DNA of 64,000 nt from NCBI RefSeq assembly GCF_000803315.1, contig NZ_JRMH01000001.1, forward strand, positions 2,170,001 through 2,234,000. Reading direction: 5' to 3'. Under the pieces are notes generated by a model, which searched no databases, was not told the origin of the DNA, and was given only the letters and a program-made list of their open reading frames with translations. This DNA is from Pectobacterium actinidiae. Lineage in GTDB: Bacteria; Pseudomonadota; Gammaproteobacteria; Enterobacterales; Enterobacteriaceae. This document shows positions 1 to 64,000 of the stretch, piece by piece; positions within the stretch are counted from its first letter, which is position 1, and each line of letters starts with the position of its first letter. A program made the translations under genes and the position numbers.

Positions 1-1110
<1,110 letters not shown>

Positions 1111-1530
1111 ATGACTAACGACTCTACTTCTCGTACCCCGTCTGACAATACTGAATTGACAGAGATGCAGCGCTATGTCACCCAGCAACGCGGTACGGAG
1201 CCTGCGTTTTCAGGTAAATTGTTGCATAACAAGCGAACTGGCGCTTATCACTGCCTGTGCTGCCAGGCTCCGCTGTTTTATTCCGACAGCAAATATGATT
1301 CCGGCTGTGGCTGGCCGAGCTTCGATCAGCCTGTTTCCTCAGAGGCGATTCGCTATCTGGAAGATGATTCACACAACATGCGCCGCATTGAGATCCGCTG
1401 CGGGCAGTGTGATGCGCATCTGGGGCATGTGTTCCCTGATGGCCCGAAAACCACGGGAGAGCGCTACTGCGTGAATTCCGCTTCGTTGAGTTTTATCGAC
1501 GACGTTGATGGCGAGCGTGTTGACGGGTAA
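1111..1530 (+). CDS. msrB: Peptide-methionine (R)-S-oxide reductase
   Basis: Repairs oxidised methionine by reducing the R-epimer of methionine sulfoxide in proteins. The 139-residue protein has the SelR/MsrB domain over nearly its whole length. Zinc cysteines are C48/C51 (CLCC) and C97/C100 (CGQC), and the catalytic cysteine is C120 in RYCVNSASL, so it is the cysteine form and not the selenocysteine form. It is divergent from gapA, as in E. coli (yeaA). Confidence 0.96.
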
Positions 1531-1662
1531 TGTGTCTGCGAGAGGAGTGGCAGTCGCAGGCTGATAACGTTTTAGCTTTAAACGATTCAGCTGCAATGAA
1601 ACGCTACACAAACTGGAATCCAGTCATAATAAATCTGACCTTTCTCGGAGCAGAAACCGGAT

Positions 1663-1941
1663 ATGGAACTCAATGATCTGATCGACGTCATGACGCCAGA
1701 AATTTATCAACGGTTAGTCACGGCGGTGGAGCTAGGCAAATGGCCAGACGGTGTCGCGTTGACGGCTGAACAGAAAGAAAACTGCCTGCAAATGGTGATG
1801 ATGTGGCAGGCTCGCCATAACGAACAGGCTGAGCACATGACGATTGGCACTAATGGCGAAATTGTGATGAAGAGCAAGCAAGAGCTGAAGCGCGAGTTTA
1901 ACATCGCTGACGCCATTGTTACGTTAAAACCCAACGCGTAA
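1663..1941 (+). CDS. yeaC: YeaC family protein (DUF1315)
   Basis: A 92-residue cytoplasmic protein of unknown function. It begins MELNDLIDVMTPEIYQRL and matches the DUF1315/YeaC family in length and in its position downstream of msrB, as in E. coli. It is acidic and helical, with no signal peptide or membrane segment. A good ribosome binding site (CGGAGCAG) precedes the ATG. It may be co-transcribed with msrB, 132 bp upstream. Function cannot be inferred. Confidence 0.9.
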   Translation: MELNDLIDVMTPEIYQRLVTAVELGKWPDGVALTAEQKENCLQMVMMWQARHNEQAEHMTIGTNGEIVMKSKQELKREFNIADAIVTLKPNA

Positions 1942-1951
1942 CGTGTGAGCA

Positions 1952-1975
1952 GGCAGCCGCAACGGCTGCCGCTGT
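1952..1975 (+). terminator. Terminator hairpin after yeaC
   Basis: GGCAGCC and GGCTGCC form a perfect 7-bp stem around a 5-base loop, followed by GCTGTTTT. It lies between the convergent ends of yeaC and pncA. Confidence 0.7.
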
Positions 1976-1977
1976 TT

Positions 1978-2640
1978 TCAGTTGTCAGTAACGCTAGGGG
2001 CAGAAGACAGCGTAGTAAGAAACTGCGTCATATCCGTCAGTATCGCACCACGCTGCGCCATTTCCCGTAATGCAGATTCGCTGTCATCAGGCGAAAGATT
2101 AACGCCACGACAGCCGTCCACCAGAACGTCGGTGTGATAGCCGAGCGCAATCGCATCCAATACGCTGAACTTGACGCAATAATCTGTCGCCAGCCCCAGA
2201 ATCGTCAAATGGGTGATGTGATTAGCGTGCAGCCACTCATCCAATTCGGTTTTAACCCGATGACCATTATCGAAAAAAGCGCTATAGCTATCGATCTCCG
2301 GCTGCGTCCCTTTTTGTACGATCCACTGAATGGCTGACTGATTCAGCGCTGGATGAAAATCAGCCCCGGCGGTTCCCTGCACACAGTGAACCGGCCACCA
2401 AATTTGCGGCCATCCGTTTAATTCACCGAGTTCTCCGACTGTGGTATTCGCATTAACAGCAAAGCTGCCGTGATTAGCTGGATGCCAATCCTGACTGGCA
2501 ATCACTGTTACGCCAGCAGCCACGCAAGCCTCGATAGCATGATTGGCAACGTCAATGACGCGGTCACCTTCATTAACAGCCAATGCGCCGCCAGGACAAA
2601 AATCATTTTGCAAATCAACTAATAGCAATGCTCTTTTCAT
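1978..2640 (-). CDS. pncA: Nicotinamidase / pyrazinamidase
   Basis: Hydrolyses nicotinamide to nicotinate in NAD salvage. The 220-residue isochorismatase-fold protein carries the family triad D9, K110 and C155 (in TDYCV), and the metal-binding D51, H53 and H85. The second gene of a probable ansA-pncA operon, it starts 19 bp after the ansA stop. E. coli has the same gene pair. Confidence 0.95.
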   Translation of the reverse strand: MKRALLLVDLQNDFCPGGALAVNEGDRVIDVANHAIEACVAAGVTVIASQDWHPANHGSFAVNANTTVGELGELNGWPQIWWPVHCVQGTAGADFHPALNQSAIQWIVQKGTQPEIDSYSAFFDNGHRVKTELDEWLHANHITHLTILGLATDYCVKFSVLDAIALGYHTDVLVDGCRGVNLSPDDSESALREMAQRGAILTDMTQFLTTLSSAPSVTDN

Positions 2641-2659
2641 TATCTACTCCGTGATTAAC

Positions 2660-3679
2660 TCAATCTTTATCGCTCAATTCCCCATGCAGGCTCTGCTGCA
2701 TCAACTGACGAATTTCATCGGCGCTTAAGTCTTGCTGGCTCAACAAGTAATGCAGCTTGGTCAAGGCAGCTTCGACAGTCATATCAAAGCCACTGATGAC
2801 GCCAGCGTGCGCCAGCGCATTGCCCGTCGCATAACCGCCCATATTCACGCGTCCGGAAATGCACTGCGTCAGGTTGACGACCACAATGCCGCGATCGGAG
2901 GCTTCATGTAACTCGCGCAGCAGGCCAGGGCTTTGCGGCGCATTGCCAACGCCGTAGGAGCGCAGAATAAGCGCTTTTACTGGCTGACGGAGGAAATTGC
3001 TGATGACATCGGCAGAAATGCCAGGATAAATCGTAATCACCCCGATAGGCTGCGGCGTAATGTGATGCACCTTCAGCGGCGGACAGTTGCTGCATTCCAC
3101 GGTAGGAGCCAGCCGACGAATATGGATACCGGCTTCCAGCAGCGGCGGATAGTTGGGGGAGGCGAAGGCGTCAAAACCGTCTGCATGGGCTTTGGTGGTG
3201 CGGTTGCCGCGCAGCAGTTTGTTATTGAAGAAGAGGGCGACTTCATTAATCGGATGATTAGCGGCAACGTATAGCGCGTTCAACAGGTTGGTCTGGCCGT
3301 CCGAGCGCAATTCTGCTAACGGGATTTGTGACCCTGTCACGATAACCGGCTTGGCAAGATTTTCCAGCATAAACGACAGAGCAGATGCGGTGAACGCCAT
3401 TGTATCAGTGCCGTGCAGAATCACGAAACCGTCGTAATCATCGTAGTGGTGTTGAATATCGTCCGCGATGGATTGCCAATCGGCCGGCGTCATGTCAGAC
3501 GAATCGATTAGCGGGTCATATTCATGAATCGTGAACGATGGCATTTCTTCGCGGTGGAATTCTGGCATGTTTGCCAATTGCTGCTGTAAATGACCAGATA
3601 CAGGTACATAGCCATTGGCTGATCGCTGCATACCGATGGTACCGCCCGTATAGGCGACATAAATGGATTTCTTTCGCAT
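2660..3679 (-). CDS. ansA: L-asparaginase I, cytoplasmic
   Basis: Hydrolyses asparagine to aspartate and ammonia. The 339 residues match type I bacterial asparaginases. The nucleophile motif YTGGTIGM has T14, and the second catalytic threonine lies in LHGTDTMAF at about residue 90. No signal peptide is present, which separates it from the periplasmic type II enzyme AnsB. It is followed closely by pncA and preceded by the sppA terminator. Confidence 0.95.
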   Translation of the reverse strand: MRKKSIYVAYTGGTIGMQRSANGYVPVSGHLQQQLANMPEFHREEMPSFTIHEYDPLIDSSDMTPADWQSIADDIQHHYDDYDGFVILHGTDTMAFTASALSFMLENLAKPVIVTGSQIPLAELRSDGQTNLLNALYVAANHPINEVALFFNNKLLRGNRTTKAHADGFDAFASPNYPPLLEAGIHIRRLAPTVECSNCPPLKVHHITPQPIGVITIYPGISADVISNFLRQPVKALILRSYGVGNAPQSPGLLRELHEASDRGIVVVNLTQCISGRVNMGGYATGNALAHAGVISGFDMTVEAALTKLHYLLSQQDLSADEIRQLMQQSLHGELSDKD

Positions 3680-3725
3680 GGTGGTGTGAGTCAGGATTAA
3701 AAATCAAGTATAGAGGGAAAAATAG

Positions 3726-3762
3726 CCCGGTAATATCATCATAAGTAATGACTATTACCGGG
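3726..3762 (-). terminator. Probable sppA terminator
   Basis: CCCGGTAAT and ATTACCGGG form a perfect 9-bp stem around a 19-base loop. Read on the minus strand it is followed by CTATTTTT. It lies between the sppA stop and the ansA start, so it most likely ends the sppA transcript. Confidence 0.6.
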
Positions 3763-3767
3763 ACAGG

Positions 3768-3835
3768 CCCGTCGTACTTCAAGTCGTATGTGCGTTGGCT
3801 TCCTTCACACAACTCGAATTATTTAGGGCACATAT
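3768..3835 (-). repeat. Dispersed 70-bp palindromic repeat, copy 1
   Basis: Reverse-oriented copy of an element also seen at 29606, 31216 and 61155. Shared blocks are CCCTAAATAATTCGAGTTG at one end and CAGCTTGAAGTATGACGGG (here degenerate) at the other. It sits in the ansA-sppA gap just downstream of the sppA stop. Confidence 0.75.
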
Positions 3836-3852
3836 AGCGATCAATGTAAATG

Positions 3853-5703
3853 CTACCTAACTTCTCCGCAGGTGAGGCAAAATGCGTATCGGTTCTGCGG
3901 GTCGTTCAGGTTATTCATGATAGATGGCTGTGACCGCACCACTTCCGCCAACTGAGCAACCGGGGCTGGCAGCATGGACTGAACGGCAACGGGCAGCAGG
4001 GCATAAACAGAGGCGTTCACCTGATTCAGCATCGTGTCGAGCAAACCTGGCTGCTCGGCATACCAGTTCAACTGATATTGTCCCAGTTTTGCCAGCTCTG
4101 CCGCTTTCTTCACGGCGTCGTCAAAATCACCGATCTGATCGACCAGACCATTTTCTTTCGCATCGCTACCAACCCAGACGTGGCCTTGCGCGATCTGATC
4201 GATTTGCGCTGGCGTTTTCTTACGTGCTTGCGCCACGATATCGATGAAGTTCTTATAACCGCGTTCGATACTCAGTTGCATCATCTGCGAGAATTCAGGC
4301 GGCAGCGATTTCGTGATTGACAAATCGGCCAGCGGGGACGTGGCAACGCCATCCGTGTGGACGCCAAGGTTTTCCAGCGAATCTTCGAACGTGGTAATCA
4401 CGCCAAAAATACCGATAGACCCTGTCAATGTACTGGCGCTGGAGATGATTGCGTTCGCTGGCGTTGAGATCCAGTAGCCGCCCGATGCTGCCATTCCGCC
4501 CATGGATACGACGATCGGTTTACCCGCCAAACGGAGTGACATCAGTTCTGAGCGAATCAGCTCCGACGCGGTGACGCTACCGCCGGGGCTATTGACGCGC
4601 AGTACCAGTGCTTTGACTTTAGGATCGAGGCGCGCGGCACGAATTTGTGCTGCCGTGGTATCGCCGCCGACCATTCCTGGTGTTTCCGGGCCATCAATAA
4701 TTGCCCCATTAGCAAACACAACTGCGATCTGATTGTTGTTTTGCACTGGCGGTTTGATGGTGTAGTCGTAAATGCTGATGAAATTAAAGTTGTTCTTCTG
4801 ACTATTCCAGCCGAACGCTTTAACCAGCGATTGCTCGGTCATGGAACGTGATGCCACTTCATCGACCAGCTTGTTATCCAGTGCATAGCGTGCAGTGTCG
4901 CCCTGAACGGCCTGCAAGCCTGCAATGATGCTGGTTGCGCCAGGGAAGAGCTGCTGCGGGGTGATCTGGCGGTTAGCAGAAACAGTATTTAAATACTGCT
5001 GCCACAGGGCGTTGATCCACCGGCCATCGGCATCGCGTGCAGCAGGTGACATATCGTCACGCAGATACGGCTCAACGGCTGACTTATAGGTTCCCACACG
5101 GAAGATATTGGTGGTCACTTTCAGCTTGTCCAACATGGACTTGAAATAGAGATTGTTGGTCGCGAAACCGTGTAGATCAACGCTGCCTTGTGGTGTCAAT
5201 GATACCGTATTGGCAAAACTGGCCAAATAGTATTGAGACTGGTTGTAGCTGTCACCGACTGCATAAATAGGCTTGCCGCTATCGCGAAATTCGCGCAGCG
5301 CTTTACCGATGTATTGCAGAGACGGCTGGTCGGCACCGGTAAAATCGCTGAGATCCAGCACCATTCCCGTGATGTTTTCGTCACTCTTTGCCTGACGAAT
5401 ACTGTCGACGATATCGAACAGTGAGTTCTCCTGGCGACGGTTGTTCGATGCGCCGAAGAATTCGCGTCCTAATTGACGCAGTTTGTTGTTAACGGTGGGT
5501 TGATCAACGACCACGCCCGTCAGATCGACCAGCAGCGCACCTTTCGTGGCCTCTTCCGGCGTCGTTTTTATCTGTGAGTAGATCCCAACACCAACTAAAA
5601 TCAGAGCAATAAGGAAAATATTGAGAATAAATTCTCTGATAAAATTAAGCAGACGCCATGTCCACTTAAAAAATCCGCTAAAAATTCGCCACAATGTGCG
5701 CAT
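3853..5703 (-). CDS. sppA: Protease IV, signal peptide peptidase SppA (67K type)
   Basis: Inner-membrane serine protease that digests cleaved signal peptides. The 616-residue length fits the enteric long form with two S49 domains. One N-terminal membrane segment spans about residues 20-43 (FILNIFLIALILVGVGIYS). The general-base lysine is in RVGTYKSAVEP near 208, and the nucleophile serine in GMAASGGYW near 407. The start is supported by GGAGATATC before ATG. It lies upstream of ansA-pncA on the same strand, and divergent from ydjA. Confidence 0.95.
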   Translation of the reverse strand: MRTLWRIFSGFFKWTWRLLNFIREFILNIFLIALILVGVGIYSQIKTTPEEATKGALLVDLTGVVVDQPTVNNKLRQLGREFFGASNNRRQENSLFDIVDSIRQAKSDENITGMVLDLSDFTGADQPSLQYIGKALREFRDSGKPIYAVGDSYNQSQYYLASFANTVSLTPQGSVDLHGFATNNLYFKSMLDKLKVTTNIFRVGTYKSAVEPYLRDDMSPAARDADGRWINALWQQYLNTVSANRQITPQQLFPGATSIIAGLQAVQGDTARYALDNKLVDEVASRSMTEQSLVKAFGWNSQKNNFNFISIYDYTIKPPVQNNNQIAVVFANGAIIDGPETPGMVGGDTTAAQIRAARLDPKVKALVLRVNSPGGSVTASELIRSELMSLRLAGKPIVVSMGGMAASGGYWISTPANAIISSASTLTGSIGIFGVITTFEDSLENLGVHTDGVATSPLADLSITKSLPPEFSQMMQLSIERGYKNFIDIVAQARKKTPAQIDQIAQGHVWVGSDAKENGLVDQIGDFDDAVKKAAELAKLGQYQLNWYAEQPGLLDTMLNQVNASVYALLPVAVQSMLPAPVAQLAEVVRSQPSIMNNLNDPQNRYAFCLTCGEVR

Positions 5704-5987
5704 GATATCTCCATGAACGGGTAAACAGCGTGTGCCCTACGTCCTTCAACTCGCCCTCTGGCAAGTGATGAAGCACAAGGAGTGATAGTATCCTAATGAG
5801 CGGACAGTAAAAAGTCAGCATTAAATCGCCGCAGAAGCACGCCCTGTCGGGGTTATCTTGTAACAAAACTTCTACTTGTGCTAACGTGGCGCGCAACGTT
5901 GCCGTACAGTCGTTTCTACTGTAGAAGTGGCTTGCCGGAGAAGTGAATTGTACCGCAGAAATTATATTGCCAGACAGGAGATGTGCG

Positions 5988-6539
5988 ATGGATGCTCTTG
6001 AATTGCTATTGAATCGTCGTTCGGCCTCGCGCCTGACCGCGCCAGCACCGACGGGTGACGCATTGAATAACATTATCCACGCCGGTATGCGTGCGCCGGA
6101 TCATGGTGCGATGCAGCCGTGGCGCTTTTTTATGATCGAAAATGACGGTCTGGATCGTTTTAGTACGCTACTGACCCGCGCCGCGCAGCAGGAAGGGCTG
6201 GACGACGCTGGTATTGATAAAGCGCGTCAGGCGCCTTATCGCGCGCCGCTGATTATCACCATTGTTGCCCATTGTGAAGAGAACCCGAAAGTCCCGCTCT
6301 GGGAGCAAATTGTCTCCGCAGGCTGTGCGGTTCAGGCTATGCAGATGGCCGCATTGGCGCAGGGCTTTAACGGTATCTGGCGTAGCGGTGCCTGGACGCA
6401 TAATGCTTTGGTGCGCGAAGCGTTCAACTGCCGTGAGCAGGATGAAATTGTCGGTTTCCTCTATCTGGGAACACCTCAACTCAAAGCCTCGGCCACGGTC
6501 ACGCCGCTTGATACCGACGCGTTTGTTCACTACTTCTGA
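5988..6539 (+). CDS. ydjA: NAD(P)H nitroreductase, YdjA family
   Basis: A 183-residue FMN-dependent oxidoreductase of the minimal nitroreductase fold. It begins [19 protein letters not shown], the FMN-phosphate-binding RRS region. The ATG at 5988 is preceded by CAGGAG; an in-frame upstream start would lie before this ribosome site and is not preferred. Its physiological substrate is unknown in any organism I can recall. In E. coli selD lies between ydjA and topB; here there are only 96 bp and no selD. Confidence 0.93.
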
Positions 6540-6587
6540 TCGTCATCTTTTGAATAATATCGATTTCCGCCTTGTTTCACAGCGTAC

Positions 6588-6610
6588 TTTCCCGCGAGTT
6601 ACGCGGGAAA
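6588..6610. terminator. Perfect hairpin between ydjA and topB
   Basis: TTTCCCGCG and CGCGGGAAA pair over 9 bp with a 5-base loop. No clear T-run follows on either strand, so it may be a weak terminator or an RNA-stabilising structure rather than a full terminator. Confidence 0.5.
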
Positions 6611-6635
6611 TGTCCAGTCTGCTTAATGGTGAATA

Positions 6636-8561
6636 ATGCGACTTTTTATTGCCGAAAAGCCCAGCCTTGCGCGGGCGATTGCAGACGTATTACCCAAACC
6701 GCATCGACGCGGCGATGGCTTTATTGCCTGCGGCCAGAATGATGTTGTGACGTGGTGTGTGGGGCACCTGCTGGAGCAGGCGCAGCCGGATGTTTATGAT
6801 GCGCGCTATGCTCGCTGGTCGCTCACCGATCTACCTATCATTCCCCAAAAATGGCTGTTGCAACCGCGCCCCTCGGTCAGTAAGCAGCTTAACACCATAA
6901 AAAAGCTCCTGAATGATGCCAGTGAAGTGATTCATGCGGGAGACCCCGATCGTGAAGGACAACTGCTGGTGGATGAGGTGCTGGAATACCTTTCATTACC
7001 GGAAGAGAAACGTCAGCAGGTACGTCGTTGTCTGATTAACGATCTCAACCCGCAGGCAGTAGAGCGTGCCGTTTCTCGTTTGCGTGAGAACAGAGAGTTC
7101 ATCCCCCTGTGTGTGTCGGCGCTGGCGCGTTCCCGAGCGGACTGGCTCTACGGCATTAACATGACCCGCGCCTATACGATATTAGGCCGCAATGCTGGCT
7201 ATGACGGCGTGCTGTCGGTTGGCCGCGTGCAAACGCCGGTGCTGGGGCTGGTGGTGCGGCGAGATGAAGAGATAGAAAACTTCGTTTCCAAAGATTATTT
7301 TGAAGTGAAAGCGCATATCGTGACGCCTGCCGATGAGCGTTTTGTCGCGCTATGGCAGCCCAGCGAATCCTGCGAGCCTTATCAGGATGAGGAAGGACGC
7401 TTATTGCATCGTTCGCTGGCGGAACATGTCGTTAAACGTATCGAAGGCCAGCCTGCGTTCGTCACCAGCTATAATGATAAACGGGAATCAGAAACCGCAC
7501 CGTTGCCTTATTCGCTGTCGACGTTACAGATCGAAGCCGCGAAGCGTTTTGGGCTTAGTGCGCAGCAGGTGTTGGACGTGTGCCAGAAGCTCTATGAAAC
7601 CCATAAGCTGATTACGTACCCGCGTTCTGACTGTCGCTATCTGCCAGAAGAGCATTTTGCCGGGCGTCATGCCGTCATAAACGCGATATCCGTACACCAA
7701 CCCGACCTGTTGCCACAGCCAGTTATGGATGTGGATCGGCGTAACCGCTGCTGGGACGATGGTAAGGTCGATGCTCACCACGCGATTATTCCTACTGCCC
7801 GTACCGCAAGCGCGTCGCTGACGGAGAATGAGCGCAAGGTATATGGTTTAGTCGCGCGGCAGTACATCATGCAGTTCTGCCCGGACGCCGTGTTTCGCAA
7901 GTGTGTTATTGAACTGGACATTGCGGGCGGTAAATTTATTGCCAAAGCGAGGTTCCTGGCCGAAGCCGGATGGCGTACGTTGTTAGGCGGCAAAGAGCGA
8001 GACGAGGAAAACGAAGGCATGCCATTGCCTGTGGTGGCAAAAGGCGATGAGTTACTGTGTGAACGCGGTGAAGTCGTTGAGCGCCAAACACAGCCGCCGC
8101 GGCCGTTTACCGATGCCACGTTGTTATCGGCGATGACAGGCATCGCGCGTTTTGTGCAGGATAAGGAACTGAAGAAAATCCTGCGAGCAACCGATGGGTT
8201 AGGAACCGAGGCGACGCGTGCGGGTATTATCGAGTTATTGTTTAAACGGACATTTTTGTTTAAGAAATCCCGCTATATTCACGCGAGTGAAGCGGGGCGG
8301 GCGTTGATCCACTCACTGCCTGCGAGCGCGGCGCACCCTGACATGACCGCACATTGGGAAGCCACGTTGACGCAAATCAGCGAAAAAAAATGCCGCTATC
8401 AGGATTTTATGCAACCGCTGACGAACTCTTTGCAGGAGCTGATTCAGCAAGCAAAACAGAACGGTGCGGTGAGAGCGTTCAAAGGGCTTTCTGCACCGCC
8501 GTCAGGTGCTTCAAAACGGCGTAAGCCTCAGACTAAAAAAGCGAAGGAGCAGGAGCAATGA
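6636..8561 (+). CDS. topB: DNA topoisomerase III
   Basis: Type IA topoisomerase that decatenates and relaxes DNA. The 641 residues include the Toprim domain at the N-terminus ([19 protein letters not shown], and DPDREGQ near 105). The active-site tyrosine lies in [16 protein letters not shown] near residue 328. The tail is basic ([11 protein letters not shown]) with no zinc ribbons, as usual for TopB. The stop overlaps the start of the next gene by 4 bp, so the two are translated from one message. Confidence 0.96.
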
Positions 8562-8845
8562 AATCGTTAATGTCTTTGTGTGTCGCCAGTGTGATGCTGG
8601 TACTGCCTGCGTTGGCGCAGGCTAATCGTGGCGGAACCGATATTGTTGTTCCCGTTCCACCGGAAGTGTGGGGCGCTGGGACGGCGGTACGTGAACAAAA
8701 TAACAACTGCCTGCGCTGCTGCGTGTATGAAAACCGGAACTATTCCGAAGGCGCGGTGGTAAAGGTTGAAGGTGTGATTCTGCAATGCGTGCGGGATAAA
8801 CAAACGCTGGGAACCAACAACCTGATATGGCAGTTGGTTAAGTAA
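8558..8845 (+). CDS. ynjH: YnjH-like exported protein (DUF1496)
   Basis: A 95-residue protein with a typical signal peptide ([22 protein letters not shown]), hence probably periplasmic. The mature part has the [17 protein letters not shown] cysteine-rich motif of DUF1496 and a further cysteine in VILQCV. Function is unknown. It overlaps the topB stop and is followed by a terminator. Confidence 0.88.
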
Positions 8846-8889
8846 TAACGGCGGGTTAAGTACGACGCTTAATGCTTCTGCGAATTTTA

Positions 8890-8930
8890 ATCACCGCTGT
8901 GGCTTGGATGCCCAGCGGTGATGCTATTTT
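8890..8930 (+). terminator. Terminator after ynjH
   Basis: ATCACCGCTG and CAGCGGTGAT form a perfect 10-bp stem with a 13-base loop, followed by GCTATTTT. It lies between the convergent ynjH and xthA genes. Confidence 0.8.
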
Positions 8931-8960
8931 CATCGCGTATTATCTCTGCAACAACAGTTT

Positions 8961-9767
8961 CTACAACGAAAACTGTGCCCAAATCGGTGCATGGTCGGAC
9001 GGTTTTTCCATTCCCCGAATATCGTAATCAATGCCGGTGGCGACGCAGCGCTCGGCCAGGAACGTACTGGCAAGAATCAGGTCAATACGCAGGCCACGGT
9101 TGTCATCGAACCCGGCAGAACGGTAGTCAAACCACGAGAAGCGATCGTTGCTTTCTGGGTTTGCCGCCCGGAAGGTGTCGATAAGTCCCCAGCCTTGCAA
9201 ACGCGCCATCCATTCACGCTCTTCCGGCAGGAAAGAACATTTACCCGTGCGTAGCCAACGTTTACGGTTCTCTTCGCCGATCCCGATATCCAGATCGGTA
9301 GGGCTGATATTGACATCGCCCATCACAATCAGCGGTTGTGTCGCGCTGTGATGTTGTTCCAGATAGGTTTGCAGATCCTGATAGAAGCGCGTTTTGGCGG
9401 GGAATTTCACCGGATGGTCGCGGCTTTCTCCCTGGGGGAAATAGCCGTTAACGACCGTCAACGTGCCATGTTCGGTAGCGAAGTCCGCCATGATGATCCG
9501 GCGTTGCGCATCGTCTTCATCCGTTGGGAAACCGCGACGAACCGCAATGGGCTGCGTTTTACACAGCAGCGCGACGCCGTAGTGACCTTTTTGCCCGTGA
9601 TAATAAACGTGGTAGCCGTACTGGCTGACATCCTCTAACGGAAACATGTCATCGTGGACTTTCGTTTCCTGCAACCCGATCACATCCGGCTGGTGTTGTT
9701 CGATAATGGCGGCCAACTGATGAGGGCGCGCCCGCAGGCCATTGATATTAAAAGATACAACTTTCAT
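8961..9767 (-). CDS. xthA: Exodeoxyribonuclease III
   Basis: Major AP endonuclease and 3'-5' exonuclease of base-excision repair. The 268 residues contain the EEP-fold catalytic motifs LQETKVHDD (E34), [11 protein letters not shown] (D151, N153) and KPSDHAPIW (H259). I placed the start at the ATG giving [15 protein letters not shown], as in the family; an in-frame ATG four codons upstream (9779) is possible and neither has a strong ribosome site. Confidence 0.95.
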
Positions 9768-9954
9768 GTTCGCTGCCATTCGCTAAAAAATGTGACCAGA
9801 TGGTAGCAGAAAACGAGGGATGCCGTCACGGTGAGGCTATGCTTTCGAACGGCGTTAATGGATTAGTACTGCGTTCTCAGAGACGGTTGGCGCAGATGAG
9901 AATCATTAAAAATAAGATTCACTTATATTCGGTTGAACGCAAGGCTTGTCGACC

Positions 9955-10170
9955 GTATACTCCGCTCCTCGCAGGAGAGAGGGCGCATACCCGACATTAT
10001 TAGGGTATATGTGACGCTCCGCCGAAGGCGCAAACTCCCATAATCGCTCAGGCTACCCTAACTGCGAATTCCATTGAAGCCAACTGGAGAGAGGTTGTAA
10101 CACAACCCACCGAAGGGGCAAGCAGCGCTGCTGCGTAAACTCTCAGGTAAAGCGGACAGAGGGAGTGGCA
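9955..10170 (+). promoter_or_regulatory. Tandem glycine riboswitch
   Basis: Two consecutive glycine aptamers can be recognised. The first (about 9955-10060) has GCAGGAGAGAG, CCGCCGAAGGCGCAAACTC and CGCTCAGGC. The second (about 10087-10170) has CTGGAGAGAGG, CACCGAAGGGGCAAGC, AAACTCTCAGGTAAAGCGGA and CAGAGGG. The order and spacing are those of the cooperative two-aptamer class that binds glycine. Only about 20 nt separate its end from the GTG of the following gene, and the Shine-Dalgarno (AGGA near 10179) is in that gap, which suggests control of translation. The boundary of aptamer 1 is approximate. Confidence 0.92.
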
Positions 10171-10190
10171 CATTTCACAGGATAACTTGT

Positions 10191-10817
10191 GTGCTGACTT
10201 ACATCTATCTGATCGCGATTACGGCAGAGGGGATGTCCGGGGCGCTGGCTGCCGGACGTCGTAATATGGATATTTTTGGCGTAGGCATGATTGCCTTCAT
10301 CACTGCGCTTGGCGGTGGCACCGTTCGCGATATTCTCCTGGGTAATTATCCCATCGGCTGGACGCAGCATCCCGGCTATATCTATCTCACCATTGGTGCG
10401 GGTCTTTTCACGATAATCATTGCGCGCTTCATGCACCATTTGCACCGACTCTTTCTGGTGCTGGATGCGATGGGGCTGATTGCCTTTACAGTTATTGGTT
10501 GCAACGTCGCACTGCAACTGAATTATTCAACGACGGTGGTGGTTATGGCGGGTATTGTCACTGGGATTTTCGGTGGAATCTTGCGTGATATTTTCTGTAA
10601 CCGTACGCCGATGGTGCTGAAAAAAGAGCTGTACGCCAGCGTCTCGCTTTTAGTCGCACTTCTCTATCTTGGGTTAAAGTCGCTTAACGTTAATCACGAT
10701 ATTAACCTGATGACGTCATTCAGCATCGGTTTGGCCGTGCGTCTGGCGGCCATTCGCTGGTCGTGGCAGCTTCCGGTGTTCTCTTATGTCCCTGGACGCT
10801 GGAAAGGGAAGGCGTAA
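10191..10817 (+). CDS. TRIC/YicG-family membrane protein, glycine-riboswitch controlled
   Basis: A 208-residue inner-membrane protein of the UPF0126/TRIC family: two homologous three-helix units, each with a glycine-rich GGGTVRDILLG or GGILRDIFCNRTP loop (residues about 44-55 and 123-135). Family members have been described as trimeric cation channels, and E. coli YicG as a glycine transporter. The GTG start follows ACAGGATAAC. The upstream tandem glycine riboswitch argues for glycine movement as its role; that part is inference. It is related to E. coli YadS and YicG, and I do not assign one symbol. Confidence 0.9.
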   Translation: MLTYIYLIAITAEGMSGALAAGRRNMDIFGVGMIAFITALGGGTVRDILLGNYPIGWTQHPGYIYLTIGAGLFTIIIARFMHHLHRLFLVLDAMGLIAFTVIGCNVALQLNYSTTVVVMAGIVTGIFGGILRDIFCNRTPMVLKKELYASVSLLVALLYLGLKSLNVNHDINLMTSFSIGLAVRLAAIRWSWQLPVFSYVPGRWKGKA

Positions 10818-10881
10818 GGCATTTTTCCCCATTCCATTCTATTGCGCTGATTATTGGTGCGAGTGGCCGTGGGGAAATAAC

Positions 10882-11019
10882 GCTGCGCATTGCTCAAAAC
10901 CGTGCCGGTTTTGTCGAACCCTGGTCGAAGGCTCTCACCTTCCCCAAATGGGAATCTGATGCTTTGATGTTGGGATTTAATTCAGAAGTGCTGCTTTGAA
11001 ATGGTGGTGGGGGAAGGAT
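10882..11019 (-). repeat. tRNA-Tyr-linked repeat unit, distal copy
   Basis: A 138-bp block differing at 6 positions from the block at 11055-11192; the period is 173 bp. Its tRNA-proximal end is an exact copy of the last 18 bp of the tRNA-Tyr gene (11002-11019, the CCA end and 3' acceptor stem). Each unit contains a hairpin CAAAACCG/CGGTTTTG (10895-10913 here). The design matches the E. coli tyrT distal repeats that yield rtT RNA. Confidence 0.85.
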
Positions 11020-11054
11020 AACTCGTCGCTTCGCTCCTCGCCCTGCGGGTCAAT

Positions 11055-11174
11055 GCTGCGCATTGCTCAAAACCGTACCGGTTTTGTCGAACCTTGGTCG
11101 AAGGTTCTCACCTTCCCCTAGTGGGAATCTGATGCTTTGATGTTGGGATTTAATTCAGAAGTACTGCTTTGAAA

Positions 11175-11192
<18 letters not shown>
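11055..11192 (-). repeat. tRNA-Tyr-linked repeat unit, proximal copy
   Basis: Proximal unit of the 173-bp-period repeat, running directly out of the 3' end of tRNA-Tyr (overlap 11175-11192). It is transcribed with the tRNA as its 3' trailer. The CAAAACCG-GTA-CGGTTTTG hairpin is conserved with the distal copy. No convincing protein is encoded. Confidence 0.85.
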
Positions 11193-11259
<67 letters not shown>

Positions 11260-11300
11260 ACTGGCCTTGCTGCGAGAAGCTTTCGCTTCAAGCGGGGCGC

Positions 11301-11328
11301 ATCATATCAAATGGCGCGCCCCTGTAAA
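11301..11328 (-). promoter_or_regulatory. tRNA-Tyr promoter
   Basis: On the minus strand TTTACA (11323-11328), 16 bp, then TATGAT (11301-11306), followed by the GC-rich discriminator GCGCCCCGC. This is nearly the E. coli tyrT promoter and predicts stringent control by ppGpp/DksA. Confidence 0.88.
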
Positions 11329-11413
11329 GCGGTATATATCAAAAATAAATGCGGTTGCCGTTTTTTTATTCCGTTCGGCGCATCCTTATACAAAAAGATG
11401 TCCGATCAACCAA

Positions 11414-12262
11414 TTACAGAATAATGGTGCGGTTACCGTAGACAAAAACACGTTGTCCAAGCACGCGGTACAGCGCGCGACTCAGGACATTTTTCTCAAC
11501 GTCTCGGCCTGCTCGCATCATGTCGTCGCCCGAATAAGTATGGTCGACGTGAATGACATCCTGCATGATGATCGGACCTTCATCCAGATTATCGTTGACG
11601 TAGTGTGCCGTCGCGCCAATGATTTTTACCCCGCGCTCATAAGCCTGATGGTACGGGCGAGCGCCGATAAAGGCGGGTAAGAACGAATGGTGAATGTTGA
11701 TCACCTGATTCGGGTAGTGTTGAACAAAGGCCGGTGTCAGCACTCGCATATATTTTGCCAGCACGACGTAATCGGGTTTGTATTGGTCGATCTGCGCGAT
11801 CATCTTTTGATCGTGCTCTTCGCGAGTCAGTCCTTCATGGCTGACCAGATGGAAAGGAATATCAAACCGCTCAACCAGCATCTGCAAGGTATCGTGGTTG
11901 CCAATGACGGCAGAGATTTCGACATCCAAACCACCGTAGGCGCTTTTCATCAATAGATCGCCCAGGCAGTGGGCTTCTTTCGTCACCAGAACGACGATGC
12001 GACGACGGCCAACTGCGGTTAATTCGCGAGAAGAACCTTCGGGAAGTGCGCTATCCAGATCGGCTAACAGCGTGGTGTCATTGAAAATCCCTTCCAACTC
12101 GGTCCGCATAAAGAAACGGCCAGTGCGATGATCGACAAACTCATTGTTCTGCACGATGTTCAGTTCGTGTTTATAACAAATATTCGTAATTTTCGCGATG
12201 AGCCCTTTTGCGTCGGGGCAAATGGTTCGTAATACTTTTCTTTGTATATTTTGGGATTGCAT
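11414..12262 (-). CDS. purU: Formyltetrahydrofolate deformylase
   Basis: Hydrolyses 10-formyl-THF to formate and THF, balancing one-carbon pools and supplying formate to PurT. The 282 residues contain an N-terminal ACT domain (about 8-85) and a C-terminal formyltransferase domain with INIHHSFLPAFIGARPY. The ATG at 12262 gives MQSQNIQRKVLRTICPD, like the family; a longer reading would begin with TTG. Its place upstream of tRNA-Tyr is as in E. coli. Confidence 0.95.
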   Translation of the reverse strand: MQSQNIQRKVLRTICPDAKGLIAKITNICYKHELNIVQNNEFVDHRTGRFFMRTELEGIFNDTTLLADLDSALPEGSSRELTAVGRRRIVVLVTKEAHCLGDLLMKSAYGGLDVEISAVIGNHDTLQMLVERFDIPFHLVSHEGLTREEHDQKMIAQIDQYKPDYVVLAKYMRVLTPAFVQHYPNQVINIHHSFLPAFIGARPYHQAYERGVKIIGATAHYVNDNLDEGPIIMQDVIHVDHTYSGDDMMRAGRDVEKNVLSRALYRVLGQRVFVYGNRTIIL

Positions 12263-12345
12263 GAGCGTGTGGATCCTGTCCAAAAACTAAAATAATCATC
12301 TTATGGTAACGCAGCAATAACGCCGCGTGGGCGACTGCCTGTGTT

Positions 12346-12813
12346 CTACTGTCCGCAACACTTTTTGTATTTTTTGCCGGAATCACACGGGCAAGGTTCA
12401 TTTCTGCCTGTCTGCAAATGAACGCCGTCTATATAGTACCAGCGATCCTGCTGACGAAGGAAGCGTGAGCGCTCTCGCATCACTTCTGTTCGCTGGTTGT
12501 CGCTTTCAGCTACATAACGTGCGGCGAATTCCACATAGCCCTCATCAAGCGTTTTTCCGGGAGACGTTGCCAGTATAGTAAGGCCGAGCCACTGCGAATT
12601 CTGGCAGCTTTCCGCGAGAGAGTCGCGCCATTTCTCGGGCTGAAGATCGGGATGCCAGGTGGCGATAAGGTAATCGACATCGTGTTTGACATAGGCGGTA
12701 TAGCGCGATCGCATTAAGATGGCGGGCTCAGCCGCTGTTGCGGCATGCGTGAGGTAGGGTTGACAGCATGCGTTATACTGCAATCCACTGCAACAGGGGC
12801 AAGATTCTGACAC
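12346..12813 (-). CDS. ychJ: YchJ family SEC-C motif protein
   Basis: A 155-residue UPF0225 protein with SEC-C zinc motifs at both ends (ESCPCCSGLQYNACCQPY at the start, EPCPCDSGKKYKKCCGQ at the end) around an NTF2-like core. The GTG at 12813 is chosen because AGGAG lies 7 nt upstream and homologues begin there; a longer in-frame reading has no support. Function is unknown. Divergent from rssA, as in E. coli. Confidence 0.92.
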   Translation of the reverse strand: MSESCPCCSGLQYNACCQPYLTHAATAAEPAILMRSRYTAYVKHDVDYLIATWHPDLQPEKWRDSLAESCQNSQWLGLTILATSPGKTLDEGYVEFAARYVAESDNQRTEVMRERSRFLRQQDRWYYIDGVHLQTGRNEPCPCDSGKKYKKCCGQ

Positions 12814-12945
12814 GATGTCTCCTGAAGAAAATTTAAGATAAAAACCGATAGATAATAAACAGATCACTATGCAGGATGCCGATATGTTACCTAAGAAACT
12901 CTACGTGTAGCAATGTGCGCTAAAATGAAGGCAGGTGGATCGATC

Positions 12946-13851
12946 ATGCAGCGGAAAAAAATTGGAATAGCCCTGGGCTCTGGGGCAGCGAAAGGATGGG
13001 CGCATATTGGTGTATTTAATGCGTTAACAGAAATGGGGATAAAGATTGATATTGTGGCCGGTTGTTCCATCGGCGCGCTGGTCGGTGCGGCGTATGCCAC
13101 AAACAACCTATCCTCAGTGGAGCGCTGGGTGAGGGCATTTGGTTACTGGGACGTGATTCGACTGATGGATCTCTCCTGGCAGCGCGGCAGTTTGTTGCGT
13201 GGCGATCGTGTTTTTAATAGTGTGAAGCATTTGTTACATACAACACAGATTGAAGACTGTGCTATTAAATACGGCGTCGTGACGACCAACCTCAGTACAG
13301 GGCGTGAGCTCTGGCTGACTGAAGGCGATTTGCATCAGGCTATGCGTGCATCTTGCAGTATGCCTGGCCTGCTATCCCCCGTTCGATTTAACGATTACTG
13401 GCTGGTGGATGGCGCGGTGGTCAACCCTGTTCCCGTTTCTCTGGCGCGGGCAATGGGTGCCGACATCGTAGTCGCGGTTGATCTCCAGCACGACGCTAGC
13501 CTTAATCATCAGGATTTGCTGTCGATCAAACCGACAGCGTCAGACATTGATGTGGAAAATGTTCCGCAAGGTTGGCGTAGCAGAATTCGGGAACGCTTAC
13601 TGCGGGGTCGTCGTCAGCAAGCGGAAAGTTCGCCAACGGCGATGGAGATAATGAGTACATCGATCCAAATTCTGGAAAATCGGTTAAAGATGACGCGGAT
13701 GGCGGGCGATCCGCCTGATGTGCTGTTGCAACCGCATTGCCCCCAGATTGCGACCTTAGATTTTCATCGGGCTCCGGAGGCGATTGAGGCGGGTTATAAG
13801 GCGGTGGAAAAGATGCGTGATGAATTGTTGCCGCTAGTGAAAGGGGCATAG
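12946..13851 (+). CDS. rssA: Patatin-like protein RssA
   Basis: A 301-residue putative phospholipase or esterase. It has the patatin oxyanion loop GSGAAKGWAHIG, the nucleophile elbow GCSIGALVG, and the catalytic aspartate in VDGAVVNPVP. The ATG at 12946 follows AGGTGG by 7 nt and matches the E. coli start. It precedes rssB by 117 bp, the same order as E. coli, but its role is unproven there too. Confidence 0.93.
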   Translation: MQRKKIGIALGSGAAKGWAHIGVFNALTEMGIKIDIVAGCSIGALVGAAYATNNLSSVERWVRAFGYWDVIRLMDLSWQRGSLLRGDRVFNSVKHLLHTTQIEDCAIKYGVVTTNLSTGRELWLTEGDLHQAMRASCSMPGLLSPVRFNDYWLVDGAVVNPVPVSLARAMGADIVVAVDLQHDASLNHQDLLSIKPTASDIDVENVPQGWRSRIRERLLRGRRQQAESSPTAMEIMSTSIQILENRLKMTRMAGDPPDVLLQPHCPQIATLDFHRAPEAIEAGYKAVEKMRDELLPLVKGA

Positions 13852-13968
13852 TGAAACGTGCTGCATGTAGCTAAGCACATGCAGTGAAGAAGACAGGGTG
13901 TGCCGTCTATTTGGCACTCTGGTGCTAAAGCAAGTGTGATTATTCGGTGTTTGAAGTAAGGGGTACTG

Positions 13969-14985
13969 ATGGAACAACCACTAGCGGGTAAGCATATTTT
14001 AGTCATTGATGACGAGGCCGTTTTTCGATCTGTGCTCGCTGGTTATCTGACTTCTCTTGGGGCTTCAGTTCAGGAAGCAATTAATGGATTAGATGCGCTA
14101 AGTACTCTTGAACATTACCAACCTGATTTAATGATTTGTGATCTAGATATGCCGACGATGGGAGGAATTGAGTTCCTTGAACGTCTGCGCCTGAAAGACA
14201 ATGACACGCCAATACTGATCATTTCTGCAACTAGCCAGATGGCCGACATCGCTAAAGTCTTGCGGCTTGGTGTTCAGGATGTATTGCTGAAACCGATTCG
14301 TGACTATGCACGTTTGCGTGAAGCGGTGATGTCCTGCCTGTATCCTGATATGTTCACCTCACAGCTAAATGAGATGGATCAACTCATGCAGGACATGGAT
14401 TCCCTGAATCAATCTCCTGAAGCTGTCACCAAACTGCTTGCTCAGTTACAGCCACCAGTTCAGCAAACGCTTGCTCGTTGCCGTGTTAACTATCGTCAGT
14501 TGACGGCTGTGGAACAACCGGGGCTGGTGTTGGATATTGCCGCGCTTTCGGAGACTGAGTTAGCCTTCTATTGCCTTGATGTTACTCAGGGCATCAATAA
14601 TAGCGGGACGCTGGCAGCGTTACTGCTTCGAACCTTGTTCAATGGCGTGCTTCAGGAACATTTGGCCGATCAACAACACCGTTTGCCGTATCTGCCGACG
14701 TTATTAAAACAGGTAAACCAGTTGCTGCGGCAGGCGAGCCTGAATGGCCGTTTTCCTTTACTCGTTGGGTATTATCATCAGCAGTTAAAACAGCTGATAC
14801 TGATTTCTGCCGGGCTAAATGCGACGCTGAACGTTAACGGACAGCAGATAGCGTTGAATAGCGGGATCCCTTTAGGAACACTCGAAGGCGCTTATCTCAA
14901 CCAACTGAATTATCAATGTGAAGCCTGGCAATGCCAGATATGGGGTGGCGGTGGCCGTTTACGACTGATGTTGACTACAGAATAG
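13969..14985 (+). CDS. rssB: RpoS proteolysis adaptor, response regulator RssB
   Basis: Delivers sigma-S to ClpXP for degradation. The 338-residue protein has an N-terminal receiver domain with D14/D15, phosphoacceptor D58 (ICDLDMP) and K108-type lysine (LLKPIRD), joined to a degenerate PP2C-like phosphatase domain (residues about 170-338). The ATG follows AAGGGGTACT. Between rssA and galU, as in E. coli. Confidence 0.94.
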   Translation: MEQPLAGKHILVIDDEAVFRSVLAGYLTSLGASVQEAINGLDALSTLEHYQPDLMICDLDMPTMGGIEFLERLRLKDNDTPILIISATSQMADIAKVLRLGVQDVLLKPIRDYARLREAVMSCLYPDMFTSQLNEMDQLMQDMDSLNQSPEAVTKLLAQLQPPVQQTLARCRVNYRQLTAVEQPGLVLDIAALSETELAFYCLDVTQGINNSGTLAALLLRTLFNGVLQEHLADQQHRLPYLPTLLKQVNQLLRQASLNGRFPLLVGYYHQQLKQLILISAGLNATLNVNGQQIALNSGIPLGTLEGAYLNQLNYQCEAWQCQIWGGGGRLRLMLTTE

Positions 14986-15191
14986 TCTGATAGCGAGAGA
15001 GGGTGCTGGTTTCAGGTAATAGCCATCTTTCGGTATTATTTTTTATTTCCTACTATTGTAGGGAGTTATCTTATTTTTATTGAACGGTAACGTTGGGACA
15101 AGCGTGCTCTTGTTAAAATCGTTATACTCTTACGGTTATCTTGATTAGATAAATAAAGTTCATTATTTGAACGGTATATAAGAGGCTGTTT

Positions 15192-16103
15192 ATGTCTATT
15201 GTGAATAAAAAAGTAAAAAAAGCGGTCATACCGGTTGCTGGATTAGGGACGCGTATGCTGCCTGCCACTAAAGCCATTCCTAAAGAAATGCTGCCGTTGG
15301 TAGATAAACCGCTGATCCAATATGTTGTTAATGAGTGTATCGCTGCAGGGATTAATGAAATTATTCTTGTTACACACTCTTCTAAGAATTCTATCGAAAA
15401 CCATTTCGATACCAGTTTTGAACTGGAAGCCATACTGGAAAAACGTGTTAAACGTCAGCTGTTGGAAGAAATTCAATCTATCTGTCCTAAGCACGTCACC
15501 ATTATGCAAGTGCGTCAGGGATTAGCCAAAGGGCTTGGTCATGCCGTATTGTGCGCGCACCCGTTAGTCGGAGATGAGCCTGTCGCGGTTATTCTGCCAG
15601 ATGTGATTATTGATGAATATGAATCCGATCTGAAGAAAGATAACTTAAGCGAAATGTTGCAGCGCTTTTCTACCACAGGCCATAGCCAGATTATGGTTGA
15701 GCCTGTTGAAAATGTAAGTAGCTATGGTGTGGTTGATTGCAAAGGCGTGGAATTAAAGGCAGGGGATAGCGCACCTATGGTTGGTGTGGTTGAAAAACCT
15801 AAGGCTTCCGAAGCACCTTCTAATTTAGCCGTCGTTGGTCGTTATGTACTCTCAGCGGATATTTGGTCTCTGCTGGAGAAAACACCACCAGGTGCAGGTA
15901 ATGAAATTCAATTAACCGATGCCATCGCAATGTTGATGGAAAAAGAAACAGTAGAAGCGTATCACCTGAAGGGTGTGAGCCATGACTGTGGTAATAAATT
16001 AGGCTATATGCAGGCATTCGTTGAATATGGTTTGCGCCATGAGGGTTTAGGTCAGGAATTTGCGCAGTGGCTTCAGGAAACGATTGAAGCAGAAGAAAAA
16101 TAA
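15192..16103 (+). CDS. galU: UTP-glucose-1-phosphate uridylyltransferase
   Basis: Makes UDP-glucose for lipopolysaccharide, exopolysaccharide and trehalose. The 303-residue nucleotidyltransferase carries the signature [20 protein letters not shown] and the sugar-binding VEKP. It could alternatively be the GalF paralogue, but the conserved catalytic signature and place before hns favour GalU. Confidence 0.95.
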
Positions 16104-16197
16104 CAGAATGTAATGATTGCTCTCTGTTTACAAAAAACAGAGAGCAGCCAAAAAATGGCGACATATCTGTTTTTTCTTTACAATATGCGTTACCAAA

Positions 16198-16230
16198 GAA
16201 AAACCCCCGATAGTTATCGGGGGTTTTTTC
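16198..16230. terminator. Bidirectional terminator galU/hns
   Basis: ACCCCCGATA and TATCGGGGGT form a perfect 10-bp stem with a 2-base loop, with an A-run on the left and TTTTTT on the right. It can therefore end both galU (plus) and hns (minus). Confidence 0.92.
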
Positions 16231-16251
16231 GTATTCAGTACTTATAAACGA

Positions 16252-16659
16252 TTACAGCAGGAAATCGTCTAAAGATTTACCTTGCTCTTCGATTGCTTTC
16301 TTGATTACTGCCGGTGTACGACCTTGGCCAGTCCAGGTTTTAAGCTCACCGTTTTCGTCAGTGTATTGATATTTTGCTGGGCGGGCAGCGCGCTTGCTTT
16401 TACCTGCAACCTTAACTGAACCTAAAGACTGCAATAATTCGTTAGGGTCAATACCGTCTGCAATCAGCATATCGCGATATTGCTGCAATTTACGCGCACG
16501 TTCTTCAACTTCAGCCTGAACCTGGCTATCTTCTTCGCGGCGTTCATTAACCACGACTTCCAATTTTTCCAGCATTTCTTCCAAAGTATCCAGGGTACAT
16601 TCTCTTGCCTGGGCACGCAGAGTACGGATGTTGTTAAGAATCTTTAGTGCTTCGCTCAT
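16252..16659 (-). CDS. hns: Histone-like nucleoid-structuring protein H-NS
   Basis: Abundant DNA-binding silencer of AT-rich and horizontally acquired genes. The 135 residues comprise an N-terminal coiled-coil oligomerisation region (about 1-65), a linker, and the C-terminal DNA-binding domain with the AT-hook-like core [15 protein letters not shown]. This protein would be expected to silence the AT-rich island at 47800-53645. Confidence 0.96.
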
Positions 16660-17052
16660 TGTGATAATCTCAAATAATATTATTGGTGGCGTGTAGTGTG
16701 ATAATAGAGTGCTATTTTCCTTTCTGCAATAGTCAAATTTGTAAGTTTGTTAAAAAACATCATTTTTAAAACAGATCTCACATCGTATGTTACATAAATA
16801 TAAATACTTTCCTGTTATCAAAAAAATACATTTGGTATGCCGTTTTTCTCCATCAAACGGTAGAGAATGACTTATTGATACCACGCTGTTGTTATAAGGA
16901 ACGTTTATATCCTTTATCATAACAGGCCGTCGCTAGCGGGTGTATGGACAAAATGTGGCCGAAGAATAGCCCATTGCGTAGCGTGAAGACGAGTTGTTAC
17001 AATAAGTTTTTACGACACGAAGATCATATAGCCTGCCTTTTGGAGTAACTGA
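16660..17052. promoter_or_regulatory. hns/tdk divergent regulatory region
   Basis: A 393-bp AT-rich spacer between divergent hns and tdk. A-tracts (16752-16835) are of the kind H-NS itself binds, which suits autoregulation. An imperfect inverted repeat lies at 16891-16923 (GTTATAAGGA against TCCTTTATCATAAC). No gene is seen. Confidence 0.5.
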
Positions 17053-17649
17053 GTGGCCCAACTTTATTTTTATTATTCTGCAATGAATGCAGGGAAATCG
17101 ACGGCGCTATTGCAGTCATCATATAACTATCAGGAGCGCGGGATGCGCACGCTGGTGTTCACTGCAGAAATAGATAATCGGCATGGCGTGGGGATAGTAA
17201 GTTCACGGATAGGCCTTTCTTCCCCGGCATTATTGTTTAATCCGCAGACATCCTTATTTGGATTGCTGGAGAAAGAGCACCGTGCTCAGCCCGTCGATTG
17301 TGTATTAATTGACGAATGTCAATTTTTAACCCGCGAGCAGGTGAGTGAGCTTTCCGATGTCGTGGACCAATTAGATATCCCGGTATTGTGCTACGGGTTG
17401 CGTACTGATTTTCGTGGCGATTTGTTTTCCGGGAGTCACTATTTATTAGCGTGGGCAGATAAGCTGATCGAGTTAAAAACGGTCTGCCATTGCGGCCGCA
17501 AAGCCAACTGCGTATTGCGGTTAGATGCACAAGGTAATGCTGTCCACGAAGGGGAACAGGTCGTTATTGGCGGCAATGAGAGCTATGTTTCCGTGTGCCG
17601 TAAGCATTATAAAATTGCGCTGGGATTAACCCGTAAAGAAAGCGAGTAA
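17053..17649 (+). CDS. tdk: Thymidine kinase
   Basis: Phosphorylates thymidine and deoxyuridine in pyrimidine salvage. The 198-residue type II kinase has P-loop [11 protein letters not shown] (about 8-18), the Walker B LIDECQFL, and a zinc lasso with CHCGRKANC and VCRKH. A GTG start follows TGGAGTAACTGA. Located after hns, as in E. coli. Confidence 0.95.
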
Positions 17650-17727
17650 GGCGGTTAAATATCCGACAGGCAGGGCGATTAATAAACGATGTATTCTACG
17701 TGTCTATGCTGAGTACGAGTAATGAAA

Positions 17728-17790
17728 ATGCCCAACCTTAAAGGGGTTGGGCATCATGAAGAGATAAACCGCCTTTAGGCCAAGGCGGTA
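17728..17790 (-). terminator. Double terminator after adhE
   Basis: Two hairpins follow adhE on the minus strand: CCGCCTT/AAGGCGG (17769-17788), then GCCCAACC/GGTTGGGC (17730-17752) followed by ATTTTC. They separate adhE from convergent tdk. Confidence 0.75.
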
Positions 17791-17802
17791 ACAGCCAGAA
17801 TG

Positions 17803-20478
17803 TTACTGTGCAGCTTTCTTGCTGGTTTTCGCGGATTTTACTACGGGCTCAACCGCTTCCGTTTTTTCTTCTTCAGAGAACTTACGACCATAGTAAGTAT
17901 CCAGCAGAATCTGTTTAAGTTCGGAAATCAGCGGGTAACGCGGGTTAGCGCCAGTACACTGATCGTCGAACGCATCTTCTGACAATTTATCGACCTTCGC
18001 CAGGAAATCGGCTTCCTGTACGCCCGCTTCACGAATAGACGTTGGAATCCCCAGCTCGGTCTTCATTTCTTCCAGCCAGCCCAGCAATTTCTCGATTTTC
18101 TGTGCGGTACGATCGCTTGGTGCAGTCAAACGCAGGTGGTCGGCTATTTCAGCGTAACGACGGCGTGCCTGTGGACGGTCATACTGGCTGAACGTCGTCT
18201 GCTTGGTCGGGTTGTCATTTGCGTTATAGCGAATCACGTTCGAGATCAGCAGGGCGTTAGCTAGGCCATGCGGGATATGGAACTCTGAGCCCAGCTTGTG
18301 CGCCATGGAGTGACAGACGCCGAGGAAGGCGTTGGCAAACGCGATACCTGCAATTGTCGCCGCGTTATGTACACGCTCGCGGGCAACCGGGTTTTTCGCG
18401 CCGTCACGGTAGCTGTCTGGCAGGTTTTCCTTCAAGAGCTTCAGTGCTTGTAACGCCTGTCCATCTGAGTATTCGTTTGCCAGCACAGAAACATAGGCTT
18501 CCAGCGAATGTGTTACGGCATCAAGCCCGCCAAATGCACACAGTGATTTCGGCATATTCATGACTAAATTGGCATCAACAATCGCCATATCTGGCGTTAA
18601 CGCGTAGTCCGCCAACGGATATTTCTGTCCGGTAGCATCGTCGGTCACTACGGCAAACGGCGTGACTTCGGAACCGGTCCCAGATGTGGTGGTAATCGCC
18701 ACCATTTTGGCTTTGACGCCCATTTTCGGGAACTTGTAGATACGTTTACGGATATCCATAAAGCGTAGTGCCAGTTCTTCGAAGTGGGTCGTAGGATGCT
18801 CATACATCACCCACATGATCTTCGCGGCATCCATCGGAGAACCACCGCCCAGCGCAATAATCACATCCGGTTTGAAGGAGTGCATTTGCTCGGCACCTTT
18901 ACGCACGATGCTCAGCGTCGGGTCAGCTTCAACTTCGAAGAACACTTCGGTTTCCAGTCCGTGCTGTTTCAGTACAGACGTCACCTGATCGACATAACCG
19001 TTGTTGAACAGGAAGCGGTCGGTCACGATAAATGCACGTTTTGCACCATCGGAGGCGACTTCTTCCAGGGCGATAGGCAGTGAACCACGACGGAAATAAA
19101 TGGATTTAGGAAGTTTATGCCACAACATATTCTCTGCTCGCTTGGCTACCGTTTTCTTGTTGATCAAGTGCTTCGGACCGACGTTTTCGGAGATGGAGTT
19201 TCCGCCCCAAGAGCCACAGCCCAGCGTCAGAGACGGAGCGAGTTTGAAGTTATAGAGATCGCCGATCCCCCCCTGAGAAGCTGGAGTGTTAATCAGGATA
19301 CGCGCTGTTTTCATCATATTACCGAAATGATTCACGCGTTCTGGCTGATTGTCCTGATCGGTATAGAGGCAGGATGTGTGACCTATCCCCCCCATTGCGA
19401 CCAGTTTTTCCGCTTTAATGACAGCGTCATTGAAGTCTTTCGCTCGGTACATCGCCAACGTTGGAGACAGTTTTTCGTGGGCAAAGGGTTCGGATTCATC
19501 GACGGCCGTCACTTCACCGATCAGCACTTTGGTGTTCGCTGGGACGGTGATACCCGCCATTTCTGCGATCTTCGGTGCAGGCTGGCCCACAATGTCGGCA
19601 TTCAGTGAACCATTTTTCAGCAGAATACCTTGTACGGCATGCAGTTCTTTGCCTTTGAGCATGTAGCCGCCGTGGGTGGCAAAACGTTCACGCACAGCAT
19701 CATAGACGCTGTCTACCACGATGACTGACTGTTCTGACGCACAAATGACGCCGTTATCGAAGGTTTTCGACATCAGAATTGAGGCAACGGCACGCTTAAT
19801 ATCGGCCGTTTCGTCAACGACGACAGGCGTGTTACCGGCACCGACGCCGATGGCTGGTTTACCTGAACTATATGCCGCTTTCACCATACCCGGTCCACCG
19901 GTAGCCAGAATCAGGTTGATATCGGGATGGTGCATCAGTTGGTTGGATAGCTCGACGGAAGGCTGATCGATCCAGCCGATGATATCTTTCGGCGCACCTG
20001 CCGCAATGGCTGCTTGCAGAACAATATCGGCAGCTTTATTGGTCGCATTTTTTGCACGCGGATGGGGAGAAAAGATAATCCCGTTACGGGTCTTCAGGCT
20101 GATCAGCGCTTTAAAAATCGCGGTAGAAGTCGGGTTGGTGGTGGGAACAATACCGCAAATCAGGCCAATAGGTTCAGCGATGGTAATCGTACCGAACGTG
20201 TCATCAGTAGAGAGGATGCCGCAGGTTTTTTCATCCTGATAGGCGTTATAAATGTACTCGGATGCGAAGTGGTTTTTGATGACTTTATCTTCCACTATCC
20301 CCATGCCGGATTCAGCAACTGCCATTTTTGCCAGCGGGATACGGGCATCTGATGCAGCGAGTGCGGCAGCGCGGAAGATTTTGTCCACTTGTTCCTGAGT
20401 GTAAGTGGCAAATTCCTGCTGTGCCTTTCTCACTCTTTCGACCAGTGCGTTAAGTTCTGCAACGTTGGTTACGGCCAT
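17803..20478 (-). CDS. adhE: Bifunctional acetaldehyde-CoA / alcohol dehydrogenase
   Basis: Reduces acetyl-CoA to ethanol in fermentation, consuming two NADH. The 891 residues fuse an aldehyde dehydrogenase half (about 1-440, catalytic cysteine in GVICASEQS near 246) to an iron-dependent alcohol dehydrogenase half (about 450-870, with GGGSPMDAAK and the metal-binding CHSMAHKLGSEFHIPHG). AdhE of this type forms long spirosome filaments. Start supported by AGGAGAG upstream of ATG. A 1-kb noncoding region lies upstream. Confidence 0.97.
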   Translation of the reverse strand: MAVTNVAELNALVERVRKAQQEFATYTQEQVDKIFRAAALAASDARIPLAKMAVAESGMGIVEDKVIKNHFASEYIYNAYQDEKTCGILSTDDTFGTITIAEPIGLICGIVPTTNPTSTAIFKALISLKTRNGIIFSPHPRAKNATNKAADIVLQAAIAAGAPKDIIGWIDQPSVELSNQLMHHPDINLILATGGPGMVKAAYSSGKPAIGVGAGNTPVVVDETADIKRAVASILMSKTFDNGVICASEQSVIVVDSVYDAVRERFATHGGYMLKGKELHAVQGILLKNGSLNADIVGQPAPKIAEMAGITVPANTKVLIGEVTAVDESEPFAHEKLSPTLAMYRAKDFNDAVIKAEKLVAMGGIGHTSCLYTDQDNQPERVNHFGNMMKTARILINTPASQGGIGDLYNFKLAPSLTLGCGSWGGNSISENVGPKHLINKKTVAKRAENMLWHKLPKSIYFRRGSLPIALEEVASDGAKRAFIVTDRFLFNNGYVDQVTSVLKQHGLETEVFFEVEADPTLSIVRKGAEQMHSFKPDVIIALGGGSPMDAAKIMWVMYEHPTTHFEELALRFMDIRKRIYKFPKMGVKAKMVAITTTSGTGSEVTPFAVVTDDATGQKYPLADYALTPDMAIVDANLVMNMPKSLCAFGGLDAVTHSLEAYVSVLANEYSDGQALQALKLLKENLPDSYRDGAKNPVARERVHNAATIAGIAFANAFLGVCHSMAHKLGSEFHIPHGLANALLISNVIRYNANDNPTKQTTFSQYDRPQARRRYAEIADHLRLTAPSDRTAQKIEKLLGWLEEMKTELGIPTSIREAGVQEADFLAKVDKLSEDAFDDQCTGANPRYPLISELKQILLDTYYGRKFSEEEKTEAVEPVVKSAKTSKKAAQ

Positions 20479-21519
20479 AATGCTCTCCTGATAAATGTTA
20501 AACTCTTTCAGTCAATTGTTCGCCGGATAGAACAGTATAGATAAACGAGCGGGGGACACTTTTGTTACCAGGCTATTCTTTTTTACCGATTACATCGTAA
20601 TTGACTCAAAGAGCTTGTCAGCCGCCGTCGTGGCGCGATTTCTGCTTTTTAAAATACTGTAACCGCCGATACCGTAAACTTTTGAAATATTGTTTGAAAA
20701 ACATCAAAAATTAAGAGGATTTACGTGTTAACGAGGGTATGGAATGAGCATACCTATTTGTGGGTGCACTTTTTGTGATCAATATCGAATTTTCTTTAAG
20801 CTGACACCATTCAGCAAGCTGGTATTGATAACAGTTATCATTAACCAGGCGAAATCAGTGGTTTTTCTACCTAAAAAGGGATGGTGAAAGATAAGTGGGG
20901 TACTGAAGCGGGGTATTGTTGGGGAAAATTCCGGGCTAGCGGTTGTTCACATACTGGGAATGATCTATTCGTATAAAACATGTTCGTATAAATAGTACTT
21001 ATATCTTAATCGAGTTCGTGATTTTACGTACCGCCTACCGTAAGGGAATTACGCGCTATTGTCGTGTAAGGTGAGTAACGGAGTTGTTAAAATAATAACA
21101 TTATCGACAGATAATGACGCGGACAGGTAAGCATACATCATCATTTTTGTGCTGTGAAAATGATGAAACCCCCTACGATGTTTTTTTGTTCAAAACTCAT
21201 AAATTGCTGAATATTTAAAATATATTTGAGATTAAGTACAAAAATCATTATTTATCATGTGGTTAATGGTTGGATTGAACGATTGAAATAAAACATTCAC
21301 TGCGCTGTAGTAAAGAAAATTAAGCAACATCAATGTAAAGATATTGGCGAATGTGTCCGCTTTTGATAGCTTCGAGTGTCGACCTGCTATTCGTTATTCA
21401 TCCATAAATTAATTTTATGATTTATTTGGATAATGGGCGATCTTTTCTACTCTATGTGGCGGCGATTTTTACGCATGGAGTCCGGTATGGCGTTGTATCA
21501 AGACAGGGGCGTTTATAAA
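20479..21519. promoter_or_regulatory. Long adhE/oppA divergent intergenic region
   Basis: About 1,040 bp with no convincing gene. In E. coli ychE lies here; I see no remnant of it. The only marked structures are a perfect 15-bp palindrome TGATAACAGTTATCA at 20826-20840 and an inverted repeat CATCATTTT/AAAATGATG at 21139-21165. It must contain the adhE and oppA promoters and possibly a long oppA leader, but I could not place them with confidence. Confidence 0.5.
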
Positions 21520-23157
21520 GTGAATACTCGCAAAACAAAACGATACTTTGTTACCAGTATGATTGCAGCAGCAGTGATGGCGTCATGCGTGAATGTTCAG
21601 GCTGCTACAGTACCTGCCGGTGTTGAGCTGGCGAAAGAGCAGGTTCTGGTGAGAAACAATGGCGCTGAGGTGTCATCATTGGATCCGCATAAAATAGAAG
21701 GTGTGCCGGAATCCAACGTCGCGCGCGACTTATATGAAGGGCTGGTGATTTCCGATCCTGATGGACACCCGATTCCTGGCGTGGCCGAGCGTTGGGAAAG
21801 CAGCGATTTTAAAGTCTGGACGTTCCATTTACGTAAAGATGCCAAATGGTCAAACGGCGAACCTATTACCGCGCAAGATTTCGTTTATAGCTGGCAGCGT
21901 CTTGCCGATCCGAAAACTGTTTCTCCTTACGCCAGCTATTTGCAATATGGTCATCTGCTGAATATCGATGACATTATCGCCAGCAAAAAATCACCCGATT
22001 CGCTGGGTGTAAAAGCACTCGACGACCATACGCTAGAAGTGACATTAAGCGAGCCGATCCCTTATTTTTATAAATTACTGAATCACTCATCGTTGTCTCC
22101 GGTAAATAAAACGGTGGTGGAGAAATTTGGTGATAAATGGACCCAGCCGGAAAACTGGGTAGGAAATGGTGCCTACCGTCTTAAATCCTGGGTCGTGAAT
22201 GAGCGACTTGTGCTGGATCGTAATACCCAATATTGGGATAACGCCAAGACCGTGATTAATCAGGTCACCTATCTGCCGATTGCTTCTGAAGTGACCGACG
22301 TTAACCGTTATCGTGCGGGTGAAATTGATGTCACCAATAATAAATTACCCATCGAGCTATTTCAGAAGCTAAAAAAAGAAATCCCACAAGAAGTTAAAAT
22401 TAATCCTTTCCTCTGTACGTATTATTACGAAATCAATAACCAGAAACCGCCATTTAACGATGTACGGGTGCGTACGGCGCTGCGTATGGGGCTTGATCAA
22501 GACATATTGACCAATAAAGTGAAAAATCAGGGCGATATTCCTGCCTATGGCTATATTCCTCCGTTTACGGATGGCCTGAAAGCGCATACACCAGAGTGGT
22601 TTACCTGGCCACAGGCGAAACGTAACGAAGAAGCGAAAAAATTGCTGGCGGAAGCGGGCTATACCGCAGAAAAACCGCTGACGTTTAATTTGCTCTATAA
22701 CTCGTCCGATTTGCATAAAAAGCTGGCGATTGCGGCGGCCTCGGTCTGGAAACAGAATCTGGGCGTCGACGCAAAATTGGAAAACCAAGAATGGAAAACC
22801 TATCTCAGCACGCGTCATCAGGGCAATTATGACGTTGCGCGTGCCGGATGGTGTGCGGACTATAACGAACCGACATCGTTCCTGAATAGTATGCTGTCAG
22901 ACAGCAGCAATAATACGACGCATTATAAGAGTGCTGAGTTTGACAAGCTGATGCAGCAGGCTGTTCAGGCGAAAACGGATGATGATCGCGCGCAGATTTA
23001 TCAGCAGGCGGAATCTCAGTTGGATAAAGATGCGGCTATCATACCCGTCTATTACTACGCGAATACTCGACTGGTAAAACCTTATGTCGGCGGCATTACC
23101 GGCAAAGATCCGTTGGATAATCTGCGGGTGAAGGATCTCTATATCATTAAGCATTAA
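21520..23157 (+). CDS. oppA: Oligopeptide-binding protein OppA, paralogue 1
   Basis: Periplasmic peptide-binding component of the Opp transporter (SBP family 5). I chose GTG 21520, which gives 545 residues, exactly the length of the second OppA downstream, and a normal signal peptide (about 1-29, ending VNVQA); AGGGG lies 10 nt upstream. A longer reading to an ATG at 21433 would bury the signal peptide behind 29 extra residues. It is highly similar to paralogue 2 throughout (for example KIEGVPESNV, YYEINNQKPPFNDVRVR). The pair may differ in peptide preference. Confidence 0.9.
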   Translation: MNTRKTKRYFVTSMIAAAVMASCVNVQAATVPAGVELAKEQVLVRNNGAEVSSLDPHKIEGVPESNVARDLYEGLVISDPDGHPIPGVAERWESSDFKVWTFHLRKDAKWSNGEPITAQDFVYSWQRLADPKTVSPYASYLQYGHLLNIDDIIASKKSPDSLGVKALDDHTLEVTLSEPIPYFYKLLNHSSLSPVNKTVVEKFGDKWTQPENWVGNGAYRLKSWVVNERLVLDRNTQYWDNAKTVINQVTYLPIASEVTDVNRYRAGEIDVTNNKLPIELFQKLKKEIPQEVKINPFLCTYYYEINNQKPPFNDVRVRTALRMGLDQDILTNKVKNQGDIPAYGYIPPFTDGLKAHTPEWFTWPQAKRNEEAKKLLAEAGYTAEKPLTFNLLYNSSDLHKKLAIAAASVWKQNLGVDAKLENQEWKTYLSTRHQGNYDVARAGWCADYNEPTSFLNSMLSDSSNNTTHYKSAEFDKLMQQAVQAKTDDDRAQIYQQAESQLDKDAAIIPVYYYANTRLVKPYVGGITGKDPLDNLRVKDLYIIKH

Positions 23158-23235
23158 TCCGTCGTGGTGTTATTTACGGTTTGATGCAAATGAAATGAGC
23201 GAGCAGCGATTAATTTGGTGTTTAATCTCTGGTTA

Positions 23236-23260
23236 CCCATTCCCATGATGTGGGAATGGG
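23236..23260. terminator. Hairpin between the two oppA genes
   Basis: CCCATTCCC and GGGAATGGG form a perfect 9-bp stem with a 7-base loop. No T-run follows, so it may be a processing or stabilising structure that separates expression of the two binding proteins. Confidence 0.45.
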
Positions 23261-23350
23261 GGGAACTGGAACCGATGAATCGTTTTTACAGGGTGCCAAC
23301 TCAGGAATTGCGCTGGGATAACGAGTGCGACAACATTACAGGAGAGAATA

Positions 23351-24988
23351 ATGACACACATCACAACTAAAAAAAGAGTAGCTGCCGCTATTATTGCGGC
23401 ATTAAGTAGCACGATGGCCGTTTCTGCCTTTGCCGCGACCGTTCCCGCCGGCGTTCAGTTAGCAGAAAAACAGGAATTGGTTCGTAACAACGGTGCGGAA
23501 GTCGCTTCCCTCGATCCGCATAAAATCGAAGGCGTACCCGAATCCAACGTATCGCGCGATCTGCTGGAAGGGCTGGTCATTTCCGATGTTAACGGTAAAA
23601 CCAGCCCCGGCGTAGCCGAAAGCTGGGATAACAAAGAGTTTAAAGTGTGGACATTCCACCTGCGTAAAGATGCCAAATGGTCAGATGGCACGCCGGTTAC
23701 CGCACAAGATTTCGTCTATAGCTGGCAGCGTCTGGCCGATCCGAAAACGGCATCGCCTTATGCTAGCTATCTACAATATGGTCATTTGCTGAACATCGAT
23801 GACATCATTGCAGGTAAAAAGTCCCCCGATACGCTGGGCGTTAAAGCGATCGACGATCATACGTTTGAGGTGACGCTTTCTGAAGCGGTGCCTTACTTCT
23901 ATAAACTGCCTGTCTATGCAGCCATGTCTCCCGTTAATAAAGCCGCAATCGACAAATTTGGTGATAAATGGACGCAGCCACAAAACTGGGTCGGTAATGG
24001 CGCTTATAAGCTGAAAGAGTGGGTGGTGAATGAAAAATTGGTACTGGAGCGCAACCCACAATACTGGGATAACGCGCATACCGTGATTAACCAAGTGACA
24101 TACCTGCCTATCGCTTCAGAAGTGACAGACGTGAACCGCTACCGTAGCGGTGAAATTGATATGACCTACAACTACCTCCCCATTGAGCTCTTCCAGAAGT
24201 TGAAAAAAGAAATCCCGAATGAGGTGAAAGTTGAGCCGTACCTGTGTACCTATTATTACGAAATCAACAACCAGAAACCGCCGTTTAACGATGTCCGGGT
24301 GCGTGATGCGCTGCGTATGGGGTTAAGTCAGGATATTTTGACGAACAAGGTGAAAAATCAGGGCGATACGCCAGCCTATGGTTTCGTACCGCCTTATATT
24401 GACGGCTTCAAGGCTCAGACGCCAGAGTGGTTCACCTGGTCTCAGACGAAGCGTAATGAAGAAGCGAAGAAACTGCTGGCAGAAGCCGGTTACACGGCAA
24501 GCAAACCGCTGACGCTAACCCTGTTATACAACACTTCCGATCTGCATAAGAAAATGGCTATTGCCGCTGCCTCGATCTGGAAACAGAATATTGGCGTAGA
24601 GGTGAAACTGGAAAATCAGGAATGGAAAACCTTCCTCAGTTCCCGCCATCAGGGTAGTTATGACATTGCGCGCGGCGGATGGTGTGCGGATTATAATGAA
24701 CCGTCAACGTTCCTGAATAGCATGTTGTCAGACAGCAGCAGTAACACGGCACATTATAAGAGCAAAGAATTTGATGCACTGGTGGCGAAGTCTTTACAGG
24801 TGAAAACCGATGAAGAACGTGCAGACGTGTATCAGCAGGCCGAAGCATTGCTGAATAAAGACGCGGTAATCGCCCCTGTTTATTACTATGCGAATACCCG
24901 GTTAGTGAAACCTTATGTGGGTGGATTAACAGGCAAAGATCCCCAAGATAATGTTTACGTGAAAGATCTTTATATCATCAAGCACTAA
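23351..24988 (+). CDS. oppA: Oligopeptide-binding protein OppA, paralogue 2
   Basis: A 545-residue periplasmic binding protein with signal peptide MTHITTKKRVAAAIIAALSSTMAVSAFA. Ribosome site AGGAGAG before the ATG. It directly precedes oppBCDF and is the likely ancestral copy, since paralogue 1 lies further upstream. Binds peptides of two to five residues in E. coli. A hairpin just after the stop probably lowers read-through into oppB, giving excess binding protein over permease. Confidence 0.94.
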   Translation: MTHITTKKRVAAAIIAALSSTMAVSAFAATVPAGVQLAEKQELVRNNGAEVASLDPHKIEGVPESNVSRDLLEGLVISDVNGKTSPGVAESWDNKEFKVWTFHLRKDAKWSDGTPVTAQDFVYSWQRLADPKTASPYASYLQYGHLLNIDDIIAGKKSPDTLGVKAIDDHTFEVTLSEAVPYFYKLPVYAAMSPVNKAAIDKFGDKWTQPQNWVGNGAYKLKEWVVNEKLVLERNPQYWDNAHTVINQVTYLPIASEVTDVNRYRSGEIDMTYNYLPIELFQKLKKEIPNEVKVEPYLCTYYYEINNQKPPFNDVRVRDALRMGLSQDILTNKVKNQGDTPAYGFVPPYIDGFKAQTPEWFTWSQTKRNEEAKKLLAEAGYTASKPLTLTLLYNTSDLHKKMAIAAASIWKQNIGVEVKLENQEWKTFLSSRHQGSYDIARGGWCADYNEPSTFLNSMLSDSSSNTAHYKSKEFDALVAKSLQVKTDEERADVYQQAEALLNKDAVIAPVYYYANTRLVKPYVGGLTGKDPQDNVYVKDLYIIKH

Positions 24989-24995
24989 TAATAAT

Positions 24996-25028
24996 GGCTG
25001 GCGCACGCTGCTGTGCTGCCAGCCTTTT
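24996..25028 (+). terminator. Attenuating terminator between oppA and oppB
   Basis: GGCTGGC and GCCAGCC form a 7-bp stem followed by TTTT. Its place inside the operon suggests partial termination after oppA. Confidence 0.7.
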
Positions 25029-25041
25029 ATAGGTACGAGCA

Positions 25042-25962
25042 ATGTTAAAATTTATTTTTCGCCGCTGCTTAGAGGCGATTCCGACACTATTTATCCTGAT
25101 CACCATCTCGTTTTTCATGATGCGATTGGCACCCGGCAGCCCTTTTACCGGTGAGCGTAATTTACCGCCGGAAGTGATGGCGAATATTGAAGCCAAATAC
25201 CATCTGAACGACCCCATCATGACGCAATACGGTAACTACTTACTGCAATTGGTTCAGGGTGATTTCGGTCCTTCTTTTAAATACAAAGACTATTCCGTGA
25301 ACGACCTTGTCGCGACGTCTTTCCCCGTTTCTGCAAAGCTGGGAGCTGCGGCATTTATTCTGGCGATTGTTTTTGGTGTGAGTGCGGGCGTAATCGCTGC
25401 GCTGAATCAAAATACGAAATGGGACTATACCGTGATGGGCTTTGCCATGACGGGGGTGGTGATTCCCAGCTTTGTCGTCGCGCCGTTACTGGTGCTGATT
25501 TTCGCCATTACGCTGCGTTGGTTACCCGGCGGTGGCTGGAATGGTGGGGCACCCAAATATATGATTTTACCGATGGTGGCGCTGTCTTTGTCCTATATCG
25601 CCAGCATCGCGCGTATCACCCGAGGATCTATGATCGAGGTTTTGCATTCTAACTTCATTCGTACCGCGCGTGCCAAAGGGCTGCCGATGCGCCGCATCGT
25701 CCTGCGCCATGCGTTAAAGCCTGCGCTGCTGCCCGTGCTTTCCTATATGGGGCCAGCGTTTGTGGGGATTATTACCGGCTCAATGGTTATTGAAACCATT
25801 TTTGGTTTACCCGGCATTGGGCAACTGTTTGTGAACGGTGCACTAAACCGTGACTATTCACTGGTACTGAGTCTGACGATTCTGGTCGGCGGCTTAACCA
25901 TTTTATTTAATGCGATCATTGACGTGCTCTACGCTGTTATCGATCCGAAAATTCGCTATTAA
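25042..25962 (+). CDS. oppB: Oligopeptide ABC transporter permease OppB
   Basis: A 306-residue inner-membrane permease with about six helices; the first spans roughly residues 9-30. The EAA-type loop contacting the ATPases is IRTARAKGLPMRRIVLRHAL. Only 11 bp separate it from oppC, in the oppABCDF operon. Confidence 0.95.
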   Translation: MLKFIFRRCLEAIPTLFILITISFFMMRLAPGSPFTGERNLPPEVMANIEAKYHLNDPIMTQYGNYLLQLVQGDFGPSFKYKDYSVNDLVATSFPVSAKLGAAAFILAIVFGVSAGVIAALNQNTKWDYTVMGFAMTGVVIPSFVVAPLLVLIFAITLRWLPGGGWNGGAPKYMILPMVALSLSYIASIARITRGSMIEVLHSNFIRTARAKGLPMRRIVLRHALKPALLPVLSYMGPAFVGIITGSMVIETIFGLPGIGQLFVNGALNRDYSLVLSLTILVGGLTILFNAIIDVLYAVIDPKIRY

Positions 25963-25973
25963 TTGGGGGCGTT

Positions 25974-26882
25974 ATGTTTTGGAATCGAAAAAACGTTGAA
26001 GCGTTAGAGAACTTTACCGAGCAAGCTGAGATTGAAGGGCGCAGTTTGTGGCAGGATGCGCGTCTGCGCTTTATCCACAACCGCGCGGCATTGGCCAGCC
26101 TGTTTGTTTTAGCTGTGATTACCGTGTTTGTTATTTTTGCACCGATGCTGTCCGCATTTGATTACGCCGATACCGACTGGGGAATGATGTCAGCCGCGCC
26201 GGATATGACGTCAGGACATTATTTTGGTACGGATTCCTCCGGTCGCGATCTTTTGGTTCGTGTTGCCATCGGTGGACGTGTGTCGCTGATGGTTGGCGTC
26301 GCAGCGGCGCTGGTGGCTGTGATCGTCGGAACGCTGTATGGCGCGATGTCCGGTTATCTGGGCGGCAAAGTGGATTCGGTGATGATGCGTCTGCTGGAGA
26401 TCCTCAACTCATTCCCATTCATGTTCTTCGTTATTCTGCTGGTGACGTTCTTCGGGCAGAACATGCTGTTGATCTTCGTGGCTATCGGTATGGTGTCCTG
26501 GCTGGATATGGCGCGTATCGTGCGTGGCCAGACGCTGAGCCTGAAACGTAAAGAGTTCATTGAAGCGGCAATGGTGTCCGGTGTCTCTACGCGCGGTATC
26601 GTATTACGCCATGTTGTGCCTAACGTGCTAGGCGTGGTGGTGGTGTATGCCTCTCTTCTGGTGCCAAGTATGATTCTGTTCGAATCCTTTCTGAGCTTCC
26701 TGGGGCTGGGAACGCAGGAACCATTAAGCAGCTGGGGTGCTTTGCTGAATGATGGTGCGAACTCAATGGAAGTGTCGCCGTGGTTACTGTTCTATCCGGC
26801 GGCATTTCTGGTTGTCACGCTGTTTTGTTTTAACTTTATCGGCGATGGCCTGCGTGATGCCCTCGACCCGAAAGATCGCTGA
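25974..26882 (+). CDS. oppC: Oligopeptide ABC transporter permease OppC
   Basis: A 302-residue permease partner of OppB. It has the N-terminal cytoplasmic OppC_N segment, a first membrane helix near 37-58, and the coupling loop FIEAAMVSGVSTRGIVLRHVVPN. Starts after GGGGGCGTT and is followed by oppD 11 bp later. Confidence 0.95.
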   Translation: MFWNRKNVEALENFTEQAEIEGRSLWQDARLRFIHNRAALASLFVLAVITVFVIFAPMLSAFDYADTDWGMMSAAPDMTSGHYFGTDSSGRDLLVRVAIGGRVSLMVGVAAALVAVIVGTLYGAMSGYLGGKVDSVMMRLLEILNSFPFMFFVILLVTFFGQNMLLIFVAIGMVSWLDMARIVRGQTLSLKRKEFIEAAMVSGVSTRGIVLRHVVPNVLGVVVVYASLLVPSMILFESFLSFLGLGTQEPLSSWGALLNDGANSMEVSPWLLFYPAAFLVVTLFCFNFIGDGLRDALDPKDR

Positions 26883-26893
26883 GGAATATCAAC

Positions 26894-27889
26894 ATGAGCA
26901 AAATTGAATTAATTGGCGCGCACGACGCGCTGCTACATGTTCATGATCTCCGGGTAACGTTCAAAACGCAGGATGGAGACGTGACGGCGGTTAATGACCT
27001 GAACTTCACGCTCAACGCTGGTGAAACGCTGGGGATTGTTGGTGAATCCGGCTCCGGTAAATCACAAACTGCGTTTGCGTTGATGGGGCTGCTGGCTCGC
27101 AATGGCCGTATTGGCGGCTCGGCGCGTTTTCGTGGCAAAGAAATTCTCAATTTGCCTGAAAACCAGTTGAATAAGCTGCGTGCTGAAGAAATCAGTATGA
27201 TCTTCCAGGATCCGATGACCTCGCTGAACCCTTATATGCGCGTCGGCGAACAACTGATGGAAGTGCTGATGTTGCACAAACGCCTGAGCAAAAGCGAAGC
27301 GTTTGAAGAATCGGTAAAAATGCTAGATGCGGTAAAAATGCCGGAAGCGCGTAAGCGTATGAAGATGTATCCGCATGAGTTTTCCGGCGGGATGCGTCAG
27401 CGCGTAATGATTGCAATGGCGCTGTTGTGCCGTCCGAAGTTGCTTATTGCCGATGAACCAACCACGGCATTGGATGTAACGGTTCAGGCACAGATTATGA
27501 CGCTGCTGAACGAGCTGAAACGCGAATTTAATACCGCCATCATCATGATCACCCATGATCTGGGCGTCGTTGCGGGTATTTGTGACAAAGTGCTGGTGAT
27601 GTATGCCGGGCGCACGATGGAATACGGTGCGGCACGTGATGTCTTTTATCAGCCAAGCCACCCGTATTCCGTCGGTCTGCTCAATGCCGTGCCGCGTCTG
27701 GATGCGGAAGATGAGGTGTTGGCGACTATTCCGGGTAATCCGCCTAACTTATTACGTCTGCCGAAAGGGTGTCCGTTCCAACCTCGCTGCCCGTATGCGA
27801 TGGATGTCTGCCATAGTGCACCGGCGCTGGAATCTTTTGATGATGGCCGCTTGCGTGCCTGCTTTAGAGCGATTGAGGAGGTGGTATGA
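26894..27889 (+). CDS. oppD: Oligopeptide ABC transporter ATPase OppD
   Basis: A 331-residue cytoplasmic ATPase: Walker A GESGSGKS, signature FSGGMRQRV, Walker B LLIADEPTTALD, and the C-terminal oligo_HPY domain with the cysteine cluster CPFQPRCPYAMDVC (with a later cysteine in RACFR) seen in Opp/Dpp ATPases. Its stop overlaps the oppF start by 4 bp. Confidence 0.96.
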   Translation: MSKIELIGAHDALLHVHDLRVTFKTQDGDVTAVNDLNFTLNAGETLGIVGESGSGKSQTAFALMGLLARNGRIGGSARFRGKEILNLPENQLNKLRAEEISMIFQDPMTSLNPYMRVGEQLMEVLMLHKRLSKSEAFEESVKMLDAVKMPEARKRMKMYPHEFSGGMRQRVMIAMALLCRPKLLIADEPTTALDVTVQAQIMTLLNELKREFNTAIIMITHDLGVVAGICDKVLVMYAGRTMEYGAARDVFYQPSHPYSVGLLNAVPRLDAEDEVLATIPGNPPNLLRLPKGCPFQPRCPYAMDVCHSAPALESFDDGRLRACFRAIEEVV

Positions 27890-28920
27890 ACAACGCGGAC
27901 GAGAAAAGAGTGTTGTTAGAAGTGGACGAGCTGAAAGTTCACTTTGATGTCAGAGATGATAAGCAGTGGTTCTGGCAGCCGCCGAAAAAGCTGAAAGCAG
28001 TCGATGGCGTGACGTTGCGTTTATATGAGGGCGAAACGCTGGGCGTGGTGGGCGAGTCTGGTTGCGGTAAGTCCACGCTGGCGCGTGCCATTATCGGTTT
28101 GGTAAAAGCGACCGACGGACGCGTCACCTGGCTGGGGAAAGATCTGCTGGGTATGAGCGCCGATGAATGGCGCGCCGCGCGTAGTGACATTCAGATGATA
28201 TTCCAGGATCCGCTGGCATCGCTGAACCCGCGTATGACCATCGGCGAAATTATTGCCGAGCCGTTAAAGGTTTATCACCCCGAACTGGATCGACAGACGG
28301 TAAAAGATCGTGTGAAAGCGATGATGCTGAAGGTTGGGCTGTTGCCGAACCTGATCAACCGCTACCCGCATGAATTCTCTGGCGGGCAGTGTCAGCGCAT
28401 CGGTATCGCGCGCGCGCTGATTCTGGAGCCAAAGCTGATTATTTGTGATGAACCGGTTTCCGCGCTGGACGTGTCGATTCAGGCGCAGGTGGTTAACCTG
28501 TTGCGTCAGTTGCAGCGAGAAATGCGTCTGTCGCTGATTTTTATCGCCCATGACTTATCGGTCGTGAAGCACATTTCCGATCGTGTGCTGGTGATGTATT
28601 TGGGGCATGCGGTAGAGCTGGGAACGTACGATCAGGTCTATCAAAACCCGCAGCACCCGTATACTCGTGCGCTGATGTCTGCTGTGCCGATTCCCGATCC
28701 CGATCAGGAACGAAACAAGAAGATACAGCTGCTGGAAGGGGATTTGCCGTCACCGATCAATCCACCATCGGGCTGTGTGTTCTGCACCCGCTGTCCGATT
28801 GTCGGCCCTGAATGTTCGAAAACCCGACCATTGCTGGAAGGGAGCTTTACGCACGCAGTTTCGTGTTTGAAGGTCGATCCGCAGGCATTGTTACCGTTGC
28901 AGGAAGCGGAAGTTCAGTAA
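27886..28920 (+). CDS. oppF: Oligopeptide ABC transporter ATPase OppF
   Basis: A 344-residue ATPase partner of OppD, with GESGCGKS, FSGGQCQRIG, LIICDEPVSALD and the cysteine cluster CVFCTRCPIVGPEC. The start codon overlaps the oppD stop (ATGA), implying coupled translation. It is slightly longer than E. coli OppF (334), at the N-terminus. Last gene of the operon. Confidence 0.96.
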   Translation: MNNADEKRVLLEVDELKVHFDVRDDKQWFWQPPKKLKAVDGVTLRLYEGETLGVVGESGCGKSTLARAIIGLVKATDGRVTWLGKDLLGMSADEWRAARSDIQMIFQDPLASLNPRMTIGEIIAEPLKVYHPELDRQTVKDRVKAMMLKVGLLPNLINRYPHEFSGGQCQRIGIARALILEPKLIICDEPVSALDVSIQAQVVNLLRQLQREMRLSLIFIAHDLSVVKHISDRVLVMYLGHAVELGTYDQVYQNPQHPYTRALMSAVPIPDPDQERNKKIQLLEGDLPSPINPPSGCVFCTRCPIVGPECSKTRPLLEGSFTHAVSCLKVDPQALLPLQEAEVQ

Positions 28921-28941
28921 CCCGTTTATCGGCGACTGAGG

Positions 28942-28976
28942 TAAAAAAGGCGTCTCCTGTGGGGGACGCCTTGCAT
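28942..28976. terminator. Terminator between oppF and yciU
   Basis: AGGCGTCTCC and GGGGACGCCT form a 10-bp stem with one G-T pair and a 4-base loop. The T-run (TTTTTT) is on the minus strand, so it is the stronger terminator for transcripts coming from yciU/cls, and perhaps also stops oppF. Confidence 0.8.
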
Positions 28977-29206
28977 TGCTGACAAACTATTTGTCGAGTG
29001 AAACGGGATAAGGGAATAGAAGAGTAAAGCGTTTGCGCCAATGACAAAGGCGTCGGGAACGCCTTTGAACGTCGCTTGCGACGGCGCTGAAAGGGGGAAT
29101 CTCAGGGATGAGATTCCTATCCGCGCAATCCGAGCTTACACGGACGTATTCACAGCGTCTTTACGATCTATCCCTTACTACCGCGCTACAGCCTTTGTTA
29201 ACAACT
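28975..29206. repeat. Long palindromic intergenic repeat, copy 1
   Basis: About 230 bp sharing both flanks with 54591-54750. Shared blocks are GAATAGAAGAGTAAAGCGTT on the left and CAGCGTCTTTACGATCTATC on the right; each is an imperfect inverse of the other, and the ends carry GCTGACA-type inverted termini. This copy has an extra centre with three hairpins (29046-29066, 29071-29084, 29095-29117). It lies between convergent oppF and yciU. Confidence 0.75.
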
Positions 29207-29229
29207 TCCTAACGTTTAAGCGAGATAAC

Positions 29230-29673
<444 letters not shown>

Positions 29674-31134
29674 TTATAGCAGGGGGCTGAAAAAGTAGAA
29701 CAGCCGCTCAACAATGCGTTGCCAGTAAGGACGGTTTTGCCACTGCGTCGCGTTTAACAGACGTGAACGGGCGATATAGTCTTCCTGCACACAGGCTAAA
29801 TCGCTGCCGAATCCGGCATCGTCAATCACCAACGTGATTTCAAAATTCAGCCACAGGCTACGCATATCCAGATTCACCGTACCGACCAGGCTGAGCTGTC
29901 CATCAACCAGTACGCTTTTGGTGTGTAGCAGCCCGTCCTTGAATTGATAAATTTTTACGCCAGCGGCAAGCAGCTCTGTGAAGAACGCGCGACTGGCCCA
30001 GCCGACCAATACCGAGTCGTTTTTGTGTGGAACGATAATGCTGACATCCACCCCACGCTGGGCGGCGGTACAGATGGCATGCAGCAGGTCGTCGCTGGGC
30101 ACGAAGTAGGGGGTCGTCATGATCAACTGCTTACGTGCCGAATAGACGGATGTCAGCAGCGCCTGATGAATCATCTCTTCTGGGTAACCGGGGCCGGAAG
30201 CAATAACCTGAATGGTGTGGCCGCTCTCTTGTTCGAACGGCATAACGTTAACATCCGGCGGCGGCGGAAGCAGGCGTTTGCCTGTCTCCATTTCCCAGTC
30301 GCAGCAGTAAATGATCCCCAGAGTGGTCGCTACGGGGCCTTCAATACGCGCCATCAGGTCGATCCATTGCCCGACGCCAGCATCTTGTTTGAATAAACGG
30401 GGATCGACCATATTCATGCTGCCGGTATAGGCAATACGGTTGTCGATCAGGATAATTTTACGGTGCTGCCGCAAATCCATGCGGCGGAGGAATGCACGGA
30501 ACAAATTCACTTTCAGGGCTTCAACCACTTCAATTCCGGCGGTGCGCATCAGCTCGGGATGATGCTGGCGGAAAAATTGTACGCTGCCGGCAGAGTCCAG
30601 CAGAACGCGGCAGTGCACACCGCGTCGTGCCGCGGCGATAAGGGAAGAGGAGACTTGCTCGACCAGGCCACCGGGTTGCCAGATGTAGAACACCATTTCG
30701 ATGTTGCTACGTGCGAGTTCAATATCACGTAATAGCGCTTTAATCGTGTCATCAAACGTGGTCATCAACTGCAATTGATTGCCTTTAACGCCGCCTACGC
30801 CTTGCCGTCTTTCACACAGCTGAAATAACGCGCTGGCGACTTCACTGTTTTCCGTTGCGAAAATACGGCGATATTCTTTTAATTCGCGTAACCATTTTGC
30901 CGTTGAAGGCCACATTTTGCTGGCACGTTCGGCTCGGCGTTTGCCGAGATGGAGCTCGCCAAATGAAAGATAAGCGACAATACCGACAAGTGGCAGAATA
31001 TAAATCACCAGCAGCCAAGCCATCGCAGAAGGCACGGCCCGACGTTTCATCAGAATACGTAAGGTCACACCTGCAATCAGCAACCAGTAGCTAAAAACCA
31101 GTAACCAACTTATTACGGTATAAAATGTCGACAT
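29674..31134 (-). CDS. clsA: Cardiolipin synthase A
   Basis: Joins two phosphatidylglycerols into cardiolipin at the inner membrane. The 486 residues hold two N-terminal membrane helices (about 8-28 and 36-58) and two phospholipase-D HKD motifs, [18 protein letters not shown] and [18 protein letters not shown]. It lies upstream of yciU, as in E. coli. Confidence 0.96.
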
Positions 31135-31215
31135 AAAAGCAGCACAGTTCCCTTCTGCAAAGAATTAACAAAGTGTACGCATAGATTTATAAAAGGGGAA
31201 ATGCCTTTCCTCTGA

Positions 31216-31275
31216 ATATCCCCGTCATACTTTAAACTGCATGGATGTTAGCTGCGCGACGCGAATTATTCAGTG
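31216..31275 (-). repeat. Dispersed 70-bp palindromic repeat, copy 3 (degenerate)
   Basis: Reverse orientation. CCCGTCATACTTTAAACTGC and GCGAATTATTCAGTG match the two ends of the element with several changes. It lies in the cls-yciY divergent spacer. Confidence 0.6.
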
Positions 31276-31385
31276 AACAACAGTGATGAGTATGGGGAGA
31301 ATAGCGGAGAAGGAGATTCACTGATTGTCGCCACGTATGAGAGGGTTATAATGCCCAGCGCGAGTGGATTAACAAGAGTCGCATA

Positions 31386-31562
31386 ATGAAACGCAGTCGG
31401 AATGAAGTGGGTCGCTGGCGGATGTTACGTCAGGTCCAGCGTAGAAGAAGTCGCTGGTTGGAGGCTCAATCACGTACGTATCGCCATATTCGCTCTGCCC
31501 GTTATCTGCAACAAAAGCAGCAACGACGGGCATTGCTCTATGCGGTAACGTACGACTGGTAA
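31386..31562 (+). CDS. yciY: Small basic protein YciY
   Basis: A 58-residue, strongly basic protein (MKRSRNEVGRWRMLRQVQRR at the start, ending AVTYDW). The first 25 residues closely follow E. coli YciY (MKRSRTEVGRWRMQRQASRR), also beside cls. Function unknown. It is followed immediately by a good terminator, which supports a real transcription unit. Confidence 0.85.
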   Translation: MKRSRNEVGRWRMLRQVQRRRSRWLEAQSRTYRHIRSARYLQQKQQRRALLYAVTYDW

Positions 31563-31573
31563 GCCAGTGAGGA

Positions 31574-31610
31574 AAATAGCGACCCGAGGTATGGTCGCTA
31601 TTTTTTTATC
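31574..31610 (+). terminator. Terminator after yciY
   Basis: AATAGCGAC and GTCGCTATT form a 9-bp stem around CCGAGGTATG, followed by TTTTTT. Confidence 0.88.
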
Positions 31611-31637
31611 ACGCGCTGAGCTTATTGCCTCATCGGC

Positions 31638-33311
31638 TCATCCCATAGCCGGAATGCGCTGTGCCATGTCTCTCTGATCAATCATCGGGTTACTGTCATC
31701 GTCCGTTGAGGGCAGGATGAACAGCGAGACCGACGTATTTAAGCGTTCCGTTTGCTCCAGCAGTGAGGCGAAGGTGTGCGCGGAGGCTTCCACCTGTCCC
31801 GCATTTTCTCTGACGGTATCGTTCAGCGTGCTGAGTCGGGCGGTGACTTCATGAATGCTTTCATTCTGCTGGTGCGATATTTCCGAGATTTCGCTCAGAA
31901 ACGTGCCAGTGTCTTTTGCTGTCTGAATGATGTTCTGAAGGCTGTCATTCAGCTTGTTCACCAGTCGCGCTCCGCTGGTTACGCTGTTGTCTGAATCACG
32001 AATCAGCACATTAATGTTTTGTGCAGAATGGCTGCTTTGCGAAGCCAGCGTGCCGACTTCGCGTGCGACGACGGCAAAGCCACGTCCCATCGTCCCGGCC
32101 CGTGCGGCTTCAATTGCGGCGTTCAACGACAAAATATGCGTCTGAAACGCCACGTTTTCAATCATCCCAATGGCCTCTGTCATCTCACGCGTTCTGCCAG
32201 CAATATCTGACATCGCCGCTTTGACGTCATTCATCATCGTCTCACCCTGAGCGGCGATTTTGCTGGTGTCTTGTGCATGCAAATTGGCCTGTTGGGTATG
32301 CCGGGTATTTTTCTCAAGATGCTGGCTTAGCTGAATAATGTGTTCCGTGGTGGCTTTGAGCTCGTGGGATTGGCGGTTCGCCTGTTCGGAAAGGCGATGG
32401 TTATCTGTCGCGACCCGATCAACCTGCGTCATCATGTGATCAACGCCCTGACGAACCTGATTGACCAAGGTCACAAGGCCTTCCTGCATTTGGATGACGC
32501 TGGTATTGAGCTGTTCAACTTCGCGTGTACCGCGCGTCTTTGTCCCGATCGCATGTGAAAGATCGCCCGCGGCGATCCGCTTTAAATGAGCGATAATGTG
32601 TGTCAGCGGGCGAATAATTACCCGATTTACGCCAATCCACACGGCGATGGCGATCGCTAGCAAGAGGCCCAGAACCGTAATGAAAATTGTTTTTGCGTTA
32701 TCGAGAGAAGATAAAAATTGTTGGCCATGCTGTTTTTGCAGTGCATCGGTGTCTTGCAGATAGTGCGAATATTTTTGGGTAAAATCGCTTTGATAAGCTT
32801 GAACCGGAACGGCAAAGAAAATATCGATCTGATTAGTGTTTTTTATTCCCTGCGCCAACTCGACAAGCCCAGCATAAAGCTGGCTGTAGCTCTTTTTCAA
32901 ATCGATAAACGCCGCAGTGTCCGCTTCAGCTGTCGTGACCGTCCCCAGTGACTGGTAGTGCTCCTGCGCCTGTTTGAGAGACACGTCAGCTTCATCCATC
33001 AGACTGTGCCAACTACCTTCAGAACCGGTTTCTTTGTCTACCAGCAGATAAATGCCTGCGCGATTGAGTTTATCGCTGGCATTCATCACTTCCATCCGTG
33101 CTTTATCCATTAATGCTTGTTGCTGGCGAAGGCTTTCGTTAGCGGAAATATCTTGCCGAACCTGGGTCATCGTTTGAGAGATAACGCCGACGGAAACCAA
33201 TTGCAGTAAAGAAAATAACCCAATGATCAATAACAATCCGGAGAGAATACTGAGGCGATAACGGCGGCGGATGGTGGCAATTCCATTTCGCAAAATCGCA
33301 GGCATTAACAT
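31638..33311 (-). CDS. Methyl-accepting chemotaxis protein
   Basis: A 557-residue membrane chemoreceptor. TM1 is about 21-43, the periplasmic sensing domain 44-207 (helical-bundle type, ligand unknown), TM2 208-228, HAMP about 229-281, and the conserved signalling tip about 381-410 (FQTHILSLNAAIEAARAG). The C-terminus (RDMAQRIPAMG) lacks the NWETF-type pentapeptide that tethers CheR/CheB, so it is probably a receptor that relies on others for adaptation. In E. coli the cls-yciI gap holds kch instead. Confidence 0.93.
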   Translation of the reverse strand: MLMPAILRNGIATIRRRYRLSILSGLLLIIGLFSLLQLVSVGVISQTMTQVRQDISANESLRQQQALMDKARMEVMNASDKLNRAGIYLLVDKETGSEGSWHSLMDEADVSLKQAQEHYQSLGTVTTAEADTAAFIDLKKSYSQLYAGLVELAQGIKNTNQIDIFFAVPVQAYQSDFTQKYSHYLQDTDALQKQHGQQFLSSLDNAKTIFITVLGLLLAIAIAVWIGVNRVIIRPLTHIIAHLKRIAAGDLSHAIGTKTRGTREVEQLNTSVIQMQEGLVTLVNQVRQGVDHMMTQVDRVATDNHRLSEQANRQSHELKATTEHIIQLSQHLEKNTRHTQQANLHAQDTSKIAAQGETMMNDVKAAMSDIAGRTREMTEAIGMIENVAFQTHILSLNAAIEAARAGTMGRGFAVVAREVGTLASQSSHSAQNINVLIRDSDNSVTSGARLVNKLNDSLQNIIQTAKDTGTFLSEISEISHQQNESIHEVTARLSTLNDTVRENAGQVEASAHTFASLLEQTERLNTSVSLFILPSTDDDSNPMIDQRDMAQRIPAMG

Positions 33312-33438
33312 GATTGTTGACTCGTTATAGATGAATAGCGGTCAAACTATCACTGTTAAATGACTAAAATATTTCAGCTTTTAGCAATATGCCAGGAGGC
33401 CATGGCTTTTTCACGTAACCATGACCTGTATCAATCCC

Positions 33439-33735
33439 TTAAAACACTTTTTTGAATGGTTTTACGCTAACGTGCTTATAGACGCCTGCTGCAATGTAGG
33501 GGTCGGCATCGGCCCATGCCGTCGCCTCATCCAGCGAAGCGAATTCGGCGATAATCACGGAACCGCTAAAGCCAGCCTGACCGGGATCGTCGCTATCGAT
33601 AGCGGGTAACGGGCCAGCGGTAATCAGTCGGCCCTGATCGCGTAATGCCTGTAAACGGGCAAGGTGGTCCGGTCTGACCGACAGGCGTTTTGCTAATGAA
33701 TCAACATTATCTTCAGCATAAATGACATAGAGCAT
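33439..33735 (-). CDS. yciI: YciI family protein
   Basis: A 98-residue protein starting [20 protein letters not shown], the full E. coli YciI length. The family has a ferredoxin-like fold with a conserved His-Asp pair (here in RPDHLARL) and no proven reaction. The start at 33735 has GAGG upstream; a longer in-frame reading to 33891 has no homologue support. Confidence 0.93.
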
Positions 33736-33985
33736 AGCGACCTCACAGGTTGGAAGGTACCCTTTCTCGCTTGGTGTGCAGGGGCGGGAATCCCTGTGCC
33801 AAACGCTATCGGGTAAGAGAAACGAGTTTCTACCATCATACGTGATGTTGTTCGAGGACAATAGGTTGATTTGCCAGAGTAATCCCCCCACGATTTCTGT
33901 TTTTTTTACAATTCCACGGGTTGTTATTGAATATGATTGCTATTTGCATTTAAACTTGGGCGGCATAAGAGGATAAAGACAGACT

Positions 33986-34741
33986 ATGCCGCAAAAAAAG
34001 TTTTTTTTGACCCGCCGTTACTCATGGCCATTCATACTTTCAGTTGGTTTTCATGGTTCACTGATTGCAGGCTTGCTGTACGCATCATTTAATAATTCAA
34101 TTGAATTACCGCAGGAATCCAAGCCCATCAGCGTTGTGATGGTGAACCCTGCGGCCTATGAAGCGGCTCCTGCTGCAAAATCTGCCCCGGAGCCAGAGCC
34201 GGTTAAGCAGCCTGAACCTGAGCCGGAACCGATTCCAGAACCGGAGCCATTGCCGCAGCCGGTTCCTATGCCATTACCTGAACCAAAGCCCAAGCCGAAA
34301 CCTAAACCGGAACCGAAGCCGGTGAAGAAGGTTGAGCAACCGAAGCCAGTTAAACGTGAACCGACCGTTGAAAAACAGCCGCCTTCGCCGTTTACCAGCA
34401 CAGAGCCGACGCGCAATGTGAATAACGCGCCGGTGAAGCAGGCTCCGGCACCCGCAGCAAGCACGCAGTCAAGTGGACCGCGTCCGTTGAGCCGTGCACA
34501 GCCTCAATATCCGGCTCGCGCGTTCTCTCTGCGTGTTGAAGGTCGAGTAAAAATGCAGTTTGATGTGGATGAGTCTGGACGTGTTGACAACGTGCGCGTG
34601 CTTTCAGCCGAACCGCGTAATATGTTCGAACGCGATATCAAACAGGCCATGCGTAAATGGCGTTATGAAGCTGGCAAGCCGGGCAAAGATTTAGTTGTGA
34701 CCATCGTCTTTAAAATTGACGGCGGGGCGGCAGTCGAATAA
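33986..34741 (+). CDS. tonB: TonB energy transducer
   Basis: Couples the inner-membrane proton gradient to outer-membrane siderophore and vitamin B12 receptors. The 251 residues comprise an N-terminal anchor (about 15-35), a periplasmic Pro-Glu/Pro-Lys repeat spacer (about 60-120) and the C-terminal receptor-contact domain (about 165-251, [20 protein letters not shown]). Expected to be iron-regulated; a Fur site was not clear upstream. Confidence 0.96.
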
Positions 34742-34755
34742 GTCACGCTGATATG

Positions 34756-34799
34756 AAAAAGAAACGGGGCGTCATCTTTGCAGATGACGCCCCGTTTTC
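34756..34799. terminator. Terminator between tonB and yciA
   Basis: AACGGGGCGTCATCT and AGATGACGCCCCGTT form a long perfect stem around TTGC, followed by TTCG on the plus strand and with an A-run before it. It serves convergent tonB and yciA. Confidence 0.9.
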
Positions 34800-34848
34800 G
34801 TGATGTCTTTATATCCGTTAACAAATTAAGTGCTTACGTTACCCGATG

Positions 34849-35271
34849 TCACTCGCTTGGTGTAAAGTTGCTTTTACCGGCGGGGAGTTCGCGTGGGTGA
34901 CCTTCTTCATCTACTGCGACGTAGGTGAATAACGCTTCGGTAGCCCGATAGCGCTGGCCAATCGGCTCAGAAGAGACTTTTTTTACCCATACTTCAACGT
35001 TGACGTTGATAGAACTACGTCCAGTGCGTAAGCAGCGGGCATAGCAGCAAACCACATCGCCGACGGCGACAGGTTTTAAGAACGACATTCCATCAACCCG
35101 TACGGTAACGACACGTCCCTCTGCAATTTCTTTCGCCAAAATCGCACCGCCGATGTCCATCTGCGACATCAGCCAGCCGCCAAAAATATCGCCGTTCGCA
35201 TTGGTATCGGCTGGCATTGCCAGCGTGCGGAGAACCAATTCGCCCTGTGGTAACACGTTTTGTGTGCTCAT
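34849..35271 (-). CDS. yciA: Acyl-CoA thioesterase YciA
   Basis: A 140-residue hot-dog-fold thioesterase of broad acyl-CoA range. Key motifs are MPADTNANGDIFGGWLMSQMD (catalytic Asp region) and RVDGMSFLKPVAVGDVV. The ATG at 35271 matches E. coli; a longer frame to 35364 overlaps yciB. It follows yciB by 19 bp and is probably in one operon yciC-yciB-yciA. Confidence 0.94.
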   Translation of the reverse strand: MSTQNVLPQGELVLRTLAMPADTNANGDIFGGWLMSQMDIGGAILAKEIAEGRVVTVRVDGMSFLKPVAVGDVVCCYARCLRTGRSSINVNVEVWVKKVSSEPIGQRYRATEALFTYVAVDEEGHPRELPAGKSNFTPSE

Positions 35272-35290
35272 TATGTCTATCTCGCTTTGG

Positions 35291-35857
35291 CTATTGCTGC
35301 TCGCTTTTTTCTTCTTCTGACTTTTCCTGATCGTTAGGCAAGTGACGATAAATATAAACGCCACAAATCAGCGTAAACAGCAGCGTCACACCGGTCAGAC
35401 CAAAGACTTTGAAATTAACCCAAACGTTTTGCGGTAACCAGAAAGCAATATAGATGTTAACCAGTCCACACACCAGAAAGAACATGGCCCAGGCGAAATT
35501 CAGTTTCCCCCAGACGGGCTGCGGCAAGGTTAACTCTTTACCCAGCATCTTCTGAATCAGAGTCTGTTTCATCACAAACTGGCTAACCAGCAGAGCAATC
35601 GCGAATAAGGCGTAGATGATGGTGACTTTCCACTTGATAAACAAATCGTTATGGAACACCAGCGTTAGAGAACCGAAAACCACGACCATCGCGAAGGTGA
35701 CCAGCGTCATTTTCTCTATTTTACGATACATCACCCAGGTGACCACAAGTGACAGCGCCGTTGCCGCAATCAGTGCACCCGATGCGATATAGATGTCATA
35801 AAGTTTATAGGCCGCAAAAAAAACGACCAACGGTATAAAATCAAGAAGTTGCTTCAT
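35291..35857 (-). CDS. yciB: Inner membrane-spanning protein YciB (IspZ / septation protein A)
   Basis: A 188-residue integral membrane protein with about five helices and the family start [23 protein letters not shown]. Implicated in cell-envelope synthesis and septation in enterics. The C-terminal tail is highly charged ([11 protein letters not shown]). Confidence 0.94.
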
Positions 35858-36056
35858 TATGTCAATCCATCACTCAACAGTGTCGTAATTATAACCCACA
35901 AGAGTTATCCGATAGCGCATGCCATTATCCTTTATTGTGGAACACCATTCCCGAGATATTGTAATAATTTGCAGAAAATTACGATTGGGTAGATAGCGAA
36001 CGGAGATCTGGCGGAACCTATGCCACCAGAGCGATGGCATAGGCAGAGAGCGGGAG

Positions 36057-36809
36057 TTAAGCGCGCAGCAGCATATAAAGGCGGAACAGATAAATGAGCA
36101 GGATCGCGGAGATCAGGTTGCTCAAGCCGTTCAGAACCACGCCGAGTACGGTAGGTGAGGAAATCGGTAACTTCGACACGATCAGCAAAATAGCGATTTT
36201 AGCGAGTAGCCACATCACGATGGCAGGTGCGGTTGCACGCAGGTTGCCGTAGGCCAGTTTGGTACTCACTTTAATGGCGCTGAAAATCCCACTTTTTTCC
36301 GTGACCACAATCACGGGTGACAAACTCAGCGCAATCGCCAGCAGCACGCCAGGAATGACCAGAAGCATCATACCCAGTTGGATGAGCAGGGTGCACAGCA
36401 GGATCAGAAAAAGCAGACGCAGTAAAAAAGGTGCCGATGCGCCAATTGCACGCAGTGCGCTGGTACGCTGTCCGTCAGATACCAGTTGAATCAGCATCAG
36501 AACTCCGCCCGTTAGCAGCACGTTGCCCACTAAGGCAGCGAAGGTGCCTGCCGCCGACATTTTCAGTAACACGGTTTGTTGTTCCGGCGTCATTTGCTGA
36601 ATCATGTCCATCAAGCCGGATTCGACAGAAGATGACAGATCGCTGCTGGAACCGCTCAGAATCCGTAACTCGTCTACAGAAGGCGATAGCGCATGATTCA
36701 GTATGACAGTAATGAATGCCGTCAACAGTGACATCATTAAGATACTGATGAACTGGTTGCGGGTGAAATTCATTGTGTCACGGTACAACGTGTTAGCCGT
36801 GATAGGCAT
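36057..36809 (-). CDS. yciC: YciC family inner membrane protein (UPF0259)
   Basis: A 250-residue multi-pass protein beginning [20 protein letters not shown], the conserved UPF0259 start, with about six helices. It has been tied to envelope integrity together with YciB in E. coli. It lies upstream of yciB by 200 bp and is divergent from ompW. Confidence 0.92.
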
Positions 36810-37158
36810 GCAGGCTCCTTGAAAAAGATAAATCGACAGAGAGAACTTAACTCACGATTGTAACCTGTTAATTCGCGCTGTGGCACCCCGTCAACGATGC
36901 AATGCTGATTTTCCCCTCACTATGAGGTAAGCGTAACTTGGTTACCAAGAATGTTTTTCCTTGCCATCGGCCGTGTAATTTATTCTTTAGTGTCATTCTT
37001 GATCTGGATCAATTCCATGAATTTTAATCAGTTAGTGATAAGTGATTCAGTTCAATTTGGGCGTAAAATCTTTAAAAGATGTGATCTGGCTTAAAACAAG
37101 AATACCTACTTAGGGGTATATTTCGCTCGAAATTTTAACCCTATTAATGGAGTGGGTA
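36810..37158. promoter_or_regulatory. yciC/ompW divergent regulatory region
   Basis: A 349-bp spacer with both promoters and a perfect FNR site at 36999-37012. No gene is seen. Confidence 0.6.
36999..37012. promoter_or_regulatory. Perfect FNR binding site
   Basis: TTGAT-CTGG-ATCAA, an exact FNR consensus. It lies 147 bp upstream of the ompW start. E. coli ompW is activated by FNR under low oxygen, so control of ompW is likely. Confidence 0.78.
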
Positions 37159-37791
37159 ATGAAAAAGACATCTTTCTTATTGTTGGCGGCGGCGCTCATG
37201 CCTGCATTGGCACAGGCTCATCAAGCGGGTGATTTCATTGTTCGGGCGGGTACGGCTACGGTGCATCCAAGTGAAAGTTCGGACAATGTGCTGGGATTGG
37301 GAGAGTTTCAGGTAAACAACAATACGCAGTTGGGCCTGACTTTCAGTTACATGGTGACGGATAATATTGGCGTTGAATTACTTGCCGCTACCCCGTTTAA
37401 ACATAAAGTCGGAACAGCAGGCACCGGAACGATTGCGGAAGTGAAGCACCTGCCGCCTTCACTGGTTGCACAGTACTATTTTGGTGATGCCCAAGATAAA
37501 TTACGTCCTTACCTGGGCGTTGGCCTGAACTATACCTTGTTCTTCGATGAAAAATTTAATGACAATGGTACAAGTAAAGGTCTGAGCGATCTGAGCCTGA
37601 AAAACTCTTGGGGTGTTGCGGCACAAGCGGGATTGGATTACAACCTGGATAAAAATTGGTTGGTAAATATGTCCGTATGGTGGATGGATATCGATACGGA
37701 TGTGAAATTTAAAGCTGGTAACGATCAGCAAAGTATCCATACGAAGATTGATCCATGGGCCTTTATGTTTGGTGTCGGTTATCGCTTCTGA
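37159..37791 (+). CDS. ompW: Outer membrane protein OmpW
   Basis: A 210-residue eight-stranded outer-membrane barrel for small hydrophobic compounds. The signal peptide is MKKTSFLLLAAALMPALAQA, followed by HQAGDFIVRAGTATVHP. It ends in F (GVGYRF), as barrel proteins do. The ATG at 37159 has GGAG 6 nt upstream; an ATG four codons earlier is less likely. Confidence 0.95.
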   Translation: MKKTSFLLLAAALMPALAQAHQAGDFIVRAGTATVHPSESSDNVLGLGEFQVNNNTQLGLTFSYMVTDNIGVELLAATPFKHKVGTAGTGTIAEVKHLPPSLVAQYYFGDAQDKLRPYLGVGLNYTLFFDEKFNDNGTSKGLSDLSLKNSWGVAAQAGLDYNLDKNWLVNMSVWWMDIDTDVKFKAGNDQQSIHTKIDPWAFMFGVGYRF

Positions 37792-37824
37792 TGGTTGATT
37801 TAATTTGACGCAACGGTAAGACAT

Positions 37825-37861
37825 AAAAAAACGGCGAAGTAAATAACTTCGCCGTTTTTAC
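37825..37861. terminator. Bidirectional terminator ompW/kdgM
   Basis: AAAACGGCGAAGT and ACTTCGCCGTTTTT-type arms pair around AAATA, with an A-run on one side and a T-run on the other. Confidence 0.88.
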
Positions 37862-37930
37862 AGACAGGAAATAACAAACTAATAAAGAGAACGCTATTTT
37901 ATTACAGCAATTATTAGATGGCGTTAGCCA

Positions 37931-38650
37931 TTAGAAATTGTATTGTACACCAACGCGGTAGCGAGTCTGACGCTCATCCGTTGTTGTGCTGCCAACAACG
38001 TTGCCGACTTCAGCGTAAGGCGTCCAGTTTTTGTCATATTTATACGCTAACTTAACGTTGTGAGTCAGGCCATAGTTGTCGTTGTCAGCAATGTAGCCAA
38101 CAGAACCGGCTTTGGTTTTCTTGTCGTACTCAAATTCGTATTCAACCACAAAGTTTGCTGGCAATTTATAGCCCAACGTACTGGTGATGGTATAGCCTTT
38201 CATATCGGAAGGGGCTGTAGTGCCGATGCTGTCACTTTTACGCAGATAAGATGCACGGTAGCGCAGGCCATAGTACAGTGAATCGGTAATGTTAGCTGTA
38301 CCTTTGATATAAGGACGATAGTTGTTGTCTTTTGAAGAGGAAACCATATTCAAACCAGTTTCCATCCCAAAGGTTTTGTTGAACTTGTATTGGTAGCTAG
38401 CGGTAACTTCTGTACCGTTGCTAACCGTCTCGTTAAATGGTTTATTTGGCGTTTTATCGGCGCTTGATTGTGCCCATTTTGCTTCCATAGACAGACCAAA
38501 ACCGTTGTCAAAACGGTGGGACATCAGCAGGCGATCTTTATGGTCGTTCTTTACCGTATCCTGCATTTCATGACGATAGTCAATCGTCACAGCCATGGAG
38601 CTTAAGCTGATTAAGGAAGTTACCATCATCGTCAATATTTTAACTTTCAT
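37931..38650 (-). CDS. KdgM-family oligogalacturonate-specific porin
   Basis: A 239-residue outer-membrane porin with signal peptide MKVKILTMMVTSLISLSSMA and mature start VTIDYRHEMQD. It has the KdgM pattern of alternating aromatic strands and ends VGVQYNF with terminal Phe. KdgM-type porins import pectin breakdown products in Dickeya and Pectobacterium. The ATG at 38650 has GGGAT upstream; an alternative TTG at 38668 would spoil the signal peptide. I cannot tell KdgM from KdgN. No convincing KdgR box was found. Confidence 0.9.
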   Translation of the reverse strand: MKVKILTMMVTSLISLSSMAVTIDYRHEMQDTVKNDHKDRLLMSHRFDNGFGLSMEAKWAQSSADKTPNKPFNETVSNGTEVTASYQYKFNKTFGMETGLNMVSSSKDNNYRPYIKGTANITDSLYYGLRYRASYLRKSDSIGTTAPSDMKGYTITSTLGYKLPANFVVEYEFEYDKKTKAGSVGYIADNDNYGLTHNVKLAYKYDKNWTPYAEVGNVVGSTTTDERQTRYRVGVQYNF

Positions 38651-38984
38651 TTTATTATCCCAAGTCAAAGAGAATTATTATTTAAAAACACGCTGCCACT
38701 TTTGTTCAGCGGTTCCATTTTATTTATTATCTCTTACAGTAATGTGAACAAGATCGTTAAAAAGAGAAAATATTAAATGATCTTATTTCTGTGATTTTCT
38801 TCGTATTTTATTGGTGGGATTTATGCGGTTTAAAAATTAACGGTTATTTGATTTATTTTTTGATGTGGTATTTAATAATTATTTCAATTTGAAAAATATT
38901 TTTACAATTATAGTAAAATAGACATTAAATAATAATTGAAGATATTAAGGTTTAATTAAATAAGAAATAAGTTGAAACATAATC
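38651..38984. promoter_or_regulatory. AT-rich kdgM upstream region
   Basis: About 330 bp, very AT-rich, between the kdgM-type gene and the trp terminator. It must hold the porin promoter. No clear KdgR or CRP palindrome and no gene were recognised. Confidence 0.45.
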
Positions 38985-38985
38985 T

Positions 38986-39025
38986 GGCGCGCGACGTTGC
39001 TTGCATTAAGCAGAAATCGCGCGCC
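38986..39025 (-). terminator. trp operon terminator
   Basis: GGCGCGCGA and TCGCGCGCC form a perfect 9-bp GC stem around a 22-base loop, 13 bp after the trpA stop. The T-run after it is weak (AGATTATGTTT). Confidence 0.7.
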
Positions 39026-39037
39026 TGAAAAGTGTTA

Positions 39038-39841
39038 TTAATGCGTAGCGGCTTTCATTTCACTCACAAAGGCGTGTAACTCCGACAGCATCACATCAGG
39101 CTGGTTCAGATTTTTTTCGATAATCCGCACGATGGCAGATCCAGAAATGGCACCCGCTGCACCTGATGCTAACGTTTCCCGCACTTGAGCCGGATCGGAA
39201 ATGCCAAATCCTTGTAGCGGAGGAGCGGCATGATGCGCATTCAGTTTGGCAACCAGATGATTCAGCGGCAGCTGTGCGCGCTTTTCTGCCCCAGTCACGC
39301 CCGCACGGGATACTAAATAGGTATAACCACGGCCATAAGAAGCGATCTCGCGCAGTAGTTCATCGTCAGCATTCGGTGGACAGATGAAAATAGGGGCGAT
39401 GCCATGCCGCAGCGCCGCCGTACGGAAAGGGGCTGACTCCTCCACCGGAACATCCGCCACTAATACCGAGTCGACGCCGACCTGTGCACAGCGCTGATAA
39501 AATTCATCAATGCCGTTGCTAAAGACCAGGTTGGCATACATCAGCAGGCCAATCGGGATGTCCGGGTATTTTTGACGTATTGCCGCCAGCATTTCGAAGC
39601 ATTGGTCGGGCGTGACGCCTGCCGCAAAAGCGCGCAGGTTGGCATCCTGAATGGTCGGGCCATCCGCCAACGGGTCAGAGAAGGGCACGCCCAGCTCCAA
39701 CGCGTCGGCACCAGCGGCAATCAGCGTGTCGATAATTTTCAGAGATTGCCCGGGAGAGGGATCGCCCAGCGTAACAAACGGAACGAACGCGCCTTCCTTT
39801 TTCTCTGACAGGCGGTTAAATAACTGTTGATAGCGTTCCAT
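39038..39841 (-). CDS. trpA: Tryptophan synthase alpha chain
   Basis: Cleaves indole-3-glycerol phosphate to indole and glyceraldehyde-3-phosphate. The 267-residue TIM barrel has catalytic Glu in [15 protein letters not shown] (E49, D60 type) and the phosphate loop [19 protein letters not shown]. Its start overlaps the trpB stop by one base (TAATG), coupling the two subunits. Confidence 0.97.
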
Positions 39842-41031
39842 TAGATTTCTCCCCGATCTTTCAAAATATCGTGCACGGTAAAGATGTCTTTATCACCACG
39901 GCCGGATAGGTTGACCACCAGCAGTTGCTCTTTCTCCGGTTCCGCTTTAATCATCTTCAAGGCGTGTGCCAGCGCATGGGAAGACTCCAGCGCGGGAATA
40001 ATCCCTTCACCGCGGCAGAGCGCTTTGAAGGCATCCAGCGCTTCGTCATCGGTAATCGAGACATAGTCAGCGCGGCCAATGCTGTTCAGGTAGGCGTGCT
40101 GTGGGCCGACGGACGGGAAATCCAGCCCGGCGGAAATCGAGTAAGACTCTTCAATTTGTCCGTCAGACGTTTGCATCATCGGAGATTTCATTCCGAAATA
40201 GATACCGAGGCGACCGTGTTTTAACGGCGCGCCGTGCTGCCCAGATTCAATGCCCAAACCGCCAGGCTCAATACCGATCAGACGAACGTCAGTATCCTCG
40301 ATGAAATCAGCAAACATCCCAATCGCGTTAGAGCCACCGCCGACGCAGGCGAGTACCGCATCTGGTAAACGACCTTCTTTTTCCAGAATCTGCGCTTTAG
40401 TTTCCTCACCAATCATGCGTTGAAACTCGCGCACGATAGTCGGGTAAGGATGCGGGCCAGCGGCCGTTCCCAGCAGATAGTGTGCTGTTTCATAGCTGCC
40501 AGACCAGTCACGTAGCGCTTCGTTACAGGCATCTTTCAACGTGGAAGAACCGCTGTGAACCGGAATCACTTCTGCCCCCATCAGACGCATGCGGAAGACG
40601 TTCGGCGACTGGCGCTCAACGTCTTTTGCACCCATATAAACGCGGCATTTCAGGCCAAGCAGGGCGCAAGCCAGCGCCGTCGCGACACCATGTTGACCTG
40701 CACCCGTTTCGGCGATGATTTCGCTTTTACCCATGCGCTTAGCCAACAGAGCCTGTCCGAGTACCTGATTGGTTTTGTGCGCACCGCCGTGCAGTAAATC
40801 TTCACGTTTCAGGTACAGCTTGGTTTTCGTCCCAGCAGTCAGGTTTTTACACAGGGTTAATGCTGTCGGGCGACCCGCGTAGTTTTTCAGCAGATCGGTA
40901 AATTCGGCCTGAAATGCAGGATCTTTCTGTGCACTGACGAAAGCCTCTTCCAACTGGCGTAACGCCGGGATGAGGATCTGCGGAACAAATTGTCCGCCGA
41001 ATTCACCGAAGTAAGGGTTGAGTAATGTCAT
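39841..41031 (-). CDS. trpB: Tryptophan synthase beta chain
   Basis: PLP enzyme joining indole and serine to tryptophan. 396 residues; the PLP lysine lies in [15 protein letters not shown] near residue 87 and the phosphate-binding loop is [10 protein letters not shown]. The ATG at 41031 has GGGAAA upstream and is the family start. Confidence 0.97.
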
Positions 41032-41047
41032 AATTTTCCCGTCTGTT

Positions 41048-42415
41048 TTAGTGTTGCGGCTGACGTAATGTCGCAAAAACCGCAGCAATTTTATGTGAGT
41101 CTTTTTTTCCCGGTTCGCTTTCTACCCCGGAATTGAAATCCAGTCCTGCGCAACCTTGCTGTGCCGCCAGTGCGCAGTTATCGCTATTCAGTCCACCGGC
41201 CAACAGCACGTTATCCAATGATTGATTCGCCAGCAGCGACCAATTAAAGGTTTTACCGCTGCCGCCCTGACCGTTATCAAACACGTAACGATCGACATGG
41301 GTGAGGTTGCGCTCTGGCAGTACATCGGTGATGCTCAGCGCTTTCCAAATCTGGCAAGCCGCAGGTAATTGCTGGCGCAGTTGGTTGATTGTCTGTTGAT
41401 CTTCATCACCATGCAGTTGAACGGCCGCTAGCCCCAACTGCGTCGTGATAGCAACGATGTGTTCGACGGGCGCATTGCGGAAAACACCAACATAGCGCAA
41501 TAGCGCACCGGTCATAACGTCAGTGGCTTGTTTGGCATCAATATAGCGTGGGGAACTGGCGACGAAGATTAATCCGCCGTAGAGCGCACCCGCTTGATAA
41601 GCGGCCTTTGCATCTGCGGCGCGCGTTAGGCCGCAGATTTTGTTTTCACCCAAAATAACGCGGCGTACCGCGTCGTTCAGATCGGGTTCGGACATCAGTG
41701 AGCTGCCGATCAGAAAACCCTGAGCAAACGTGCTGAGTTCACGAATCTGTGCGTGGCGGTTGATACCGGATTCACTGATCACGGTGACGCCAGCGGGCAG
41801 ACGCGGTGCGAGCGTTCGGGTACGGTTGAGGTCAATGGAGAGATCGCGCAGGTCGCGGTTGTTGATCCCAACAACGCGTGCTTCGAGCTGAATGGCTCGC
41901 TGTAACTCTTCTTCGTTACTGACTTCTGTTAACACGCCCAGTTTCAGACTGTGCGCTACCTCGGCCAGTTGCTGATACTGCTCGTCGTCCAGCACGGACA
42001 ACATCAGCAGAATGGCATCGGCCTGATAGTAGCGGGCCAGATAGATCTGGTAGGGTGAAATAATAAAGTCCTTGCACAACACCGGCTGATGTACTGCCGC
42101 GCTAACCTGTGGCAGGAAAGCAAAATCACCCTGAAAATACTTCTCGTCGGTTAAAACAGAAATAGCAGACGCGTAATCTTTGTAGACCTGAGCAATCGCT
42201 ACTGGGTCGAAATCGTCGCGAATCAATCCCTTCGACGGTGAAGCCTTTTTGCATTCAAGAATAAAGGCGGGCTTATCTTGTTTCAGCGCCTGATAAAAGT
42301 CGCGCTGGCTGGGAACGATCTCATGCTGAAAAGAGGCCAGCGGCTGTGCTTTTTCTCGTTCCGCAACCCAGAGCGCTTTATCACGCACAATTTTATGTAA
42401 TACGGTTTCCTGCAT
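41048..42415 (-). CDS. trpC: Bifunctional indole-3-glycerol phosphate synthase / phosphoribosylanthranilate isomerase
   Basis: A 455-residue fusion, as in other enterics: IGPS barrel about 1-255 ([23 protein letters not shown]) and PRAI barrel about 257-455 ([23 protein letters not shown]). The ATG at 42415 matches family length; a longer frame to 42523 overlaps trpD. Confidence 0.96.
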
Positions 42416-42422
42416 GGTTCCA

Positions 42423-43421
42423 TTATCCTCTGGCGGACAAGGCGATAACGCGCTGATAAGCCTGTCCACTATGAATGACTTCAAGCGCTTGTTGCGCATT
42501 CTGGCGCAAATCTTCCTGTCCAAATAATCTCAGAAGCAGCGCAACGTTGGCTGCAACCGCCGCGGCGTGCGCGCGTTCACCTTTACCTTGTAGCAGTGAC
42601 GCGAGAATGTCACGATTTTCTTCTGGCGTACCGCCTTGTAATGCCGACAATGGATACGCATCCAGACCGAAATCGCGGTGCGTCAGTTCGTAGGTTTCGA
42701 TCTCGCCATTTTTTAACTCGGCAACCTGCGTGGGCGCATGGATCGCGACTTCATCCATCCCACCACCGTGAACGACCGCAGCTCGCTGGTAGCCCAGTAC
42801 CTTCAACGTTTCGGCGATAGGGCGAACCAATTCGGGGCTATACACACCAATCAGCGCCAGCGGCGGGCGTGCTGGATTAACCAACGGCCCCAGGACGTTG
42901 AAGACGGTGCGAGTTTTGAGCTGCTGGCGCACCGGCATGGCATGGCGGAAACCTAAGTGATATTGCGGAGCAAACAGGAAACACACGCCCAGATCGTCCA
43001 GAGCCTGACGTGCATCCTGCGCGCTCATATCCAGTTTAATACCGAAAGCGGAGAGCAAGTCGGATGATCCAGAGCGGCTGGAGACGCTGCGGTTGCCATG
43101 TTTGGCGATTTTCAGACCACAGCTGGCGGCGACAAATGCGCTAGCGGTTGAAATGTTGATGCTGTTGGTGCCGTCACCGCCTGTGCCGACGATATCGGCA
43201 AATAAATAATCAGGGCGGGGGAACGGCTGTGCATCGGCCAACAAGGCCGTGGCGGCACCAGCGATCTCATCGGGATGCTCGCCGCGCACTTTCATACTAA
43301 TCAGTGCCGCTGCCAGTTGGCTGGCTTCCAGTTCACCGCGGATAATCGCGCCAAACAGCGCTTGGCTTTCCTGACGGCTGATATTTTCCGCGCGGTATAA
43401 TTTTTCCAGTATGTGTTGCAT
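42423..43421 (-). CDS. trpD: Anthranilate phosphoribosyltransferase
   Basis: Transfers phosphoribosyl to anthranilate. 332 residues with [17 protein letters not shown] and [15 protein letters not shown]. It is a free-standing protein, not fused to TrpG as in E. coli. I chose ATG 43421 ([10 protein letters not shown]) from family length; in-frame ATGs at 43427 (with AGGA close by) and 43475 (14 nt after the trpG stop) are possible, so up to 18 extra residues cannot be excluded. Confidence 0.93.
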
Positions 43422-43489
43422 GGTCATGACATCCTGAGCAGTAGACGGTTCCTGGGTTTTAGAAGACAGTTGCATAATCGTATCTCTCG

Positions 43490-44068
43490 TTAAGCCAGCG
43501 CCCAGTCCAGCGTTTGTTCCAACAGTCGAGCGCCATGTGTGGTCAGGATCGACTCAGGGTGGAATTGAAAACCACAGACGCGATCCGCATCGTGGCGCAC
43601 GGCCATGACCATCGTGTTGAAATGCGCGTTGACGGTCAGCGCCGGAGGAATGTTGCTGCCGACCAACGAGTGGTAGCGGGCAACGGGCAACGGATGCGGT
43701 AAACCACTAAACATACCGCTGGCATCGTGGTCGATGGCAGACGCTTTGCCGTGCAGGATTTCACCCGCCTGACCGACATGGCCGCCGTAGGCTTCCACGA
43801 TGGCCTGATGGCCGAGGCAAATGCCGATAATCGGCAACTGACCGCGCAGACGTTGCAGCAGTTCTGGCATACAACCCGCTTCGGCTGGCGTGCCGGGGCC
43901 GGGGGAGAGCATCAGGATCGGTTTTTCCATTTGCTGTAACCGCGCGATGATGACGTCGGCAGGCAGATGGTTACGGTAAATCACGACCTGATGACCGCTG
44001 GCACGCAGTTGATCCACCAGGTTGTAAGTGAATGAATCGATATTATCGAGCAGCAGGATGTCCGCCAT
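43490..44068 (-). CDS. trpG: Anthranilate synthase glutamine amidotransferase component
   Basis: A 192-residue class I amidotransferase supplying ammonia to TrpE. It has the nucleophile motif [15 protein letters not shown] (Cys near 84) and the His-Glu pair in [10 protein letters not shown]. Its start overlaps the trpE stop (TAATG), coupling subunits one to one. Separate from trpD, as in Serratia and Yersinia. Confidence 0.96.
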
Positions 44069-45630
44069 TAGAAAATCTCCTTTGCATGGTGCGCACTGGC
44101 AATGGCTCGCAGTACAGCCCGGGCTTTATTGCGTGTTTCGTCGGCTTCGGCCTGAGGATTAGAATCCAGAACCACGCCCGCACCAGCCTGAACGGTCGCA
44201 ATCCCATCTTCGACATAGGCAGAACGAATGACGATACAGGTGTCCAGATCGCCATGAGCGGTGAAGTAGCCTACCGCACCGCCGTAGCTGCCGCGCCGGG
44301 TTTTTTCACTTTCGGCAATGAGCTGCATCGCCCGGACTTTCGGTGCGCCGCTCAGCGTGCCCATATTCATGCAGGCGCGGTAGGCGTGCAGCACATCTAA
44401 ATCTTCACGCAGTGTACCCACTACGCGAGAAACCAGATGCATCACAAAGGAATAACGGTCAACTTTGGTCAGGTCAGCAACGTAACGGCTGCCCGGCTGG
44501 CAGATACGTGCCAGATCGTTACGGGCTAAATCTACTAGCATCAAATGTTCAGCCAGCTCTTTATGGTCGGTACGCATTTCCAGCTCAATACGGCTATCGA
44601 GATCGCGATCCAGTGAACCATCGGCACGACGACCGCGCGGGCGGGTACCGGCAATGGGGTAGATTTCGATTTGGCGGCTGTCGGCATCGTATTTCAGCGA
44701 ACTTTCCGGCGAGGCACCGAACAGCGTGAAATCTTGATCCTGCATGTAAAACATGTAAGGACTTGGGTTGTTATCTTTCAGCGTTTGGTACGCAGCCAGT
44801 GGTGACGGGCACGGCAGGGAGAAGCGGCGTGACGGCACAACCTGGAAAATTTCACCGATGCGGATGGCTTCTTGCATCTGGCCGACAACGTCACCGAAGG
44901 CCTCATCGCTCTGGTTGCAGCTCAGCGTCATGTCTTCGATGGACTGACGCGGCAGGGCTGGTGCTGGCTGGGTGAGCTGAAATTGCAGCTGTTCCAGACG
45001 CTGTTGCAGACGCTGCTTTTCGCTATGGTTCGGCGTAAACAGACTGGCTTGCAGGGCGGTAACACGTTTTTGGTGGTCAAGCACCAGCAGCGTTTCTGCC
45101 AGATAGAAGCAAAAATCCGGGCAACGCTGCTGCTGGCTCAGCGCGGGTAATGCTTCAAACCCGGCAACCAGATCGTAGGCGAACAGGCCGCCGAGGAACA
45201 TGGCTTCACGCTCGTCTGTCGGGCAGGCGACCAGCTTCATAATCTGGCGTAAGGCATCAAACACGGACAGCGAGCGCAGACGAGCATCTTCGTCCTGCAT
45301 CGCGTCTGCCAGCGGGAAGGTGAGTTCACGGCCGTTCGGACGCGGTTGATTGGTAATCTCCACCGGCAGCGCAGCATCCAGAAGCGGCAGAAGGCTGGCA
45401 CCGTTTGCCGTGAGTGCCTGAATGGAAACGTGCTGTCCCAGTGCGGTGATCCGCAGCGCGCTATCTACGATCAATAGGCTTTTCAGGTTTTCCTTGCTGT
45501 CGATTTCCGCCGACTCTAACAGCAATGTTGCAGGTCTGGCACCGCAGAGCTGATGGAAGATGGCGCTGGGGTCGTTACGATAAACGGCCTCAATACGTAG
45601 CAGTTCCAGTTTAGGTTGTGTTGTTTGCAT
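44068..45630 (-). CDS. trpE: Anthranilate synthase component I
   Basis: Makes anthranilate from chorismate; feedback-inhibited by tryptophan. 520 residues with the N-terminal Trp-binding motif [11 protein letters not shown] (S near 40) and the C-terminal chorismate-binding domain ([18 protein letters not shown]). First structural gene of the trp operon, about 100 nt after the leader peptide. Confidence 0.97.
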
Positions 45631-45660
45631 TCTTGCTACTCGTTTAATGTTGTGCCCATC

Positions 45661-45690
45661 AAATAAAAAGCCCGCTTAGTTAAGCGGGCC
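45661..45690 (-). terminator. trp attenuator terminator (3:4 hairpin)
   Basis: GCCCGCTTA and TAAGCGGGC pair over 9 bp (45670-45689) with a 2-base loop, followed on the minus strand by TTTTTATTT. It lies between trpL and trpE and is the regulated terminator of classical trp attenuation. Confidence 0.93.
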
Positions 45691-45727
45691 TGGGAATATC
45701 TGCATGTGTGATAACAGCAATGCGTGA

Positions 45728-45790
45728 TTAGTCCACCCGCGATAGGGATGAGCGCCACCAACCATGCTTCATCATTTTCTGCGTTGCCAT
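45728..45790 (-). CDS. trpL: trp operon leader peptide
   Basis: A 20-residue peptide MATQKMMKHGWWRSSLSRVD with tandem Trp codons at positions 11-12, the sensor of tryptophanyl-tRNA. E. coli TrpL is 14 residues ([14 protein letters not shown]). The ATG at 45790 is preceded by GAGACGATGATA; an inner ATG (MKHGWW...) would give 14 residues and cannot be excluded. Confidence 0.9.
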   Translation of the reverse strand: MATQKMMKHGWWRSSLSRVD

Positions 45791-45873
45791 TATCATCGTC
45801 TCGCTATCTGTTGCTAAACATTTTTGGGTACGGACCAATGTGTTACGGACTCATATTGGTGTATCGAGCTTGT

Positions 45874-45907
45874 GTACTAGTTAACTGGTTCGGCGGTGAA
45901 ATGTCAA
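45874..45907 (-). promoter_or_regulatory. trp promoter and TrpR operator
   Basis: On the minus strand TTGACA (45902-45907), 17 bp, then TTAACT (45879-45884). The operator GAACCAGTTAACTAGTAC (45874-45891) overlaps the -10 and differs from the E. coli trp operator core (CTAGTTAACTAG) by one base. Bound TrpR would block polymerase. Confidence 0.93.
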
Positions 45908-46017
45908 CACCTTCAATAGGATTATTTTATTACTCGAAAAGACGGTGGTCATTACCATTTGCTTCCTATTAATGGCATCATGCGGCCTTCGCATTATTCT
46001 TGTTAATGGATAGGCTT

Positions 46018-46890
46018 GTGCCAGAAGATTCTCAATCGATATCGTCATTCCCTCTTTACGATTTGCATAGTCATACCACGGCGTCTGATGGCCTGTTAAC
46101 GCCGACAGCGCTGGTCAGCCGGGCTGTAGACATGCGGGTGAGTGTGCTGGCTATTACCGATCACGACACGACCATTGGGCTTGACGAAGCGCAACAAGCA
46201 ATCGCACAACAGGGGCTGCCGCTGAGATTAATTCCCGGCGTGGAGATTTCCACGCTGTGGGAAAACCATGAGATCCACATTGTCGGGTTGGGGATGGACA
46301 TTACCCACCCGGCGTTAACGGGGTTGCTGCAACAGCAGGCGGCGTGTCGGCAGAATCGGGCGGAACAGATTGCGGCTCGGCTGGAAAAAAACCGCATTCC
46401 CGATGCGCTGGCTGGTGCACAGCGTCTGGCGACGGGGGGGCAGATTACGCGGGCGCATTTTGCGCGTTATCTGATCGAACTGGGCATCGCGGCGAATATG
46501 AATCAGGTGTTTAAAAAATATCTGGCGAAAGGCAAAACGGGTTACGTGCCGCCGCAGTGGTGCACGATCCCGCAAGCGATCGAGGCGATTCATCAATCTG
46601 GTGGGGTGTCTGTGCTGGCACATCCGGGGCGCTACGATTTGACGGCCAAATGGCTAAAGCGCCTGTTAGCCACGTTTGCAGAAAGCGGTGGGATCGCGAT
46701 GGAAGTGGCGCAATGCCAACAGGCACCGGATGAGCGTACGCAGTTGGGTCGCTATGCGCGTGACTTCAACCTGATGGCATCGCAAGGGTCGGATTTCCAC
46801 CTGCCGTGCGCCTGGATTGAGCTGGGCCGCAAGCTGTGGCTGCCTGCCGATGTCGAGCCAGTCTGGCACCATCCCGTGTTGGTAGACTAG
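46018..46890 (+). CDS. rnm: PHP-domain 5'-3' exoribonuclease / 3',5'-nucleotide phosphatase
   Basis: About 290 residues with PHP metal motifs YDLHSHTTASDG and ITDHDTTIG, VEISTLWENHEIH, VLAHPGRYD and SQGSDFH. The E. coli homologue YciV/RNase AM trims rRNA 5' ends. Divergent from trp. The start is uncertain: GTG 46018 has GGATAGG upstream, while ATG 46006 has no clear ribosome site. Both give near-family length. Confidence 0.9.
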   Translation: MPEDSQSISSFPLYDLHSHTTASDGLLTPTALVSRAVDMRVSVLAITDHDTTIGLDEAQQAIAQQGLPLRLIPGVEISTLWENHEIHIVGLGMDITHPALTGLLQQQAACRQNRAEQIAARLEKNRIPDALAGAQRLATGGQITRAHFARYLIELGIAANMNQVFKKYLAKGKTGYVPPQWCTIPQAIEAIHQSGGVSVLAHPGRYDLTAKWLKRLLATFAESGGIAMEVAQCQQAPDERTQLGRYARDFNLMASQGSDFHLPCAWIELGRKLWLPADVEPVWHHPVLVD

Positions 46891-47032
46891 CAGTGCATCA
46901 TTGCGTAATGGCATTGCTATCTCATGAAATAACAATCTTTTACCATCAACACGTTCTATAATCATCCTATTGCACGATGACGCGGGTTGGAATGCACAAC
47001 GCCGCGAAATGTCCGACGTATGAGGTAGGGTC

Positions 47033-47653
47033 ATGAGCCAGTTTTTCTATATTCACCCACAGAATCCGCAACCGCGATTGATCAATCAGTCGGTGGAATT
47101 TTTGCATAAGGGTGGAGTGATTGTTTATCCAACGGATTCCGGTTACGCGTTGGGCTGTATGCTGGGCGAAAAGAACGCGCTGGAACGCATCTGCCGGATT
47201 CGCGACCTGGGTAGCGATCATAACTTCACGCTGATGTGTCGCGATCTGTCCGAGCTATCAACATATGCCCATGTTGACAATACCGCCTTCCGGTTGATTA
47301 AAAATAATACGCCCGGTAATTACACCTTTATTCTGAAAGCGACGAAAGAGGTTCCTCGCCGCTTAATGAATGAAAAGCGTAAAACTATTGGCCTGCGCGT
47401 GCCGTCTAATCCTATCGCCCTGGAGCTATTGGCTGCGCTGAATGAACCGTTGATGTCGACAACGCTGATGCTGCCAGGGAATGATTTCGCTGAGTCCGAT
47501 CCAGAAGAAATTCAGGAAAGATTGGGAAAACAGGTGGACCTGATTATTCACGGTGGTTCTCTGGGTCAACAGCCGACGACGGTTATCGACTTGACCGAGT
47601 CCGTGCCGCGCGTCGCCCGTGAAGGCACTGGTGATGTCACGCCGTTCCTATAA
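47033..47653 (+). CDS. yciO: YciO, Sua5/YrdC/YwlC-domain protein
   Basis: A 206-residue protein with the YrdC fold (GGVIVYPTDSGYALGC, RIRDLGSDHNFTLMC, KRKTIGLRVPSN). Relatives TsaC/Sua5 make threonylcarbamoyl-adenylate for tRNA t6A; YciO's own role is unsettled. Last core gene before the island; E. coli yciQ is absent here. Confidence 0.94.
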   Translation: MSQFFYIHPQNPQPRLINQSVEFLHKGGVIVYPTDSGYALGCMLGEKNALERICRIRDLGSDHNFTLMCRDLSELSTYAHVDNTAFRLIKNNTPGNYTFILKATKEVPRRLMNEKRKTIGLRVPSNPIALELLAALNEPLMSTTLMLPGNDFAESDPEEIQERLGKQVDLIIHGGSLGQQPTTVIDLTESVPRVAREGTGDVTPFL

Positions 47654-47703
47654 GCACTGCGGCAGGCTTGTAACAATGGGAATACAAATGGCGTGAAGAT
47701 CGG

Positions 47704-47709
47704 TATAAT
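47704..47709 (+). promoter_or_regulatory. Candidate -10 of a promoter now facing into the island
   Basis: TATAAT in CGGTATAATCGCGCC, 96 bp left of attL. The -35 is weak. It points right, toward attL, and in an empty site would read toward rluB. Inference that it was the rluB promoter rests on position only. Confidence 0.4.
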
Positions 47710-47799
47710 CGCGCCAGTATTGAATACGACGAACGATTTTTACGTACACACTATTTTTACGTAACTAGCTGAATTATATCAGCAGTTATGACTCCCCCC

Positions 47800-47817
47800 G
47801 ACGCCTGGGAAGGCGAC
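47800..47817. mobile_element. attL of the yciO-rluB island
   Basis: GACGCCTGGGAAGGCGAC, an exact 18-bp copy of 53628-53645. The core contains a small inverted repeat CGCC...GGCG. It marks the left end of the inserted element. It is not in a tRNA gene; it lies in the leader region upstream of rluB. Confidence 0.82.
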
Positions 47818-47954
47818 CAGCTATTTTTATTTATTCATTAAAAACAATGTCTTATTTTTTTTCATGCTATGAGTTGGGACTGTTTGTGTGACAGGGAATA
47901 CACCCACTCAGTAGCACTGATATGTTGTACAGCATCTTAGTTAGATTTGAATGT

Positions 47955-47978
47955 AAAAAAACCGAGTACAGAGCTCGG
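47955..47978 (-). terminator. Terminator of the 48030-48239 gene
   Basis: CCGAG/CTCGG stem (47962-47978) with TTTTTTT on the minus strand, 50 bp after the stop. Confidence 0.8.
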
Positions 47979-48029
47979 TTTACAGCTTGCATCATATAAG
48001 AACATCCCCCCTCTTAACGAATATTTTTC

Positions 48030-48239
48030 CTACTCCTCATCCTCAGTGTTAAACGTTTTGCTATACGGACAGTGTTTCGATTTAGTGACGTAAGTGAACG
48101 TATAAATACTGTTGCTGTAAACGCACAAAGTTGATCCATTTTTCATTGTTGACTGCTCAGGATTCCTCATTGTGATTTGACCAGCCATGGCATTGAACGG
48201 TAACAGCGAGCTAAGAAGCGCCAATATATAACTCTTCAT
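48030..48239 (-). CDS. Small exported protein, unknown function
   Basis: A 69-residue product. Residues 1-19 (MKSYILALLSSLLPFNAMA) form a classical signal peptide, leaving a mature peptide of about 50 residues starting GQITMRNPE with two cysteines (C39, C57) that could form a disulfide. A very strong ribosome site (AGGAGGG) precedes the ATG and a good terminator follows, so it is a real gene. I do not recognise the family. It is divergent from the next exported protein. Confidence 0.75.
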   Translation of the reverse strand: MKSYILALLSSLLPFNAMAGQITMRNPEQSTMKNGSTLCVYSNSIYTFTYVTKSKHCPYSKTFNTEDEE

Positions 48240-48317
48240 TACATTCCCTCCTGTAGCTATTGGTTGTCTTATCCGTGATAACGATAGGGTGTTTTCGCAG
48301 GAATTATAGTAACCATA

Positions 48318-48366
48318 TTGATCACTTTTAACGATCGATAATATAATTATGATCGATTTTATCGAT
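48318..48366 (+). promoter_or_regulatory. Cargo promoter with three ATCGAT palindromes
   Basis: TTGATC (48318-48323), 18 bp, TATAAT (48342-48347) is a plausible promoter for the plus-strand cargo pair. Palindromes ATCGAT at 48334, 48352 and 48361 flank the -10, spaced 18 and 9 bp apart, as operator half sites might be. Confidence 0.5.
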
Positions 48367-48401
48367 ATGATTGTTTTTTATGTAATGCGATGGAGGCTAA
48401 T

Positions 48402-48647
48402 TTGAAAAAAATTCTTTTGGTAGTTCTGGGACTTAGTGTTTGTGGTGGGGCGATGGCGGGTGATGGTTCGCCTGAACTCAAAGCTGAGAGTCAGGCGGTG
48501 ATTCGTCAGGCTGGGTATCAATGTAATAAGGTGAATGGCGTCTATCCCGCAGCTTTTGGCGGTTCAGTCACAGTCTTCTGCGATGATTTATACAAATATA
48601 TAATTAAGGATAAAGGTGGTCGCTATATCGTTGAAGTTGATGATTAA
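48402..48647 (+). CDS. Small exported protein, unknown function
   Basis: An 81-residue product starting at TTG 48402, chosen because GGAGG lies 5 nt upstream and the reading gives an uninterrupted signal peptide (MKKILLVVLGLSVCGGAMA). An ATG at 48390 would add four residues but lacks a ribosome site. The mature part is about 62 residues with two cysteines (in GYQCNKV and VFCDD) and the pattern VNGVYPAAFGGSVTVFCDD-YKYIIKDKGGRYIVEVDD. I have the impression that similar short exported proteins occur in other proteobacteria; no function is known to me. Twelve bp before the next gene. Confidence 0.75.
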   Translation: MKKILLVVLGLSVCGGAMAGDGSPELKAESQAVIRQAGYQCNKVNGVYPAAFGGSVTVFCDDLYKYIIKDKGGRYIVEVDD

Positions 48648-48659
48648 GGATGAACTGGT

Positions 48660-49232
48660 ATGACGGCTCAGACAATCAAGGTAAACAATCTATATTTTTA
48701 CTTCTTTTTGGTAATGCCACTAATAGTACCTATTTGTTACTATTTCATTAATGATGATATCTCTGCGTATATTATTTTCTACACTGCTGCTTTCGCTTGC
48801 GCATTTTTCGATCAAAAGGAAATGGTAAAATCAGAGCACGAATCAAAATCACAACTTGTCGCCTCAGTATTGGGGATCGTCATTTTTCCACCAATTTATG
48901 TCTATGGCCGGACGAATGCTTCTGGTATGAAAAAGTGGAGGTGGTTTTTTGTCTACATCGCAATTGTTCTTGCAAGTGTGTTTACCAGCGCAGCTATAGA
49001 AGCAAGCATGTCCCTTAAAACGACTGCATGCGAGATAACGACATCTATCTTCAAGGACAAAGGCACTGATACAAGATGCATAATAGTGAAGGATCTGGAG
49101 ACGGTTTCTTCCGGCTATTATCGTGCTAAAGCCGTTCTAACGAATGGTGTTGATGTACCAATAACCATTGAAGAACGCGAAGATAATTACATCTATGTAA
49201 CATTAGCACCACTGAGCAACCTGTTTGATTAA
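48660..49232 (+). CDS. Membrane protein of the island cargo, unknown function
   Basis: 190 residues with four predicted membrane helices (about 11-29, 34-50, 67-84 and 93-113) and a soluble C-terminal domain of about 75 residues with two cysteines (TTACEIT and DTRCIIV). It starts 12 bp after the preceding exported protein, so the two are probably one operon and may act together at the envelope. Family not recognised. Confidence 0.75.
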   Translation: MTAQTIKVNNLYFYFFLVMPLIVPICYYFINDDISAYIIFYTAAFACAFFDQKEMVKSEHESKSQLVASVLGIVIFPPIYVYGRTNASGMKKWRWFFVYIAIVLASVFTSAAIEASMSLKTTACEITTSIFKDKGTDTRCIIVKDLETVSSGYYRAKAVLTNGVDVPITIEEREDNYIYVTLAPLSNLFD

Positions 49233-49236
49233 AAGC

Positions 49237-49257
49237 TCAGGGGAGATTATCCCCTGA
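49237..49257 (+). terminator. Hairpin after the cargo membrane gene
   Basis: TCAGGGGA and TCCCCTGA form a perfect 8-bp stem with a 5-base loop, four bp after the stop. The following T content is low (CTCTTCCC). Confidence 0.6.
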
Positions 49258-49413
49258 CTCTTCCCCCCTGCAAAAATCGTCATCACCCGATAGTTTTGAC
49301 CAAAATATTACCAGTGCATTTTCTGATCAGCTAAGCGTGTGTCTAGTAGACAAAAGTTTAATGCCAATGATTTTCAAATATCAGATCAGTGAATTGATGG
49401 GGACAGTTTTAAA

Positions 49414-49531
49414 GGTATCAACAATCGAACGTTTTATGACGCCAATCTACATCCCCAAAAAATGGTATCAAAAAATTAGGGTGTTGACATAAAGATACCA
49501 TTAACTGATTATGATACCGTATGTTGATACC
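49414..49531. promoter_or_regulatory. Serine recombinase promoter with GGTATCA motif cluster
   Basis: Copies of GGTATCA at 49414 and 49464, and of its complement TGATACC at 49512 and 49525, plus AGATACC at 49493. They surround a promoter: TTGACA (49484-49489), 17 bp, GATTAT (49507-49512). The arrangement suggests autoregulation or a recombination site for the recombinase that starts at 49547. Confidence 0.6.
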
Positions 49532-49546
49532 AATTGAGAGGATGTT

Positions 49547-50116
49547 ATGAGTCGTACTTTTGCATATTGTCGTGTATCCACCAGCGAGCAGACGACAGAA
49601 AACCAGATCATGGCGATTCGTCAGGCTGGTTATGATGTGATTGCTCAGCGCGTTGTATCAGAAATTGTGTCTGGTGGTGTGCAAGCGATGAGCCGTAAGG
49701 CGTTCGCTAATATGGTTAATCATAAACTAGAAGCTGGGGATCAGTTGGTGGTGCTGAAGCTGGATCGCTTGGGCCGTGATAACATCGACGTACAGCAAAC
49801 TATTGCAATGCTCGTTGAGCTGGGAATTGACGTTGTATCGTTGGATCTACCAGTACGTAATCTCGCCAGCGCTGAAGGAAAGTTGATGCTACAAATGTTT
49901 TCAGCCTTTGCTGAATTTGAGAAGTCACGCATCGTAGAACGAACTAAAGAGGGCTTGGAGCGTGCGAAGAAGGAAGGAAAGAAATTAGGTCGCCCAGCAG
50001 CGACAGATACTCGTAGGCGTGTGCAGGAGGCTAGAGCTAAGGGACTAAGTCAATCTAAGGTGGCTACCGAGTTAGGTTTGAGTCTTCCAACCATTAAACG
50101 AAATTGGAACCAATAA
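49547..50116 (+). CDS. Serine recombinase (resolvase/invertase family)
   Basis: 189 residues. The N-terminal catalytic domain has the nucleophile S11 in YCRVSTSEQ, and LDRLGRDNIDV. The E-helix region is FSAFAEFEKSRIVERTKEGLERAK, and the C-terminal helix-turn-helix is GRPA...KGLSQSKVATELGLSLPTIKR. Full length for the small resolvase/invertase class. AGAGG lies upstream of the ATG. Its target is unknown; the GGTATCA cluster just upstream is a candidate site. Confidence 0.92.
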   Translation: MSRTFAYCRVSTSEQTTENQIMAIRQAGYDVIAQRVVSEIVSGGVQAMSRKAFANMVNHKLEAGDQLVVLKLDRLGRDNIDVQQTIAMLVELGIDVVSLDLPVRNLASAEGKLMLQMFSAFAEFEKSRIVERTKEGLERAKKEGKKLGRPAATDTRRRVQEARAKGLSQSKVATELGLSLPTIKRNWNQ

Positions 50117-50159
50117 GTAATATGTTCAATTTTGACAGCAATAAATTTGAGAAAATAAA

Positions 50160-50193
50160 AAGGGCCATATCGATTAAATCGAGTAGCCCTACG
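50160..50193 (-). terminator. Terminator downstream of the Gp2-like gene
   Basis: AGGGC and GCCCT enclose an inner TCGA/TCGA pair; on the minus strand TTTTTATTTT follows. It probably ends the minus-strand transcript of the 50379-51095 gene, about 190 nt after its stop. Confidence 0.55.
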
Positions 50194-50378
50194 GTGTTTA
50201 TTAGTCAAAATTAAGAATGATGTTCAATAAATTGCGTTTAAGTTGAGATGGCAGATAACGACGCACGTTAAGCGCTATATATCGCTCTGTAATCGATTTT
50301 TATTGTGTAACCAATACCTACCTACAACACACAGGTTAAAATCCAACATGAGTCGTTACATTGGGTATTCACGAATGG

Positions 50379-51095
50379 CTATTTTTTATTTCTTAGCTTT
50401 GACGTTGAATGTACACGATGACCCTTGCCAGTTTGGTTCTTCCCGCGCTCCTTGGCAAGATATGACACCCATTTGATTGGGCCTTCAAGCGTCTCTGGTT
50501 TACCACGTTCAATAACATAATTACTCGGAAAACGGTCATCCTTACCTAGAAGGTCAACCAGAGTATGTTCGCCCATAGTAAGGTCACACCAGATATCAAT
50601 AATAGCGCTGCCTACGCCATATGTTGGACCGCCTAGTCGCTGTGTGATTCGATGGGGGAGTGCGATCCAGCAGTGATAATGAACTTGTTTAGCCTTTTCT
50701 TTTTCGCATACCCAGCCATAGGCAAAATTGTTTATTGGGCTAGTAATGCCTTTTGGTCTGCGGTTCTTTGATTTAAGGCGTTCACGTAATTTCTTAAATA
50801 ATAATCTCATCCAATCATTGCTGATCTCTACAGTCGTACCTTTAGGTATACGCAAGTCAAAACGAGTAAATAACACACGGCTATAGATTGTCTGTATAGC
50901 CTTAAGTTCATCGACGATAGGAGTAAGAATATCTGATCGCACACCTGATTTATCTGTAGTGTTAATCGGATATTCAAAACCACCATAGGAGAATGTATTA
51001 CCACCTACCAGCGGATAGCGACCATGCTTATGTGAGATTGTTTTAGATGGAGTAGGTAGTCGAAATGCAGAGTCTAACTGTAGTGTTGTTAACAA
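50379..51095 (-). CDS. YagK/YfjJ (inovirus Gp2-like) protein, putative replication initiator
   Basis: About 238 residues. Family marks seen: FTRFDLRIPKG, the HYHCWIALP motif resembling a HUH metal site, and the C-terminal block EGPIKWVSYLAKER...GHRVHSTSK. YagK/YfjJ genes occur in E. coli cryptic P4-like prophages, and the domain is shared with inovirus Gp2 replication proteins; rolling-circle activity is inference. I chose TTG 51095 because GGGAGG lies just before it; an ATG at 51155 would add 20 residues without a ribosome site. Confidence 0.78.
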   Translation of the reverse strand: MLTTLQLDSAFRLPTPSKTISHKHGRYPLVGGNTFSYGGFEYPINTTDKSGVRSDILTPIVDELKAIQTIYSRVLFTRFDLRIPKGTTVEISNDWMRLLFKKLRERLKSKNRRPKGITSPINNFAYGWVCEKEKAKQVHYHCWIALPHRITQRLGGPTYGVGSAIIDIWCDLTMGEHTLVDLLGKDDRFPSNYVIERGKPETLEGPIKWVSYLAKERGKNQTGKGHRVHSTSKLRNKK

Positions 51096-51369
51096 AAAAC
51101 CTCCCTTAATATTTACACAAATGATCCTATACACCGACCTATAAGTTATTACCATCAGACCACCGCATAACGCTACCTAAGAAAATAGCTTGAAGCCTCT
51201 TCTAGCAAGGGGTACAAACGGGGGAAGTGAGGGTGTTTTTTTCGATCAAAGTTGCAGTGTATAAAAACCCATTTTTACAATAACAAGTTTCTATCGGGAC
51301 TGCAAGAACTAACTTAAATCAGCCCACCAACGAGGATTTAGACTTAAGGTTCCTACTAGGAATTTTTAC
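51096..51369. other. Noncoding spacer upstream of the Gp2-like gene
   Basis: About 270 bp between two minus-strand genes; it should hold the promoter of the Gp2-like gene and possibly a replication origin. I see no strong iteron or hairpin and no gene. Confidence 0.4.
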
Positions 51370-51720
51370 TCAGGAAAGCCGAAAATTGGTGCTGTATTTC
51401 TGATTGCAGCAAGGACAAAAATTTATCTTTCCCGTTGCAATTAGGAACCAACGAGATATGCCAGAACGATCTATGATGTAACCCACCAAACCCGCGTCAG
51501 TCAGTACAGAAAGATTTCGGTGTGTGCTTGAAAGTGGAACGCTTAGGCGTTTTGAAAGTTCGAGAGCTGTACTTGGGATAACTGTTCGGGTGAGGTGGAA
51601 TAAGATATTGATACGCGAAGTTGTCAGTGTTAATCCCGCTGACTTCAGGATGGTTGCCATACGTTTACGCTCATCCAAAAGCGGTGGCCTAAACGCTGGC
51701 AGATTGGACTCAGTGTACAA
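51370..51720 (-). CDS. Short Fur-like winged-helix regulator
   Basis: 116 residues with one DNA-binding domain like that of Fur/Zur: AGLTLTTSRINILFHL, then ELSKRLSVPLSSTHRNLSVL (recognition helix) and DAGLVGYIIDRSGISRW (wing). A C-terminal CPCC motif remains, but the usual Fur dimerisation domain with its histidine-rich metal sites is missing; typical Fur is about 148. The start is TTG 51720 with GAGAGG upstream. Likely controller of the element. Confidence 0.78.
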   Translation of the reverse strand: MYTESNLPAFRPPLLDERKRMATILKSAGLTLTTSRINILFHLTRTVIPSTALELSKRLSVPLSSTHRNLSVLTDAGLVGYIIDRSGISRWFLIATGKINFCPCCNQKYSTNFRLS

Positions 51721-51784
51721 GTTTTCCTCTCTGCGAGTTGATTGATCTCACAGAGAATTTTATCAAACAATACCAAAAAATGGA

Positions 51785-51803
51785 AATGAGAATTATTTTC
51801 ATT
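51785..51803. promoter_or_regulatory. Fur-box-like palindrome
   Basis: AATGAGAATTATTTTCATT: two 9-bp arms around a central T, matching as inverse repeats at 8 of 9 positions, and close to known enteric Fur boxes. It lies 65 bp upstream of the Fur-like gene's start, in its promoter region. Confidence 0.7.
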
Positions 51804-51873
51804 TTCGGGTGTTTGCTAATTAACAGATCATTACAGTTATTTTAAATTTTTCTGTATGATTTTATTATATAAA

Positions 51874-53559
51874 TTATTGGCGACTTGCCCAATCAATGAC
51901 TGGAAGTAAAGCCTTCAATGGTGGTGTATGTGTGTATCTGGCTGTGATACCGAGAGATTGCGTTCTACTGTGACCCACGACAAATTGAACCAACGCGTGA
52001 TTTCCAACGGATGCTATCGCATGACTTATAAATGTATGCCGTAGTGAATGTACCCGCCGCTTTAGTCCAAACTCGTTGTAATCTGGTATCTCTAGCACTC
52101 TGAGCAATTCCACCCAATCATAAGTAATAGTTGTATAGTTTGGAAGATTACCAAACACACGGTCGGAATCCTTAAGGGTTTCCACACAAGCCCGGAGTTC
52201 TGCCTCTATAGTCTTATGGATTGGAACCTGCCGCCGAGCATGTTCGGTTTTCCCACCTTCAATAAAGATATACCAACGTCCAGTCTCTTCATCTTTCCTT
52301 ATGTGTTGTTTGCGGATTTCCGCTATCTCACTTCTACGGGCACCTGTATAAACCAAAGTGAGGAAGTACCATTTCCGATAATCACTATCTGGTAGGGCGA
52401 AAAGATACTTTTTGATCCGGCTCAGTTCGCTATCGATGTATTTTCCACCCCGGTTGGATTTCACCTCGTGGCTAATCCCATCGGTAGGAGATTTGGTCAG
52501 TATATCCTTCTGATCCACCAGATACGTTTTGAGCAATGAGCGCCAGAGCTTTAAATGCTTGTGGACGTGCTCACTGGCGATCAGGTCATCCTCGGGCACA
52601 TCGTAATCAATACACTCGGCAAGACTCATTCTGGAATAAGGGAGTCTAGTTCGAGTAGGCAGATTCTCCGCAACCTTGAGGGAATCCCTTACATGCTGTT
52701 TCGTAACGCTATCGACAGGGACGTCGCCTACAACATGGTAGAGAACATCAAAGAAGCGCTGATTCTCGTTTGCTGTTTGTTTCCGCCACTTTTGACCTTT
52801 ATCCTTTATATATTCATTCCACACCTCTAGCAAAGTAGGCCCTATGGCTGGGGATGTCTCATCAAGTGCAACTTTATTTTGAGGGAATGATTCTTGTAAA
52901 ACTGCCTTGTCCGTTGGAGCTGCTTTCTGCAAAGCAGAAGCCATAGAGTCTAGGATCTGTTGGTATCGGATCAAATCACCAGAATAGAACGCCTCATAGG
53001 CCTGTGACATAAAGGCCTGATTCATATCTATCTGGCTGGCAATATGGTGAATCTGATCAAGGTCGGATTCATTAACCGTTAACATCTTCTTTTTGAGTGC
53101 AGCAGTCATCATTCTGGCTGAAATATCGTTACCGTTATACATATGCCCCATATGGGAGTTGGCGTAGCCTTGCGCCTCGTTTGCAGTGTCTAGGGGCGAT
53201 AAAGGCTCACCTGTAATCTGTTTATGATACCTGCCTAATTCTGGTAACCGTTTAGCCTCTTCAAGGCCACCTTTTAGCCAATTCAAGAGATATTCATCAA
53301 AGTCTTGTTTTGTGGCGGCTCGGAAGCCCTGTATTTTAAGTTTGAACTCTTCAAGATCCATCGCTCCATTCTGAACAAGGGGAATGAAAGGACGGATCTG
53401 ATTCATAATCACTTCTGCTTGCTTTCGGCTATCAGTGCCGAGAGTTAGGCGAACAGGAGTTGTTGAATCATTTTGTCTAAAGTTAGTGTAATATATGCGC
53501 CCACGAATCATTGTGTGTGACAGCTTGTGTGACCTATTGTTTGCCATGCTGTTTGCCAT
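51874..53559 (-). CDS. Large tyrosine-type site-specific integrase
   Basis: 561 residues, larger than most phage integrases (350-450). The C-terminal catalytic domain has every active-site residue: R408 (TGARRSEI), K437 (GGKTEH), H504-x2-R507 (HSLRHTF), H530 (GHSR) and Y542 (TARYTH). A SAM-like core-binding domain lies about 240-370. The long N-terminus (1-240), with MIRGRIYYTNFR, is of the kind seen in prophage integrases with a DUF6538-like arm-binding region. It reads away from attR, ending next to the Fur-like gene. Ribosome site weak for ATG 53559; ATG 53547 is an alternative. Confidence 0.94.
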   Translation of the reverse strand: MANSMANNRSHKLSHTMIRGRIYYTNFRQNDSTTPVRLTLGTDSRKQAEVIMNQIRPFIPLVQNGAMDLEEFKLKIQGFRAATKQDFDEYLLNWLKGGLEEAKRLPELGRYHKQITGEPLSPLDTANEAQGYANSHMGHMYNGNDISARMMTAALKKKMLTVNESDLDQIHHIASQIDMNQAFMSQAYEAFYSGDLIRYQQILDSMASALQKAAPTDKAVLQESFPQNKVALDETSPAIGPTLLEVWNEYIKDKGQKWRKQTANENQRFFDVLYHVVGDVPVDSVTKQHVRDSLKVAENLPTRTRLPYSRMSLAECIDYDVPEDDLIASEHVHKHLKLWRSLLKTYLVDQKDILTKSPTDGISHEVKSNRGGKYIDSELSRIKKYLFALPDSDYRKWYFLTLVYTGARRSEIAEIRKQHIRKDEETGRWYIFIEGGKTEHARRQVPIHKTIEAELRACVETLKDSDRVFGNLPNYTTITYDWVELLRVLEIPDYNEFGLKRRVHSLRHTFISHAIASVGNHALVQFVVGHSRTQSLGITARYTHTPPLKALLPVIDWASRQ

Positions 53560-53627
53560 TAAATAGTTATATATCAGTGGATTACGTCAATCCCGGTGTT
53601 AACTCGTTGTTTTTTTAAAGTATACCA

Positions 53628-53645
53628 GACGCCTGGGAAGGCGAC
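53628..53645. mobile_element. attR of the yciO-rluB island
   Basis: Exact 18-bp copy of the attL core, 15 bp upstream of the rluB start. The integrase gene starts about 70 bp away, the usual position beside an attachment site. Confidence 0.82.
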
Positions 53646-53660
53646 ACTAGAGGTTGCTCA

Positions 53661-54545
53661 ATGAGCGAAAAGTTACAAAAAGTTCTGGCGCGTGCCGGAC
53701 ATGGCTCACGCCGCGAAATTGAAGTTATCATTCAGGCTGGACGCGTCAGCGTTGACGGTAAGATTGCCACGCTGGGCGATCGCGTTGAAGTGACGAAAGC
53801 CACCAGAATCCGTATTGATGGCCATGTGGTTACCGTTAAGGAAACCGAAGAATCTGTGTGCCGCGTACTGATGTACTACAAACCGGAAGGTGAACTGTGT
53901 ACTCGTAACGATCCTGATGGTCGTCCTACGGTATTCGATCGTCTGCCAAAAATTCAGGGTTCTCGCTGGGTTGCGGTAGGGCGGCTGGATGTGAACACCT
54001 CCGGCCTGCTGCTGTTCACGACAGACGGTGAGTTAGCCAACCGCCTGATGCACCCGAGCCGTGAGGTTGAGCGCGAATACGCAGTACGTGTCTTCGGTGA
54101 AGTTGACGATGAAAAAATCAAACAGCTGAGCAAAGGTGTACAGCTGGAAGATGGTCCGGCATCATTCCGCACTATCCGCTATCAAGGTGGTGAAGGCCTG
54201 AACCAGTGGTATAACGTGACGCTGACCGAAGGGCGCAACCGTGAAGTTCGCCGTCTGTGGGAAGCGGTTGGCGTGCAGGTTAGCCGCCTGATTCGCGTGC
54301 GTTACGGTGACATTACGCTGCCGAAAGGCATTCCACGCGGTGGCTGGACAGAAATGCCGCTGGAACAACTGAACTATCTACGTGAATTAGTACAGCTTCC
54401 GGCAGAAACGGTATCGAAACTGCCAGTTGAGCGCGAGCGCCGCCGGGTGAAAGCGAATCAGATCCGTCGTGCGGTAAAACGCCACAGCCAGATCAACAGC
54501 GCTCCGGCACGTCGTACCTCGCCAAAACCTAAGCGCAACGGTTAA
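53661..54545 (+). CDS. rluB: 23S rRNA pseudouridine(2605) synthase
   Basis: 294 residues: an N-terminal S4 RNA-binding domain (about 3-60) and an RsuA-type catalytic domain with the aspartate in [19 protein letters not shown] (D near 110), and a basic tail. The coding region is intact despite the adjacent island, but its upstream leader is replaced by island DNA beyond 15 bp from the start. Confidence 0.95.
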
Positions 54546-54566
54546 TACCGTTATCCCTACGCTTCA

Positions 54567-54586
54567 CGGGCAGCTTTCGCTGCCCG
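54567..54586 (+). terminator. Hairpin after rluB
   Basis: CGGGCAGC and GCTGCCCG form a perfect 8-bp stem with a TTTC loop, 22 bp after the stop. No T-run follows. Confidence 0.6.
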
Positions 54587-54590
54587 CAAT

Positions 54591-54750
54591 AGGCTGCTGA
54601 CAGACCTATTTACCGAATGAGAACGGGCGTAACGGAATAGAAGAGTAAAGCGTTTGCGCCAGGGATGGCGCAATCCGAGCTTACATGGACGTACTTGCAG
54701 CGTCTTTACGATCTATCCGTTACTCCCGCGCACCAGCCTTTGTCAGCAAT
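54591..54750. repeat. Long palindromic intergenic repeat, copy 2
   Basis: About 160 bp, the short form of the element at 28975-29206, without the extra hairpin-rich centre. Left arm GTAACGGAATAGAAGAGTAA and the inverse of the right arm GTAACGGATAGATCGTAAAG are alike, so the whole can fold on itself. Ends carry GCTGACA-type inverted termini. Between convergent rluB and cobA. Confidence 0.75.
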
Positions 54751-54762
54751 GAAAATTAACGA

Positions 54763-55353
54763 CTACCAGTCAATACCTTGTTGCGCCTGAATCCCGCTAT
54801 CAAATGCGTGCTTCACTGGACGCATTTCCGTCACGGTATCCGCCATTTCCAGCAAGTCACGATGACAACCTCGGCCGGTAATAATGACCGTCTGCCCGGC
54901 AGGACGCTGCGTTAAAGCAGTGACAACGTCACGTAAATCTAGGTAGTCATAGCTAATCATATACGTCAGTTCGTCCAATACGACGAGGTCGAGCTGTGGA
55001 TCGGCCAGCATGCGTTTGCCATGCTGCCAGACGTGTTGTGCCGCTTCGGTATCCGTTTGGCGATTCTGGGTATCCCAGGTAAAGCCCGTCGCCATGACCT
55101 GAAATTCCACGCCGTGCTGTTGCAGCAGATTCTTCTCGCCGTTTGGCCATTCGCCTTTAATAAACTGGATCACGCCCGCCTGCAATCCGTGGCCTATCGC
55201 TCGCGTGACGGTGCCAAAAGCCGCCGTGGTTTTTCCTTTCCCATTACCGGTGAAGACGATCAGGATACCGCGTGTTTCATTCGCAGCGGCAATGCGTGCG
55301 TCGACCTTTTCTTTCAGGCGTTGTTGGCGTTGCTGGTGGCGTTCGTCGCTCAT
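54763..55353 (-). CDS. cobA: Cob(I)yrinic acid a,c-diamide adenosyltransferase
   Basis: Attaches the 5'-deoxyadenosyl group to corrinoids (also named btuR or cobO). 196 residues with P-loop GNGKGKTTAAFGTVTRAIGHG near 36-56 and VVLDELTYMISYDYLD. Neighbour of yciK, as in E. coli. Confidence 0.95.
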   Translation of the reverse strand: MSDERHQQRQQRLKEKVDARIAAANETRGILIVFTGNGKGKTTAAFGTVTRAIGHGLQAGVIQFIKGEWPNGEKNLLQQHGVEFQVMATGFTWDTQNRQTDTEAAQHVWQHGKRMLADPQLDLVVLDELTYMISYDYLDLRDVVTALTQRPAGQTVIITGRGCHRDLLEMADTVTEMRPVKHAFDSGIQAQQGIDW

Positions 55354-55379
55354 CGTGCGTGCTCTTCTTTATTATTCGA

Positions 55380-56141
55380 TTATTCGGCTGGGCCGGCTTT
55401 TCTACCCGGCTGGGCGTCGAAACTCATCCCTGTCTTACGGCGGCTGTCGTCCCCCATCAGATAGAGGTACAGCGGCATGATATCTGCCGGCGTTTTCAGC
55501 CTCATCGGATCTTCGTTAGGGAAGGCTGACGCACGCATTCCTGTACGCGTTCCGCCGGGATTAATACAGTTCACCCGTAGATTGTGTGAACGATACTCTT
55601 CGGCCAGCACTTGCATCAGGCCTTCCGTCGCGAACTTGGAAACGGAATAGGCTCCCCAGCCGGCACGACCTTCGCGACCCACGCTGGAGCTGGTGAAAAC
55701 CAGAGAAGAGCAAGATGATTTCAATAACAGCGGCAGCAGCGCCTGCGTCAGCATAAAAGTCGCGTTGACGTTGACCTGCATAACCTGATGCCAGATTTCT
55801 GGTGTTTGCTGCGTGATAGGGGTGATTTCCCCGAGTAATCCGGCGTTGTGGAGAACGCCATCCAGATAGGGCACAACCTGCGCCAGTTCGTCAGCCAGTT
55901 GAAAGCACTGCGCGGAGGATAAGGCCAGCATATCGCAGACCACAACGTGCGCAGGCGTACCGTGTTCCTGCTCGATTTGCTGTTTAACCGCCTGAAGTTT
56001 GCTTTCTGTTCGCCCCAATAAGATGACGTGTGCGCCGTAGCGGGCATAGGTCAGTGCGGCTTCCCGACCAATGCCGTCGCCAGCACCAGTGACCAGAATG
56101 ATACGGTTTTGCAGTAAATCGATTTTAGGCTGGTAATGCAC
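55380..56141 (-). CDS. yciK: Short-chain dehydrogenase YciK
   Basis: A 253-residue Rossmann-fold oxidoreductase: TGAGDGIGREAA cofactor loop, NAG, catalytic S-Y-K in FTSSSVG...YSVSKFA. Substrate unknown. The GTG at 56141 (start MHYQPKIDL when initiated) has AGAGGAA upstream and matches homologues; a longer frame to 56294 has no support. Probably co-transcribed with cobA. Confidence 0.93.
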   Translation of the reverse strand: MHYQPKIDLLQNRIILVTGAGDGIGREAALTYARYGAHVILLGRTESKLQAVKQQIEQEHGTPAHVVVCDMLALSSAQCFQLADELAQVVPYLDGVLHNAGLLGEITPITQQTPEIWHQVMQVNVNATFMLTQALLPLLLKSSCSSLVFTSSSVGREGRAGWGAYSVSKFATEGLMQVLAEEYRSHNLRVNCINPGGTRTGMRASAFPNEDPMRLKTPADIMPLYLYLMGDDSRRKTGMSFDAQPGRKAGPAE

Positions 56142-56498
56142 AATGAATTCCTCTTGCCGTGGCGCAAAACAGCCACGCTTCAGATAATAGACCTGCCATC
56201 GCGTATACGGCACGGCGAGATGCGTCGGTCGTGCCACTCGGAACGTCAGATAACGGCGTATTCGGGCAGGATGAATGGGGGTGTTATGCCTCAAATGTCA
56301 TCTGTTTTCAATGAGACTGCCTCTATTTATCCCCGTGCTGTTGTAAAAAGCAGCAACAGGCGTAAAAACCACAGGAATAACATCGCCATATTGCGTGTCA
56401 TCAGTTAGGTTATAGGAAGGGAATGGCGCACGACGTCAACGCCATGGTTGGTGAATAAACCAACATTAATTAATACGTAGTTAATGAGGACGGTGTTT

Positions 56499-57545
56499 GT
56501 GGAATTACTTTCTCTGTACGGTTTATTCCTGGCTAAGGCACTCACCATCGTGGTGGCTATTGGTGCGCTAGTCGTTCTGGCATTCGGGATGACGCAACGC
56601 AAGCGCCCGCATAAAGGTGAGTTGCTGGTCACGAATCTGGGCGAACAATATCAGGAGATGCAGCGCGAAATGCAGACTGCCTGTATGAGCGACACCGAGC
56701 GTAAGCTGTTATCTAAACAAGAAAAGAAGAAAGAAAAAGAAACCGCGAAGCAAGATAAACAGCGCGCCAAGCGCGGCGAAGAGAAAAGTGTCAAACCGTG
56801 CCTGTACGTTCTCGATTTCAACGGCAGTATGGATGCGGGCGAAGTCAGTTCGCTGCGTGAAGAGATCTCCGCCGTGCTCGCCGTGGCGAAACCGAAAGAT
56901 GAAGTATTGCTGCGTCTGGAAAGCCCCGGTGGTGTGGTTCATGGCTATGGATTGGCAGCCTCGCAGCTACAGCGTCTGCGTCAGGGCGGCGTGCGGTTGA
57001 CCGTCTCGGTGGATAAAGTGGCTGCCAGCGGTGGATATATGATGGCCTGCGTGGCTGACCGCATCGTAGCGGCACCGTTTGCGATTGTGGGATCGATTGG
57101 CGTTGTAGCGCAAATCCCCAATTTCCACCGTTTGCTGAAAAACAAAGATATTGATGTTGAACTGCACACTGCCGGTGAATTCAAGCGTACGCTGACGCTG
57201 TTTGGTGAGAACACCGAACAAGGCCGTGAGAAATTCCGCGAAGATCTGAATGTCACCCACACGCTGTTTAAGGATTTTGTGCAGCAGATGCGCCCCTCTC
57301 TGGATATTGATTCGGTGGCGACGGGAGAGCACTGGTTTGGTACTCAGGCGAAAGATCTGGGGTTGGTTGATGCTATCGGCACCAGTGACGATCTGCTGAT
57401 TGCGGAAATGACCAGCCATGAAGTATTAAGCGTGCGCTATACACGACGTAAACGTCTGCTGGATCGTCTGACGGGCAGCGCAGGTGATACCGCAGAACGC
57501 CTGATGCTACGCTGGTGGCAACGTGGTTCGAAGCCTCTGCTGTAA
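56499..57545 (+). CDS. sohB: Inner membrane protease SohB
   Basis: A 348-residue S49-family protease related to SppA. One N-terminal membrane helix (about 9-30), a Lys-rich coiled region (about 65-95), and the catalytic serine in KVAASGGYMMACVAD, with a lysine in AGEFKRTLT. The GTG at 56499 gives MELLSLYGLFLAK, as in E. coli. A multicopy suppressor of htrA in E. coli. Confidence 0.94.
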   Translation: MELLSLYGLFLAKALTIVVAIGALVVLAFGMTQRKRPHKGELLVTNLGEQYQEMQREMQTACMSDTERKLLSKQEKKKEKETAKQDKQRAKRGEEKSVKPCLYVLDFNGSMDAGEVSSLREEISAVLAVAKPKDEVLLRLESPGGVVHGYGLAASQLQRLRQGGVRLTVSVDKVAASGGYMMACVADRIVAAPFAIVGSIGVVAQIPNFHRLLKNKDIDVELHTAGEFKRTLTLFGENTEQGREKFREDLNVTHTLFKDFVQQMRPSLDIDSVATGEHWFGTQAKDLGLVDAIGTSDDLLIAEMTSHEVLSVRYTRRKRLLDRLTGSAGDTAERLMLRWWQRGSKPLL

Positions 57546-57574
57546 TTGATGCCATATTAAGCCATAGATAATCA

Positions 57575-57600
57575 AATGCCCGCAAATTTGCGGGCATTTG
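57575..57600. terminator. Terminator between sohB and yciN
   Basis: AATGCCCGCAA and TTGCGGGCATT form a long perfect stem with almost no loop (AT), in the convergent gap. Confidence 0.8.
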
Positions 57601-57603
57601 CAT

Positions 57604-57873
57604 TTAATCGACCAGGTAATATTTTTCGGATAAGACATGCGCAAGATGCTTGAACATGTTAAATACCGCGGTGCTTTTTAAGGTTGGTATTCCGTTCTTA
57701 TCGAGAAAGAATTCACCGCGAAAAACCAGTACGCCGTTTTTTTGTTCTACGCTATCAGCGACCATGCCATGCAAATAATCATCGTGATGTTTAATGATGT
57801 CATTGGCTTCAACTAATAAGCTCTGGCGGTCAATAGGGCGCTTTTCTTCGTTAACCTGATGTTCAGGTGACAT
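57604..57873 (-). CDS. yciN: YciN family protein (DUF2498)
   Basis: An 89-residue protein with the conserved C-terminus [23 protein letters not shown]. Function unknown. The ATG at 57873 has AGGAG 7 nt upstream. Divergent from topA, as in E. coli. Confidence 0.92.
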
Positions 57874-58242
57874 GATTGTTACTCCTGTACTCACCCTTGA
57901 AAAAGGGGGGCGTTGCACTATATCAACAAGGTTATTTCTAAAATCAACACCGCAATTTCAACAACCAATATGGCTATTTCAAAAGTCGTATCAAGAGAAA
58001 GGGTACTGCGATACGGTTTCAGCGTAAAGCGTAGATTATGATGCAAATGGGCTACATTTTAGAGGCTTACCTGCCGATATTCAGTATGGCAGGATGCGGA
58101 TAAAACAGGATTTCCGCGCTAATTAGGTTGCGTGACAGCATTTATCAGGTAGAGTGTGGGATTTTGCGCAGTCAGTAGAATCCGCTCTGGATGCCCCGAA
58201 AAATATCTGATTTTCAGAAGAATTCAGCAGGTAATAGTACAT
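57874..58242. promoter_or_regulatory. yciN/topA divergent regulatory region
   Basis: A 369-bp AT-rich spacer expected to hold the multiple topA promoters, which in E. coli respond to supercoiling, heat and Fis. No specific site was assigned with confidence. Confidence 0.5.
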
Positions 58243-60843
58243 ATGGGTAAAGCTCTCGTTATCGTCGAGTCCCCGGCAAAAGCCAAAACGATCAATAAGT
58301 ATTTAGGCAATGACTACGTGGTTAAATCCAGCGTCGGTCATGTGCGCGATTTGCCGACGAGTGGCTCAGTCAGTAAAAAGAGCGCGGACTCAGCGACTAA
58401 AGATAAAACGAAAAAGAAAGTCAAAAAGGATGAGAAATCCGCGCTCGTTAATCGTATGGGCGTCGACCCTTATCACGGTTGGAAAGCCAACTACGAAATA
58501 CTGCCGGGTAAGGAGAAGGTTGTCTCCGAATTAAAAACGCTGGCGGAAAATGCCGACCACATCTATCTCGCAACCGACCTTGACCGCGAAGGGGAAGCCA
58601 TTGCCTGGCACCTGCGGGAAATCATTGGTGGTGACGAGCAGCGTTTTAGCCGTGTGGTGTTTAACGAAATTACGAAAAATGCCATTAAACAGGCATTTGA
58701 AAAACCAGATACGTTGAATATTGACCGTGTGAATGCCCAGCAGGCGCGTCGGTTTATGGATCGCGTGGTGGGTTACATGGTTTCCCCGCTGCTGTGGAAA
58801 AAAATCGCTCGTGGCTTGTCCGCTGGACGTGTGCAGTCGGTTGCCGTGCGCCTGATTGTCGATCGCGAACGTGAAATCAAAGCGTTCGTTCCAGAAGAAT
58901 ATTGGGAATTGCACGCTGATTTGCTGGCAGGCAGCGATATTCAACTGCAAATGCAGGTGACGCACCATAACAGCAAGCCGTTTAAACCGGTTAATAAAGA
59001 ACAAACGCATGCAGCGGTCAGTCTGCTTGAGAACGCGCGTTATGTGGTTGCCGATCGTGAAGATAAACCGACCAGCAGCAAACCCGGCGCGCCGTTCATC
59101 ACCTCCACGCTGCAACAGGCTGCCAGTACGCGCCTTGGCTTCGGCGTGAAAAAGACCATGATGATGGCGCAGCGTCTGTATGAAGCGGGCTACATTACCT
59201 ACATGCGTACCGACTCGACGAACCTTAGTCAGGATGCCTTGACGATGGTGCGTGGCTATATTGGTGAAGAGTTCGGTAAGCGCTATCTGCCGGAATCCGC
59301 GAACCTTTACAGCAGCAAAGAAAATTCACAGGAAGCGCACGAAGCGATTCGTCCTTCCGATGTTGGCGTGCTGGCCGATAGCCTGAAAGATATGGAAGCT
59401 GATGCGCAGAAACTGTATCAGCTGATCTGGCGCCAGTTCGTCGCTTGCCAAATGACGCCAGCGCAATACGATTCCACCACGCTAATCGTGGAAGCCGCCG
59501 ATTATCAACTGCGTGCCAAAGGCCGTACGCTGCGTTTCGATGGCTGGACGAAAGTCATGCCTGCGTTGCGTAAAAATGATGAAGATCGCACGTTGCCGAC
59601 TGTGGCCGTGGGCGAAGTGCTGTCGCTGCAAAAACTGCTGCCAGGGCAACACTTCACCAAACCACCAGCACGCTACAGCGATGCCTCTCTGGTTAAAGAG
59701 CTGGAAAAACGTGGAATTGGTCGTCCGTCTACCTACGCGTCTATTATTTCCACCATTCAGGATCGCGGCTATGTTCGAGTGGAGAACCGCCGTTTCTATG
59801 CTGAGAAAATGGGTGAAATCGTTACCGATCGACTGGAAGAAAACTTCCGCGAATTGATGAATTACGATTTCACCGCACGGATGGAAAGCCGTCTCGATCA
59901 GGTCGCCAATAATCAGGCGGAATGGAAAGCGGTATTGGATGAGTTCTTCAACGAATTTAGCCAGCAGTTGGAAAAGGCAGAGCAGGATCCTGAAGAAGGC
60001 GGTATGCGCCCGAATGCGATGGTGCTAACCAGCATTGACTGCCCAACGTGCTCTCGCCAAATGGGTATCCGTACTGCTAGTACCGGGGTGTTTCTGGGCT
60101 GTTCCGGTTATGCATTGTCGCCGAAAGAGCGCTGTAAAACCACGATCAACCTGATACCAGAAACCGAAGTGCTGAACGTGTTGGAAGGCGATGATGCCGA
60201 AACTAACGCGTTGCGTGCTCGTCGCCGCTGTGAAAAATGCGGTACGGCGATGGACAGCTATCTGATTGATAATCAGCGTAAGCTGCACGTTTGCGGGAAT
60301 AACCCAGCTTGTGACGGCTATGAGATCGAAGCCGGTGAATTCCGTATCAAGGGTTATGACGGTCCGATTGTTGAGTGCGAGAAATGTGGCTCCGAGATGC
60401 ATCTCAAAATGGGACGCTTCGGTAAATACATGGCGTGCACCAGCGAGACATGTAGTAACACGCGTAAGATCCTGCGTAATGGCGATGTTGCGCCACCGAA
60501 AGAAGATCCGGTGCCGTTACCTGAGCTGCCTTGCGAAAAGTCTGATGCTTATTTCGTATTACGTGACGGTGCAGCAGGGGTCTTCCTTGCGGCTAATACG
60601 TTCCCGAAATCTCGCGAAACGCGGGCACCGCTAGTAGAAGAACTGGTGCGATTCAAGGATCGTTTACCGGAAAAACTGCGTTATCTGGCTGATGCTCCTG
60701 TGGTTGATAAGGACGGCAACAAAACGCAGGTGCGTTTCAGCCGTAAGACCAAACAGCAATATGTCTCGTCAGAGAAAGACGGCAAGGCAACGGGCTGGTC
60801 AGCGTTTTATATTGATGGCAAATGGGTTGAAGGGAAAAAGTAA
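58243..60843 (+). CDS. topA: DNA topoisomerase I
   Basis: Relaxes negative supercoils. 866 residues: Toprim at the N-terminus ([31 protein letters not shown]), active-site tyrosine in [13 protein letters not shown] near 319, and three C-terminal zinc ribbons ([27 protein letters not shown]). ATG 58243 with CAGCAGGTAA upstream is the family start. Confidence 0.97.
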
Positions 60844-60897
60844 CTTCTTTCTGTCACCCTACGCATAACCGGGTTAGGTTAAGACATCGCTAAATCA

Positions 60898-60926
60898 AGC
60901 CAGCCGTAAGGCTGGCTTTTTTGATC
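60898..60926 (+). terminator. topA terminator
   Basis: AAGCCAGCC and GGCTGGCTT stem around GTAA, followed by TTTT. Confidence 0.9.
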
Positions 60927-62280
<1,354 letters not shown>

Positions 62281-62310
62281 GCGTTATCAGACGCACATAG
62301 CACTAACGTA

Positions 62311-62340
62311 AAAAAGCCAGACACTGTCTGGCTTTTTGTC
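62311..62340 (+). terminator. Terminator between cysB and dtpA
   Basis: AAAGCCAGACA and TGTCTGGCTTTTT pair around C, with an A-run before and a T-run after; works for both convergent genes. Confidence 0.9.
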
Positions 62341-62401
62341 ATCTGGCTATCTCTAACGCTTCACCAATAACACGTCACACTATCATTTTCGCGTCCGGTT
62401 A

Positions 62402-63919
62402 TCAGGCAGAGGCCGTCGTCGTGACGGCATCCGCAGGGGCGTCGGTGACATCCTGTGTCATACGCGTCAGTTTCGGTGCGGTCAGCAGCATCAGAACGGC
62501 GATGATGCCCGTGACGATACCAATCTGCATGAAGACATTGCTATAAATCTCAAGAGACGCATGTGGGTCTACGACGTTCTCAGGCACGGCCATCATATTC
62601 GCAACGTAGCCTGCGATAATGGCGGCACCGGCTGACGTCAGGAACCAGGCTCCCATAATGAAGCCCATCAGGCGCTGTGGTACCAGTTGAGCGACCATCG
62701 CCAGACCCAGACCGGAAATCATCAACTCCCCGATACTTTGCAGGCCATAGCAGAGGATCAGCCAGTTGACGGACACGATACCCTGTTCGTTTGCCATGCT
62801 GGCACCCCACGGCAGCACCAGAAACGCGCCGGAGCACAGCACCATGCCAACTGCAAACTTGTGCGCCATCGGCAGTTGGTCACCCATTTTGTTATACACC
62901 GCAGCCAGAATCGGGCTGGCAACCATAATCCAGAACGGGTTGAGCGCCTGATACTGCTCTGGCTCAAAGGTAAAGCCTAAAATCGAGTGCTCAACGTTGC
63001 GGATGGCAAAGAAGTTGAGCGATGTTGGCATCTGGTTGTACAGCACAAAGAAGACAACGGCCTCGAGCATCAGCAGAAGGGCGACAATCATTTTCCGGCG
63101 TTCTGCACCGTGCACTGCCAGCATCTCTTTGATGAAGATGGCGACAACAGCCAGTGAAATCAGCGTCAGAATCCAACGCGCGATGCTCTGGTTGTGCAGC
63201 AGCCAGGTGGAAAGTGCAACTAACACGACAATACCCGCGAGCGTGACGGCGAGCTTCGGCAGATTAATCGGTTGGAAATCTGGCTGAGAACCTTGTGTGC
63301 TGACCCACTTACGGCAGAACATAAAGTTAACCAGCGTCAGAATCATGCCCACTACGCTCAGGGAGAAGGCAACGCTCCAGCCATAGTTCGCAGCAAGCAC
63401 CGGCGTCGCCAGCATAGAAAAGAAGGAGCCGATGTTCACCGCCATATAGTACATGGTGAAAGCACCATCCAGACGCGGATCGTCTTTCGCATAGCTGGTA
63501 GACAGTAGGGCTGAGGGGTTGGCTTTAAACAATCCGTTACCGACGGCAATGGTTGCCATACCGATATATACCCACGTCACGCTGTGGCCTGAGTAGGCAA
63601 TCATGGTGTAACCGATCGCCAGTACGATAGCACCCAGCACGATCACACGTTTGGTGCCGAGGACTTTGTCGCCTAACCAGCCACCAATGGCGACGAAACC
63701 ATATACCAACGCACTGAATGAGGAGAAGAGGGTAATGGAGTCGGTTTCGGACATGCCCAGCATTTTGACCAGATAAACCGCCATAATGCCTTGTAGACCG
63801 TAGTAACCAAAACGCTCCCATAGCTCTATGCTAAAGATGAGATAAAACGCTTTTGGCTGTTTGAAGGCGTTCATACTGACGCTTTCGGGGGATTCACTGT
63901 TGTTGTTTGCTGTTGACAC
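62402..63919 (-). CDS. dtpA: Dipeptide/tripeptide proton symporter DtpA
   Basis: A 505-residue POT/PTR2-family transporter with about 14 helices. Signatures: [19 protein letters not shown] (ExxER proton motif) and [17 protein letters not shown]. The GTG start has AGAGG 5 nt upstream. It closely resembles E. coli DtpA (TppB), starting MSTAN and carrying [20 protein letters not shown]. It complements the Opp system as a second peptide uptake route. Confidence 0.94.
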
Positions 63920-64000
63920 AAAGACCTCTGATTTTACTTATCTCGTTTTTTTTAACGAGAAAATAACAAGAGTGAAGCAGTGAAACTGCAACCTCTTTTG

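Follow-up and report, generated by a model that had tools for sequence, protein, structure and literature searches.

The 64,000-nucleotide stretch of Pectobacterium actinidiae DNA analysed here (the window) contains an integrated element of 5,828 bp with one att copy included (47818..53645, no strand assigned), delimited from its repeats, the joined flanks and GC content. It lies between the core genes yciO (47033..47653, plus strand) and rluB (53661..54545, plus strand) and is bounded by identical 18-bp direct repeats: the attL core GACGCCTGGGAAGGCGAC at 47800..47817 (plus strand), in the rluB leader, and the attR core at 53628..53645 (plus strand), which is followed by 15 nt and then the rluB ATG. 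The exact terminal repeats described in an earlier note were thus recovered, as was the AT-rich composition, with a GC content of 41.5% inside the element versus 52.4% and 53.6% in the flanks. The two cores are the only matches in the window at three or fewer mismatches; the mean expected by chance was 0.02, and none of 100 shuffles yielded two. When the 400-bp end regions were compared, the longest exact shared repeat was the att core, the runner-up being 10 bp. The core comprises a 5-bp stem with a GNRA-type loop, forming a hairpin in the rluB leader. In Pectobacterium it shares its reading frame with the rluB ATG, but by eye the leader in Klebsiella does not, and the core was therefore treated as non-coding rather than as rluB coding sequence. 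A promoter scan was uninformative (16 found versus 15.2 expected).

The 18-mer is present in all 25 same-genus genomes searched, and the yciO-rluB site is unbroken in 23 of them and occupied in two (G000 and G008). The joined flanks align through a single copy of the 18-mer in the 23 genomes, over 333 of 333 bases in 21 and over 331 in the other two. The single-copy empty site that had been suggested as a check on the element was thus found, and the element genes do not stand between yciO and rluB in every relative; repeats and empty sites together bear out an integrative element with precise ends. The copy in G008 is approximately 91% identical to the window element, and another gene occupies its C slot.

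All seven main reading frames of the element, referred to here as A to G, are open. A (48030..48239, minus strand) is a 69-aa small protein of phrog_4641 with a signal-peptide-like start by eye, and relatives of it occur at 11 further loci, while locus L030 has a fragment. B (48390..48647, plus strand) is an 85-aa small protein, of secreted type by eye, and matched 53 proteins in the protein search. C (48660..49232, plus strand) is a 190-aa membrane-type protein of phrog_12486, a family found in 7 of 394 genomes of the order and in none of the 14 controls. The earlier note had not remarked on the secreted look of A and B or the membrane-protein-like look of C, judged by eye. The model of C consists of helices followed by a C-terminal beta domain (pLDDT 85), for which Foldseek gave no match at E<=0.001. 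Among plasmids, C matched 26 records, all at less than 60% identity; the matches listed were 27-31% identical, on plasmids of 52-198 kb. A, B and C are predicted to be membrane or periplasmic accessory proteins, and our guess is that they have envelope effects such as superinfection exclusion.

The expected serine recombinase is encoded by D (49547..50116, plus strand; PF00239, 121.6 bits). Directly upstream lies a res-like array (49414..49531, plus strand), with half-sites at -133, -83, -53, -34 and -21 from the D start. Across 12 loci the serine recombinase is preceded by paired half-sites arranged as three subsites, the exceptions being the window, where the -109 half-site is degenerate and is not found at one mismatch, and L022, which lacks those at -133 and -83. 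The Tn3/gamma-delta res arrangement served for comparison: as in the Tn3 family, a three-subsite array adjoins a small serine recombinase, but the element has no transposase, and PHROG annotates the best-matching family of D as DNA invertase. The array favours a resolvase role for D over the invertase of the PHROG label.

The Gp2/YagK-like assignment held for E (50379..51155, minus strand), which matched YagK_YfjJ_C at 36.6 bits against a cut-off of 25.8 and in which H159-Y-H161 and Y232xxK235, the HUH motif and catalytic tyrosine, are invariant among the aligned rows. By eye, translation might instead begin at an in-frame TTG near 51095. The sequence CGGTGGTCTGATGGTAATAACT (51144..51165, minus strand) coincides with or precedes the E start; its 13-mer GATGGTAATAACT was found near E in eight loci at zero to one mismatch and was absent from the seven plasmid loci and from seven islets; speculatively, it may be a piece of the origin. 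F (51370..51720, minus strand, TTG start) encodes 116 aa of a truncated Fur-like winged helix with a CxxC that is invariant in 10 rows. Support for its description as a short Fur-like regulator came at profile level, in a search against the PDB where the best match was PerR (2fe3, E 6e-5), followed by several Fur chains, the chains of cytochrome c oxidase 5B at E 0.037 and weaker being noise; a single-sequence Pfam search gave no FUR match. The PerR/Fur match spans residues 17-107, and F is without most of the second half, the metal-site C-terminal part. G (51874..53559, minus strand; PF00589, 43.2 bits, cut-off 27.1) is the tyrosine integrase claimed beside one end, its start lying 68 nt from attR and its C-terminal part containing R...HxLRH...Y, which we take to be the active site.

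Relatives of G fall into three clades, each with a single target (the rluB leader hairpin, rnpB or a TPP riboswitch), G itself belonging to the rluB-site clade, and the clades sit on a partly interchangeable backbone. In the riboswitch-site class the integrase gene stands directly behind an intact TPP aptamer of the thiM type, so that excision in this class could be gated by thiamine pyrophosphate. Among the titles and abstract openings listed in literature searches, none dealt with this islet family or with integrases at the rluB leader or a TPP riboswitch.

The gene set had been called unfamiliar, a description that does not hold, since the backbone recurs whole or in part in E. coli, Citrobacter, Klebsiella, Kosakonia, Symbiopectobacterium and others. 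The whole backbone (A, B, serine recombinase, Gp2/YagK-type HUH protein, truncated Fur-like regulator and tyrosine integrase) is held by the E. coli flk flagellin islet of ECC-1470 (L027; Feng 2008 and Liu 2012, cited in PMC5422975), putatively GI10; the other islets carry subsets. Its gene order, A- B+ (C slot) ... D+ E- F- int-, is that of the window element, and identity is 87% for D, 75% for F, 73% for B and 72% for A. In contrast, L027 sits at rnpB, its integrase is only 31% and its Gp2 (annotated as complete, 233 aa) 35% identical, and it carries flagellin and repressor genes, whereas the element at rluB is without flagellin and no flagellin or fliC-repressor family was found among its ORFs. 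Small Gp2-type plasmids (Klebsiella plasmids of 5.5-5.9 kb, pRHB38-C24_9 and pPGSB8459) share the Gp2-type protein with the element, a serine recombinase in most of those examined, and an F-type wHTH in the two Klebsiella plasmids examined. They differ from it in that E is only 33-38% identical, no integrase is annotated in L021, L154, L155 or L158, and no relatives of A, B or C were found on them at E<=0.01. Two further islands in the same genome as the element (L071 and L072), which we take to be of CP4-57 type, have a YagK_YfjJ_C protein and a C-type protein of 29% identity, but carry AlpA, a GTPase, RadC and CbeA/CbtA, and nothing in them matches A, B or D. The Pseudomonas IntY/AlpA/Gp2 islands I23, I44 and I55 are described as having a tyrosine integrase, flanking direct repeats, a Gp2-like gene and an insertion beside a structured RNA gene, without transfer genes; unlike the element they are much larger (the shared region alone is ~18 kb), sit at tmRNA and carry AlpA, YqaJ and defence genes, and the main text on them does not mention a serine recombinase (PMC12595487). 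An island family of the Enterobacteriaceae is the topic of PMC6035254, and the inovirus Gp2 family is mentioned in PMC9769692.

On two small circular plasmids the Gp2-type gene is the only annotated replication-type gene, which suggests that replication of the element may be autonomous; a third (L156), where it is not the only one, is ambiguous. Judging from sequence, the element is probably the integrated copy of a small integrative islet of rolling-circle plasmid type. G would recombine the two 18-bp cores to release a circle, E would nick the origin and replicate the circle by a rolling-circle mode, D would resolve multimers at the res array, the Fur-like F would control rep or int, and G would reinsert the circle at rluB. 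Movement from cell to cell would be passive, by way of a conjugative plasmid or phage. The absence of capsid and transfer genes reported earlier was upheld, the seven ORFs giving no capsid, portal, terminase, relaxase or secretion match at E<=0.1; even with autonomous replication, transfer would need a helper, and helper-dependent transfer is possible.

The helper could be a tailed phage that packages and spreads the element as a satellite. Transduction has been reported for the larger Gp2-bearing Pseudomonas islands, in the case of I55 through a jumbo phage (PMC12595487); the resemblance to I23, I44 and I55 in Gp2-like gene and integrase without transfer genes fits this reading. At E<=0.01, A also has relatives in 132 phage records, of which the 20 listed are phages of 137-156 kb, and the IMG/VR contig L187, the sole viral contig with C, carries relatives of A (67%) and C (53%). 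We nevertheless consider a satellite of this kind rather unlikely, as the element gave no match to families for AlpA, capsid remodelling, terminase or packaging, no DNA match to it was found among 50,697 phage records, and C and E had no match in phage records at E<=1e-5. Phage satellites have as hallmarks AlpA, capsid-size or terminase-redirecting proteins and a P4-type primase, and with these families absent from the element a P4/PICI satellite was rejected. HUH proteins include relaxases, and the Gp2 protein or a cryptic oriT might allow the element to be transferred by a conjugative plasmid or ICE resident in the cell. Integrative mobilizable elements are described as highly widespread (PMC5704250). 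This assignment is distinctly unlikely here, however: the element has no relaxase family match and no conjugation genes, and a Gp2 relative was present in 21 plasmid records, 18 of them predicted to be non-mobilizable and three conjugative.

It is highly improbable that the element is an inovirus satellite or remnant, in which Gp2 would make single strands for packaging by a helper inovirus. Gp2 is by name an inovirus-type replication protein, 5.8 kb falls within the inovirus size range, and a Zot-family match (PF05707) was present in 5 of the 25 same-genus genomes; but the same family matched 5 of the 14 controls, so a match does not single out inoviruses, and Zot was absent from both occupied genomes. 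As the element lacks coat, Zot and assembly families and no relative of E was found among viral contigs or phage records, a filamentous-phage satellite was set aside. An immobile remnant that persists by chance or because of the A to C genes would agree with the low occupancy and with the broken integrases of some relatives (L023, G435, G466 and G521), yet is very doubtful given the open frames, the identical repeats and the G008 copy with its exchanged C slot. As a defence island the element was also rejected, PADLOC matches being weak (CARF, Csa3, TniQ) and in two of the seven proteins.

Some relatives in other bacteria bring along flagellin or anti-phage genes and occupy other conserved sites that encode RNA; the cargo of the larger ones is alternative flagellins or a DRT2 reverse transcriptase. 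The comparison suggests that some E. coli flagellin islets are cargo-bearing versions of the small integrative replicon. We tentatively propose, with somewhat less than even confidence, that these elements form a widespread, unrecognised class of integrative rolling-circle plasmids in Enterobacterales, in which one backbone (Gp2, resolvase/res, Fur-like regulator and secreted A/B) takes up swapped integrase modules, each for one conserved non-coding RNA or leader element (the rluB leader hairpin, RNase P RNA or a thiM-type TPP riboswitch), and ferries flagellin and anti-phage genes. The window element is a small family member whose frames are open and whose empty site is defined. The pattern of interest lies at the level of the family, where integrase clade follows target on a partly interchangeable backbone; this split makes the family useful for studying the evolution of target choice, and the riboswitch-site class raises the directly testable idea of metabolite-gated excision.

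The element at 47818-53645, between yciO and rluB, is bounded by exact copies of the 18-bp repeat GACGCCTGGGAAGGCGAC at 47800-47817 and 53628-53645, and no third copy was found in the window at up to 3 mismatches (0.02 expected). GC content is 41% inside the element versus 52-54% in the flanks, and rluB is cut off from its own upstream region by the insertion. A pattern search gave a match in 25 of 25 same-genus genomes, and the exact 18-mer core is present in each of the 25 loci fetched from them. The joined yciO-side and rluB-side flanks aligned across a single core copy in 23 of the 25, the empty site whose search the earlier note had proposed, and the site was occupied in two, the window genome (G000) and a second Pectobacterium (G008). 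The integrative element described in that note is real and was correctly delimited. Known RNAs in the window are a glycine riboswitch (10074-10169), RtT RNA (11002-11131), the Trp leader (45662-45766) and Ysr224 (54647-54753).

Seven proteins, A to G, are encoded. By eye, A (69 aa, minus strand, 48030-48239) and B (85 aa, plus strand) each have a signal-peptide-like start and a cysteine pair, while C (190 aa) is membrane-protein-like, with a beta domain at the C-terminal end of its predicted model. The remaining four are a serine recombinase (D), a Gp2/YagK_YfjJ protein (E), a winged helix (F) and a tyrosine integrase (G). The short Fur-like regulator proposed earlier holds, at profile level, as a truncated, Fur-related domain: a single-sequence search with F gave no Fur match, but a 10-row F profile matched PerR (E value 6e-5) and several Fur chains, with weaker matches that include cytochrome c oxidase chains. 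In G008 the element and its flanks align with the window as four blocks of ~91% identity, but the gene in the C slot, which in either element comes after B in the same orientation, is another one in G008, of 204 aa, with, by eye, a zinc ribbon and a membrane segment.

The same note had called this gene set unfamiliar, a description contradicted by islets that carry the backbone in whole or in part, of which five are given here as examples. Among those with flagellin and repressor cargo, the E. coli ECC-1470 locus (L027, at rnpB) has A (72%), B (73%), D (87%), F (75%), E (35%) and G (31%); L026 (rnpB) has A, B and D with E at 60% and G at 31%; L031 (rnpB) has D, E, F and G; and L029, an island adjoining tRNA-Phe, shares only A and B. 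In L028, whose cargo is DRT2 and whose site, upstream of thiM, is flanked by a pair of TPP riboswitches, the shared genes are A, B, D, F (33%) and G (41%), and E finds no match. It follows that the integrase and some backbone parts were exchanged independently of one another. A genome-contig scan with D gave 74 loci, and in seven of them (L080, L081, L082, L084, L085, L087 and L146) a relative of A, B, E or F is encoded as well (E value ≤1e-4); the other 67 have none at that threshold, five of them showing only weak integrase matches (29-35%). Among 5,426 E. coli genomes, 95 have partial matches to the left 3,984 bases of the element, and in no case is 80% of that query covered. The element DNA matches 17 plasmid records and no phage record.

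Protein A has relatives in 132 phage records (<60% identity, E value ≤0.01), the phages being 137-156 kb among the 20 matches listed. On a 12.4-kb IMG/VR contig (L187), A (67%) and C (53%) relatives adjoin each other, with no D-G match. Two CP4-57-type islands of the window genome (L071 4204-11605 and L072 4318-11737; C1 at about 196-204 kb and 3,145-3,153 kb) are 89% identical, and L071 contains AlpA, YagK_YfjJ, a GTPase, a C-type membrane protein, RadC and CbeA/CbtA. Leclercia pG3L-2 (L025, 11,644 bp) consists of two copies, nearly in tandem, of a Gp2 plasmid of 5.8 kb, one half having a split Gp2 and no annotated recombinase.

A family-level search found integrase relatives in 23 of 392 genomes (E value ≤1e-60), at 24 distinct places in 25 rows. 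By target, six are at rluB/yciO, six immediately follow rnpB and 11 immediately follow a TPP riboswitch (five reaching the Rfam gathering score, six just under it, E value ≤4.7e-6); one, L180, was assigned to none of these. In a tree of 30 integrases from 34 candidates (L167, L169, L178 and L180 left out), the three target groups formed three clades with two changes, the minimum possible, a split equalled by 0 of 200 label shuffles; the tree was built by a quick method, with long branches flagged and a few near-copies, which ease clustering. When folded, the rluB core forms a stem of 5 bp capped by a loop, which is GGGA in 25 and GUGA in 8 of 33 leaders or element edges. Since tyrosine integrases usually act on targets with dyad symmetry, the RNA itself need not be what the integrase recognises. 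In two rluB-site elements (L082, 13237-14974; L165, 1495-4196) the integrase lies toward yciO rather than rluB, indicating that the element is reversed on the nearly palindromic core. The rluB-site element of L023 (NZ_CP098171.1), a 233.7-kb record labelled as a Klebsiella plasmid with a chromosomal-looking yciO ... rluB-topA-cysB stretch, has both its integrase and D interrupted.

In the TPP-site elements (L028, L170-L172, L174, L175, L177, L179 and L181-L183) much of the aptamer is duplicated; the stretches concerned in L028 are 2914-3078 and 13473-13605, the duplicated part being 76 nt and 95% identical. The integrase gene follows the aptamer directly on the same strand (gap of 67 nt in L028; for L175 and L183 the start of the integrase gene is uncertain). 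Thiamine pyrophosphate might thus affect expression of the integrase.

Approximately 130 bp upstream of D is similar among 12 loci, with GGTATC/GATACC half-sites at about -133/-109, -83/-53 and -34/-21 from D. The window lacks the -109 half-site at one mismatch, L022 lacks those at -133 and -83, and the L081 array is offset by 21, presumably through a differently placed start. This three-subsite half-site array beside D is like the plan of Tn3/gamma-delta res. Multimeric circles would give resolution a purpose, which fits rolling-circle replication.

The anatomy points, with fair confidence, to an integrative rolling-circle plasmid-type islet. That confidence is tempered slightly by the structural matches for an HUH fold in E, which tied with unrelated chains. 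Each step of the cycle is inferred from this anatomy: G would excise the element, E would replicate the circle by rolling circle, D would resolve multimers at res, F would regulate, and G would reintegrate the circle. The dependence on a helper that the earlier note inferred is possible for transfer. The nearest experimental precedent found for transfer is the larger Gp2-bearing island I55 of Pseudomonas, which is reported to be transduced by a jumbo phage (PMC12595487). What is new is the view of the family, in which one plasmid-like backbone would be combined with partly interchangeable integrases, each integrase clade having one conserved RNA or leader target.
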